Assembly: GCA_022496205.1 (NCBI GenBank)
Contig: WTXD01000008.1
Span: forward strand, 124,001 to 188,000
Length of the DNA: 64,000 nucleotides
Direction: 5' to 3'
Origin: Gloeopeniophorella convolvens
Lineage: Eukaryota > Basidiomycota > Agaricomycetes > Russulales
In this document: positions 1 to 64,000 of the stretch, in pieces
Layout of the letters: each line of letters opens with the position of its first letter
How positions within the stretch are numbered: position 1 is the stretch's first letter
Position numbers and translations under genes: made by a program
The notes under the pieces: model-generated
The model's database searches: none
Seen by the model: only the letters and a program-made list of their open reading frames with translations
Told to the model about the DNA's origin: nothing

Positions 1-2047
1 TGCGTGGACATGTGTGAGTGGCCGCGTGTTCTTCCCAGACATGGATACTCACCTGGCTGATAGGATCCAGTCGTTTCGTTGGTGCGCAAACACTTGGGAG
101 GCTCTTGACGAGCGTCACTAGGTGGGGTATACCGTATGGCATGCGACACTGCTTCCACGGTCGGGGCGAGGGTGGCTGGCTCGGAATGGCTTAGGTGCGT
201 CATTGATGCTCTCCTCCTTGTCCTCCAGCAGTTCATGTAATAGCACAAAGAACAGGGGCTACGCGCAGGGATTTTCTGCGCGGGCGCACGAGGTCTTTGA
301 TGATGTCTCGAATAACGGTCGCGCTGATGGCGCACCACCCTTTCATTGAACATAGGATAGCTACAGTACATACAGAGGGTGTTTTATTATGTAGTTGCTT
401 TGGAATTTAAGCATTTCATCCACATATGCGTGTGCTATAAGGCGGGCAGTGAGGGAGGGACGAGGAGCGCTAGGACCAGACAGAAGCGCCGGGCCGGTCA
501 CACCGTTTGACAAGGGATTGCAGGGAAGGGCTCTAAATCATCCGGATTGTCTGCCATATAGGAACATATCCGTCATGATTCGGGCGATTGACAGCTGACG
601 GATAGATTCCTGAATTGTGCTGTATTTCAGGTTTTCAGTCACAGTTCCGGCCCGAAACTTTCGCACGAAGTCCAGTGGGGAAATACAGGAAGAGACAATT
701 CCGACGATGTCTAGCCAATGTGATGACATCTTGACGGTAGATGTAGGACGGCTTATGCATTGTCTGCTCGGGATGTGTCTCTGTGAATGGCGTTCCGTCC
801 TTAGTGCATAGAAGCAGCTGGCATACGTGGAATATGTATGAACAGATGTGTTTTCGATGCATTCAGTGACCGAAAGTTTGGTGCGCTCGGCCTCCAAAAG
901 GAAGGAACCGGACATGGGCTGCATGCGGCGTACCGTCACTGCCGTGGCGCCGTCGCCACCCCCTTGAGTGGATTTGTGCCATGGCGTTCAAGTCAGCAGG
1001 GTTGGAGCTTTCAGGGCAGTGAGATCGCGAACTAGGAGGGCCATTGAGCGCATTGCTAGTTGCTCGAGCGCTCATGACATGAGTCATCTCAATTCGTGCT
1101 TCACTAGCAGAGAATTGCGAGTGAGTGGGCCCATCGTTGAAGCCGCGGAAGGACGATGAGAATAGCGGGGCTTGGGCTTGGGCTTGGGCTTGGGCTTGGG
1201 CTAGCTGGCTACATGGACGAGCGCCGGCCCGCAGACGCGACGCAACGCAAAAAAAAAAAAAGATGGTTTGTTTTGGTATTGGTAAACTTTTTGGGGGGTT
1301 TGAACAGGTTTGAACTGCACTGCCCGCGTGCGTGTGGTCGGGTGAAGAGATTAGATGGTGGGGGATTTTGGGGGGAGGCGGGATCGCGGTGGATGGATTG
1401 AGTAAGTGCGTTTCCTTCAAGTTTGTTGGGTTCCTGGCTTCAAGGAAAGCCCGTGAAATGCTATCGGCTCCGAGCGGCGAGGACTCGGGGACACCGGCGC
1501 ACACACATAGATGCTGCTGTACATCTTCTAAGGGCTCGCGTTCCCTCTGCGGATCTGCAGACAGAACCTTGCATCATCTGCGCATTCTCAGACTGATCTG
1601 CGCCACACCCTGATGCTGCGCCGGCTTGTCAGCAACATGGTCCAGATAGGTACTATTGAAGTACTCATGATCTGATAAATTAGAAGGGGCACACCCGACT
1701 AGTTCTTAGGGTTGTGGCGCCCTCCATCAGACTTCTTACGCAGGTTTAAGGTGTGACAATACATCACGAGGGATGGCACCAGTTCCTTACGTGTCCTTGG
1801 GTCCTGGGTTTATGTTAAGATGTCCGGGTATTATGGTTTGCGAGTGACAGTGCGATCCTGTGTGATCCCCCTGAAGATGGGGACACGCCTCCGCAGATCG
1901 ACGGCGTTACAATACGGGAAATATGGATTCGTTTCGTCCGACACCGATACAGCACCTAGTGAATTTATCAAAGACCGAGGACGTCAAACCCAAGCAGCAC
2001 GGCGCCGTGCCAGCGCAATGTGTTTCGAAACGTAGATCTATCCTGGC
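1..2047. other. Gene-free left edge
   Basis: No convincing gene is visible. Short open frames on both strands show no family motif, no plausible intron pattern and no signal peptide. The only structure is a GGGCTT hexamer repeat at about 1168-1202, followed by a run of 13 A at 1249-1261. The right part is probably 3' flank of the thaumatin-like gene that ends at 2048. Confidence 0.6.
1168..1202. repeat. GGGCTT hexanucleotide microsatellite
   Basis: Nearly six tandem copies of GGGCTT are visible. The usual fungal telomere unit is TTAGGG, so this is a simple microsatellite and not a telomere. It gives artificial Gly-Leu or Ala-Trp-Ala-Trp stretches in overlapping frames, which should not be taken as protein. 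Confidence 0.85.
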
Positions 2048-3241
2048 TCAAGGACAGAACGTAATCGTATAATCGGCCTGCGCCGAGGACGGGCACGTGA
2101 AGAGCGCGGTGCCGCTCGACTCGTCGTAGGCGTACACGTACGTGTTCGGGCAGTTGGATTCTGTCAGCTCATCAGTCACACCACAGAGCTATGCAGATGG
2201 TCAGGTCAACGCACTGAAGTAGGAGTAGAATTCCACGCCGGAGGGCGGGCAGGTCGCGGCGGTGCCGTGGGACCCCGTGCAGCAGTTCGGGGAGTTGGCG
2301 GGGTCAGGCGCGAGCCCGGCTTCGCACGCGCTCTTGCAGCCCACCGGGAAGCCGGTCGAATCGTACGGGCCCTGGAGCGCCGCGGGGCCTACAAGAGCGG
2401 GGCATTAGACGCATAGACGGTCATGGGCGGCGCGAGACTGACAGCCAGGGCCCAGGTCGACACCGCAGAGGGGAACGCCGCAGCCCTTATTGTTATCGAT
2501 ACGCATGGGCAAGTTGTAACCGTCCACGAGCGAGACTGAGCGACCACATGTTAAAAGAAGCGGAGTAAATTGAGTGTGAGACACGGACCGTCGAAGAAAT
2601 CCGGTGTGTTGGCGTCCGTGCTCAGAGTAAACTCGGCGACAGTGGCCGGAGGAACGCCCTAGGAATCGTCAGTTCTGTCGAAAAATCACGGAGGGAGGGT
2701 GCCATCTACCGTGCCGGTGTGCGCGTCACAGAGCAGTCCGCCGTTGCAACCCCCATCGAGGCAAGAGTTGGGGCCCGGATTGGAGCTAAAATCGCAGTCG
2801 CGGCGACCCTGAGATAAATATGCCGTGAGTGACCAAATGACGGAAGTCGGCAAGGCGAAGGGTACCCAGATACGGCCGGACTTCCAGTTATCGGGGACGG
2901 AGAAGGAAACGGCGGTGAACGCGCCGGCGGACCATCTGTTAGGATTTATTTCGTATGATAAAGTAGTAACAAATATGACCATACCCTGTAGGTTGATTGG
3001 GGGTTGCCGTGCCGACGTTGAGGTCGGTGAAGATCTGGTTCATGGTGAGATACGTTACTCCGCAGTCCTCCGAGGACTTACAGCAGGCCTATGAGAAACG
3101 GTAAACATAGACGGGGACGCGGATGGAGGAATAGCCATACCAGATCGTGAAGGGGCACGCGTTGTACACGGTGAACGTGCGCGCGGCCACTCCGGTAGAG
3201 AGGGTAATAGCAGAAAGCACGAAAGCAGAGAGAGATTTCAT
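2048..3241 (-). CDS. Thaumatin-like secreted protein
   Basis: Secreted thaumatin-like protein (GH64/TLP superfamily), about 250 residues. The ATG at 3241 opens a typical signal peptide (MKSLSAFVLSAITLSTGVAA). The mature part begins RTFTVYNACPFTIWP, the usual TLP start. Further TLP blocks follow across introns: FTDLNVGTATPNQPTGW, GRRDCDFSSNPGPNSCLDGG, CNGGLLCDAHTGTG, GYNLPMRIDNNKGCG, GPYDSTGFPVGCKSACEAG, SPNCCTGSH and NTYVYAYDESSGTALFTCPS, ending DYTITFCP then TGA at 2048-2050. The many cysteines fit the disulphide-rich fold. At least seven introns are needed, and the second exon is only 7 nt (3082-3088). Such proteins act outside the cell, often on beta-glucan; the exact role here is not shown. 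The next gene is read away on the other strand from 3985. Confidence 0.93.
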
Positions 3242-3984
3242 GATGTTCCGAGTAGCAGACTGAGCAGAGCAGCAGGCTGCATTTTCTCCAAGAAAAAGGA
3301 GTGGTTTTATACTCGTAGTTGCAATTCGGACCCGACGGTCGAGCTATTATTGGGTTCACGGTTCAGCCAGCTAGCAACAGCTCATGTGCGTTATCCGCCT
3401 GACTCTGTGCTTCGAGAGCAACAGATGGGAGTGATCCAAGGGTGGTGCCATGCGCTTGACATGTCGAATTACCTACCGAGGATAGTGCCGGCAAAACGAA
3501 ATGGAGGGTAGAATGACCAGAACACGGCGAGAATGACGTTCGAGGGTGGAGGCGGGGCATCGGACGAAGGCCCAAGAACGCGCAGGTGACTGGAGAGCAA
3601 TATACATAGGCTTCCCAAGAAGGCGATGTGAGACGGGCCACGCCGTTCGCAGACAGATCCGCATGCGGCATGTACCAGAACTGATAGCGGTGACGGGAAG
3701 AAGGATGGGAGCACACGGTGGCCTGTTGGGAGCAAGTGACGGCCAGCAGAGACAGAGTATACGTAGTATAGAGTACGCTTGGGGCGGAGAGGGACGGCGG
3801 GGATGGCCGAGGTGCCGGGAGAGTCGGGCCGATAGAGCGGAGGCCTGTGTGACTGGATTGGATTGGCCGTTGGCTGAGCTGAGAGAGCATCGCGCCTTGT
3901 TTGTTGAGCGGACAATTCACCCACGCTCAGCTCAGCCGTGCTCAACGACTGCACTGCTCGCCCGCCACGCTCCCCCTCCACTTC
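3242..3984. other. Shared upstream region of two divergent genes
   Basis: This gap of about 740 bp lies between the start of the thaumatin-like gene (-) and the start of the Zn2Cys6 gene (+). It must hold both promoters. Long overlapping frames occur but show no family motif. No clear operator is recognised. Confidence 0.5.
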
Positions 3985-6900
3985 ATGTCATTGTCTCCCA
4001 CAGAGTCCTCCTTAGCAAGTCCAGTAGTTCCCTCTAAGCGTCGCAGAGCGCCTCCAAACCATTATTCTTCAGATCTGATGGACGACTCTTCGTCAGCCCC
4101 TGGCGCGAATTCTGGCCACATCCCAAAGCGCGGTGCCCGGGCCTGTACCGCCTGTCGCAAGGGAAAGAACAGATGCGAGGGAGAGGTAAGCGTACGTCTG
4201 GTCAACTTTACCCGCCCGCGCCGTCCCCCGTCCGTCCCGCTCACCGCGCCCGCTGGCCCGTCTCTACCGCCCCGGCCCGGCTCGCTCGCTCATCTCCCTC
4301 CTCGCCCACAGGCTCCCTGTCGTCGTTGCCAACTCAGCGGCCAGCCCTGCATCTTTGAGAAACCAGAGAAGAAAAATGGACAGCTCCTCTCCACTGCCAG
4401 TGTCGAGTCAGCATCGTCTTTTCTCCCAATCGCCACATTCTCACACCCCCATTTCCACCTCCAGGCGCCTCTCTCGCCTCGAAGGCCAGTATGTGGTAAG
4501 TAGCCTCCTCTCTCGTCCTCCAGACCCCCTTCTAACACTTTCCTAGGTTATGCAAAGCCAGATGATAGGCCTCCAGACCTCTCTGGACCGTATCCTCGCT
4601 GCCGTTACTCAGCCCGGCGCTCCCGGTGCCATCCCGCCTGGCCCTCCCATCTACCCTCCACCGATGCGTGACGGCGCGCCGCCATACGTTGCAAACGTAT
4701 CGGGAACCCGCACGGGCCTCGATCCCCAGTACGATCCGGCCCTCATGCAGGACCAACGTCCAGCTGGACAGCGTCCATTTCCGCCGCTGCCAGGCTTTGC
4801 TCCGCCGGTTAGTTAACGTTGATGGTTGCGACCCCGCTAACGTCACACTAGCCCCACAAGTACGCCACGTATGGCATCGTTCCAAGCACCGCAGCATCGT
4901 CTGAGGACGAGTCGGAGGAAACGCTTCCCCGCTCTACCATCAACGCACCGATCGAGGCCTTGCAGGGACTCGCAAATGCGGCGGCTGAAGCTGCCGCCGC
5001 TCCATCGTTCTCCACCTCCAGGTTTGCCCCGATCAGTTTGCACAGTATCCCACATCTCACCTCGTTCCAGGGTAAAGAAACGCAAGAGGACAGAGCCAAT
5101 TCCCCGCAACGCCTTCCCTCACGTTGTCGAAAAGGTATCTAGTTTGTGTTATCCGTTTCCCTTGTCTCGATGCTCACTGTCCGTCCTCAGGGGCTTGTTT
5201 CGGACGGCGAAGCCAAGGAGCTGTTCCACATGTTAGTTAGCGCTATTTCCGTATATATCATACTCACCGCCCTCTCTAGCTTCTTCTCGGGTTGCAACCT
5301 CTTCATTCCAGTGTTTGATGTCTCATACGACACTTGCGACAGCCTGATGGAGCGCTCCCCGTGGACTTTTGACGCCATCCTCGCCGTTGCCGGCAAAATC
5401 AAGAGCGGCAACAACCCGCCCGGTCCATCCTTCTACAGGGCACTCGAGGAGGCTCAGGGTATCGCCCGTTCGTCGCTCTTCGGGCCGGTTGTACGCAAGG
5501 AAGCTGTCCAAGGTCGGTCTCTTCAGTTGGATCTGCAGTTAGGCAGGCGCTCATGTATCTTGATTCGTGCAGGAATGTTGCTCCTTGCCGCATGGAGCAC
5601 GAACGGCTGGCTTCCAAGTGGCCACGCGATGCGCATGGCTCTCGACCTTGGTCTGCACCGCGCGCTCGAGAAGCTCGCCGACAGCACCGGCAAGAAGAGA
5701 TCCGAGGAAGAGGAGCGCGACTTGGTCGTCTCTTCGCGCATCTGGCTGTGCCTCTACTGGTTCGATCACCAGTACGTTTTTGTCTGCGTCCAGTTGCGAA
5801 CGCAAATTTACCATCGCTCGATCGCAGGATGAGCTTGGGTACTGGCAGGCCAATCGTGCTTAGGGACGAAAGTTCCATCCGGCATTGCCGCATCCTGCTC
5901 AGCCACCCGATGGCTTCTTCGACTGACGTTCGGCTCATCTCTTTGGTTGAGCTGATCGCCCAAAAGAGTGAGGTTTCTTAGCTGCTCGGTTGACATCCAA
6001 AGGCCTGATCGCGTATAATCCACCCAGCCCAAATTTACGAGACTCTTGCATCCATGAACGGTCAAGTCAATCACAACACGCTCGCCTTTATCCGCCGGGC
6101 TAGTGAAGCGCTTGACAAGTGGTGGCGCGATTGCGATGAAATGCACCGTACGTCTCCGTCCGCCACCCGCATTCCCGAATCTGACACGTGCGCCTCAAGG
6201 CCAGACGATGGACGAAGACTCGTTGCTCGTCAAGATCCTCGCCGGCGAGCTGCACTACGCCAAGCTGTGGCTCGTCTGCGTGGCGCTCCGCGGGGTGTCC
6301 TGGGACAAGATGCCCTTCGAGCAGCGCGAGCTCGCGTTCCAGGCCAAAGACGCCGCCTCGAACTGCCTCGCCATCTTCCTCGGCTCCCAGGACTACCGTG
6401 CGGCGCTCCGCTACGCGGTGCACGACAGCCTCGTCACCGCCGCCTTCTCGGGGCTCTTCCTTCTGAAAATGGCCAACCTCTTTCCGAGCGAGCTCGACCT
6501 CGGCTCTATCACCGCCCAAGTCGAACAGCTCGCGCAGTTGCTCTCTGAAGTCGCCGCCGAACGGTGCGTCGCCTCCTCCCCGTTACCCGTTCTCTCATTA
6601 GCCGACTGATGCGCGACCGTAGTTATGCGCTCACGCTGCGCATCATGCTCGCGAACCTGCGGCGCAAGATGGGCCTCGCGCACCCGGGCGGGCCGGGCGA
6701 CGCGATGGTGCTCGGCCCGCAGCCCCAGGGCCAGCCGTTCGGCGACCCGCACGCGTCGCCGCTCGCGCCGCCGCCCCCGCCCCCGCTGACGATGGAGGAG
6801 CTCGGGCTGCACTTCCCGCAGGGCGCGCCTGCGCCGCCCGCGCTGCACGCCGCAGACATCCCCGTGTGGCTGCAGGAGCAGAGCCTCACGGACCTCGGGC

Positions 6901-6992
6901 TGCCCGTCAACGGCTCGGACGGCATCTTCATGAACCTCAACCGCGGCACGGGCTGGCCGGGCGAGTTCGCGCCCATGCCCGAGGCGTGGTAA
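3985..6992 (+). CDS. Zn2Cys6 transcription factor, PrtT/PriB-like
   Basis: Nuclear zinc-cluster transcription factor. The DNA-binding domain reads CTACRKGKNRC, EGEAP, CRRCQLSGQPC, giving CX2CX6CX5CX2CX6C once the first intron (4186-4311) is removed. A dimerisation-type helix follows (RLSRLEGQYVVMQSQMIG), reached through an intron that joins GA to G of a Glu codon. A fungal-specific regulatory region comes next, with FFSGCNLFIPVFDVSYDTC, AAWSTNGWLPSGHAMRMALD, LGLHRAL and RIWLCLYWFDHQ in successive exons. The tail is rich in Pro/Gly and ends MPEAW at 6992. About a dozen exons are needed. The chosen ATG (3985) precedes a basic Ser-rich leader; a second in-frame ATG at 4078 is also possible. The order of domains resembles PrtT/PriB regulators, but target genes cannot be told from the window. 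Confidence 0.9.
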
Positions 6993-7523
6993 GCTGCCTC
7001 GCTGCGTCCGCCGCCCACTGCCAGTAGTCTTTTTTTTTTCCCGATCCGTTCTTCATCCGGGGCGTCGCTTGTTGTTTGTGCGTCCGGGCATGCACATCGT
7101 CCGCCTCTTATTCTCTATTTGTTCGTTTACTTATGCGGTATGCCCTTCGAACTCGATCCCCGTTTTATCGCTCTCGTTTGAATAAGCCGTACGTCCGTTT
7201 GTCTCCGAGGGCTGCCTGACAGCCTTGGTTCTTGTTTCGTCTGTTGTGTCCGCCGTAAATCGCTGTATCCGTACACCGCTTGCCGGTCGTCGTCCCCACG
7301 ACATACACACGTTTTACTTTCAAAAAAAATCCAATAAATAAATATGTGTCTTGGTTTCTATTGCTTCTCGCTGTGCGGCACGGTCATTCAAAGTGTTTTC
7401 GTCTCGAATTTTTGTCGGCGAGGAAATACATCGAGGGCGTCATCGAACCTATCGTCTCATCTGGAATGTCCGAGCCCGATCACAGACGTGCGCGGTGGCA
7501 CATGCACATATAACAATACACGT
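6993..7523. other. 3' flanks of two convergent genes
   Basis: This gap separates the stop of the Zn2Cys6 gene (+) from the stop of the BZW gene (-). It holds T-rich and pyrimidine-rich sequence with a T run near 7030, as expected for 3' untranslated regions. No gene is seen. Confidence 0.6.
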
Positions 7524-9158
7524 CTACTCTTCCTCCTCTTCGCTTTCTTCCTGCTCCTGCAAAAACTGGTGGTCGAGTGTCAGGTCGAGCATATCGTGAG
7601 AAGGAACCCGAGGTGGAGCGTACCTTTACAAGTGCCTCGGTGGCCTTGAGGAAGTGCTGGCGACCCTGGGGCTTCGAGCCCTTCTGGTACCAGTAGATGA
7701 TGGCCTGGTCAGACACGCAGTCCTTGTTGTACAGCACCTTGAGGATCTGCGGGAACGCCTTCATGATGCGGGTGTCCTCGTAACAATACACCTGCACGGC
7801 GTTGATGAGCGCAACCTCCGTCTTGGGGCCCGTGCAGAACGGCTCGATGATGGGCGCGAAGCGCTAGCGCAGGGTCAGCACCTGCGGGAATGGGGGAGAG
7901 GAGCCGGCGGGGCACGCACCGAGACCTCGCGCAGGGCGAGCCCCTCGATCTGATCCGGCCGCGCGCTCCAGTCGACCTGCGCTATGAGGCCCTGCCAGAG
8001 GCTCGAGACGAGCTCGGACTCGGGGAGCGGGCGCTCCTCGACGATCGCGCGCACCGCCGTAACGACCTGCGCCCTCCGTTAAAACAATGCGAGACCGGGC
8101 GCATACAAGGAGCGGGGACGCACATCCGCCGACTGATCCTCGCGATCGAGCGCCTCCTTGATGGACTTGCCGATCTCCTCCCTGATGAGCGCGTTCTGCT
8201 TGCGCGTCCACCAATCCGCGACTTGCGGGAGCCCCGCGCCGCGGAAGTGCGCGTCGAGGACGGGCGCCGTGCGCCGGTTCGGCGGGAAGAACGCGAGGAG
8301 GTCCTTGATGCCGCCCTTCTTGAGCGCGCCCGCGAGGTGTTCCATCGACAGCTCGGCAAGGTACGCGCGCAGGATTGCCGTGAGCACGTTCACCGCGATG
8401 TCTGCGCCGGCCCGGTGTCTGAGCAGTGGTAGCGGGAGCAGGCGGGGGCAGAATGAGCACGTACCATTTTTGACGAGGTGGTCCTTCGTCAGACTTTGGA
8501 GGCACGCTGCGTTGGCGAGGCCCTGGGCGATGAGGAGCCCGATGGCGACAGAGAACTTGTCCCGTTGCCCATCCTGCCACTTGTTCGCGTATTGGAGGAG
8601 CGTCGGGAGCGAGTTCTCCTCGAGAGGCTTCTGGAGATACTTGTATCTGGCATCGTCGATATGTGAATCGAGCGTTCTCGCAGAGGTAGCAGCAGGGCAA
8701 GGGCCGGGCGCACCTCCTGATAAGCTTGTTGAGGACCTCGACGAACTTCTTTATCTCTTCCACCGAAGCGGGATCCTTGATCTGGAAGAGCGAGAAGGGA
8801 GACGTGGGGCCGACCTCATCAAGGTAGGAGCCGCCCGGCTGGAGAAGGCCGCCGACAAAGAGGATGTCGAAGAGGGCATCTGAGTACTTGAGGAGCTCGA
8901 GGGTGGAGCCAGCCTGGATGAGTTTGTTCGCGACTGCGTCGTAATCGCCCGGGGGGGTGGCCTCGAGGTGCTTGTAGACCTGGTCTCTGAATACTGTGTG
9001 CGGCGGGGGGTCAGGGCGATGCAGCGGGAGGGCAATAGCCCTGGCAACGGGTGCGCACCTGTAGGCTCGTGTTTCGCGTGGGCCTTGACAGCGCCTTTCC
9101 TAGCTTTTATTCTTACGCCCTGGAGCGAAGGCTTTGGCACGGCTTGTTGCTGAGACAT
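7524..9158 (-). CDS. BZW/eIF5-mimic protein with W2 domain
   Basis: Cytoplasmic translation regulator of the BZW1/BZW2 (5MP, eIF5-mimic) family. These proteins carry an eIF5-type W2 domain and in animals compete with eIF5 for eIF2 and eIF3. The start MSQQQAVPKPSLQGVRIKAR matches the usual N-terminus. Later exons give LELLKYSDALFDILFVGGLL, QPGGSYLDEVGPTSPF, ANKWQDGQRDKFSVAIGLLI, a long helical middle, then the C-terminal W2 part: IMKAFPQILKVLYNKDCVSD, QAIIYWYQKGSKPQGRQHFL and KATEALVKFLQEQEESEEEEE. The acidic W2 tail (AA-box 2 type) is intact and ends at TAG 7524-7526. An in-frame ATG two codons upstream (9164) is less likely. The gene is divergent from the small gene at 9341, with only 182 bp between start codons. 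Confidence 0.9.
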
Positions 9159-9340
9159 CCACAAGTTCGAATATAATTCGAAAGCGCGGACTCAACCCGA
9201 GTTGCAATTGACGATCCTCTGAACCGCCTGAAAAAATCGCGTGCGCCGTTCGACCTCGCACACCTGCCCCTTTTGGCAACACCGCCCGATTATCTCGTCC
9301 TGCATCGCAACCACTCGTATCGACCCCATTGTTCTCGACG

Positions 9341-10001
9341 ATGGGTACGGTCTGCGCAGAGGCGTAACACACGCGCTGATGGCAGCTGTCTGCAGCATCC
9401 GAGGAAACCGTGGTGCTCAACGCTGAGCACAGGCCGCACCCCAACGCGCTCGAGGCGTTCCACCACGTCCAGCATGACATCAGAGCGGCCATCCTCAAGT
9501 CCCGCCGCGACTGGGACAAGCACGAGCCCCGCATGTGGGCACGCGCCGCCACCCTCTCCGACGAGCAGCTCATAGGCTTTAGCCTCGCCGAGGACCTCGT
9601 CGCCGTGCGCAGCGGCCCGACGTCCTACGGCCAGATCGTCCTCGGCAAGATCCGCATACCCGCCGTGGACGACGAGCTCGGCGCGGGCTACATCCACGTC
9701 CGGTATGCGCCCGCCATCGCTTGCTTCTCTTCCCCGTGCTCACGGATGCGATGTGCGCCCCGCAGAATCCATGACCCCCCGAACCGGGTGCGTTTAGAAC
9801 CACCCCCCGCGCGAAAGCCCGCCCCGCGTGGGTGAGAACGTGCGCCGGACCAGTGCTGACTCCCGGGCCCCGCAGGGAACGGACGACGTCAAGTTCCACT
9901 CGCTGTTCACAGACGAGCATCGCGAGACTCGCGACGGCCCGCCGACGGCCTGGCAGGCCATCCAGACCGAGGCCACGCCGCTCGTGTTCTTCAACGAGTA
10001 A
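9341..10001 (+). CDS. Conserved-looking small protein of unknown function
   Basis: Not recognised. The model is ATG G, intron 9345-9395, then a frame reading MASEETVVLNAEHRPHPNAL, EAFHHVQHDIRAAILKSRRD, WARAATLSDEQLIGFSLAED and SYGQIVLGKIRIPAVDDELG. Two further introns join YIHVR to IHDPPNR and then to GTDDVKFHSLFTDE. It ends QTEATPLVFFNE, TAA at 9999. The length is about 150 residues, without signal peptide or membrane segment. Three good GT-AG introns that each restore the frame, plus GC-rich third positions, support real coding sequence. It shares a short divergent promoter region with the BZW gene. It could be a small soluble beta-rich domain, but no function should be assigned. Confidence 0.75.
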
Positions 10002-11011
10002 TGAATCGGCACATCTATGAACCAACGGATGAATGTAAGGGTGTATAGATGGGCTGCGGACGGGTACGGTGGCGGCCGGAAGGGGGAACAGCGTGGAAAG
10101 ACCCCGGTTCGCGTGCGCGTGCTTCATGTAGTGGTGCTTCGGGTTCTAGCGCGTCTGCCCTTGGTGCGCGGAGCCATGCATATAGCCATTCCCATCGCAT
10201 GCGCTGCCACGGCGGAGGCTGTATATCTCCTGTGTGTATGTACGAGAGGCTGCCATATAAGAGGACTATCATTGCGAGAACCTGCCGTACACGTAACGCG
10301 CTGCACGCCCGTGCGTGCGGCGAGTGGCGACGCCAGCCTGAGCCCTGATCATGATATCAGCATCCCCTGCCGTGTGAGCCGTGCAGCCCGCAGGACCCCA
10401 TCTCGAGGCAACCGGGCACGGCAGGCAGGCGGTGCCTCGTCGCCTGAACCTTCCTTCTCCGAGGAGTTGCTCGAGATGGCTGCGTGGGATGTCCGCACGA
10501 ACTATTGCGCTCGATATCAGGGCGATATCAGTGCATAACGCCCATTCGAATATCGAATCGCCCAGCCGGGGCGGGCGCAATCCACGCGACGAGCGCGTGT
10601 CCTCGAGTCCGGAGCTCATGATGATGCTTCCCCGTCGGAACTGCCCGCCGACTTGCACTCGCTGTGTCTGGGCAACTCTCCGGATCCGATCACGCAGGCA
10701 GCAAGAGGGAAGCATAACAGATACTACATCAGCGCGAAACGGCAAGGCATGTACGGGACTTCTGACACATGAATGCGCGGGGACATGAATGCAAGCACAC
10801 CACTATTAAAAGCGTCCGCATAGAACCCTACCGACCGTGACGAACGCAGGCTGCGACCCGCAATAGCACCCGAACTCTAAGTATGTACTATTACACTACA
10901 AAGTTACAAACGCTGCACGCGCGAGGCACAAGAAAGAACAAAGAAGTGGAATAGATACCACGAACCGATGCCGAGCGCGAATAGATAGTCGAGACGAAAA
11001 AGAGACGAGTG
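10002..11011. other. Intergenic region without recognised gene
   Basis: About 1 kb between the small gene (+) and the 3' end of the cyclin gene (-). Several overlapping frames of 80-170 codons exist, but none has a family motif or consistent splicing. Nothing else was seen. Confidence 0.5.
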
Positions 11012-12775
11012 TCAATGTTGCACGAGCACAGAATCAGCGTCGCCGCGGACCCAACCAGACCCAAGACCGCTGGGGTTCCATGCAAAGCCATTCCACGCCC
11101 GAGCGATCCCGCCCTCGCCCGCGTACGCATACGCGAGCGCCGGCGTGACCGTGGGCGTGGCTATCTTCATGGTGTCACGATCCGGTGCATGGTCGACAAA
11201 GTGCATTTGGACGGTACGTTCCTCGTTGAGGCTATCAGATGCGTCCGTCGTTGCCGGCGAAGCAGTCAGGGTAGGCGTCGGTGAGTAGTCGGATCCAGTC
11301 CCCTCGAGCGTAGGTACCCATCGTTGTGGTATTACTGTGAGGAAGGGAGCAGCCGAGGGGAGGGCGAACGCCTGCGCGGGAAGCGTACTGCTGCGTCGCA
11401 CTGCGGAGGCAGCGGCAGAGGGCGTGAAGTCCATAGATGCTACGCCGCGACTGCTGAATAACTCTCCGGCGCTCTGGCTGCGCGGCAACCCACGTTGGGC
11501 TGGCATCTTGCCAACCCAGAGTCTCCATTCAAGAGCCTCACCCAGAGCGCGCTCGCAACGGCCAATCTCCCGTGCTGGGAGACCTGCCAATTTGGCCCAC
11601 GCGCGGTTCGAGTAGCACTTGTCTTGCATGAACTTGGACGCAAGAATGAGGGATGCGAGGAAGGTGCGGCGGGGGCACAGGAGTGGCGATGGGAGAGGTG
11701 GGAGGGCAGGGAGATCTTCTGCGGTTATGTGCGAACTCTTTTCTTTTTCGCCTTGGGATTGCCAAGCAGGAGCGTCGACCATCGCGAGCGGGTTGTCGTC
11801 CAGCATCCGTACCGTCGGTGGCGTAAGGTCACTGAAGTAGCTTTCTGGATTGACGAAGTGGGACGAGTCGATGATCTCGTCAATGTCTACTTCCTCGACA
11901 GGCTCCTGAAGCCGCGGGTCGTCCGATAAGAGCACTCGAGTGCTCTGATCGGTCTCACCGCGGATACCTTGCCCAGCCTTTTCTTGTTGAACAAGCTCAG
12001 GTACCTTCGTGCGAAGAGCCTCGATATAACAAAGCGCTGTCTGAAGGACGCTACACGAGGTCCGCGATCTGCGTAGAACCTCGTGGACGAAAGCCTTCAG
12101 CGGCGCGACATGTTTACGAGACAAGTCAGCAGGCGAGAGGTCCGCATGTGTTTGTGAACGGGAAAGGACGCGAGGGGCGGAGCTGATGATGTGGGGCGAG
12201 GGTGCGGCGCGTGGTACGAAGGGGGGCGAGATGGGGGGGAGGGTAGTTGCTGCGCACATCCAACGAAGATCGCGTTGTGAGACGGGCCATTAAGGTGGAC
12301 AATATGAGGGACTGAAGGCGCTGCCGAGCACGTCGGGGTCGAAAATGCAGTAGGAATATCGTGGGGGCTCCAAATCTCGCATAGCGACTTGACTGCAACA
12401 TCTGAGTGAGGGGGAGGGGCATCTAAGCAAACCAGGCCACTGGAAGGAGTAGCGTGCCGTTGGGCGAGGAGCCGGCGCAGAAGACTCACCGACGAGGCCA
12501 GTAACGTACTTATGCTTGTGTGCTTCGCGGACTTCCTTTGCAGGTAGAGATGAGGCGCTAGGATGAAGGGGGAGTTGCTTGAGAGATTCTGGTTCGCATG
12601 TTGGGTTGTAGAGAGCGGCGGCGGGTGATGATACAGATGTTGCTGGGGTATTGAAGTATGCGTTTGACGGCGTCCGCACGGTAGAGGGGGGAATGGAGGC
12701 ATATGGCTGCCACCGGGCCCGCGTGCGAGAGGCACTGGGCCCGCGGTGGGCGAGGGAGTGTGATACAACTTGCAT
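11012..12775 (-). CDS. Pho85-type (PCL-like) cyclin
   Basis: Regulatory subunit for a cyclin-dependent kinase, PCL/Pas1 type. The cyclin box reads PLKAFVHEVLRRSRTSCSVL, QTALCYIEALRTKVPEL and, after a low-complexity insert, CPRRTFLASLILASKFMQDK, CYSNRAWAKLAGLPAREIGR, CERALGEALEWRLWVGK. This is the typical PCL layout, where Lys-Phe-Met-Gln-Asp-Lys helps contact the kinase. The Ser/Pro-rich C-terminus is about 160 residues and ends LVQH at 11012. The N-terminal exon starts MQVVSHSLAHRG at 12775. A TATA-like box lies about 80 bp upstream, so the in-frame ATG at 12850 is unlikely. A middle exon reading VKSLCEIWSPHDIPTAF joins in frame, then the exon starting SAPRVLSRSQTHADL; the boundaries of that last intron (about 150 nt) are the least certain. 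Confidence 0.88.
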
Positions 12776-12856
12776 GTTTGAGTGGGGATGTATGAGTGGT
12801 GGGCGAGCGGTGACGGCGGTCGAGAACAGACAGAAGACAGCAACAGGCAAGCAGAC

Positions 12857-12864
12857 TATTTAAA
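12857..12864 (-). promoter_or_regulatory. TATA-like box of the cyclin gene
   Basis: The minus strand reads TTTAAATA here, 80 bp before the proposed ATG at 12775. Position and sequence fit a core promoter. This helps rule out the upstream ATG at 12850, which would lie only a few bases from the box. Confidence 0.45.
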
Positions 12865-12899
12865 AGGATGTAGCATAAGACTCAGACGGGGTAGTACTG

Positions 12900-15800
12900 T
12901 TGTTTGAGGTAGAGACGGATCCAGAGGTCGAGGCAAAAGGGGAGACGGCGGGGCAGAAATTACGAGTCAGGGCGACAGGTATGAGTGGAACGGAGCACAT
13001 TTTGACCGCGGATGGATCAGGAAGGGACGGCCAGGCCTACTGTCGAGGCTGGGCTATCCGAAGAAAAAAAAGTGGGCAAGCAGCAAGGAGGCCGAGGGGA
13101 GTTAAATGACGCGGGAGGGAGTCAACGGCCGAGGCGAGAAAAGCACGGAGGAGTCAGGCTGGGCGAGTCGCGGGGGACGGGTCGTTTATAGGGGCACTGG
13201 GAACTCGAACGTCCACAAGGGCGATACGGTGGAGTCACTCCCTGTCACCCATGTCACAAGGCCGATCGAATCTGTCACACGCCATCTACGGACCCTGTCT
13301 CGCCGGCCGTTTTCGGCCGTCTCCCGCCGCCCTGCCCCGCCACGCTCCGCCCGCCTGCCAAATTCCTCCGCTTCTCGGACCCGGCTCAACTGACCTCTGA
13401 TAGTGGCGTCCGTTTCCTTGTCCTGTTGTCCTGTCACAAGTCCGTGGTGCTAGTACCCATAGGTACACATCATTCCGTGACCAGTCCTATGTTCTGTCAT
13501 CATCCTTCCATCCTCTTCTTACGATATTCTCTCCGCCTCCCAGGGCTTCGTTGATCTCCTCCTGGTAGTCCCCCGTTATGATCCCCCGTCCCGCCTCTCT
13601 CAGCGCCTCCTAGAAATACACCGCCTCTCTCAGCGCATCCTCGTAGCCTTGCTTACATTCCCTGTACCCGTGCTGCGCACCCGACTCACATTCCCGGCAA
13701 CCGGATGCTCTTCCTCTCACAGCTTTCGGCTTGCCACGCCTCTCGCACCTGCACCGCCCTCTCCCCTAGGTCACAAGTCGCTCCCACCCACTTCGATCCT
13801 CATCCATTCGTCCCGGCGCTCAGCTTTCGGGGTTCGTTCCACCAACCGCACCAATCCCTCCACTGCCTTTCCCTAACCAATGAACAGCACTCTTCATTCT
13901 GCTTCTCGCGATCCCTTTCATCAAACAGGCCCACCCAATGGGAACCCCCGTTGTTTGCCAATCTGGGGTATTCCCTTCTTCTGCCGGCCTCATCGACTCA
14001 CATGAAGAAACGCAGACAATCTACCGCGCGGACATCGATCGTTGCCTGACTCCCAGCCGACCATCAGCCAAATCCTCTCACCATGCGCGTCCTGCACCAC
14101 TACAATCAACGACAAACAGATATCGAACAAAAAATGCTACCTGTGCCATCGTGCTTCGCGAGTTCAGGGATCGATAGGTTGTGGCGTCACCGTCTTCGAT
14201 CCTAGTTTAAAGCCTCGTTTTAGCACCTTGAAACTCCGCGCGTTACCCATTTGCGTTCTCCGCACGCACTCTATAGAGCCGCGCTCTGAAACCCAGACAA
14301 GATGTGAAATCTCGGATTATGCAGCGTGTGTCACATGCTGAGCGCTGAGAGCTTGTCGTGGACAGTGCGTTGCCCAGGGTCAAGAGGCGGTATTGAACCC
14401 AGTCACTCGCTTCTAGCATCCGCAATGCGCGCAAATTTTTGCTTGCCACAAGCTCGTCGTCGCTTCGTCGCTGAGCCGAGAAGTTCCTCCGTTGCCTCCT
14501 CGGCAGTTGCACGGAAGCCGGCTGGATCTAGACTCGTCGCCTGGAGCTATTCCGACACTCGTACAGTCCGCCGAGACATGTCTTGGGACATGCACCTGTT
14601 TGGGAGACCTGTCCAGAGGCTACGGATCGCTCCTCGATTTCGGACGCTGATCGTGGGGATGGAGCCGCTCGCATAGCAGGGATCACCTCTAAATTCGACG
14701 CCGAAGCGGTAGGAATGGAGGGGCGTACTTTGGAGTCTTTACACCAGCCCTGCGCGCGTACGCACGGGAGTCAGACTTTACGGTCCCGCCAATCTCTGCG
14801 TCACCGTGACATCCACGAGGTCCCGTGAGCAAATTGACTACAAACTGGCGTAACGCCGACTCCGCTCCTACTGATCCATTCCAATGTAGGATTGTTGTCT
14901 CACGGAGCTTGCGTTGACGCCGTTAGCTCCCTTCAAGTTTTGTCCGCAAACTTTCTCTTCTGGTTCACGTACTGAGGGGAGGAATTTGACAGCCCAACGC
15001 ACGTTGTTGGCAATGTCCGCGAAGGGCACGCGCACGGTATTTGTTTCGGCTATTATCCTGGCTGTGCGCTTACCCGCCGGCGCAGTTGCATAGCGTGTGT
15101 CACCTGCCCTACTCTGACGCAAGCTTGTGCGTGCTTGACACGAGTCGGCACTTGAACCGAGTGTCACGAGCCTTTCGCGCCCACTCGGTGGCACGCCATA
15201 TGTCAACGGCTTCAGGACGGCAATTTAAAGTCATCACTCAGGTCACTTGGACGAGCAGACACATACAGGCGGAAATACTGCCATTTCAGACAGCCACATC
15301 ATCCCCCGTAGGCATCTTTCGGACCCACTTACACTTATTCGGATACTTGCGCCTAGGTAACGCACTTGTTGTATGCAATTATCTTCTGATCCTAGGCGTT
15401 CTCAGCCCCGATTGTCTCTTGAGAATCACTGACCCCTCTTCGGCTTCGCTTCAAAGGAGAATCCAAATACAACACACATTCTTGGCGCGGGCTAGCTGAA
15501 ACTCCCCGGTTTGACTGGCAGTTGGCGGATATTGTACTGCTGGAACCCCGGCCGTATCACGGAACTGCGCCACGACCTTGGGATGCTTACCTGGGTGTAT
15601 ATTCGATGTCGTATATTGTACGCTGACAGAGAGGACATACCTCTATGTGCTCTCTTCCACGGTTCCACTCTGACCGAGATTGCTACATTGGGCCCACTGA
15701 GGCTCTACTTTAGCCGGTTCTTGGTGGACTGTCACGGATGGAAGGGCCCGAGACGTTTCCGAGCAAGCACGTCCTCGATAAGATCCAGTCTCGTCGAGAC

Positions 15801-18800
15801 ATTGAAGATGCTAGGAGCCCGAATGGTAGGCCAGAATGAATGGAACCCGTGCACGCACATCTTGTGGACGATGAGTGAGAGAAGGGCGCGTAGTGACTCT
15901 TCGCCACTCACCACGGAATTGTTACTCGTGGCTGGCGAACACGAACTTAGGTCTGATCCTTGTGAATACATGCAGACACGAAACGACCTACTCATCTCAG
16001 AGGAACCATATAGAGTGTGTATATTCATTCAATAAAGTGTAGTGGTTAGTGCACATGGCCAGTGAGCAAGCCATTGCGAAGTTCGTATCATGGATGAACG
16101 TTTTCTCGCCTGGCCCACGGCGAGCTCAGGCGAGGTGAAGCCGAGACCAGAAGTGTGCGCTTTCTGAGGAGTGCCAGAGCGTTTCGACGATGGGTCCGGA
16201 GGCGAATGGAGATTGCCTTCCCAGATCGGTCCTGATCGGCCTGTCTCACAACCCCTGAGGTCCATTGCTTGTCACAATGAAGACGGATGTCCTTGACGGT
16301 CAAGATCACCCAACTGCCTGAAATGCGCTGCACAGGTTCAAAAGGAGCTCGCTGCGGTCTGAGTGACGGACGGCGTCCCCCTGTGCCCTCTGGCGTGGTA
16401 CATAGGAGTACAGACCAAAAGGCAACGTTGAACTTCTGTTGCCGTCACCCCCTTTCCGACCTACAGCAGGCTGTGTTCAGAATCGGTGGCACCAGCGGCA
16501 TATCGCCTCAAGCAGCTCACCCCGCCTCGCATCCCAGCTCAGCACGGAACGAGCCCCGGACTGATTCCCAACACGCACGAGTGCGAGCCTGAGACAGCAA
16601 TTGCGGCATGCACGTTGCCTCTCGACACACCCAGGCCAATTGAGCGTGATACTCGGTAGGTTCGTCACCGTCCATCGATAGCGGAGCCCCATATGATAGT
16701 GAAACTCCTCTTCGGGTCGCCGTACGCTGCCTCTCGGCCGGCGCTTATCGTGTGGCACGCCGTCACCGAAACGCGTGCTCGCGATGCCGATCAATGGCTC
16801 GCGCGACGGACCCACTCGAGTCACAAATAGTCATGCACGTCCACGCTGCTGAATAAGGCACGACGCGTCCGAGTCGCGCCTCCCGCGCCGCTGACGCATG
16901 CGCGCGTCGATGGTGCCACTGCCAGGGTGGCGAACGCAAGGCTAGAGCATGATCATCACGGGCGGCGCTGGCGCGTCCGGCGAGAAAGTTTTTGCCACTC
17001 GACGTTCTCGCCCTGTGCCACTGGGCCACAGTGCACCCGATGTCGCTGGCTGGTCTGAGCCCGGACGTCGCGCCTGGGATCCGCATTATCGTCGCCCTCA
17101 GCCCTCCGAATTGCCCCTCGCCTCGTGCCAGACTCATAATACCCGCATCACCAATCGAAGTGCCAGTGGTTCCGCGTGTTGTTACCGGCGACTACCCGTT
17201 TTGTTGTTGCTGCCGACGCTCACCTCGGAGGATGGGATATGGTTGTGCCTTTGTCTGGGCGCAGTGTCTCTGGCGACGTCGGTGATATGGCCTTTGGGCC
17301 TCTTCTGGATCATGTTTATCTTTCTTCATTGATGCAGACCTTGGGCACCCCGGTGATGGAGGAAGCTTCGCCAATGAATCCACAGTCTATTCTGATTGTT
17401 CTGAGATCGTGAAGCTCTTTGTATAGCCAACAAACGTCGCCAACGTCACTCTGTAGGAGTTACTGGGCGTCACGGCAATCATCGGGTTTGCCACCATGCC
17501 CAGGCACCACAACTATCCGTTCCACGAAAAGGACGTCACACACCGACAATAGGTTGAACGCCCCATGAGCGACCACAGAAAGATTCGAGTTCCATCTGAA
17601 GGCCGTGGACGGTTTGGTTTCCGACGTTGTGCGCACTGAGTACAGTCCCTGGCACGGCCTTCCGCAGAAGCCAATACCAATTGCTCTGCAACGCGTGCGC
17701 CCCGCGTCACGCTTCGTCGCTTTAGAACATTCGTCATTCGTCTCCTGAAAGTTTGAGTTAAACAACTTTATGAAATGCAGCGCCCCGCCTGCATGCACGT
17801 CTTCTTGCTTATTCCCCTTGGCTGTCGGGAAACGCACCTCAGCGCTGCTGTAGGGCTGACTCAAACCCGCAGCACTAGCGTGATTGGCATGACCTCTGTG
17901 TCCCTGATGTGGGAGGAGGGCACACACTCCTTTCCCGGCTCATTCAGCACGGAGCGTATGTGGATCGCCTTCGCTATTTCTGGGAAACGGGCTCATGGGC
18001 GGCGAGAAGCAGACGTAGGCCGGGGCCACATTTGCGCCGGCATGGCACGGCGCGTTCGGCGGTGCCTTGCTGCTGGACACCGCGAAGTTGAGCATTGCGC
18101 TGCGCCGGCGCGCCACCGGACACGGCCTACGGGTCACGTCTGCGAATCGCATATAAAATACGGAGGGTCCCGTGCGCACGTTAATGCCCGCAGAACCCGG
18201 GAGAGCAGGGCGCAACTCGCTACTTGGGCTGGGACGACTCCGGGCCCGTGACGAGATAAAGGAGCCAGAGGCCGCGTTTGTGGGGATGGCACATGCGCTC
18301 GCTTCGCGCGCGATCATCGGCGCTGAATATGCTTGGGGCTTGGCTGCGTGTGCTGGTCGTGTTCTCTTGTCTGCTGCGGAGGCGTTCTGGGCGCGGAGGC
18401 CTCCGGGACAGAGGCTGTCCCCCAGCGGGTTGTGCTGCTGGCGACGGGGCCCACTGCGCATCTTACGGGAGTAGAACCGTTGCGTCGGCGTAAAAAAGTC
18501 TCTTCTTGCTCTATGTGAGTGCATGTCCGCAGCCAACCAGTGTGTGCGGGTTTGCTGAGCAAGAGGCTGTGTAGGTGCGCATCAGGGCGTGACGCCAATG
18601 TGCAGCTCGGCGCCCAAACGGCGGCTCACCTCAGCTCGCTTCGTCGATCATCACAAATGCACTGAGCGCCTAGAAACGTATTCGAACTTCAAGCTTCCAG
18701 CTTCACCACCGACTATAATTGGCTCTGCGCCGGGGGCTCTTTCGCTGGATGAGCTCATCTATCTCCCGTGCCGGAGGAAGCGGAAGCGACAGCCTCCTGG

Positions 18801-19500
18801 GAGAGTCGGTACGTGCGCAGGTCGATAGTGCGCGATACGTAGCCCGATGTGACGGAGCGATTTAACATTGAATACGGCTTTGCTTTGTGCCATGTAGAGC
18901 CGATTCCAGAGTCAGCGGGATTTACAGGATGCCGAGCCTGAGCATGATGCTGAGTGCAAGCCTCACGACACGTCACCATGCTGCCCGACGCGTTGCCTAT
19001 TTTTGGAGGCAGTTCCTTGTCGCCGGCCGTCTTCAAGACCAGAGGAGACCACTGAGCCTCAATGACGCGCCGGACATTGTACACGCTCCTTGTCACATCA
19101 AGCTTGAATATGGAGCAGGGTTATGTGACTACACGGCGCCACAGACAGTCGACTCCACTGGCCTCAAAGGCCAAGGTTTTGACCTTGTGCCCCTAGGGGC
19201 AGTCCGGGGGTGATTTTCTGGCTGACGGCAAGAGCGCGGGAGACACGTATAGCGACGGCGAAGGTAGATCGGCGTAAGGCAGTCAGTTGCTCGCGCAACA
19301 GTGACCATGGGACTGCAAGCTGGACCGAGGCGGGTTTGGAATGTGTCGCTGGTTTACAGGGATACCACTCCACCGGCACTGACAATCACTCGCCGTTTCT
19401 CACCTGCGATCCTCTTCAACCACACATCCCGCCCTCTGATCTAACACGCGTTGATCACTTCCTCCTCCAGCAGGGATTTCTTACTCCACGCACACGCTCC
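12900..19500. other. Gene-poor block of about 6.6 kb
   Basis: No gene could be supported over this long interval, unusual for such a compact window. Open frames are short (the longest, 17940-18536 minus and 15511-16035 plus, are under 200 codons), show no known domain, and do not extend through plausible introns. The part at 13480-13900 is pyrimidine-rich, as in fungal promoters or untranslated regions. One fragment near 14050-14160 has two CXXC pairs but no gene model. No terminal repeats, transposase or reverse transcriptase motifs were seen. Very decayed transposon sequence, a noncoding transcript or a lineage-specific gene remain possible. Confidence 0.45.
13591..13641. repeat. Short direct repeat, 30-bp period
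   Basis: The segment CCGCCTCTCTCAGCGC followed by MTCCT occurs twice, starting at 13591 and 13621, with one difference in the matched 21 bp. It looks like a simple local duplication in pyrimidine-rich sequence. Confidence 0.8.
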
Positions 19501-19543
19501 CAATACCTGACTCCCGTTCTGTTTTCAACTTATGCCACCTGAC

Positions 19544-20751
19544 ATGAAGTTGTCTGCTAGCATCACTGTCCTTTCTCTCCTTCTCGGATCTGTGGCTGTC
19601 CCGGCACCTTTGCACACTGATGACGCTACCCTCCATAGGCAGCATCATGTTGTACGTGCTCATGCATGGCGGACCATTCCAAGTCGCGCCTCTACCAGGA
19701 AACGTTGCAGGCCCAAGTCCTCGGGCGGTGGTTCTCCATCCAATAGTACATCCGCTGCTGCGACTTCGCACACGAACAGTGCCCTTGCCAAACCAGTTGC
19801 CGACGAATCTGGTCTAATTGGAGTAAACCCAGGTAAATGCAACCCAATTGGCGCAACCGGTATGTACTATGTACCAAAGCCGCTCTGCATCCGCTGCATA
19901 GTCTAACTGCACCTGTATCCAGCGGAAATTACGTCAGCGGACCCAATGGCAACATCGACTGGACCAACTGCGGTATCACCAGTGGTGGCTGGGCGCCGCC
20001 GCGCGTTGAAATCGGGCAGCTCAAGACTGTCACCCTGGAGAGCGCGAGACGCACCGCGTTTGCGCCCTGCACCGATGAGATGATCGCCACATTCAACAAG
20101 TACGGGAATGAACTCGGCGGTTAGTCTCCTTGAATACATCCTCGGGGGTCATTTATCTGATCGTGGCAACCAGTCCCTCCGATCATGCTCGCTTCTTTCG
20201 CGATGCAGGAGAGTAGTTGCAATCCTGCAACTATCGGTGGCGCCAGCGAAAAAGGTCTTATGCAGATTACACCGCAGAAGTGCGAAGGCGCACCGCGCAA
20301 CGACTGCTTGAATATCGTGAGTTTTTTCTGGGCTAGTGCGAGGTGACTGCTCAGAAAGGCTTAGGATTTCAATATCGGGGCTGGTGCTAAGTACTTCGCC
20401 AACGTCCTCGAATACAATAATGGCGACGTGTTCCAAACTGTAGGAATGTACAACGGTTGGAACCTTGGGATGATTTATGTACGTCACACGTTGCAAGTTA
20501 TGTCACCTCGCGCCACCATTGCTGATATCCCTGGGTTAGGCTGACACCACGCGCGCCGCTCATACCTCGTGCTGCAGATGCCAAAGAAATCTCGACTAGT
20601 GCGTAGCGCCCGTCGATGTCGCGAGGGCAGTGCTGACGCGTCCAGTATCCATCAGTATGTTAATGGCTGGCTGCAGTGCGTGAACGTTTACGACGGCAAA
20701 GTAGTTTTAGGCAAATACTTCAACCTGGACGTATGCCCCGGCAAAGACTGA
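19544..20751 (+). CDS. Secreted GH23 lysozyme / lytic transglycosylase-like protein
   Basis: Secreted peptidoglycan-active enzyme of the SLT/GH23 type, modelled at 312 residues in six exons whose lengths add up in frame (939 nt). A signal peptide starts at ATG 19544 (MKLSASITVLSLLLGSVAVP). A Ser/Thr-rich, basic linker of about 80 residues follows. The catalytic domain begins GNYVSGPNGNIDWTNCGI and has the characteristic blocks FAMQESSCNPATIG (Glu of the ESS motif is the expected acid catalyst), ASEKGLMQITPQKC, NIGAGAKYFANVLEYN and TVGMYNGWNLGM. The C-terminus is Cys-rich and aromatic (CQRNLDYIHQYVNGWLQC), ending VCPGKD. Introns used: 19864-19922, 20120-20173, 20317-20364, 20479-20539, 20599-20645. 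In fungi this family is expected to act on bacterial cell walls; bacterial origin by transfer is an inference. Confidence 0.9.
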
Positions 20752-20997
20752 TTTGCAATATACCATACTAAAGACTTGTCACCGTACGCCCTGCTGGTAG
20801 TACAGCATACTAGTAGTAGTTTACGACTAATGCAGCGAAGACAGCTAGAGCCTATCAGTTGAAGATAATCTATGATCTCTGATTGTCTGATAACTGAGAT
20901 GTCGATCGGGCCGTGTTCCCGATGAGCGTGGACGGAAAGTCGGATGGCCGCCGTTGCACTCGACGCAGACCGAGATACGATTACTAGGAAGGCAAAC

Positions 20998-23393
20998 ATG
21001 AGCGACTCCACTAGCTCCTCTCCATCCCTTCCTTCGTCTACCCCACCGACCTCTGTGCCATCACCGGCAATCGCAACATTGAGTTTGTCAGATGTAAAAG
21101 AAGTTACAGACCAGGACAGGGAGAAGGCCGCACGGCTCAAGGCCGACGCAAACAAGGCCTTTACTAGTATGTCGTGCAAACACGACTACGCTGGTTTCTG
21201 TGCTCATCTCGGCCCCTTGACCAGGCCACGATTTTCCGCGTGCTGCTCAGCTATACTCCGACGCGATCGAGCTTAATCCGCTCGATGCGACTCTCTTCTG
21301 CAATCGCGCATATACCCGCATCAAACTCGAGGAGCATGGATACGCGTTACACGACGCAGGTAATTCTCCGCGCTGTCCTATCTTGCAGACAGATATAGAC
21401 GTCCTGCCGCAGCACGAGCGATAGAGATCAACCCTAAGTATGCCAAAGCGTACTACCGGTGCGTACCCTCTGCCGCGGTCTGTCCGTCATACACAACTAA
21501 TGATGTCGTTACGATGCCTCAGTCGCGCAATGTGTCATATACAGATACTCAAGCCGCAGCAGGCTATTGCTGATCTAAAGAGGGTGCTCGCGCTCGAGCC
21601 GCAAAACGCGCAGATCCGAAAAGAGCTTGAGTCGACGCAGAAACTTGTGCGGAGGATCGAGTTCGAGAAGGCTATTGAGATGGAAGAAGAGAAGAGTGCC
21701 GTCGAAAGGTGTCTTGAGATCATTGCCGAGGGTATGTCGGTTCACTTTTCTTATCGTAACCCGAGCTCACACCTACGTAAGGCGCTTGCGAGGTGGAGAA
21801 AGCGTACGCAGGTCCTAAGCTTGAGAAAACGGAAGATGGGAAGTACAAGATCACTCTAGAATTCCTACGATCTATGATCCAATGGTTTAAAGACGGGAAG
21901 AGTCTTCCTCGCCGATATGCATGGGAAATCGTTCTCGGAGCACATGACCACTTCGTGAAGGAGCAGAGTCTCGTGGACGTAAAACTGGACGAAGGCGTTA
22001 CGATCGACGTTATTGGGGACGTACACGGTAACACCTTTATTCCTCATCTCCAACAGTCTAATATTTATACATGCCCAGGACAATTCTACGACGTCTTGCA
22101 TTTATTATCACTGACTGGGGAGCCATCAGAGAAGCATTTCCTACTTATGAACGGTGACCTCGTCGACCGCGGTTCGTGGTCGATTGAGGTTATCCTGACA
22201 GCCTTTGCTTTCAAGTGTGAGCAGGGATTGGATTCGTTCCCGTGTACACATCTCACCCCTGGATAATTCCTTTTTAGGGTTATACCCCAGTAACATGTTC
22301 ATCAATCGCGGAAATCATGAAGCGAAGGAGATGAATCGGACGTATGGTTTCGAAGGCGAGGCGAAACATAAGCATGGCGAACAATCTTACAAGGTGTGCT
22401 CTGTTCGCAAGTGTCATCCAATGCGCCCTGACTTCGCCTCTCCAAGTTGTTTGCTCACGTCTTCACGACGAGTGCGTGTCGTAGCATGACGGTTCATTTG
22501 CATGGCTTCCTCTTACGAGAAATACAGTGCCCCTTGCCACCCTTATCAGCGCAACCCAGCCTCCGGCAACCACAAAGGGTGCAATCCTCTCACCAGAGGG
22601 CCTCAAGAGATACTTTGTCACCCATGGTGGTCTTTTCAGCAAGGACGGCGTAACTCTCGACGAGATCCGCGCAATTAACCGAATCGGCCGCCAACCAGGA
22701 ACTGAGGGTTTGATGTGTAAGTTTTTGTCTAGCCTCATAGTTAACGTAGTATCACTCACTCGCCTTTGTAGGTGAGGTTCGTTTTCAGGCTCCATCTGGC
22801 GACGGAGGCCGAACGCTGAGCGGAATTCCAGCTTCTTTGGACAGATCCACAAGAGTTACCTGGACGGGGACCTAGCAAACGCGTGGGTCTAGTCGATCAG
22901 GTGGCTCGTGGTCTCTGACGAATACATTCCGATTAGGGTGTTGGCATTGCGTTTGGCCCCGACGTGACTCGGCGGTGGTGCGAGTTGAACGGTGTGACTG
23001 GTATCATGCGTAGTCATGAGGTGCGGCAAGGTACGAAGACAAGTAGACGACCTCTTATCCATTCGCTAATGATAATTCCGTCTAGATGGTTATGCCATCG
23101 AGCACGATGGTCTATGCACAACGGTATTGTCGCTGGCCTTCAACATAAGGGATTTGCTCACCGTACCCACAGGTCTTCTCCGCGCCGAACTATGTTGACC
23201 AAGGAGGCAACAAGGGTGCCTTTGTGCGTCTTCGAATTTTTCGGCGCGCTGAAGGTCATCTCATCGCCTTATCCGATAGATCCGCATAGATGCTAAGGGC
23301 ACGCAGGAGTATGTGCAGTTCGAGGCGCAGCCCCACCCGAATATTCGTCCTATGGCGTATCAGACAGGAGGCTTAGCGAACCTGATGATGTAG
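20998..23393 (+). CDS. PPT1: Serine/threonine protein phosphatase 5 with TPR domain
   Basis: Ortholog of PP5/Ppt1, a phosphatase that docks to Hsp90 through its TPR domain. After a Ser/Pro-rich leader, the TPR repeats read [67 protein letters not shown] and [18 protein letters not shown]. The catalytic domain keeps all metal and phosphate motifs: [53 protein letters not shown] and VFSAPNYVD. It ends [11 protein letters not shown] at 23391. More than a dozen short exons are needed. One is only 5 nt (22772-22776) and is required to read [12 protein letters not shown]. No disabling change was found, so the enzyme should be active. Protein length is about 540 residues, normal for the family. Confidence 0.95.
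22772..22776 (+). other. Predicted 5-nt micro-exon in PP5
   Basis: The exon GTGAG lies between introns 22717-22771 (GTAAG...TAG) and 22777-22831 (GTTCG...CCAG). Including it reads Met-Cys-Glu-Leu-Leu-Trp, which is the PP5 consensus. Skipping it breaks the frame. Automated gene callers will usually miss it. Confidence 0.8.
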
Positions 23394-24137
23394 AGCAAAA
23401 TATTGCGATCCGCGATCCAGGCGCCCGGGTCTGTAAGTTACATGCGGTCCAGTAACCATACGACGTTCGCCTTCAGCAGATGATCTAAGTACGTTGCATA
23501 ACTCAGACACCTGCGTTATAGCGTTACTGGCGGTCTCCCGGTTCAGATGACGGTATTGTTGCGAATCTACGTCGAAAGATTAAGTGGTTATCAGTGCTGG
23601 TGCCCATGGCGTCCAGCCGATCGTCGTCCGATCATGATAGGACCAAGAGACAGCCTCTCGGGAAGCCTCGCCCCACGTGATGAAGGAAAAATCTTGCCCA
23701 ACCTGCCCCCCGGCACACATACGGGGCCCGTGTCAAGTCATGCTCATAACGTCCTTAGGCTTCACAACCAACACAGCATCACTGGTGAACTTAGCACCAG
23801 CTTGGCATGGTCGGTAGGTAACGGCACAAGCCCTGCAGCATCGGAGCGAAAATCCGGGCGATCTTGGGCGATCCTGGGCAGTCGGCGTCGGCTGCAACGA
23901 CATCGAACCCCGATCAGATATTCATCCTTATGGAATTACCTTTCGAATGAAACGTCTTCATGGGACCAAGAGAGACCACGATGCATGCGCACAATATGTG
24001 GGGCTTGTATAAAACCTGACGATGGGCGGTCCTGATTCTCTAGCTGTGCTCACCCTTCGTTCTCTATCCTTTGTTACTTCTTTGCCCTCGTTCTTTGCCC
24101 ACGCATCTCCCACGAACTCCACATCTTATCATTCACG
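23394..24137. other. Upstream region of the peptide precursor gene
   Basis: About 740 bp without a gene. The last 130 bp hold a good TATA box and a pyrimidine-rich leader before the ATG at 24138. The remainder has no recognised structure. Confidence 0.55.
24008..24014 (+). promoter_or_regulatory. TATA box of the peptide precursor gene
   Basis: TATAAAA lies 124 bp upstream of the ATG at 24138. Few genes in this window have such a perfect box, so the gene may be strongly or inducibly transcribed. The assignment is by sequence and distance only. Confidence 0.6.
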
Positions 24138-25317
24138 ATGCGTCCCACTACTGCTGTTCTCACTCTTGCTCTCGCTCTCGCTCTCAGCGCGTCGGCTGTG
24201 CCCATCAGAGTCCCTACCACGTATGCCCCCCCTCTTTAACCCCTGGTGTGACGAAGTTAGCTGACCTACTGGTCCCCTCTTGTAGTATCGGAACTGCTTG
24301 CACACCAGTCGCGTTTGGGGATGGTACAATCTGCGTTCCTTTCTCTGGTCTTGCTCAACGTTCCGGGGCTGCATTGAACCGCTTCAACGCGTACGTTTAC
24401 CGCACGTGAAACAATCTTGCTTTAGTTGCTCATTCTCTCTAGGTGGGACGGGGCCGATTTCTCTGAGAGCGATCTTACAAGGTAAGTTCCTGATACACCA
24501 CGCTCGGTACTCGTTGACCCCTCTTGTGTAGGCGTAAGTTCGTAGATGACTTGAAGGCAATTCTCGGCACCTTCTTCGGCGCTGTGGCTAAGTAGGTGCC
24601 GCACCTTTATCTCACCCTTCGGAGACTGACCCGTGCGTGAAGGCGCGATCTTCCTGAGAATGACCTTGCAAGGTAGGTTTCTGACACATCACGCTCAGCA
24701 CCCGCTGACCCCTCTCGTGCAGGCGTAAGTTTGTAGATGACCTGAAGGCGATTCTCGGTACCTTCTTCGGCGCTGTGGCCAAGTAGGCGCCGCACCTTTA
24801 TCGCACCCTTCGGACGCTGACCCGTGCGTGAAGGCGCGACCTTCCTGAGAATGTTCTTGCAAGGTAGGGTTCTGATACACCGCGCTCGACACTCGCTGAC
24901 CCCTCTCGTGCAGGCGCAAGTTCGTGGATGACTTGAAGGCGATTCTCGGCACCTTCTTTGGCGCTGTGGCCAGGTAGGCACTGCACCTTGATCGTGCTCT
25001 TCAGGCGCTGATTCGCGCATGAAGGCGCGATTCCTCTGAGGATGACCTTGCAGCGCTTAGCACTTTGTTCGGTATTGCCAAGTAAGTCACCACCTCACCA
25101 ATGTACCGCACGGAAGCTCACGGCACTCATTCAGGCGTAGCGAGTTCGCTAAGCGTAACAAATTCACTGATGACCTTGAGTTATTTTTCGCCAATCTGGT
25201 TACCAAGTGCGTTATCCAGCTCCGCCGCGACCCTATTCGTCAATGCTGACCTATTCATTCAGGCGTGAAGAGTTGGACGGGGCGTTGGCCCGCCGGTCGA
25301 TCAACGAGCTCGACTAA
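24138..25317 (+). CDS. Secreted precursor with repeated peptides between dibasic (Kex2-type) sites
   Basis: No known family recognised. Eleven exons add to 651 nt (216 residues plus TAA): 24138-24220, 24286-24390, 24443-24481, 24532-24591, 24643-24672, 24723-24782, 24834-24863, 24914-24973, 25025-25081, 25135-25206, 25263-25317. A signal peptide (MRPTTAVLTLALALALSASA) is followed by a Cys-pair segment (ACTPVAFGDGTIC), then peptides separated by RR or KR. KFVDDLKAILGTFFGAVA occurs three times, separated by DLPENDLA and DLPENVLA. Related copies DSSEDDLAALSTLFGIA and NKFTDDLELFFANLVT come next, and short EELDGALA and SINELD close the protein. Hydrophobic residues fall every 3-4 positions, so the peptides should form amphipathic helices; the net charge is near zero. 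Introns after exon 3 split the dibasic AGG/AAG codon in phase 2. The predicted route is secretion, Kex2 cleavage and release of several peptides; function is unknown. Confidence 0.85.
24452..25024 (+). repeat. Three tandem 191-bp exon/intron repeats
   Basis: The block has a period of exactly 191 bp: exon starts 24532, 24723 and 24914 are 191 apart, as are 24643, 24834 and 25025. Each unit holds a 30-nt exon (the first copy is the diverged end of exon 3), an intron, a 60-nt exon and another intron. Introns are nearly as similar as exons, which points to recent unequal crossing-over or replication slippage. The unit codes for one spacer plus one peptide. Confidence 0.9.
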
Positions 25318-26055
25318 TGGCAACCTAGCCGTCCATCTCACTGCTCCAGTTCAGCTTTCGTGTTTCATTCTCTTCCGGTGCCTGACCAGCTCCCTTACCG
25401 AGATGGCGTCGAGTCCAGTCGCGCAGTTCGGCTACTTTCCTGCATGATGTGACTGGTGTGTGTACGGACATCTGTTTGCTACGGCTGTGTGTAGATCGCT
25501 CAAACTCGGAACACGACAAGAGGGTAACGAATTGATAGATGAAGTTGATGGGCTGAATTCGTTGATAGAAGTCCGTTCAGTGCAAGGTGTCGTGGGGTGC
25601 AGGCCTCGGGTTAGGCGGCCGAATCAATAAGGCATGCATACTCTATCAGCATCCCAGGAAGACATACACGCGACTCGTAGGCTGTGACAGGACGTGCTTA
25701 CTTCGCAGCAACCCAGGATAACCTGATGGAACATCTTGTCCATGACAGAGACAGAATGTCCCTTTCCCGAATAAGGGGGGAGAGAACGCTTGCAGACGCG
25801 AAGGGACCGATGTGAAAGCTGGCCGTGATAGTTGTCATTCATCTAGCATCGAATGGGCGTCTAGAAGCTATTGAAATAGCCAAGGAACATCGAAGCCAGA
25901 GCACGGCATGCCGAGAAGGAATGATGCCCCAGCGCGGGTGGTAATCCAAAAGTGCTAATGTGTGTCCAAGAGCCGCCCTCCCAGCAGCGAGGACAAGAAC
26001 CCTGGTGTCAACGGTTCGCGCTGTTCCAGCAGTAGACGACGAACCAGGAACCTGC
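25318..26055. other. Intergenic region
   Basis: This holds the 3' flank of the precursor gene and the 3' flank of the Rrp17 gene (minus strand, stop at 26056). No additional cassette-like exon with an RR/KR boundary was seen after the TAA at 25315. No other gene is supported. Confidence 0.5.
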
Positions 26056-26906
26056 TCATCGTCGTTTCTTCCCAACGCCCTTCTTTCTCGCCACTTTACC
26101 ACCTGCCAGCTCCGCCTTCTCTGTCCGTCGTGCGCGCTGTTTTGATTGTGCTGCCTTGCGCGCTGCCTTGGTCTCATACCGTATCTTCTTCGTCGAGTGT
26201 TTCTTCCTGTTCTCCAGAGCATCGGTCTCCTTGGTCGCAGCCTTGTGGCTGCTTCTCACAGGGCCGTGTGATGATGCAGATGGAATGTCTGGAGGTTCTG
26301 ACGCGGGGCCGTGGATGAGGGTACTTGGGTCGAAATCTTCCACTATGGTAACAGTCGCGAGTTGCTCCTCGTCCGAGTATTGTGCCTCTTCTTTTTGGCC
26401 CCCATTCGACGACGATGCGATGCCGTTCCACTCGTCGTCTGATTCCGTCGCTGTTCGCATCAAGTCAGGTGCCAATCGCGAGGGGTAGGTTCAGTATGGG
26501 ACATACCCTGAACAAAACCACCATATGCCTCTTCGACTTTTGCTGCGTTCTCAGCGGCCTGTTCTGCGAGCATCCGTCGTTGCTTGAGGTGTATTAGAAC
26601 ATCTGATTTGTGTTGAGTTGCAACTGTGAACACACCTCTCTCCTTGATTCCAAATGCTCCTGCTTCTCTCTTTCCAACGCCCTCTTTCGGCCTTCTTCCT
26701 TCTTCGCCACCTTTCGTTTGTGAAATCCGGTCAGAAATTCTCTGTGCTATGGAGTCATGCGATTGTAGGGATCCACTCGTGTCGGGTGAAGCGCACCTGC
26801 GTGCATCATCATCGAACACTACAGATGCGATTTGTTCCCGCTTTTGCCGCCTTTTTGCTTTGACTGCACCATGTGAACGGGTGAGCAAGTCGATATTGGA
26901 AGCCAT
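26056..26906 (-). CDS. RRP17: Ribosomal RNA-processing protein 17 (Rrp17/NOL12 family)
   Basis: Nucleolar protein needed for 5'-end processing in large-subunit pre-rRNA maturation in yeast and animals. The start MASNIDLLTRSHGAVKAKRR runs into the family signature VVFDDDARREFLTGFHKRK, then VAKKEEGRKRALEREKQEHL, RRMLAEQAAENAAKVEEAYG and GFVQG. An acidic linker (SDDEWNGIASS, SDEEQLATVTIVEDFDPSTL) follows, and a Lys/Arg-rich tail that looks like a nucleolar localisation region (ARKAAQSKQRARRTEKAELA ... VGKKRR). Three introns are needed; the first joins AG to A of the Arg codon in DDARRE. The length (about 220 residues) is normal. Confidence 0.9.
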
Positions 26907-28569
<1,663 letters not shown>

Positions 28570-28629
28570 TTATCAATACCAGCAACACGTGATGCCACAA
28601 AATGTGACGCCGCAATCCACCTTCCCGGA

Positions 28630-29648
28630 ATGGAATATGAACCTCCCGGGTTTTCCCGAGGCTGTGTCCCGGCTTCGGACCAACAGTCAGCCTGTTACAT
28701 GAAGACCCTGCGAGTCGGTTCAGACGCCGGCTTCAGACTGCTTCTGCTTATATTGCGGCTTACGTCGTGGCTCGATGGTCCGGGCACATTCGGGCGGTCG
28801 CACCGTCTTATCTACGGATACACCAGCCAACCTGTTCCCCCTCCCTCGATACTTACGCCATGGGGTGCAGGGCTGGATGAATGCAGTCATCGGCTTCTGC
28901 TTATCTGCTTACTGTATGATGATCTTCAAAAGCGCACTATCCCTGAGGCTTGTTTTCCTTGCATGCCGACTTATCGGGTCACCGTTCACGCCGAGTACGC
29001 CCTAAGGTACAACGAAGATGGCGTGCTCGTCTATCGCTTCATACCCGAGCACTCACCGGGCTTTATGAGGCCTCATGCTGATGGCACGGCTGCTGATGGA
29101 TACAAGGCTCCACGTTGCACCAAAGTTGACGCCAGCCGGCTAATCTATCAGTGGTTGTAAGTGCACACATCACCGGTGCAGTCAGCGATAGCCTCGAATT
29201 GTTCTGCTATTAAATAGGGTCCCGATGCCGAGGACTGATCTATCTCGCACCATAGTGAGATAGCACCGGCGCCCGGTGGCACTGCTACTGCCAGTTATGC
29301 TTTTTACCTGCTAACGATCAAGATCTCATTATAAGCCAGCGTGTTCGTAACTCCCTCCGCGGTGCGCGTCTTCAAGATTACATTCAAAGCCCTAGCGATG
29401 CAAACGAGGCGGCTTACGATCTTCGCGCATCGGAGAAGTTCGAACAGGGAGTGCTCGAGGCAATGATACCGCCGACGGAGTTCAAGTTGGGGGCTGGCTT
29501 ATTACGAGGCCTGATCACACACCGTGCAGTGAGGCGGCAAGTCCTCTGTACGTCAACACGATTTCAAGATGAGATCTGGTGCCAACACTCCCCGATAAAA
29601 TGTGAAGTGGTGCGCATTGATGCACTGATAGTATGGGATGCCGAATAG
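28630..29648 (+). pseudogene. Possible decayed gene of unknown family
   Basis: Three segments read like protein but cannot be joined without breaks. The first (to 29160) contains YALRYNEDGVLVYRFIPEHS, PGFMRPHADGTAADGYKAP and TKVDASRLIYQWL. After a good intron-like stretch (GTAAGT...AAATAG) a second frame reads GPDAED, a TGA stop, then SISHHSEIAPAPGGTATASY and AFYLLT. A shifted frame continues NDQDLIISQRVRNSLRGARL, QDYIQSPSDANEAAYDLRAS and EKFEQGVLEAMIPPTEFKLG. Composition and continuity suggest a once-coding region with at least one stop and one frameshift, but I do not recognise the family. An active gene with unusual splicing cannot be ruled out. Confidence 0.35.
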
Positions 29649-29791
29649 AACCAATGCGCACCCAATCAAACTGATGGGAACGGGTGGCATATCGACGAGT
29701 TCTGTCATGTAGGACGTCCCCTTGTTAACAACTGCGAACTCGACGGTCATACAGTCGCTGGCGGAACTCACGGAGATGGGGTGCCTCGATA

Positions 29792-31264
29792 TCAGACTTC
29801 ATGAGCCGGACGTGATCGTATAATCGCGGGCCGTAATAGGGCTTCGTCTTCACGAGAGCCACTGATACTGATTTTATGTCCGACCCCAGCAGGTACACAA
29901 CCCTCGCCAAACGCAGCCTCCAGCGCGACCTTGACCGCGAAACCCGAACAGTGCATCGGTAGGATGTAGGTTGGTGCAGGGATCAGCTGTTCGGAGAGGA
30001 AGTCAACCGTTGGTTTGATGCGCCCTCCAAGTTCCGGGCCCGCAAGGTGCAGACCGCCAACGATCTGTAGAGCTTGTTCGGACATCGTGTGCGTGCGCCT
30101 GTGTCAGGGAATATCGCGCACCATGTATACCGGCCTGGAAAATCTCTGGACTGCATCTTTGACGACATTCACAACACCCGCATGCGAGCAGCTGTGCGCG
30201 AGGATATTGAGGCGAGATTGACGGGACTCCGAACGACCTACGCGCTGAATATCACGAGTCCTTTCCCGACAACGTCAACAGCACCGTATCGTTCGTCCAT
30301 GATGTCCTGCCCCGCTGTTGAGGTTAGTTGGTGGCCCTGGAAAGTGCGGCTCACCGGTTCCTCTGACCAGCTCCCCGATGTACCATCTGGGTTGGGTGTG
30401 AAGCGCACGCCACCAATCAAACCCGTCTCGAAAGGCGTCACACGAGGGATCTCTCCGCTCACCCACAGGGTATCGCCCGCGACGGCGTGCCCTTCACTGT
30501 GCGTCTCCAGAATTCCCCCATGTGCTTCAATCTCGTCAAAGTATGGGTCAGGAGGTAGACGGCATATGACCTTTCCTGATGGAGGCGGCGCAATACCACG
30601 AGCGACGGGGCGATCCGGATGCACGTCGACGACGGGCCGCTCACTGGACACCTCACCACGGAGGCTGAGAAAGGAAGTCAAACCGCCGGTATGGTCGGCA
30701 TGCCAGTGAGATATCACGACACGCTCGATCTGTTCGAGTGGAATGCCAAGTCCGACCACATTTCGTGAGAGCGACTTGCTCTCGGGTCCAGTGTCAAATA
30801 GTGTCAGGTGCGGCGACGCGTCGGCCGTCTCTTGTGTCTCCTATAAACCCGTGCGTGACGTCAGCGCGAGCATGATCGAGGTACGAAGACGCACGATCAG
30901 TGCAGAGAAACCGTGAGCCCCTACAATCGGTGGAATTCAGCGCAAGGGGGAGCACGAAGGGGGTTATGCCGGTGACTCACCGCAACAGAAATCCTCGAGA
31001 GGGAGAAACGGCACGCCTGTGAGAGGGTCCAACTCGGGGACCCTGTCAACTAGATGGTGCCGCACCTCATGTGTAAAGCCGGGGGGCAATTTTGTCATCC
31101 TGCGATAACATTTCCCTTAGCGACGCCCGCGCGTGCGGGGAGAGGCGGGGAGCCGCAGTTGGTCTGATCGCGACTAACCATTCTATGGTGTTGTCCACGA
31201 GAAATGTTATTCTAAGTGAGTGCACGGGTCTGAGAACATGCACTCCCGGGTTGCGCGCTGCCAT
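29792..31264 (-). CDS. Metallo-beta-lactamase fold protein
   Basis: Metal-dependent hydrolase or oxidoreductase of the MBL superfamily, closest in layout to the archaeal/fungal group with a split HWHADH motif. The start MAARNPGVHVLRPVHSLRIT has an excellent context (CCACCATGG). LVDNTIEW follows, then across an intron MTKLPPGFTHEVRHHLVDRV, PELDPLTGVPFLPLEDFCCG and AHGFSALI. The metal site is intact: TLFDTGPESKSLSRN, VVISHWHADHTGGL, a later VIFSACSHAGVVNVVKDA and the final PTYILPMHCSGFAVKVALE. It ends RSRPAHEV, TGA or equivalent at 29792. Six exons are needed, and all joins keep the frame. The substrate is unknown. No secretion signal is seen. Confidence 0.9.
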
Positions 31265-32081
31265 GGTGGTGGCGGATGGGAGAGAGGCAGAGCTGTGTGC
31301 GAAGCCTGGAGGGGAAGTCGGAGGCGCTCCGGGTTCCCCGCGTTGCGCCGAGCGCCTGTCGCGCACTTGGCCAGTTCGGCGTCGGAGTTGGAGTTGCACT
31401 CCGCGGGCGCGACCGACAGATTCAGAACCGGCGGCCACGCCTCTGAGCACATTGTCGTCTTTCTTCCCGGTCCTTCTTGATCTTCGTCATTTCTCGGTTA
31501 ACGCTGGCACCCTCCTGGACCTGAATTTGCGGGCTGAGCTCAGCTGCTGCCAGCTCTTCGGACGCGCCTTGTTCATCGATTCCGGCAGCGGCTGACATAC
31601 ACCGACGGCCCTGCTTATTACTTACTACATAGGATACGTGGCCAGACTGCCTCCGGGGTGCCACACCCTGGACCGAATGTTCACGTTCAGAGGACAGCGG
31701 GCGCGCAAATTAGACTGTGGATGGTGCGCCGCAGCCAAGGTGCGGACGCAGTCGAATCGTCCAGCAGATTCCGGGTGTCCGCCCGAGGCATGCTAGTGAC
31801 TACAAGTTGACGTGCCAGTTGATTGCACGGTATTGCAGGGACCTTGGTCATTTGATATGCATCAGATCAGATCTGTTTGGAATCTTAGTATCTAAGATTT
31901 AATAGCAGACCGGCCAGATGGCCACCGTCGTCGTCGATCCACTTTTGGCCTTCTTCAACTTTTGCGGCTTCCCTCTCTTGTCCCCCCTTTCTTTGACACG
32001 CTCACCCGCGCCATCACATCTCCTCCCAATTCGCAGCACAGCCATCCATCCTCCTCTCTTCCTTCTATCTGGCGGTTCCCG
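31265..32081. other. Shared upstream region of MBL and FAM72 genes
   Basis: About 800 bp between two divergent start codons. The right end is pyrimidine-rich, as expected for the FAM72 leader; an in-frame ATG at 31962 would extend FAM72 by 40 residues through that leader and is judged unlikely. No other gene is seen. Confidence 0.5.
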
Positions 32082-33332
32082 ATGCCATCATTGTCTCCCA
32101 CAACACCGCCTGATGTCCCTCGCTACGACAGTGGAAGTAGCCCTTCACATTACGCCGTCGCTGCCAGTCAAGCTGGTGCCATCCCCACGCAAATTATCGG
32201 ACGCCACCGCTTCCATCAGCCAGCCTCTATATACGACGCTTCTTCCAATCCCTATCCTCATGCATCCTACCACCACAGAGAACACGCTCCCACAGAACGT
32301 ATATTTCCCCCATCGAGTCTCAGTCTCAACAATCCCACACCGCAAGCTACACTGCCCGCCGCGCAGTACTCACCTCCCATGAGTCGTCACTCCAATTGGG
32401 CATACCCTGGCTACGCCCCATGGCACCCTGCCGGGACCTCTGCTGATGCACAGGCCGCCGCCCCGTCCTTTCCACCGCCAGTCGCACACAAAGTATGGCT
32501 GCTGGAATGTAGGCATTGTCAGACTTTTCTTACCAATCGCGGTATGAAGGTGCGTATGAGGTGATAAATTACTTGATCCGCTGTCATTCGGAACTGTCAC
32601 CCTCTAGGCTGTTCTTCTGCTCCGCCCACATGTCCCCTTGTACTCTACGGACGCGTTGCCCGTCAATTGCTCCGCGTATTCTGCCAAGCCGAGCGCGCCT
32701 GAGTCCCTTAGGCGGCAGACAGCTGAGCAGCAGCCCCGTACGTGTGAGTGTCTGACGCAGACCCTTTGCTGTCACGGTTGCGGAAGCAATGTCGGCTACA
32801 TGATCGTCATTCCAGTAAGCCTTCTGATTTCCATGCGTCCTTCTTCCATAAGGTTCGCTGAACAGCTGTCCAGTGTGCACGCTGCACATCGTCGATATCA
32901 GCGACGAATCGCGCTACAAATGGCCACCGCTTTGTTTTCCACTCGTCGGAACTCATCGCTTCTGAGCGACATTATACCCCGGGCGAACCTGGCATACTGC
33001 CCGGCTACACCGACTCGTCTTCACCTTCTCCGGGTTCTGGGCCGTCCCCGCATTCCTTCCTTCCCGGGACTCCGGAACCTGCCGGACCGTACACACCGCC
33101 AACAGCTTCTCCCGTGTCGACTTCTTCGCACAGCAGCATGCCGTCGCTCTCACCCGAGTCACCGTGTCCAGTACCATCCACCGCATTTGCAGATCCCCTG
33201 AAACCCACGACGCAGCCGTTGCGCGCCGGTGACGTGCTTTATTGGCATCACCTGTCCCGCAATGGTGAGATCCCGGGAGCTGCGAATGATCGACGTGCAC
33301 GAGGGACCGGCCCAATCATGTACGATCGGTAG
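32082..33332 (+). CDS. FAM72 family protein
   Basis: Fungal member of the FAM72 family, known in humans for interaction with uracil-DNA glycosylase UNG2; the fungal role is not established. About 140 residues of Pro/Ser/His-rich leader precede the domain. The conserved core begins KVWLLECRHCQTFLTNRGMK and continues over an intron into AVLLLRPHVPLYSTDALPVN, CSAYSAKPS, then CECLTQTLCCHGCGSNVGYM, IVIP, and over another intron CARCTSSISATNRATNGHRF, VFHSSELIASERHYTPGEPG. The paired cysteines (CRHC, CCHGC, CARC) look like metal ligands. The C-terminal 110 residues are Pro/Ser-rich and end DVLYWHHLSRNGEIPGA ... MYDR at 33332. Introns used: about 32550-32608 and 32815-32873. Confidence 0.9.
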
Positions 33333-34129
33333 GGTAAACTGCGTTTCCTTGTACGCAGGCGAACTTGCTCTCCGTACCTGGTCGGTTTCTCCGCCGCCGA
33401 AACATCCATGATCTTACGAAGAATACGACATAGTTATGGACAAGCCCTATGATCGATGATACCCTCCACATCTGTTACAAATTTCTCTCACTGTACTGTC
33501 TTGTTTTGTCACGGGCTGTAGTTGTGCGTACTATGTACATATATGATGCTTTCTCGTATCGTTATAGTCTTGTTTTCGTGTGCGAACTTGAGGCGCGTGC
33601 CGCGATCGGGATCCAGTGTAACGCTTGACAGAAGGATGGTGGTCAAAACGCTGCATACAGGTGCGCAGTGCGCACACCGTTTACAAGCAGTGGGTCTGCG
33701 TGCTCTGTGCGGGGATCTGCGGTGCGAGAAGAACAGAACAGCAAAGCTGCGCGAACCTCCGGGCCGGGCTAGCGCCAGTGCGACTGCGATCATGTCACCG
33801 AGTCTGCTAGGACCGCAGTCTCCTCCCTGAGCTTGCTGGCATCATGCACCAGCATGCACCCTGCTGTCTTTTCTTCTTCCTTGAACTGTATTTTCCTCCT
33901 GGTGGACGCTTCTCCATGTCAGTATGCTGGGTGGGAGAGCCCATGCCTGTCTGAGAGTATTGCACGTCATTTAGCTTCGTAGTACGAGAGCTTCATTGCA
34001 CAGCCCGACGTCAGGCGCTGGACTGCGCAATTAAGAGCGCGCAGCATCTTGTCGGCCCCGCGAAGCGGTATACTTATACTTATATCCTAGTCACCCACTC
34101 GAACATCCCCACCCGCCCCCTTCCCCACC
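33333..34129. other. Intergenic region
   Basis: The 3' flank of FAM72 and the promoter of the next gene. The right end has repeated TATACTTATACTTATAT at about 34069-34086, 45-60 bp before the ATG at 34130, a likely core promoter. No gene is seen. Confidence 0.5.
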
Positions 34130-35516
34130 ATGATCGACAAATCTCAGCAGTTTACCGACGCGCCTCCGCCCTACCAACGCGCCCTCCAAACCCCCGCAGC
34201 GCCCCCTCACGCGAAACCTCGCCCCTCGCCTGGATCGGTGCCGGTCTCTCCCCAGCCACCCCCTCTTGGACCTCGATCGTCCAGCGCACCATCTGCAGGG
34301 AGGCGCCTCAACAAACAACGCACGAAAAACAACACGCGATGGTTACCAACTGCCATCTTCGGCCTCTCGAAAACTGCCAAGCAAGTCAAGGCGACATCGC
34401 AATCTATCCTCCGTGACCTCCTATCCCAGCCGCACCCCTCTGAGCAGGACTGCCTCGCTGTGCTTGCAAGCTGTGCAGAGGCATGCAGTGCGCAGGAGCT
34501 CGACTTCGCTTCTTTGCTTCAGGAGCCATTCGTTGAAGGGCATCTGCCCATTTACTGGGCGATTCTGAAGCGGCCTGCCTCTCCGGTCAAAACGGATCAC
34601 ACGGCACCCCCTGGCGATCCCGACGCGCTTGTTTTGGCCATTATGGACGCGTCGCTCCCGCTCAACTCGCAGAGCATTGCTGATGCGCGTCTGGGGTGCA
34701 TGACCGTATCTGACAACGCGTTGTTCGTACGTCTTGGGCAGCGCTACGACGTCTTTGCGCAACGTCTTGGAACAGACAGGATGTTGCTCGGGGGCGCAGA
34801 CGTGGTGGATACCGTCTCGGTGGAGGAGCAACGCAACGGCGGCGGTGCCTTCAGAGTGGACTTCTCGCTCGCACAATTCCAGCTCCGCATGCGCGTATCC
34901 AAGATAGCCAAGGTTGAATTCATAGCACGGGGTATGTCTCCTGGCCTCTATCATGAGGCGGTGGTGTTGACATCACGATGCTCAGGACGGCTGTGGTACC
35001 TTGCGTTCGCCGTCGCGGGAGCGGCTGGTACGCCTAATACCCACCCTACCCGTTCCGGTGAATGGATTGCCACATTGGGCATGGGCGAGCACAGTCAGGC
35101 CACCTGGGTCGACGCCCGTCTCGTCGTTTTCGACCGATCGTTGCCGCCATCCCCATCGGCGCCTGAGATGACACCAACGGCACAACGGATGACAGTGCGC
35201 GGCCAGGCTCAGCCACCGCGACACCCAAGCTCAGCTGGCAAAGAGCGCCCCACGATCTCACTGCAACTCAAGACGGGTTCTCAACAGATAGCCCCCAATG
35301 GTCCGATCCGCGAGATTGTTGTTCCTCTTTCAAAGAGCTCATACAGCTCGAACCTGCAGAATGAGTAAGTCCACGCTGACTCGTCTCCGAATTCCCACTC
35401 ACTCTGATTTCCATAGCGCGTCATCATATGTTGATTTAGATGGGACTTTGTGCGCTCAACTCGAAGTCAAGTTGAACAAGACGTCCAACCCAGATGCGAA
35501 TTGTGTTATCTGCTGA
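34130..35516 (+). CDS. Orphan protein with C-terminal CaaX-like box
   Basis: Family not recognised. One large exon (34130-35367) plus a small second exon code for about 440 residues. The N-terminus is disordered and Pro-rich (DAPPPYQRALQTPAAPPHAK). A basic patch RRLNKQRTKNNTRW follows. A folded-looking centre contains LLSQPHPSEQDCLAVLASCA, QELDFASLLQEPFVEGHLPI and YWAILKRP. Beta-rich stretches such as FRVDFSLAQFQLRMRVSKIA, VEFIARGMSPGLYHEAVVL and SGRLWYLAFAVAG come next. The C-terminal end is DLDGTLCAQLEVKLNKTSN then NCVIC and TGA, so Cys-Val-Ile-Cys fits the C-a-a-X pattern for prenylation. Such a box would place the protein on a membrane; this is inference. The intron 35368-35420 joins GA to C in QND. 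Confidence 0.82.
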
Positions 35517-36336
35517 CTCCGGCCCATCCGTTTCCCCTCGCCCCTTCACGCTTCTGTGCCCTCGGACTATGCTGTAAGTAAAGACTTCGCCGTAGCCCCA
35601 TCTCCCGAGCCGGCGTCTGATGTCTTCTCTGCGAACCCGAAATAGGTGTTGTAGCTACCACTTTTGCACGTTACCCCTGTGCGTCCGCTCTCGCTATCGA
35701 GATACTTGGAGATTGTTTTACTAGTGACACGTACGGAATTTACTGCGGATTCTTATATCGTCTATCTGGATGGCAATCCGAGCAAGAGGTGTATCGACAT
35801 GAGCTTCCGTGAGCGCTGTTCTTATTCCATTGCGACGGGCGGCGTATACTCGGCGGTAGCAGCGCGGGCATTACGGGGCAGCAGTGCGGAGGAATGCAGG
35901 TGAAATGCCAAGAATTGCACGCGCGCGCAAGACAGGGCGGATACACGTCAACTTGGGTGCGGTAGAGGTTGTAATGGGCAGCGGAGGAGAGGGCCATCGA
36001 AGGACGGGGACCTCGGGCCGGGGGTTGGGGAAACATCGGGCTCGGGGACGAAGCGAGCGTACGCGCTTCTTCGCGCAACGCCTCTCTAAAAACGCATACA
36101 GGCTTGCGGGAAGGACAAGGCGACAGCCCCAACACGCATCTGTGGTTGGCTCTCTTTCGCGCGTTCATACATCGCTGGCGACTCGCGCACCCAGCGAGGT
36201 TCTCCGAGCCGCCTCGTCGGACATTTTTCGGGCACTTCGGTGCGCACTGGGCGCGTCATGCATCGTATAAGATCAATAAGGCCTGCCCGTCGATAAGCTC
36301 GTCGGGGGCTTTTTCGCAACTTGACTGCTGACTGCC
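35517..36336. other. Intergenic region
   Basis: About 820 bp between two genes on the plus strand. Frames exist on both strands (for example 35740-36168 minus) but look like noise in GC-rich sequence. Nothing was recognised. Confidence 0.5.
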
Positions 36337-37507
36337 ATGACGGTCTACCGGATCCTGGTCGCGTCTTATACAGACCACGTAACAACCCTTCTCTTCGATC
36401 CCGCGGGCCCAACTCTCAAAGTTGCGTCAGAGCTTAGGGTCGGACACCACCCGTCCTGGCTCACCGTGCACCCCGACGACCCGTATCTCGTCTTTACGGG
36501 CCTCGAGCAAGCAGAGGGCGTCGCTGTAGCGATCAAATACGATGAAGAAGGCCGCGGCACCGTAGTTGGCGAGATTCCGAGCGGCGGCGCTGACCCTGCG
36601 TCCCTGCTCGCGGTCAAGGACACGCTCCTAGTCGGCAACGTGCGTCTCTTTCTATCTCCTGTGCGTGACCGCTGAGGGTGATCCACGCATTAGTACTCCT
36701 CGGGAACAGTCTTGGCCGCTCCCCTATCCACGTCGCCTCCGTACTTCCTCGATGCGCCCGCCATTTCGTTGCATTTCAAGGGCACAGGCCCGAACCCTGA
36801 GCGCCAGGAGGGCTCGCACCCGCACCACCTCGTGACCATCCCTGGGCGCACCGAGCTGCTGATTCCGGATTTGGGCGCCGATCGGACGTGGCGCGTCGTG
36901 CAGCAGTCCTCTGGCGGGCTGACGGTGCAGGGCGAGGTCGAGTATGCGCCCGGCAGCGGGCCCCGACACGTTGTTTTCCATGGTTCGTCATCCCTGTGGT
37001 CCTCCAGTAAGTAGCAGCTGACAGGAATTCGGCTCAGAGGACATCCTGTACACGCTGAACGAACTCACGAGCACGCTTACCGCACACCGCCTTCCGCCGC
37101 TGCCCGCGCCGCCGAAGCTTCTGAGCACGGCGTCTACCCTGCAGAACCCGCCGAAGTCGCTCGGAGAGCGCCTCGCCGCGGAGCTGCTGCTCGCGCCGCC
37201 GCTCGACGGCAGCACCACGCTGCACCTGTACGCGTCGAATCGCAACGACCCGGGCCCGGGCGGGGACACGCTCGCCATATTTTCGCTGGACGACCCCGAG
37301 ACGCCCAGGTTGGTCGAGGAGGTGCACACCGGCGTGAAGCACCTGCGCGGCTTTGCGATTTTCGGAGAGGGCAGTCGCTTTGTTATTTTGGGCGGTGCGC
37401 AGGGCGGCGGAGTCAAGGTCTGCGAGCGAACCAATGGCGGCAGATCGCTCAAGGAGATTGCTGCGCTCGCGGATGTTGGCGCGCCGACTTCTTTCCTGCT
37501 TCTGTAA
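36337..37507 (+). CDS. Lactonase-type seven-bladed beta-propeller protein
   Basis: Member of the 6-phosphogluconolactonase / carboxy-muconate cyclase-like family (PF10282 type), a cytoplasmic beta-propeller. It starts MTVYRILVASYTDHVTTLLF and shows repeat-like blocks: VGHHPSWLTVHPDDPYLVFT, GGADPASLLAVKDTLLVGNY, EGSHPHHLVTIPGRTELLIP, DLGADRTWRVV, YAPGSGPRHVVFHEDILYTL, NELTSTLTAHRLP, TLHLYASNRNDPGPGGDTLA and TGVKHLRGFAIFGEGSRFVI. The His-Pro-His and Arg-His motifs in these positions are typical of the family. Two introns: one joins GN to YSSGTVL, the other joins VVFH to EDIL. The length of about 350 residues is normal. The true substrate is not known for most fungal members. Confidence 0.88.
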
Positions 37508-37771
37508 TCTATTTCTGTAACTTGACTCCCACATGTCACGATAGAGGGTTATCAAAGCAGTCAATTAGCGAATTTGTGCAATATCAGACGGGGTATTCTA
37601 AGTCGGTAGCCTTTCTAACGGGATTGCCAGAGTGTAAATGTAAAGTTCAACACACCTGTTTGTGGCTGCAAGCCAGCATCACATCACAACTTTGCTATTG
37701 AAGAATCCAATTAACGTGATATAACCCGGACCCAGTGACGATAAAGATAGAAATCTAGGTATATGGAGTAA

Positions 37772-39109
<1,338 letters not shown>

Positions 39110-39591
39110 GAGAGACGGAACGGGACGTGAGTGAATTGCGTTGATGTCACCCCGCCCTGGCTATGCCCTCTTCTTATACCAGAGTCGAGCCATCCTGCAG
39201 CGCTTAGACGAATCATAGCAACGCCAGGAAGGGATGGGCGGGTCTGTGTGTTTGTCAGAGCGCGCACCCGTACCAAGTTGAGTAAGCTGCTTGAGAGAAC
39301 GATAGACGGTCGGGACACCCGGTAAGAGGATAGCCGAACAGTGTAGAGACCGAATGTCCGATAAGGGGAGGCCGAAGTGTTAAACCGAGGCTTTGCGCCA
39401 GATCGTGAGAAAGCGCCGAGGGGGCGCATCTTAATAAGTCGTTGCGCTGAGCAAGTCAGCATGAGCTCCTAGGCCTACCAGCTGACACCGGTAAGGTTCA
39501 CGTTAGGACGCAACATTCGTTCCTGGGCCGACAACGGGACGAGTATACTGTATTCGTATTTGGCAGTCATGCACCTACGAGTAAGTATACA
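39110..39591. other. Intergenic region
   Basis: About 480 bp forming the promoter of the OYE gene (-) and the 3' flank of the next minus-strand gene. No gene is seen. Confidence 0.5.
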
Positions 39592-42477
39592 TCAAGCACC
39601 CGACCCGCCATCTCCGCGGACACCTACACAGTATTCGTCATGCACCCGACGAAGCAGTTTAAGGAGATCAGTGGGACCAGAACCCCGCGCTCGCGTTTTC
39701 GACGCGCGATCGCGCGATGCCGCCACAGCGCGTGCATCCTCGTATCGCTCGCCCCGCTCGCCGTACGCAATCAGAAGGGAAAGCGTTTCGTTGCAGTCTC
39801 GATACCAGTCCTCTGTAACGCCCAGCGCAGAGAGGACGTGGTTCTGAAGCGTGCATCAGCAACTTCTGGGTGGCAGGAAGGGTGCCACTACTCACGATTG
39901 TGACTGGCTTGCTGCCCAGGTGCTCCGGGGCGCGAGCATCTACCCACTCATCGAGTCGCTTCTGCGCAAACCAATAAACTCTGAGCAAGACTTCGTTACT
40001 CAGAAGCATTGGATGAGCGCGGTTCTCAACGAAGTTATCCCAGGTCGCTTCATCGTGCATAAACTCCTTTCGGAGAAAGGAGACGATCCTAGTGTGCGTG
40101 CTCTGAGCATCTTCGGCGGGTGCGGGAGACAACTTTAGCAACGCGTGTGGTCTCCGATCAGAACGGGCATGCTGATCCTGAGTCCTTGGGGCTTTCCGTG
40201 AAGACTGCAAAGGTGCGGGTGACGACGGAGGATCCATTCCGTAGTCCGAGTGTTGCGAGCGAGACGCTTCGGTGTCTTGGGGGCGTCGTTGCGAGAGTGC
40301 TTGGCTACGATGCGCCGACGACGATCCAGAAGCATACTCGCGATCCAAGGGTATTGCTGAGTCATTCCGTTTGAGCTTCTTCGGGCGAGCAGGGTAATCA
40401 TAGGGCATGGATGCATGTCGCACCGATGCACTAGCCTCGGAGGATGGACTAGGAATTTCAGAGGGATCGTAGCGCGCTTGGTTGGCATGAGTCGCATTGG
40501 TCTCCCGCTTGCGTTTCCTGCCGCCATCGGCCCTCCGATCCGGCTCATGGTCTGCCTGACTGACGGGTGTGCTTTCAAGGCCAAGTGCGTTGGACATGGG
40601 CGTGAGCGGTTGCATGCTGCTCGGAACCGGTGCAAGAGGAACCGAGCTCAGTAATGTACCGGCCTCAGCGTTGAGAAGTGGTGTCTGCATAGCCGAGGCA
40701 GCAAAGTCTACAATCTATCGAAAAGACGGTGTGAGCGCGCCAGAAGAAGGCATCATTAAGTTGATTACGAACACTTTCCACGACGATCGTCACTGTTCTG
40801 TCTGAATCAACTTTGAGGTTCGCCGACTGACTGGTCTCTGTGCCCTCTGCAGATATCCGCATCAAGGTCTGGCGATACTTCCCGCGCATCGTGAGCACCT
40901 TTGCAGGACCTGGACATGACACGTCAGTGTCACTGCCAATAGTAAATGGAGAACCCTCACCATCGATGCGGGATGGACCGCTTTGCAACGCCCCACATAC
41001 ATCGCTGGCGTCCGCCCAGAAGAACCCCTCGCCTGCAGTCTTGAGCGGAACGCGGACCTCCGCCAGCTCGTCAGTCTGAGTCCGCCGGTCCTCGATCAGC
41101 AAAGTTATCATGCGGAGCTTCGTGCTCGATGACTGCGAGCGACGTGAGCCCGCCGAAGATGGTGTGGGTGATGCCTTGCGGGTCGCGGACGAGGGCGCGC
41201 GACCCGACGTTGCCACAGAGGATGAAGACAGAGGAGGTTCCCAGATTCTCGGAGGGGGCGGGGTCGACTCTTGCGTCCGTTTCTGCGATTGCTCCGTTGC
41301 ACTGGGTAGCCCGCCTTCAGAGTAAGAAGCGTAGTAATCGTCTGCGTAGTCGTGGGAGGTACTTTCGGAAGGCACCGCTGGCGCTGGGGGCGGAGGGTGG
41401 AAATCTGCGGCATCATTTACTTTCACTCTGCTCTTCTGCTGGCTCTGGGGACGCGACGGTATGGTTGATCCAGACGTACTGGGAGCAGAGGAAGCCTGAG
41501 ATGACGCAGAATGCGGATACGCGGACTGTGGTTGCTCGTACTGCCGAGCACCAGCGTCGGCATGGGAAGAGATTGGGCGGGGTGTTTGAACTGGAGAAGC
41601 CTTTGGTTTGGCTTTGCCCTTATTCGCGCCACTGCGCGGTTTCGCCGGGGGTGGTGGCCGTTGTTGACTACGACCGGCGACCGGTGAAGAGGTCGCTTCG
41701 CCCCAAGACTCCCTGGGCGGCGCCGCTGCGGGTATAGAACTCGTAACTGCCACAGAGGGTGTGGGAGATGGGGCTGCCAACGGCGACGGTTTCCTGCGCC
41801 TCTTCGGTGTAGACGCGGAGGCAGGCGAAGTCACTGGCGGTGTGGACCTTGGTGACTGTGCGGCGTCTGCAAGGACGTGTAGGTTCGCGTCTGATGATCT
41901 TGGTGTTCCCGAGGTGCTGCTGCGCGCCTCGGAACCAGCCCGAAAAAGTGACCTGTATGGGCCAGTCGTAGGCAGGCCCTGGTCGAGACCGCCAGTGTGC
42001 GCGGCGCTGAGCTCCGGCGTGTTCACGTAGCCTTCAACGCAGAAAACAGAGGTCCCGTCGGCGGATACGACATTGTTGTACTCAGAAGCCGGACGGGGTA
42101 TTGCGTCAGGAGCCGGGATAAAGACAGTCGACGAAGATGGGTGGGGGGAAGTGAAAGTAGATGATTGACGAATGAGGGTCGTACTGGGTGGCACCTCTGG
42201 TTTCGGACCTTCGGAGTCGACGGGACTGTCGTCGTCGTCGTCGACCGGAGACTGCAGGCGACCCTGTTGGAACAATGAGCATATATGCGGTATGCAGCGC
42301 CAGAAAGCTGACCTTAAGGCCGGACATTTGATCGTTATCTCTGGAACACTATTGAGACAAATGATTCGGCCAGAGACATAGTAATACTACGTACGATTCA
42401 TCCGAGTCCAACGAGCGTCGCTTTGGCCTGCCAGCCTCGGGCCTTGCAGCGTAATCGCTGTCGTAATCGTCTTCCAT
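39592..42477 (-). CDS. Long, mostly disordered protein of unknown function
   Basis: Not recognised. Exons join in frame as follows: MEDDYDSDYAARPEAGRPKR and RSLDSDESY, then CSRDNDQMSGLK, then GRLQSPVDDDDDSPVDS and a long exon. A Ser/Pro/Ala-rich region of about 380 residues with basic stretches (STPKRRRKPSP) is probably unstructured. A conserved-looking block follows: LRMITLLIEDRRTQTDELAE, VRVPLKTAGEGFFWADASDV, AKVLTMRGKYRQTLMRI and LKVDSDRTVTIVVES. An intron then leads to IVDFAASAMQTPLL, more disordered sequence with RKRKRE, and a helical C-terminal domain: RIVSFLRKEFMHDEATWDNF, LLRVYWFAQKRLDEWVDARA, VLSALGVTEDWYRDCNETLS and LLIAYGERGERYEDARAVAA. The total is about 900 residues. Basic clusters suggest a nuclear location, which is only a guess. 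Confidence 0.75.
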
Positions 42478-42939
42478 TGAAAGAGCGGGGGTGTATACTG
42501 ACGGAGAAGGAGCGACGGGTTCTAGCAGTCGACAGCAGGGGAGTGGGAGGGACTGGGGACACAGGGACGAGCATCGTTTTGAAGGGGGTGTGTCTCAGAA
42601 CTGTGAATACTTCCGAGAAAGGCGAACAAAGGAGCAGCCACAACTCAGCTTCCTTTCTTGCTAGCCGATCAACTCAACAAGAAATTGGTTGACGCGCGAT
42701 CAGCAGCTGCGAACACAGCAGTGCCTCGCTGTGCTTTGTTTGATCAACTGGCTTAAGCACCACTTCAGATTGAATGTTGCCATCTCCAGGTATGCGACGT
42801 TGTTGAGCTCAAGGGGAGGGTCTATCAAGGCAGTAGCATATATGCAGGTTTCTACGCAATTTACAACAAGGCGAATAACTATCCGTCACGTAACTCACAG
42901 TTAAATACTTCTGTTTTTAACAACACTGTTATGCACTTC
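42478..42939. other. Intergenic region
   Basis: About 460 bp upstream of the long disordered protein gene (-) and downstream of the amidohydrolase-like gene (-). No gene or repeat was seen. Confidence 0.5.
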
Positions 42940-44119
42940 TCAGGTCAATGCAGCATACGCACGGCTCGCGTTCCCGCCGAAGACAGCGTCAACACCTTCT
43001 TGATCCACTCCAAGCTCAGCAAACGACTCGCGCGCAATCTCGTACCAATCGCCTGCACTCGACGGTGCTTGCGAGGTCACGGACGGGGCCGAGCCAAAGA
43101 TGATGCGCTCAAAGCCGAACGCTTCAACGGCAGGGCCGACTTCAAGGCACGATCAGCCTGAGGATAGCGGAAATAAACCAGAAATTGTGGCTCACCGTAC
43201 ATCTTGATCCTACGCTTCCACTCCCTCTTCTCCTTTGTGGCGGCAGTAGCTTCCTGTCCGGGAGGGGGTGTCGGGGGTGTGGGCGCATTCCAGGTGGGAG
43301 GGAGGAAGGAGAGGAAGACCTTCTGGAAGAAGGAGAGCGTGGCGATATGTGACTGATATGACTGGTATGTCTGGTGGGTGAGCAGTTTCACAATGGGGAG
43401 CTCGAGATCGTGAGGGGGCGGGAGAATGTTTGCTGGTAACGTATGAGCCCAGGCCAGTAAAAGAACACGCTGCAGGACTCACAGAGGATGATGGTGCCTG
43501 GGACAGCTTCGTCGGCTGTGGCCCTTGTCAGGAGATCTTCCAACTTCTCCCAGGTCTCATCACCGGAGCCTTGGACGTCGATGTCCACAGTGTGGCCGGC
43601 TTTCAGCGCTGCCCGGAGTGCGGTAACAGCAGCATCCGACGTGCTAGTGTAGGACGTCGAGAGAGTAACAGGATACTTGGTTGAGGGGATAGAAGGAAGG
43701 ACCCCGCTTTCCAAGCTGAACGGTATCGACACAGCCAGGATAGCAACGCCAGCCTCGGAAGCCTGTGATTCGAGCCTGTGCGTTTCGGTATGCGTTCAGA
43801 TACTACTGATCAGATGCAAACGAACGCGGCGCACGCACCCCTCAAGCTCGCTCTCACTGGCTTTGACGACGATGGCGCGGACGCGGCCCTCGAGTGTGCC
43901 GCTGACCTGCTTCTTCCATTCGGAGATAGGGGCACGGACGCTAACATCGACGACACGATCCGGATGGACGGTGCTCGGGCTCGGCGGGAGCGGGAAACTC
44001 TCAGACACACCCGAGTTGGGAGGGCTGAATGCGGAGAGAGGGAGCTTGGGGAGGGCCTTGGAGCCCTTGCGGCGCGCGCCAACGCCGGGAGAGAGGGGTG
44101 GGTTGGGAATGGCAGCCAT
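42940..44119 (-). CDS. Amidohydrolase-like TIM-barrel protein
   Basis: Probable member of the amidohydrolase superfamily, judged mainly by the C-terminus: GPAVEAFGFERIIFGSAPS, SSAGDWYEIARESFAELGV, DQEGVDAVFGGNASRAYAAL. This Phe-Gly-Ser...Trp-Tyr...Phe-Gly-Gly-Asn-Ala pattern is typical of barrel amidohydrolases. The N-terminal exon (MAAIPNPPLSPGVGARRKGS) reads into VVDVSVRAPISEWKKQVSGT and, over an intron, LESQASEAGVAILAVSIPFS, LESGVLPSIPSTKYPVTLST. The middle contains VTALRAALKAGHTVDIDVQG and, over another intron, SNILPPPHDLELPIVKLLTH. I do not see the usual N-terminal His-X-His metal motif, so the catalytic centre may be altered or the protein may be a non-catalytic relative. Length is about 330 residues. 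Confidence 0.68.
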
Positions 44120-45144
44120 AGGAGAAAGATGTAAGGCGGGTTAGTAGTAACTGAAGAGTTGTAGGGTAGACGAGGGATCGCTTTTGAAGGACCAATGATA
44201 GCATATTCCCACGATATGGGAGTATGATCGCATCTGCTTCGCGAGAAGGGTCACAGTGGCGGTGCCATCGCCGGCCAATGTGCGCCCACCACTGTTACCA
44301 GCTCGGTTCCCCTCGATACACCCTGATATGTATGCCCTGATACACCTTACCCGCAGATGGTTGTCTGGGCCCATTCAGGCCTATTCTCACCTCTGGCGCG
44401 TGCTCTCGGTTTCCTCGGAACTTTCTCCTTGGCGATACATCCTCCCCATTGGCTGTTTCTTTTTGTCTCCGACATTGCTTCAACGGTAACCTTTTTCCTT
44501 CATATCTGATGGACAAGATGTGATCTGTCTGGCTAGCTTGTGATGTTGCTGAATGAACTTGTCACACGTACCTCGCTCACTAATCTTTGCCTTCACCGTT
44601 GCTCAGTGGGTGGTGAGCCCTGTGTCTAAGTTCGCTATTGCATGGAAGTGGCCCACTAGCTTTGCGGCGAGGTGCCGATTTGTTCTGATGCAACGGACTC
44701 AGCCCCGGATACTAGTCTCGGCATTTTCGGCCCAGTTCCTGGAACCGGGTCGTGTCTTGTCGACTGGGTAGTACTTAGTTTGGTACTTGTGATCTCGCTG
44801 TGCCATCCACTTCACATCTGTTTCAACAATCCATGTGCATTGTCGGCAAGGCCGACTCGGAAGAAAACGAAGAATAAATATACTCCAGGTATGTGCATGA
44901 GTGCCTGTGTCAATGCGTCAAAGGTCCATCAAGAATCGCAATCCAAAGCGACGTCCAGCGCGCCCACACGGTCAAAGAAGAGTGCCGCTGACGGAATCAC
45001 CGCCGCTCGTCCAGGAGCGGATCTGTCGCCATCCTTCGGTTTATCCATGGTCGCGAAGGCTTTGGTGAATGTGAGCGAATCGACTCATCGCCGGACTCGA
45101 CCCACGTTCGAGTACGCTCCTGGCTCTGTGGACGAGGGCAAACT
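44120..45144. other. Intergenic region
   Basis: About 1 kb. A plus-strand frame at 44672-45247 has no motif and runs into the antisense of the coiled-coil gene. A possible extra 3' exon of that gene (minus strand, down to about 44997) would use GTACGT just before its listed stop. Otherwise nothing was recognised. Confidence 0.45.
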
Positions 45145-46230
45145 TCACTTCAGCACAATGCGCCACGAAGAGTACCAACGACGTACCTCGCTCCTCGGGC
45201 CTCTGCTGAACAGGGACATGTCCGGAATCACCGCTTCGCCGCCATAGCTGTATTTCGCACCCTCCCTACTGCGGCTATAGGCCTGCGCCGCGAACCGCCG
45301 CTCCTCCCTACGGCCCATGTCCCGACCCTCCTCGAACCCACTCTTCCGCCCTTCGAGGAACCCGTCCTCCCGGCCTGTATCGTACCCCTCATTCCGCCCC
45401 TCCTCCCAGCCGTCCTCTCGCCCGTCATCATACCGCTTGAGCAGCGCGAGCCGGATGCCCTCCTGCCGGCCCTCCTCGTGCGCCTGGAAGTCGCGCAGCG
45501 CGGACTGCCACTTGCGCGCGAGATCGCGCGCCTTAGCCGCCGTGTTGTCCGCCTCCTCTTTCTGCCGCGTCAGGCGCTGCATCTCCGTCGTCACGCGGCG
45601 CAGCTCGCGCTCGGCCGTCTCGAGCTGCATCTGTACGCGCTTGATCTCCTCCTGCGCGCGCGCACCATCCAGCTCGCTGCGGTGCTGCGCCTGCTCGGCC
45701 GCGACGGCCCGGCTCGTGCCCTCGCGCGCGCGCGCCTCGGCGAACGTCGCGCGGCTCTCGGCCGCGTCCGCGCGGCGGTTCTCCGCCTCGAGCCGGTCGC
45801 GCGTGATCTGCAGCAGCGCCTTGAGGTTTGACGAGTTGCGCTCCTCCTCCGCGAGCATGAGCGTCAGCATCGAGTCGGCGTCGGAGCGCCGCCGCTCCTT
45901 GCGGTCGCGCCGGCCGCGCTCGCGCGACTTGGACTTGGAGTCCCGTGACTTGGTCGGGCTGCGCGGGCGGCTGGATTGGGAGAGTGGCGGCGAGCTTGCA
46001 AGCCCATGCATGGATGGTGGCTCGAGGAGAGGTGATGAGAATGGGGGCAACGGCCCTTCTGGGGCGGCTGCGCGCAAGTCGTTTAGGTAAGTCATCCTGC
46101 AACAAGGAGCCGGGATGTGTCAGTGTGGCGGGTGAAGAGCTCACGGTGTGAGTACGTACTCTTCATCTGAAGCGTCTTCAACAGTCACACGGGGGTGAAA
46201 TGCGGGTTCCATGGCGGCGACGGGGCTCAT
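45145..46230 (-). CDS. Coiled-coil protein with Gly-Arg-X-X-Gly repeats
   Basis: Not assigned to a family. The first exon reads MSPVAAMEPAFHPRVTVEDA and SDEE, then over an intron MTYLNDLRAAAPEGPLPPFS. A Ser/Arg-rich stretch follows (SRPRSPTKSRDSKSKSRERG, RRDRKERRR). A long coiled coil of about 130 residues has strong heptads, for example LLQITRDRLEAENRRADAAE, LETAERELRRVTTEMQRLTR and QKEEADNTAAKARDLARKWQ. Then come at least five repeats of the type GREDGWEEGRNEGYDTGRED and GFLEGRKSGFEEGRDMGRRE. The end is GEAVIPDMSLFSRGPRSE plus a short tail to the stop at 45145. A good donor (GAG/GTACGT) just before the stop suggests that the real transcript may splice to another exon ending near 44997. It is probably a structural or scaffold protein. 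Confidence 0.78.
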
Positions 46231-47350
46231 AGGAGGAGGGGGTGTGGCAAGGGCAAAGGGTAGGTCAGTTCGACTCGAGGATGCAGAAGTGCGGATTGGG
46301 TATTAATAGGAAGGTATGGCCCGCCACAGGATGGCCATCAACGACGTCCTTGGAGGAAAGATGGGCGTTTGGCCGCACTCGGTGGCCCGCACTTTACACT
46401 TGCAGTGCAGGGCTGGCGGTGGGATTGCCCGTTCCAACGTGTATAACACGTGTAGGTATCGGACCTGTGTTATGCTGATCTACACAGGGTCCGATTATGT
46501 ACTCGAGTACAGCAAGGCGCGGGGCGGGTGATGTGCGCAGCTGGCAGCTGTCTGTTGATTGGGGCTGCCCAGGCACCCCCCGCTATAGAATGGAAGAGAA
46601 TCATCGAGATACTATTATAATGACCTGCAGATCTCTGCCCCGAATGAACCCATTGAGTGCGCAGAGAGAACCTTGTTGAGCGGCGCCAGTCTGGTTCTCA
46701 AAGCCGAAGATACGTAACGACGCTCCAGATCCAGCTGCGCGTTGTCCCGAAAAGGCCCAACTAGGTCAGCCAAGCGGCTCGAGCCCAGCGGCCTTGCCTC
46801 CCGATGTTGACAGGAATAGGCTCGCGGTTTGATCCAAAGGCGCCTGCGCGCTGTCGGCTACGGTGAGTGCACGGTGGCACTGTCCAAGGGTGCCCCTTCT
46901 TGGTCATCCGCGCGCGCAGTGGCGAGAGGTGGCGGGCAGGATCTACTATCGCGGATGCAGATGCCGTGCGGCGCACAACTGCGCGATCCCGCTACCAACG
47001 CTGGTGCCGCAGATCCCACAACATTAAACCGACCATCGGTCTAGAAGCGCAGTTACTCCTAGGACCGAAGTGTGCACCAGTCGGCGGAGCATCGAATGCA
47101 CCGGACACCGTCTCATGCACATGACCTGATCAATGTACAGATCACCGCCGCACTAACGGCCGATGCCACCAAACGGCGGACACAGTGGGCTCACTAGACC
47201 TCGAGCGCACAAGGCAATATGCGACTCCGTCACAAGGAACCACGAGAACCAGAGCCAGGAACCCCAGCTCATCAATCGCATTGGTCGCAAGTGCGGACCG
47301 GACGCCGTCAGACATCCGTATGTGCACGTCAACTACACCCCACCGCGTGC
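46231..47350. other. Intergenic region with an inverted repeat
   Basis: About 1.1 kb between the start of the coiled-coil gene (-) and the 3' end of the SND1 gene (-). No gene is supported. An imperfect hairpin lies at 46458-46495. Confidence 0.5.
46458..46495. repeat. Imperfect inverted repeat (hairpin)
   Basis: ATCGGACCTGTGT at 46458-46470 faces ACACAGGGTCCGAT at 46482-46495, giving 13 paired bases with one bulged base and an 11-nt loop. It lies in a gene-free gap. It could be a transposon relic, a terminator-like structure or chance. Confidence 0.7.
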
Positions 47351-50300
47351 TCACTCGTCCTCCTCGACGTCACCAAACTCGAACATCCCAAGCCGGTCGC
47401 GCTTCGCGCCGACAACCGCGTCCTGGAGCTTTTTTATCACCTGCGGGTACGCGCCGAGGTACTTGCAGCCCTTGCGGTCGACGGACGCGAGGCCCTCGCG
47501 CACGAGGTCGGCGTTGATCGACGCGAGCGGGTCCTCAGCCGTCGCGGGGTCCGCCGGGTCGATCAGGCGCAGGTGCAGCGTCGAGCCTTCCTTCTGGTCG
47601 ACGTTTGCGACGAGCTTGCGCCCTTCGCACAGCTGGCGGAAGCGGTCGACCGCCTCCTGGCGGTACTCGCTCTCCTCGCCCACGAGCTTCACGAAGCTGC
47701 GCAGCCGATCAGCGCGTGCCCGTGGGAGGGAGAAAGTAGGGTGCTTACCTCAGGCGTGCGTCGTGTGCTTGTCCAGGGAGCGCGCGGAACTTCGGATCGA
47801 GCGGGCGGATGTTCGCGAAGCCGATCGTGTCTTGGTTGCCGTAGTCGATGAAGGTGACCTCAGCCTCGCGTTTGACGGGAGACGCGCGACGAATCTTCGC
47901 GCGGTACCAAGCGCCGTCCGAGAACTTCGCCGAGACGAGATCACCGGCTTTGGGCACGAAACCAGGTGGGGACGCAGTGACCTTGTGGTGGTTGGAGAAA
48001 TCACGCATGAGCTGCGCTAGTGATGCAATCCCTACACAGACGGGTGAGCCGAGCAGAGAGAGGAAGGCCGAAAAACTACCTTCAGTGTTCAAAATTTGCA
48101 CGGAGAAGCTGAAGCCGTTCTTGTCCCGGACGTCGCTGACGATAACGTCAATGTATTCCGCTTTCCGCGCGCTGTTGTCCTCCTCTGGTTCGAGTTCGGC
48201 TTCTTTTACAGCAGCTTCGTCATAGTCCGACCAGATCTGAACAGAAACCTTAGCCATTGTCGGTGCTGTAACACTCCTATATACGCACGTTGCGCTTGGC
48301 CGTTTTCGCTTCGTCCTAGCTTGGGTATCAGCGTGCGCCTCTTGAGAATGTGTTGGCAACTTACCTCTGCATCATACAGCTGCTTCGCCCAAGGAAGCGT
48401 GTCCGCTGAGAACGAGTGCACAGTCGCAAGACCCTCGGATACGAGCGTGACAGCAGCGTTCTCGTTTTTGTTGAGATATAAGGCACCAATGAAACCGCCG
48501 GACTTGTCCGTCGTCTCGATTTCAATCTCGACGTCACGTTGCATATACCGCCGCGTGGCAAAGTCGGACGCCTCGACACCGTACGGCTCGCTCTTCTCGG
48601 ACGTGTTACGCGCAGTACGGGGTGCACGAATGCCTTCGGAAAATCAATACATGAATACATTTGGGTGATCACACTGACCGCCGAGCACGAGAGTGAGGAC
48701 CTGATTGTCCTTGGGAAGGAAGATTCTGCATAGGTCAGGAAGATTGGTGCTTGTTCAAGGAGATAAAACCTATAGCTCACTTGAAGCGTGATCCTGCAGC
48801 AACGTAATCGACGACTGCGGGTATCCTGCCTAGCCGCTTGAAGCCATTCAAGAACTGAGCAGCGCGACTGCTGGCCTCGGACAAGTTCAAGGGCGGTCTC
48901 GGCGCGGGCTGCTCCTTGCCAGAGTGAATACCCCGTGACTCAGCAGCAGCACTAGGGAACGCAGTGTAAGTGGGAAGCGAGTGCACATCACAGAGGTCGC
49001 ACGAACGTTTGCTCGGCAACCATGAGCTTGTCGTAGTCCGGTGAGCGGTCCTCGTCGTCGCGTTTATGCCGCACCACGCCAGCCAAACCCTTCTCAATGA
49101 GCTGCTCGGCGATGTTGCTACTGTGCGTCAGGAAACAAGGCCTCTCAATCAACAAGACGTGAAACTCACGTATTCTGGTTACCATAACGAATAGTTGCAG
49201 ATTCCCGCTCCTCGTACTCGCCTTCACGGGGGCGGATAAAATCGATGTGGATCTTGACGTTTTTGCCAATCAGCTTCCTTCGCAGGAACTCACGAGCCTC
49301 CTGAGCGTAATATGCCTGCTTCGGGTCAGAGAGCCTGTCCGAACCAAGTCAGCCGCGAAAGTAGGACTATGGCAAGGGCGTACTTAGGTCCGCGCGTTGA
49401 GCTGAGCTGCACTCTCCGCTCCTTGCCGTCCTTCGTTGCCACGGAAACCTGGTCACCAGACCAGACGCGGGTCACGATACCCTCAAATGCCCGTGCTGCG
49501 CCGTTCGCTGCCCCTGATGCAGACCTGCTGATGGCAGCCGGCGCTGAGGTGTTGGCATGTAGGCACAGCCGCTTCTCCCGAGCAGAGCGGTCCGCAGCAC
49601 GCAGTTTTTCAGAGCCACCGTAGGCTGCCAGCATGCCCGAGTGCCATTCGACGAGATGCGCAAGACCAGCGCCTAGGAGGAACTCCGCGATGTTGCCTGC
49701 AGGATGTAGAACTGCGGAGTTGGCAAGAGTTAGTCTACCACACTGGGGTACGCGAGAGAAACAGGATCACTGACCAGTGCCGATGAATATGCTTGCGGCT
49801 GCCGGCGCGCCGCTGCCGTTGGTCTGGAAGGGCGTTGCAGTCGCGGTAGGCATAGAGAGCAGTTGCACCTTGACAGCGCGTTGAAGTAGTCGCGACTCGC
49901 TATAGAACTTCGCCTGTTCGATATTGAGTCGGTCAGATGCGCCTGAATCAACGCGGCGGTGATACACTGGTAAGGTGCTTTGTGACCTACTTCGTCTCCC
50001 CAGGGCTCAGATGTCTCGCCTTGCTTTGATGCGGCACGTGGGCTGCGTGCGCCTGCCAGCGTGATGTTGACAAATTGGTGTTCGCCTTCGGGCATGAGGA
50101 GGCGAACGCGGAGCGTAGTCCCATCGCGGACAGATTCGACGATGGCTAATTACGAAGGGCGTAAGATGCCAGCCGTATGCATGTGGGGGCACACACCATC
50201 CAACGGCTTGCCCTTCCACTCGGTAATGAAGCTATGAGAGTCCAACGGCATGTTGTAGATGACCTGGCGCGCCTGTTGACAGTAGAGATCAAGCCTACGC

Positions 50301-50946
50301 TGACAATAACGAGGCGAGATCCTACTTGGGGCCCGTGAGGGTTCCATTGACCGCGACCGGCAGCCTTCGCTTCAGACTCGAGGTCTCTCCGTCGGTGGTC
50401 GTCCTCCGTAGGTTCGCGCTTGAAGTCCTTCACTTTGGCCCAGCCATTGAGGAGCAGCTCATTTGTAATGTCGACGCCGTTAATTTCTCCGTTCCCAAGA
50501 TCCCGGGGAACATCACCTTCACCAGGAGGAAGCTGGTGAGAGGAGGTGAAGGCGATCTCCTTGCCAACAGCCAACCCGCGCAGAAATTCGCGCGCTTCGT
50601 ATGCCCACGCCTTGCAGAGTACCAGGCATGAGCCATGTTTTCACAGCAGCAAAACCACCATACCTCGTCCTCTCTCGATGCGTTGCCAAGTCTGGGTGAC
50701 GTGACATCTGCGAGGTGGAGAATGCTGTTGCGACGGCTTAACACGTGAACAGAGCAGGCGAGCGGAAACTCACCGTTCCTTGGGAGGCTGACCCTGAGGA
50801 CCGGGGCGACCACGAAGGACAAGAGAGTCACCCGAGATGACGCCTGGCGCGGTTGAAGATAGATTGAGATGGGAGAGGAAGGAGCGACTCAGAATGGTTA
50901 CGAACTTTTTACGATCTGGTGCCGTCAGGCTCGCGGTCTGGTCCAT
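47351..50946 (-). CDS. SND1: Tudor-SN / staphylococcal nuclease domain protein (SND1 family)
   Basis: Multidomain RNA-binding and RNA-processing protein with tandem staphylococcal-nuclease-like (SN) domains and a Tudor domain. It begins MDQTASLTAPDRKKFVTILS. SN1 has ISLRVSLLR-type strands and EPWAYEAREFLRGLAVGKEI. SN2 has AIVESVRDGTTLRVRLLMPE and FVNITLAGARSP. SN3 has FEGIVTRVWSGDQVSVATKD, QAYYAQEAREFLRRKLIGKN and VKIHIDFIRPREGEYEER. SN4 has AVVDYVAAGSRFKIFLPKDN, IRAPRTARNTSEKSEPYGVE and ATVHSFSADTLPWAKQLYDA. The Tudor domain reads PKAGDLVSAKFSDGAWYRAK and EVTFIDYGNQDTIGFANIRP, followed by the partial SN5 ending MFEFGDVEEDE at 47351. The order SN1-4, Tudor, SN5 is exactly that of SND1. More than a dozen introns. 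It is divergent from the bS6m gene, with 272 bp between starts. Confidence 0.95.
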
Positions 50947-51218
50947 GATGACCCGTAGAAAAAGGTGGACGCACCGCTTTCATGGACATTTTGGAGGTAG
51001 GGCTGTTGCAGACAGATGGACAGGCTAGATGTCAGAAGGAGAGATGTGCACACGAGGAGACAGAATTTACACGCTGCCAGCCAACAGCAGCCAACTCACC
51101 TGGCCCGTCTCCTCACCCCGGGCCGCAGCCCCGGCTCCAGTCCACCGGTCCCGCGCTAGTGGCCAGCTCGGAGGTCCACCACTGGTCCTCCGCGTCTTTC
51201 CCCTCCGCTTCCACAACG

Positions 51219-51704
51219 ATGCCCTTCTACCAGGTCCTATGCATCGCAGCACACAACCGCGAATACGTGCGTCGTGTGCACCTTTGCTGATTTCTGTGGC
51301 TCACCTATTCCCATTTTGCAGCGCCAGATCAAAGGCCTGGTCCGCCTCGCCGCCACGCATGTACTCAACAACGGCGGTGTGGTACGCGGACTCCAGTATT
51401 GGGGTACAGAGGTTCTCCCACAGCGCATGAATTCGCATGGTGCCACCCACGAGCGCGGCGAGTACGTGACAAGCCCCAATACCTACCGTTCTTGTGACTG
51501 ACACGCGAGACCTTCCCCGTCAGTTACTGGACAATGCACTTCGACGCGTCCCCGGAAAAGCAGAAGTCTCTGACCAAGCTCCTGCGCCGAGACCCACGAG
51601 TTATACGCACTACAGTACTGAAGATGGGCGACCGCATCGAAGACGTTGCGTGGAGGTATCCAAAAACGCTAGTCACTCCACCAGACGTTCCTCTCACCCC
51701 ATGA
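51219..51704 (+). CDS. MRP17: Mitochondrial small-subunit ribosomal protein bS6m (MRP17)
   Basis: Component of the mitochondrial small ribosomal subunit. The three exons read MPFYQVLCIAAHNREY, then RQIKGLVRLAATHVLNNGGV and VRGLQYWGTEVLPQRMNSHG, then YWTMHFDASPEKQKSLTKLL, RRDPRVIRTTVLKMGDRIED, ending TPPDVPLTP, TGA at 51702. The blocks YQ-L-IA, NGGVVRG...WGT..LP, YW.MHFD and LRRDPRVIR are the bS6m signature. Length is about 125 residues. No long presequence is seen, as in other fungal S6 proteins. Confidence 0.94.
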
Positions 51705-51818
51705 TTGGTGCTAAACGAGTACAGCGCATTGCTCGTATACATACATATAATGTCCGACCCAGCTCTACTCCCTAGCGCTATATAGGCCATCGTGCGGCAG
51801 CCCGCGCCAGCACTCGCC

Positions 51819-52794
51819 CTATTCGTCCTGTGCCGCGTTGTGCGCCCGGATCCACTCAACGGCACCATCCAAGCCAGTGATAACTTCGAGACCTCTCACG
51901 CTTCTCAGGTCTTCATCCGTCTCTTTACGCCCGCCATCCCCGTCCAGACCTAGTCTTCGCAGTAGCAATGCATGCAGCCCTGCATTGTTTGCTCCCAGAA
52001 AGTCCCTGGAAAGACGACGTCAACGGAACGCAAAGTGCAAAGGCACGCCGCGTACTCCTTCAAATCATCCCCAACATGCAATGTATGAAATGGCTTGGAA
52101 CCCCCTCGTACGCATGCCGCAAGGAAAAGGGACATCGACGGCTTCTCGGCGCGCTCTGTCTCACTCACTAGCACGGGGGACAGGTATTGCGCCACCCCGA
52201 GGTCTTTCAGTACGGCCACTGCAAATCATTCAGTCTGGTATTCCTGCACGACGAGCCAGACGTACATATTCGCGAGTCTGAGTTTGTGATGAGACCCGTT
52301 CGAATGCCCATATTGCGAAGCTCGCGCACTGTCGCGCCCGCCCGCCCCTCATCAGGACAGCTGTTCACGTACTGGCAGAAGCAGAGCGGGAGACGCACAC
52401 GTATCGAGCGTGTCGTCAAAGAGGCGGTATCCCTCGCGTGAGCCGAACCGCTGCAGCAGGCTCGGGACTATTTCCCCGATATGCCTCTCCACGACCTGTG
52501 GGTCCGCGCCTGCGCCCACCGCGGTGCGGGATATCACCTCTCCCCACCAAGATGCTGCGCCTTCGCGATAAACAGGCTTCTCACTCTGGAGTTGCTTCAA
52601 TGCTGCGCGTATCGCGTAGGTAGGACAACAAGTGCTCAGGATATGCGAGGCGCACCGAGCTTGAACGAGCGAGAGATAGCCTCTGGTGGGAGCGTGCCGA
52701 GGTACGGGCTGAAGACCTCGGAGTATTGAACATAGATGGGCTTGCGCGGTGTGATGATGGTGTGCAGCGCGTCGAACGTAACGAGGCGTATCAT
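51819..52794 (-). CDS. HAD-superfamily hydrolase, HDHD3-like
   Basis: Haloacid-dehalogenase fold hydrolase. It starts MIRLVTFDALHTIITPRKPI, the motif-I region. A cap domain follows (FKLALKQLQSEKPVYREGAA, SWWGEVISRTAVGAGADPQV, LLQRFGSREGYRLFDDTLDT). The Rossmann part has LRELRNMGIRTGLITNSDSR (motif II), ILAVLKDLGVAQYLSPVLVS, EKPSMSLFLAACV (motif III Lys) and TLHVGDDLKEYAADFLGANN (motif IV), then AGLHALLLRRLGLDGDGG. It ends WIRAHNAAQDE, TAG at 51819. Motif I is Asp-Ala-Leu-His, whereas phosphatase members normally have a second Asp two residues later. That could mean altered or lost phosphatase activity. Introns join SFKL to ALKQ, SRI to LAVL and KEYA to DFLG. It is tail-to-tail with bS6m. Confidence 0.88.
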
Positions 52795-53035
52795 AATGCG
52801 CGTTTGAGAGCATACAGCATCGCCAGCAGTGGATGTAGTATACTATATGGCGCCCCGCGCGCGACCGGATGAGCCTGAGCAAGTTGTCGATCGAAAGCGA
52901 GTGCGCCGCGTTCGGTTGAGTACGCTGCTCGGCTCATCCGGGCCGAGGCGACGTGCCTCCGCTTTGCCAGCGACCCGCTTGACCGCTGACCGTCGACGCG
53001 GACACCCAGCTGCAGTGCGCAAGACGCGTCGGAAC

Positions 53036-53542
53036 ATGGACAACGTCAACACCGAGAGCGGCGCATTCAAGACGGCGGTTGCGCAAGAAGTGGAGCGCCT
53101 TCGCGTGCTGCACCCGACAGTAGACGATGTGCCCGGCTGCATGACCGTCTTCGATGACTTCCTCAAGTGCAACAGTACGCCTCTCTTGCTCCCCCATTCT
53201 CAGCAGTCCTGACCTTGCGCAGTCTTCGCTACTCAGGTTAGGTCAATATACCGTTTCGGAGAGATGGCACATTGTTCTCCAAAGTGGAATGAGTTCAAGT
53301 TCTGCATGAGCACCAAGCGGCTGCATCCCGAGCAGCGGCGCGACTCTTGGATACAACACCGCGCAGAGTGGTGGGCGAGACGGAGGCTCGGGATCAGCAG
53401 CGAGAACGTGTGGGAAAAGAGAACGTACGTGCTGCGTTCTTTGGCTTGTACAATTGCTCAACGAATATTGCGCAGAGAGCTGCTGAAGGACTACCCACCA
53501 CCCATCCCGTCACAAGACAGCATTGGACCGCTCGTCGAGTAA
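53036..53542 (+). CDS. Twin CX9C protein of the EMI1/DUF3128 family
   Basis: Small protein of the DUF3128 (yeast Emi1-like) family. MDNVNTESGAFKTAVAQEVE leads to VPGCMTVFDDFLKCN, then over an intron IFATQVRSIYRFGEMAHCSP, KWNEFKFCMSTKRLHPEQRR and AEWWARRRLGISSENVWEK, and a last exon TELLKDYPPPIPSQDSIGPL ending VE. The cysteines form two CX9C motifs (CMTVFDDFLKC and CSPKWNEFKFC). Proteins with this pattern are usually imported and oxidised in the mitochondrial intermembrane space by Mia40, so that is the likely location. Length is about 130 residues. It is divergent from the HAD gene with 241 bp between starts. Confidence 0.88.
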
Positions 53543-54343
53543 TCGTGCTCACGTTCACGGACAACCTATCAGTTCTGTGAAGGGTCGGTCTATTAAGCCT
53601 CTATCATCTTCCAGCACCATTAGTAGTGCAACGACTCCGGCCTCCATGCTACAGCACTTGGGGCACTCCGCGGAGTCCAACACACGAATAGACTACGGAT
53701 ATCTCAACTCTGGGTGTACGCGTAGTATGCTTCCACACCAAGTAACGCGATGGGACACCATCCCCTAAAGTAGCGTCCAAGAAAGCCCAGTTCCTACACC
53801 TCAGGTGGAGCCACTGCTCAGTACGTCTCTGGTAGAACGTATTACAACTGATGCAACCTGGCACACGCCCATCTGCTACGCCGACAACAACCAGGGATGC
53901 ATGGTGGATCCGCGCACTCTACAACATGAAGGGCTAATCGCCTCAGAATGCCTCTGAGTGACCCGTGAGCAGGTACAAGCTCGCAGACAATACACTGCGT
54001 AGTCAGCCCACAGCCATTCCATATTCTAGGAAGATTCTTTGCCAGAGCGGGGAATGGGACCCATTTTACATCGTGTGTAGAAATGCCTGTCATGCAAGTT
54101 TCCGTGTATGGAGGCAAGGCCAGAACTTGGGCTCAGAAGGGGTCGGTCCCTTGCGCCAGCGCCCACGACATTCAGGAAGCGCGATACACATGGCAAATTA
54201 AGACAACCCAGCACGGATTGTATGATTGCGTGTGTGAACCCAATGTAGTACATACAGCACAGAGTAGGTTCGTGCCTGCCCGACAAAGTGAGATTATCAG
54301 TGCAAGCGGACAGCGTAGCAAAATGCACGGAATGAATCGTGCT
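53543..54343. other. Intergenic region
   Basis: About 800 bp between the stops of two convergent genes. Short frames on both strands lack motifs. Nothing was recognised. Confidence 0.5.
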
Positions 54344-55654
54344 TCACATGACAACGCAGCCCTCGTCCCGGCCGTCAAGTCTCTGGGTGATATCGTCTGC
54401 ACCCAGCATCACGCCTCCACGGTCTCTGGCCTGCTCGGCAGCCGTGCCCCCATCCAGTTGTACAATCAAGACTCCGGAATTACGCGGGTCGAGCGCCGCA
54501 GTGAGGTTGTGCCTGGTTAACATAGGATTCGTCGCGCTCAAGATCGTGCAGTACGGGACAGACGACACACTTTTGTATAAGCTCCTCGATTGCAGGCTTG
54601 AGCTTTGCGGCGTGGTTTTGGGAGTGAAGACCTTTACCTATAGGAACACATGATATGAGGGGCACACTCCCTAGCTCAGATTGCGAGGCGCAGACGTACC
54701 CACGATGAGGTGAATTTCCCTATCGCCTCTGCTCCGCGCTTCCACGATGCTCCTGTCAGTATGCGCGATGGCCTCTTTCACGTACAGCCCATGCAAGTCG
54801 ATCTCTCCCGGTTTGCTATCCTGGAAGAGCATTCGTCAACACGTCGTTCATCAGACAGCCACCCCGGGACACGGGTGCGCCTCACCAGGTTATTCTCTGT
54901 GCACGACGAGAGTATGGGATTGCGTCCCGCACACCACACAGAGGACGCACGCACCGCGGAATATCCATGCGCTCGCCTCCTCATTGAGCCGCTGCATCTC
55001 GCGCTGATGCGCCCTGCCCTCGTTCGAGAGCTCCTTGGCACCCGCGCCGTCCCCGCGTGCGTACGCCGCATGGCTCTGCTCGAACGCGCGCGCCATCGCG
55101 TCGCCCTCCTGGTTAGCGCGAGCGCGCAGCGACACATAGTGCTCATTCTGCTGATTGACGAGGTTCTGGTCCTGTATGTGTGCTTAGTCTAGCAGAAATG
55201 GGCGCGGACGGGTGGTACGCACGACGTGGCCGTGCGGACGGGGGGAAGGTGCATGCGACGGCGGGGAGGGAGCGGACGCCCATTGTCCCTGCGGTGGCGA
55301 ACTTGGTGCGGGGATTGGCTGGGGCGCCGCTGGCACCTGCTCATGGTGCTGGCCGCCCTGCCCGTGCCCATGTCCGTGGTGTGGCTTATGGGGATGGGGC
55401 GGGACATGTTGCTGTTGCTGCTGATGCCACGCTGGCTGAGTTTGGGGAGCCTGCTGTGCGGGTGGTTGCCATTGCTGAGGCTGAGGAGGATACTGCTGTT
55501 GTGTTGGAGGTGGATGGGCCGCAGGCTGCTGTACCTGGTGGGCGTACGACGGCTTGCCGGCCCCTGTGGGATATCCGGGCTCCTGTGTCTCCTGCTGTTG
55601 TCCAGGCGCACAGAAGACCTTGAGTAGGCCGCGGATCAAGTCTCCGAGGCCCAT
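54344..55654 (-). CDS. DUF1771-Smr domain protein
   Basis: Cytoplasmic protein with a Smr (small MutS-related) domain, which in eukaryotic relatives binds or cuts RNA. The start MGLGDLIRGLLKVFCAPGQQ leads into a Gln/Pro/His-rich region of about 130 residues. After an intron the DUF1771 helix pair reads VDQNLVNQQNEHYVSLRARA, NQEGDAMARAFEQSHAAYAR, GDGAGAKELSNEGRAHQREM and QRLNEEASAWIFR. The Smr domain follows over short exons: DSKPGEIDLHGLYVKEAIAH, SRGDREIHLIVGKGLHSQNH, AAKLKPAIEELIQKH and LTAALDPRNSGVLIVQLDG. The motifs DLHG and GKGLHS are intact. It ends EGCVVM. Five introns were used. The message may start upstream, since an ATG-led frame lies at 55787, but it would need another splice. Confidence 0.9.
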
Positions 55655-55989
55655 GGCAGATGTGCAGAGGGTATAAAGACACGAGCCTTACCTGCAACTT
55701 AAACGTGCCAAGAGCCGGATACCATTCCTGCTTGACGTGCGGTTTGCCGTCACCGATGAAGATCGTGCCTTGTTCCGATGATCCCAAGGATCATTCGGAG
55801 CGCGCTGATGAAGAGACAATATTCATACTGTTATTGGTGCAGAAAGAAACGGCAACAGTCAAAAAAGAAGGCATAGAGACAAAGTCCGGTGACCCGGCCA
55901 GTGTCTTGGATTGGTAAAAGTGTAACAGCCATCCTCGAACCCGCGCTAAAGTCTCTCCAGTCGCAACCCCACCTATCGACCCGACATAA

Positions 55990-57063
55990 CTAGATCTCCA
56001 AACCAACCAACACGTACGCAGGATCCACAGGAAATATAGGCTTAGTGACGACAGAGCCCCCGACGTACATGAAGGAGTGCAAGAGGTCACCGAGGGCTGG
56101 CGAAGCCTTCTCGAGGGCGATGACGAGCGCAGAACACTCGAGGTGTTCGTCGGCAAGATCCAACAGCGCAACGATACTTCAAGATGATGAGAATAGTGTT
56201 CGGCAATCCGGTAGTACGACTTACCTCTCACGAAGGTTGACGAGCTCAGCACTCTTGCCATCAACGTAGAGAGTCTTGGGCTTGCCTGGCAACTCCAAGA
56301 CGACACCGTCGAAAGACGGACCCATCTCCGGAGAGGAGATAGAGACACTCTTCGCATACTGTAGAACACTTATGCCATGGTTCGGGAATAGGGTAGTGAG
56401 CAGCTCAAGAGCGTCGTCATTTGACTTGACGGAAATGTCTTCACTGGAGTCGTCCGGCGTCAACGGTGGAGTAGCAAGTTCATGAGAGAAGCTGTTAGGT
56501 CTCGGAGCGCTGCGGATGGGCTGCGGCGCCACGTTGCTATGGGGGAAAGGCACGTCATCGACTGCAAAGGCAGGAGGCGTGGGTGGATACACGAGGCTGT
56601 GGCGAGAACTTTGGTGTGGGTCGAGGGGGATGGGTCGAGGGGATGGATATGGGGAGTGGTTGTACGCCGCAGCGTACTTCGACGCCGGGCTGCCTGTCAC
56701 ACAGCCCGACGACCCTCTATCAGGAGGGCATTTTGACTTAGGGGTGTCAAAACCGCCACTGGAAAGGATGAGTCAGCAAGGTAGGTGTTGTATCAGGGCA
56801 AGAGATGCGTACCCCCGGCCCGCCAGAGAACGTAGTAGAGTAGTAGTACATGTCATCTGCGCCCTGTACTTGACAAACAGCTAGCACACTCGGTGCGACG
56901 TCAGCAGAGAAAGCCCCATCTCCAACGGTTTGACGACCGTTGCTGCAGGAGAGGGAGTCAGCTCGAAAAATCAAGATAAACCGATTGAGGATGGGTCGCA
57001 AACTAACGTGGGGCAAGGACTAGATATCGGTTTGTTTAAATTCAAAAACATGGAATTCGACAT
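55990..57063 (-). CDS. OAZ1: Ornithine decarboxylase antizyme, made by +1 frameshifting
   Basis: Antizyme binds ornithine decarboxylase and sends it to the proteasome, lowering polyamine synthesis. ORF1 (65 codons) starts at ATG 57063 (MSNSMFLNLNKPISSPCPT) and runs over two introns to DDMYYYSTTFSGGPGWRF, then TGA at 56747-56749. In the +1 frame translation continues DTPKSKCPPDRGSSG. A Pro/Ser-rich part follows, then the family domain: SPEMGPSFDGVVLELPGKPK, TLYVDGKSAELVNLRESIVA, LLDLADEHLECSALVIALEK, ASPALGDLLHSFMYVGGSVV, and TKPIFPVDPAYVLVGLEI before TAG at 55990. The junction GPGWRF/DTP is like the vertebrate GPRWCS/DAP. Introns: exon 1 57008-57063, exon 2 56813-56942, exon 3 from 56758; a last intron follows NLRE. 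Polyamines are expected to raise frameshifting. Confidence 0.92.
56746..56752 (-). promoter_or_regulatory. Antizyme +1 ribosomal frameshift site (TTT-TGA-C)
   Basis: On the minus strand the ORF1 codons are CGG TTT TGA. Skipping one T gives GAC ACC CCT, the frame of the antizyme domain. Most antizymes use TCC-TGA-T; TTT-TGA is less usual. The site lies only 9 nt after a splice junction. Confidence 0.85.
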
Positions 57064-57834
57064 GAGGTGCCAACTTGATCGGGATGCGGGTGGCGAAGGC
57101 TGATTGTGTAGAATGGGGTGAAGAGTCTAAACGAAAGGAAGCGATTAGATGGAAGGGTTAGGTAAACCTGGGCGGCGGCGTACAGGATATAGGAAGACAG
57201 GGTACGCTGTGCTTGGATCACTGAATGGCGCGGTGGTCGGAGGCAAGGCGTGGGCCGCCAATGCCCGATCGCCCTTTCCATTATATATCCTCCGTCCCCC
57301 GGGTCACGCACGTCTGAAACGCCCTACTCCAACGTGCGACCCACGAGCCCTATCTCACGAAATTCAATGCATCATGCATGGAGGTAGATAATGCGCACTC
57401 CGCCACAGTCACAGATGCTTGCTACCGAAGATTCTTCGTGAAGAATCATGGACATGGAACGGGCCAGCTAATATCAGGCTGATATCCCCTATAAGTGATC
57501 GGGGTCCTCTCGGCAACTCGCGGCGCGTCACACCCGTGTCACACCGCTGGTGGTTGAGGACGAGTGCATTCATTGCCCATCGACAGACGAGCTCGACACC
57601 TTTGCACCTCAAGACGTGAGTATCTCATCGTTGTTCACGAATATATGCGTCCAGGATGGCTCTTTATCGCTGTCCCTGCTAAGTTTCGCAGGTGAAGAGC
57701 CGTCATTAGGCCCTCATGCGGCTGGATGCATCGACTCTCGCCTGGATGACGCTCCCAATCTCTTCTGCACCTCCGGCGTATCCGATGGAAGTCTTACTTA
57801 TTTGCGCTTACAGTGTTACCTCAAGACATCATAG
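57064..57834. other. Shared upstream region of OAZ and RPS2
   Basis: About 770 bp between divergent start codons. On the minus strand a TATATAATGG-like box lies near 57280-57290, about 220 bp before the antizyme ATG. The right half is the promoter and leader of the ribosomal protein gene. No gene is seen. Confidence 0.5.
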
Positions 57835-58035
57835 ATGGCCGATTCCGGACGCGGACGTGGTGGATTTGGACGTGGACGCGGTGACCGTGGTCGGGGTCGT
57901 GGACGAGGCCGCCGCGGCGGTCGCAAGGACGAGGAGAAGGAGTGGTGCGTACCAGATTACCGATCCGCGCTCATCTTCCAACATCATCCCTACAGGGTTC
58001 CCGTCACCAAGCTTGGCCGTCTCGTGAAGGATGGA

Positions 58036-58073
<38 letters not shown>

Positions 58074-58709
58074 TCCAGTGAAGGAGTTCCAGATCGTCGA
58101 CTTCTTCCTCCCCAACCTCAAGGATGAGGTCATGAAGATCATGCCCGTGCAGAAGCAGACCCGCGCCGGTCAGCGCACACGCTTCAAGGCTTTCGTCGCC
58201 ATTGGTGACTTCGACGGCCATGTCGGCCTCGGCGTCAAATGCGCGAAGGAAGTCGCCACCGCCATCCGTGGTGCGATCGTTCTCGCCAAGCTTTCTGTTA
58301 TTCCCGTCCGCCGTGGTTACTGGGGTGCCAACCTCGGTGCACCGCACACCGTGCCATCGAAAGTCAGCGGCAAGGTTGGCTCGGTTATGTGCCGGCTGAT
58401 CCCCGCACCCCGTGGTACGGGTATCGTCGCCGCTCCCGCCTCGAAGCGTCTCCTCCAGCTTGCGGGTGTCTCCGACTGTTACACGCAGTCGAAGGGTTCG
58501 ACTGCCACGATGGGTAACTTCTTAAAAGCAACATTCGCCGCCGTACGTTTCCTCTACCTTTGGGTAGAAAGCATTTGTTAATGATCGAATAGATCACCAA
58601 AACCTACGCTTTCCTCACGCCCGACCTTTGGCGCGAGATTCCCCTTTCGAAGTTGCCATACGACGAGCATAGTGCGCATCTTCAGCTCGCAGCGAAGAAG
58701 CAATACTAG
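57835..58709 (+). CDS. RPS2: 40S ribosomal protein S2 (uS5)
   Basis: Cytoplasmic small-subunit ribosomal protein. The N-terminus is the usual Arg-Gly-rich tail ([20 protein letters not shown]), often methylated in eukaryotes. After a 51-nt intron (57945-57995) it reads [20 protein letters not shown], then [100 protein letters not shown] and [21 protein letters not shown] last intron leads to [20 protein letters not shown] and the end AAKKQY, TAG at 58707. All uS5 blocks are present. The first intron has no stop and is a multiple of three. Confidence 0.97.
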
Positions 58710-59699
58710 GGGATGGTTGTTTCCTTGTGAGGTCTCTGTGTACACTCAAAATATGGGCATGTCTTCCACGCTACTCAATTATGATATGCTTTGCACCATA
58801 CTCGCGTGATTTTACCCTATCCAACCTCAAGCCTAGGGTGAGACAATTCCCAGGAATGCAGACAACGCTTGGCCTGCAGCAGTATCGCCTCAGTGGTTGC
58901 AAGGTACCTCAAATATTTTTACGGTCATAGTTGTCCCAGGCGTTTGTAAGTGTACTTATGTAATCGATTACACGCAAATAGCAGCCTCTAGCCTCTTTCA
59001 GCCATGCAAGGACGTCGGCCCCTTCAGCTCCCCGTTCCAACGTTCATGCTTTCACTGTGTAGTTCCCACCGGACGATGGGGAGGAGCACACAATGTGAGA
59101 CATTAATAACGATAGTGCTCGTATATAGTATGCCGGCGGCTTAGCAGATGACTGAGATGAAGGCGAGTTAGTGAATCTATGTCCTTAGGTCTTCTACCTG
59201 CACACCGTGGCTCCCCTCACCTAGGGATCACAACTTTCCGTCTCTCTTTGAGAAGGAGATCCTTTTCTTAGCACCGCAGCACAGTTTCTCTTGGTTCAAC
59301 GTTCTCCCTACTCCCATGGTCCATCTTGTGGCGGCTGCTCTCATCCTAGCTCGCTCTCGCACCCTGCTCTCTCTCTTGCTCAGTCTCGCGGCCTCGGTCC
59401 AGTCCTTCGTCTCTCCTTCGGAGCGAGTCCTACCGTGGCGCTAACATAGAAAAGTACGGGAGGAATGACGCTCGAAACCTACAGCTGCTCGGCCATAGTT
59501 TCGAGCCACGCAACTAAACCAGGAAACGAAAGAAGACGTCCCCTGATAGAAAACATCGTGGTCTTACTACGTGATTCAATATGCGCAGATATTCAACCTG
59601 TGCACGACTCAGATGTATGCGTTCGCTACAGGAGAAACCTGCGACTATAGCGAGGGGCTTATCCATCGCGGAACGATTGTCTTCCGCGATCGGCATAAG
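58710..59699. other. Intergenic region with a tiny hydrophobic frame
   Basis: About 1 kb. At 59316-59444 a 42-codon ATG frame has a signal-like start (MVHLVAAALILARSRTLLSL). It may be a remnant of the start of the broken sphingomyelinase gene downstream or chance. Nothing else was seen. Confidence 0.4.
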
Positions 59700-61281
59700 A
59701 TCGGCAACGGAGACTACTTTGGCGCGCCTTTTGATCGAGTTGCTCGTGGCGGGCGCCGCCCTCACTGTCTCGCCAGCGCTCGCGGCGGTGGCGGCCGCGT
59801 CATCGCTGGCGCTCGGCCCATCGTCGTTCACCGCGCCCGGGGCGTTCCCGACGTCGCCGTGCAAGTGGTACTTCAACGACCCTACCGCCACCTCGGCGTA
59901 GCCGCAGCCTGTCATCTCGGACCCTGTGCTTGTGCGCATGTATGCCGCTTTCTACCCTGCCAGCACCCTGGCGCACTCTTTTCCAACACAAAACATATCC
60001 GTTCGCGCTCACCAATCCGAAGGACATACCCCAGGTACGTTGTCGTGCCTTCGAGTGTCTCGCATTCCTCACACAACGCTCGGGCAGAATGGTACCACGG
60101 ACCCGGACCCGGACCCGGACCCGCTTCCCGCTCGCCCGCCCGCCCGACGAGCAGCTCTTACAAAACGCCATCGCGCAGGTATAGGGCTTCTCCACGAACC
60201 CCATCTTTGCGGGAAATGCATGTGCATTTTGCACCGCGACACTGCAGGTCGCCAGGTTCCTCGCGCTCGCGGCGCCCGCGCAGACCCCCGCATTCGCGGT
60301 GTTCTTCTGCGAGCACTTCAAACTGTCCAGCACGTGTGACACGTTGTTTGGCGCGAGGACACCCGGGCCCGTGGTCGCGCAGGCGCTTGCAAATGCGGAC
60401 GTCACAGGGTACGACGGCCTGGTGTATGCGCCGCGTCTGTGGCGGGTGTGTAGGTGCTGATATAGTTGAGGTGGCAGATGATTTGCGAGAATTTCGTGGG
60501 CGCGTGCTCACTCCCGTCGACACCCCCGCTGAACCTCAACGCGAACAACGCAACAGACATTGGTGCACAGACGGCTCTGGCGACGTCGTGGATCGGCCCG
60601 TCCATCATCCCGCTCACGAACCTCAACTCCGGCTTCCGCGCGTACGAGATTGACTCTGTGGTACGCCGTTCGGCCGGCGGCCGTCTCGCCTCCGGCTGCT
60701 CTTGCGCGCTCGGGTAACTTAACGCGCATGCGCCGCGCAGACGTTAAACATCGTCGACGCGCACACGTGAGTCCTAACCATGGCTGAACGATGGGCATGC
60801 TGACTTGGCGGCCGTGCAGGTGACGAAGCGATGTGAACTCGTTCGCTGCTCGAGGGGCAGACCGCGATCGGCCCGACGTATGTGTACGGATACAACACGC
60901 ACGCGGCGTATGGCGCGAACATCGCCGGCTGGGGCGCGAACGACCCGCTCAACGCGACGCGGTGGTACCTTGTGACCGAGCGTACGCACCATTCTGCCCC
61001 TCACCCACCGCACTGCACTGATATAATTGTGTGCTATGCAGAGATGGAGGCGAATCCGGATCTCGTTACGGTGCGTAGCGTCTTGGCGTGTGACGTGTGG
61101 GGTTCGATTGGTGGCTAACGCGAACCTTTTACGCGGGCGTTCAACGACTTCCGGGGCAAACAATCCGTGCGTACCTGCATGCGCGGGCGAGTGCGCCACC
61201 GCGAAGATATGCCACATGCGCAGCGGCTTGTCGAGTATTGCGCTGCGGAACTGCCGGCGTGGCTTCGGGTTCGTGCAGTAA
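59700..61281 (+). pseudogene. Broken acid sphingomyelinase-like gene, catalytic domain deleted
   Basis: Remnant of a secreted acid sphingomyelinase-type phosphodiesterase. N-terminal parts are readable: SPCKWYFNDPTATSA, a TAG at 59899, PQPVISDPVL, YPFALTNPKDIPQ, LLQNAIAQV, another TAG (60182), then a saposin-B-like domain with its cysteines (NACAFCTATLQVARFLALAA, FFCEHFKLSSTCDTLFG, ANADVTGYDG) and MICENFVGACSLPSTPPLN. There the frame jumps straight to NNATDIGAQTALATSWIGPS, IIPLTNLNSGFRAYEIDSV, TLNIVDAHT, GQTAIGPTYVYGYNTHAAYG, WGANDPLNATRWYLVTE and the Cys-rich end CAGECATAKICHMRSG. The whole metallophosphoesterase core is gone. Frame changes occur near 60840 and 61170, with a stop near 60821. 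It ends at TAA 61281. The gene cannot give a working enzyme. Confidence 0.85.
60103..60122. repeat. GGACCC microsatellite inside the pseudogene
   Basis: Four tandem copies of GGACCC lie between two homologous blocks of the broken sphingomyelinase gene. In one frame they read Asp-Pro repeats. Such slippage-prone sequence may have added to the decay of the gene. Confidence 0.75.
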
Positions 61282-62078
61282 GTGTGCCGATGACTGCTGC
61301 TGCTGCTCATCCTGCCGCCTCCACTTTTTTGTTGCTTCAATATCAGTGACGTATTCTATTCATGATCGTGCGGTGTCAGATGTGTTTCCGAGCGCTCAAT
61401 CCGAATGCACGAACAATCGCTCGTGCCAGTGAACTACACTGGAGTCAGCATCTTGAGCACATAGAAATTCAGAAGCGCGGTGTCGTCAAGAAGCGTGAGG
61501 CCAGGGGTCGCCTTCAAGACCTCCAGCGGCTGCAGAGTGAAGCACCAGGCGTCAGCCACCCATTGACATCGGGGTACTTTATAGAGCAACGAGACGAACT
61601 CTGCCACCATCCGAATTCCCAAGTGGCATAAGTACATTAAGTACCTGTGGGCAGCGGCGCGGCCGTTCGATGCACACTGCACTGTCGGCGACTGCCAGTG
61701 GGCGCATAGCCGAACCTAATTCTACTCCCAATCATTACGTACAACGCATCACTCCGCCCGGGGTCTCAATCAAGCGTTCGGTTGCTGATGCCGAGAAATC
61801 CGCCTGCCAACACAAAATGATAACCCCGCATCGAGGACTTAACTTCCTGCTCCGCTCAGGTTATGTCAGACTCGCGTGTATTTGCAGCTGGCAGGGGCCT
61901 ACGGTAGCCTTTGTCTCCTAAAGCAGACCTTAGTAACGGAAGACAGTCGTTCCGTTATAAGCGGTAGCCTGCGGTTTCGGTTTTAGCTGGTGCATGTCGG
62001 TCCCGACGGAGCAGGCGCTCCCTACATAAAGTGTCACAAGGCCCCACACCACTACCGTCCTTGACGATATCTACAGTC
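61282..62078. other. Intergenic region
   Basis: About 800 bp between the pseudogene and the arylesterase-like gene. No gene, repeat or clear promoter element was recognised. Confidence 0.5.
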
Positions 62079-63523
62079 ATGGCCCGCACTTGGGCAGTTA
62101 TCTCTGCTGTTTTGGCCACGGCCTTCGCCGTGTACTACCAGCTATTACTAAAGACTATGTTGTCTAATTATGGTTTCTGGAGAGAGGTTGAACCTGTCGG
62201 GAATACCAACTGCAAGCAGATCGAGGCTCTTCAGGCTTGCGAAAGTGCGTAGCTGCGCAGCACTACTTCACTCCGCTGAGAAGTCTAACAATTTACAGAG
62301 ATTTCCTTGCATCCCCCCAGCGGACTGGTTTACCTCGCCTGTTCAACACCGGCTTACCGGCAGGCCTGGGTCCCCGCTCTCCGCCGGTTGGATGCGGACA
62401 AACACGCGTTTGATGATTACATTGCCACTTACGACCCAACCACAGACGCGGTCAAGCGTCTGACTTTCGAAGGCTTCCCAACACCACAGGGCTACGGTTC
62501 GCACGGCTTGGATGTCGTCCCATCGGCGTCCAACCCGAATGAACTCTTCGTCTACGCAATCAACCATCGTAAACCGCTCAGCGGCAATGCCAAAGAGGTC
62601 GGCGCAAACTCAGTCGTGGAGATCTTCAAGACGACCGTCAGGGGAGACACGCTCACACATGTGACGACCGTTGAGGACCCGATCATCGATACGCCAAACG
62701 ATCTGGTTGGTTTCCCGGACGGGAAGAGCTTCTACTTCACAAACGACCACTCGCAGAAGTCTGGCTTTGTAAGTAGAATTGCGTACATAATACCACTGAC
62801 TTGCATCACTCATGCTGGGCTTTCGTTGCTCTGTAGATCCGTACGCTTGAGAGCTTCGGACTGCCCCGCTCCTCGGTTGGTTATTGTCACGTTGACAACG
62901 GCTGCAAGATTGCCGCTGCCAGGCTCCTCGGATCCAATGGCATTGCACGAGCTCAGAATGGGACCGTTTATCTTGCCAACATCAAACTTGGTCAGGTTCG
63001 CATCTTGGAGGAGCAAAGCGATCACTCTCTTGTGTTGACAGACACTGTTACCTTGGGTGCGCCATCAACACCTCTCCATGATTGTCGAGCGAACGCTGAG
63101 TGGCCGCTGACGCAGACCGCCCCGTGGATAACGTCACACTGGATGAGAACGGAGCGCTTTGGGCGGCTGGCATGGTGATTGCACTCCGTTGGCTCGCCGC
63201 AATGGCCGATCTCACGAAGGTGGCTCCGTCGTCTGCTATCCGTATCACGAGGAACACTGGAGAAGGTGCTTACTTTGGGGAGAATCTGAAGGCTGAAAGG
63301 GTAGCGCATCGCATTCTTCTCGGTGTGCTATTCTCCGCTAAGCTTGGAACAGGTATTCGAAGATGATGGCAACTTAGCCTCCGGCGCAACGACTGCACTG
63401 CACGACGCAAGGCGTAATATATTGTACATGCATGGTAATCTTGGTTCTTCACTATTCGTCGCAACTGGATGTGTTCTGAAATCCAAATTCAGGTTTATAC
63501 AGCCGTGCCCTCGCCGTCTGTAA
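62079..63523 (+). CDS. Paraoxonase/arylesterase-like beta-propeller protein
   Basis: Fungal relative of serum paraoxonase (SMP-30/gluconolactonase superfamily), a six-bladed propeller with bound calcium. A signal anchor starts at ATG 62079 (MARTWAVISAVLATAFAVYY). Blocks include KISLHPPSGLVYLACSTPAY, RLTFEGFPTPQGYGSHGLDV, NELFVYAINHRKPLSGNAKE, DPIIDTPNDLVGFPDGKSFY and FTNDHSQKSGF. Over an intron follow IRTLESFGLPRSSVGYCHVD, ARAQNGTVYLANIKLGQVRI, then DRPVDNVTLDENGALWAAG, TKVAPSSAIRITRNTGEGAY and VFEDDGNLASGATTALHDAR. The Asn and Asp in PNDL, FTND and DNVTLDENG are the expected calcium ligands. The C-terminus (SLFVATGCVLKSKF to PCPRRL, stop at 63521) is unlike the usual ending, so the last exon may be wrong or altered. 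At least five exons are used. Confidence 0.87.
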
Positions 63524-64000
63524 GATCTCAGCTTGAACGGGACCTGTGATCATTCTGGGTAGTGCACATCAGTATTTACCCGGGGTATTTATTAGCTTCC
63601 TTCTGTGAAGTCAGACGATGGATCTTGAATCCAGGAAATATCTCTCCCTGAACATGAATGTTGAGCCCGAGACTCCCGAGAGAATTCCTTACACTGTCGC
63701 GATGTGGTGAAACGTGCGAAGGGGTACTTACTGCATAGCGGCCGCCAATGATTGAAAACCCTATTGAGCGCTTGATCAAGCGGCCAACCGGCAGATCTAG
63801 GGATCGTCGATTATCGATGGTGGATTGCGCCTCGAGGCTGGAGCGTAAACCACGTGATTCGCAATGTTATGTTATGATAGTTTCAGTTTTCTCTTCACGT
63901 TTCCGGACTCGACGTGCACCCTATAATCGGGGTTCTTTGGGGTCGCACTTTTGACTCCTACAACTGCATCGGCTACGAAGTGCAACGCAAGGCACCGAGA
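63524..64000. other. Right edge, no gene seen
   Basis: About 480 bp with short frames only on both strands. No recognised motif or promoter structure. A gene starting beyond the window cannot be excluded. Confidence 0.5.

Follow-up and report, generated by a model that had tools for sequence, protein, structure and literature searches.

We found that the genome of Gloeopeniophorella convolvens, a member of the Russulales, holds a gene for a precursor that is likely secreted and that Kex2 is predicted to cut at KR and RR pairs, giving three identical 18-residue peptides, two variants and short spacers, and that eight of the ten introns of this gene lie in the codons of the dibasic pairs. What is new is the layout, in which splice junctions coincide with predicted protease sites in symmetrical 2-2 exons. 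The gene lies in the window, by which we mean the whole 64,000-nt stretch of DNA that was analysed (G000:C383:124001-188000, in an assembly of 36.7 Mb and 404 contigs). We rebuilt it from the sequence as 11 exons on the + strand, with its ATG at 24138 and its TAA ending at 25317, and the predicted spliced product is 216 aa long. All ten introns run from GT to AG, measure 50-65 nt each and carry a YTNAY branch-site-like motif 12-40 nt upstream of their 3' end. A public protein of G. convolvens, BC834DRAFT_646928, is identical to the 216-aa product over its full length. The model is thus in accord with an independent gene call, which is itself a prediction. The features of the gene, in positions of the window, are as follows; introns of classes A and B belong to a duplicated unit described below.

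24008..24014, + strand: TATA-box-like TATAAAA, 130 nt upstream of the ATG, its position being no more than suggestive
24138..24220, + strand: exon 1 of the rebuilt model, 83 nt
24138..24197, + strand: signal-peptide-like segment, residues 1-20, MRPTTAVLTLALALALSASA, judged by eye
24286..24390, + strand: exon 2, 105 nt, pro-region carrying two cysteines
24443..24481, + strand: exon 3, 39 nt, first spacer, its 3' end being the split AGG of RR
24463..25052, + strand: three tandem units, start-to-start 191 and 191 bp, gapless, 88% and 81% identical to the first
24482..24531, + strand: intron 3, class A, 50 nt, splitting the AGG of R76-R77
24532..24591, + strand: exon 4, 60 nt, peptide KFVDDLKAILGTFFGAVA at 24536-24589
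24592..24642, + strand: intron 4, class B, 51 nt, splitting the AAG of KR
24643..24672, + strand: exon 5, 30 nt, spacer DLPENDLA
24673..24722, + strand: intron 5, class A, splitting the AGG of RR
24723..24782, + strand: exon 6, 60 nt, peptide KFVDDLKAILGTFFGAVA at 24727-24780
24783..24833, + strand: intron 6, class B, splitting the AAG of KR
24834..24863, + strand: exon 7, 30 nt, spacer DLPENVLA
24864..24913, + strand: intron 7, class A, splitting the AGG of RR
24914..24973, + strand: exon 8, 60 nt, peptide KFVDDLKAILGTFFGAVA at 24918-24971
24974..25024, + strand: intron 8, class B, splitting the AGG of RR
25025..25081, + strand: exon 9, 57 nt, DSSEDDLAALSTLFGIA at 25029-25079
25082..25134, + strand: intron 9, 53 nt, splitting the AAG of KR
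25135..25206, + strand: exon 10, 72 nt, SEFA, an unsplit KR and NKFTDDLELFFANLVT at 25157-25204
25207..25262, + strand: intron 10, 56 nt, splitting the AAG of KR
25263..25317, + strand: exon 11, 55 nt, EELDGALA, an unsplit RR, SINELD and the stop

From its N-terminus, the predicted product has a signal-like segment, followed by a pro-region that contains two cysteines, a spacer and then segments bounded by RR or KR. After the first spacer the order is RR, KFVDDLKAILGTFFGAVA, KR, DLPENDLA, RR, KFVDDLKAILGTFFGAVA, KR, DLPENVLA, RR, KFVDDLKAILGTFFGAVA, RR, DSSEDDLAALSTLFGIA, KR, SEFA, KR, NKFTDDLELFFANLVT, KR, EELDGALA, RR, SINELD. There are ten distinct dibasic sites, all of them KR or RR at segment borders, and, by eye, MRPTTAVLTLALALALSASA-VP fits the n, h and c regions of a secretion signal. 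The first-pass annotation had proposed a Kex2-type precursor with three identical peptides; the signal-peptide-like N-terminus and the repeats flanked by KR or RR point to such a precursor, and the three 18-mers, in exons 4, 6 and 8, match exactly in the rebuilt protein. Since the RR that precedes the 18-mer is itself followed by a K, the mature peptide may begin with either K or F. The same annotation had called the peptides helical and amphipathic, which held in part. When we ran AlphaFold2 on the single precursor sequence, it placed a helix over residues 4-16 and helices over the peptide segments, all at low confidence (mean pLDDT 43.4). On the Eisenberg scale at 100 degrees, the helical moment of the 18-mer is 0.40 as compared to 0.20 on average for its shuffles (P = 0.03), that of NKFTDDLELFFANLVT is 0.39 (P = 0.07 against shuffles) and that of DSSEDDLAALSTLFGIA is 0.18 (P = 0.45 against shuffles); amphipathic character is thus weakly present in the 18-mer, borderline in the first variant and not found in the second. 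The net charges of the three are 0, –2 and –4, respectively. As linear peptides they have computed [M+H]+ masses of 1912.058 (KFVDDLKAILGTFFGAVA, which may or may not keep its N-terminal K), 1886.954 (NKFTDDLELFFANLVT) and 1724.823 (DSSEDDLAALSTLFGIA). For the precursor, NCBIfam gave no match and a sequence search of the PDB gave nothing at E <= 1. Two Pfam matches on the precursor, SAF (24.1 bits, cut-off 21) and TrbI_Ftype (20 bits, below its cut-off of 27.4), were set aside as repeat noise, as neither had an individually significant stretch.

All ten introns are in phase 2, so the nine internal exons are all multiples of three and symmetrical 2-2. Introns 3-10 each fall after the second base of the AAG or AGG that opens a dibasic pair, leaving two of the ten dibasic sites unsplit, SEFA-KR (AAG CGT, exon 10) and LA-RR (CGC CGG, exon 11). 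It had been claimed that the introns from exon 3 on are in phase 2 and split the AGG or AAG codon of a dibasic pair; the splitting is borne out for introns 3-10, and the phase extends to every intron of the gene. The further claim that each exon is one peptide or spacer cassette needs correcting for exons 9-11, where the content is mixed: exon 9 is a spacer-like start fused to a variant peptide, exon 10 is SEFA plus KR plus a peptide, and exon 11 holds two pieces.

To compare the intron positions with the sites open to them, we counted AR/G sites (the slash marks the intron position) in the coding sequence and found 23, of which nine lie in a codon that opens a dibasic pair. Introns split eight of these nine and none of the other 14, and introns 1 and 2 lie elsewhere. 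With junctions allowed at AR/G sites only and reduced to four independent types (one for each duplicated class, one for intron 9 and one for intron 10), the probability that introns and dibasic sites would coincide to this extent by chance is P = 0.014; when all eight junctions are taken as independent, P = 1.8e-5. The value of 0.014 under the conservative null indicates that AR/G preference together with duplication explains part of the pattern. It is nearly an even bet, falling somewhat short of one, that the intron positions are without selective meaning, AAG or AGG followed by CGN simply offering AR/G sites and duplication having multiplied two chance introns. That account fits the modest P value just given and the AAG CGT site, which is still unsplit, and it also covers the stops that follow intron retention, since these follow from phase 2 and common donor sequences; the eight split sites out of nine, as compared to none out of 14, speak against it.

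When any one of introns 3-9 is retained, a stop comes straight after the first basic residue (R-stop or K-stop), and when intron 10 is retained, 13 further residues precede the stop. Phase 2 and a GTRAG donor are enough to yield such a stop, so the stops are not evidence of design. A precursor truncated by intron retention would still have its last segment intact, followed by a single basic residue, and exon skipping should preserve the frame, as well as the dibasic pairs when it takes place between split sites. As a tentative reading, which we hold to be possible rather than probable, AR/G-CGN is an intron site and a Kex2 site at once, and the gene is an error-tolerant peptide-cassette array in which splicing could set the peptide mix. 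If this is true, skipping would drop and duplication would add whole peptides, retention of introns 3-9 would end translation at a cleavage site, and almost any splicing outcome would still yield correct peptides.

In the mechanism that we propose, AAG or AGG followed by CGN would encode KR or RR while reading as an AR/G intron site, so that introns may have settled in the cleavage sites and given rise to symmetrical 2-2 exons, and a two-exon unit would then have been duplicated through unequal crossing-over. An internal exon added or skipped from exon 3 onward would keep the frame, and within exons 4-9 the dibasic sites would be rebuilt. The suggestion that peptides can be added in this gene without loss agrees with the layout, which permits frame-preserving insertion, and 191-bp units were duplicated in fact. 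Exon borders at protease sites would offer precursors a concrete route to gain or lose peptides without damage to frame or processing, and alternative splicing could tune the peptide mix via such borders. If independent genes for precursors of this kind share the coincidence, it would tie AR/G intron gain to peptide evolution and provide gene finders with a strong signature of peptide precursors that have so far been hidden.

To search for similar arrangements, we used a chain detector that requires AR/GTNNG, YTNAY and AG/G followed by CG, AAR or AGR, with exons that are open, in frame and 15-150 nt long. It found a single chain in 258 kb of the contig, made up of the 8 split-dibasic introns, and the other 24 candidates were solitary. 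Neither the reversed sequence, with 17 candidates, nor four Markov random copies, with 68, gave a chain of two or more. A loose single-intron pattern applied to the whole genome gave 90+79 matches as compared to 76+72 in the control, and, being too near the control, it was not used.

The duplication is visible as 191-bp direct repeats that start at 24463, 24654 and 24845, the first of them inside exon 3, and that reach into exon 9; each unit is made of a spacer exon, a class A intron (50 nt), a peptide exon and a class B intron (51 nt). Exon 3 resembles exon 5 (score 28, shuffle mean 11, z 6.9). In shuffle tests, exon 9 opens like a further spacer, the fourth (z 10.4 in the comparison with exon 5), and the remainder of exon 9 resembles the 18-mer (z 3.2 and uncorrected P 0.012 in the comparison with exon 4). 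Exon 10 shows weak similarity to exon 8 (P 0.05), exon 6 (P 0.21) and exon 9 (P 0.03), again uncorrected. Spacer and peptide exons were not significantly similar to one another in uncorrected shuffle tests (P 0.12 and 0.27), and seven comparisons between the intron classes were marginal or not significant (P 0.04 to 0.82, uncorrected). Introns 9 and 10 have no clear similarity to class A or B, which fits separate insertion and deep divergence equally. All three class B introns (24592-24642, 24783-24833 and 24974-25024) end in AAG, not CAG or TAG, a shared end that persists despite 16 differences in 51 positions between introns 4 and 8.

The three 60-nt peptide exons vary at nine positions, of which seven are in the 18-mer, one is in the Arg codon just upstream and one is in the KR pair, where K becomes R and the dibasic site is kept. 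All seven variable sites within the 54 nt of the 18-mer are silent, as is the change in the preceding Arg codon; the probability of seven silent changes out of seven is 4e-5 to 4e-4 (transition/transversion weights 1-10; three copies, one genome). The two 30-nt spacers have 3 differences, two of which replace D by V, and the contrast between 18-mer and spacer is not significant when taken alone (Fisher P 0.07). Among themselves, the class A introns show 7-10 differences in 50 positions and the class B introns 4-16 in 51. Sequence exchange between tandem copies is conceivable, and recent gene conversion might keep them identical with no selection; we regard this as improbable, given that seven silent sites vary in the 18-mer and flanking introns are up to 16/51 different, yet the peptide is identical. 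The all-silent changes of the 18-mer and the drifting introns argue instead for purifying selection on the 18-mer, which the small sample (three copies from one genome) suggests as the natural reading. Purifying selection, in turn, suggests that the 18-mer is the product that matters.

By architecture the precursor is a KEX2-processed repeat protein (KEP), with secretion and peptide release predicted. This class is described in passages of Le Marquer 2019 (PMC6339444), Umemura 2020 (PMC7329392) and Vogt 2022 (PMC9769878), and KEPs are presented there as widespread and highly diverse in fungi, with function mostly unassigned (PMC7329392, PMC9769878). Orphan KEPs are common, with 2560 of 7878 standing alone in the counts that we draw from PMC7329392, which lists 1680 basidiomycete KEPs. 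Like Agaricomycetes KEPs, the G. convolvens precursor has an N-terminal hydrophobic signal-like segment, KR/RR-bounded repeats, small size and orphan status. Unlike in the KEP descriptions, most exons of the G. convolvens gene from exon 3 on are cassettes cut at dibasic codons. In the main texts of PMC6339444, PMC7329392 and PMC9769878, the strings 'exon' and 'splic' do not occur and 'intron' occurs once, in a method, and the literature titles and abstract openings that we searched name no fungal exon-cassette or split-dibasic precursor. In animals, the caerulein and magainin genes of Xenopus laevis have tandem-repeated peptide exons according to a passage of PMC3731216, and the G. convolvens gene is like them in its tandem peptide exons; it is unlike them in that those genes are animal and their peptides unrelated. 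Basidiomycete KEPs of the alpha-pheromone-like type, which carry an STE13 signature, also have Kex2-type repeats; in contrast to these, none of the segments of the G. convolvens precursor begins with XA or XP after a dibasic site (the starts are KF, DL, DS, SE, NK, EE and SI).

Processing of the precursor would begin with signal peptidase removing the first ~20 residues. Kex2 from the one kexin-like gene that we found would then cut after KR and RR in the Golgi, a Kex1-type carboxypeptidase would trim the basic residues, and linear unmodified peptides would be released. The kexin-like gene is at C190:96460-97854 on the + strand, where Peptidase_S8 and P-domain matches lie 210 nt apart, and these two profile matches indicate that the organism has a kexin. 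Stops inside both matches are what is expected of introns. The P-domain match is the single one in the genome; the six-frame exon-by-exon search may miss others. By comparison, C. cinerea is reported in PMC9769878 to have three kex2 genes, and detected KEP peptides of C. cinerea and edible mushrooms are described there as linear and little modified.

Dikaritin (ustiloxin-type) precursors share the secretory-like, repeated, dibasic layout, and ribosomal-peptide precursors had been named among those that fungi cut with Kex2. Tyr is expected in the core peptide of a dikaritin. We found no Tyr among the 216 residues of the G. convolvens precursor, and although the genome holds UstYa (DUF3328) genes, with at least 19 matches, none of the matches found is on contig C383; a dikaritin-type cyclic ribosomal peptide precursor is therefore very improbable. 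Several UstYa matches pair up as neighbours (for instance on C45, C7, C18, C101 and C268), which may mark ribosomal-peptide clusters of another kind. Around the precursor gene, we scanned 29 other open frames with Pfam (E <= 0.01 or <= 1e-4), out of 93 of at least 150 aa in the window. Three matches were clear:

7864-9099, minus strand: 5MP1/2 HEAT protein, clear Pfam match
21781-22266: PPP5-type phosphatase, clear Pfam match
27408-28184, minus strand: polyubiquitin, three ubiquitin stretches by Pfam

Weaker matches nearby were to a fungal transcription-factor domain, Oxidored_FMN and Yae1_N, and a match to Yippee fell below its cut-off. No peptide-modifying cluster is apparent among the 29 scanned frames, the remaining ones being matchless.

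In protein searches with the whole precursor and two of its regions (E <= 10), the precursor itself was the sole return; these searches required shared 5-residue words and 0.55-1.75 times the query length, the whole-protein query used at most 100 words, and one region query scored the best 7994 word-sharing candidates. Conservation in relatives, which had been set beforehand as a test of the interpretation, was thus not seen within this scope, and one species is all in which we have observed the layout. The empty search fits a gene that may be young or fast-evolving. Protein and DNA searches for paralogues in the organism's own genome returned the precursor locus only, the DNA search giving a single match for it. 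An AADW-type mushroom KEP pattern had 6 matches in the genome as compared to 3 in the control, and none of the 6 loci has a split-dibasic chain of two or more. The cores of KEP 497993 had no match in the genome, in a search run without a positive control.

As for the role, we propose with low certainty an extracellular peptide with an action on other organisms or at the surface of cells, and not in axenic growth. According to PMC9769878, no phenotype was apparent in axenic culture for six C. cinerea kep knock-outs. One candidate function, which we would call doubtful, is that of repellent-like surface peptides, in which helical peptides would self-assemble on hyphae and alter surface hydrophobicity as Rep1 of Ustilago maydis reportedly does. 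Passages of PMC6339444 and PMC9769878 describe Rep1 as a basidiomycete Kex2-type repeat precursor of amphipathic peptides, and the G. convolvens precursor is alike in its repeats and in its 18-mer, which is hydrophobic, net-neutral and has the helical moment given above. The likeness is one of description, and it is weakened by length, as the Rep1 peptides have 37 residues (a figure from a passage of PMC6339444) and those of G. convolvens have 16-18, and by the one variant that is non-amphipathic. A membrane-active or antimicrobial peptide released against competitors is to our minds just as doubtful a candidate. The hydrophobic, helix-prone 18-mer (the helix being of low confidence) would suit it, and among the linear KEP peptides mentioned in PMC9769878 is a cytolytic one of a pathogenic yeast; however, the net charges of the G. 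convolvens peptides are unlike those of cationic antimicrobial peptides, and the synthetic C. cinerea KEP peptides tested in PMC9769878 had no antibacterial activity. The readings on surface action, membrane activity and gene conversion ask different questions from the one on chance introns, and their probabilities need not sum to one.

Two minor observations concern the surroundings and the assembly. The polyubiquitin gene, which lies some 2 kb away from the precursor gene, likewise encodes a polyprotein of tandem repeats, a coincidence as far as we can see. The contig pairs C50/C279 and C52/C366 gave matches of identical score, which suggests that the assembly holds redundant haplotype contigs.
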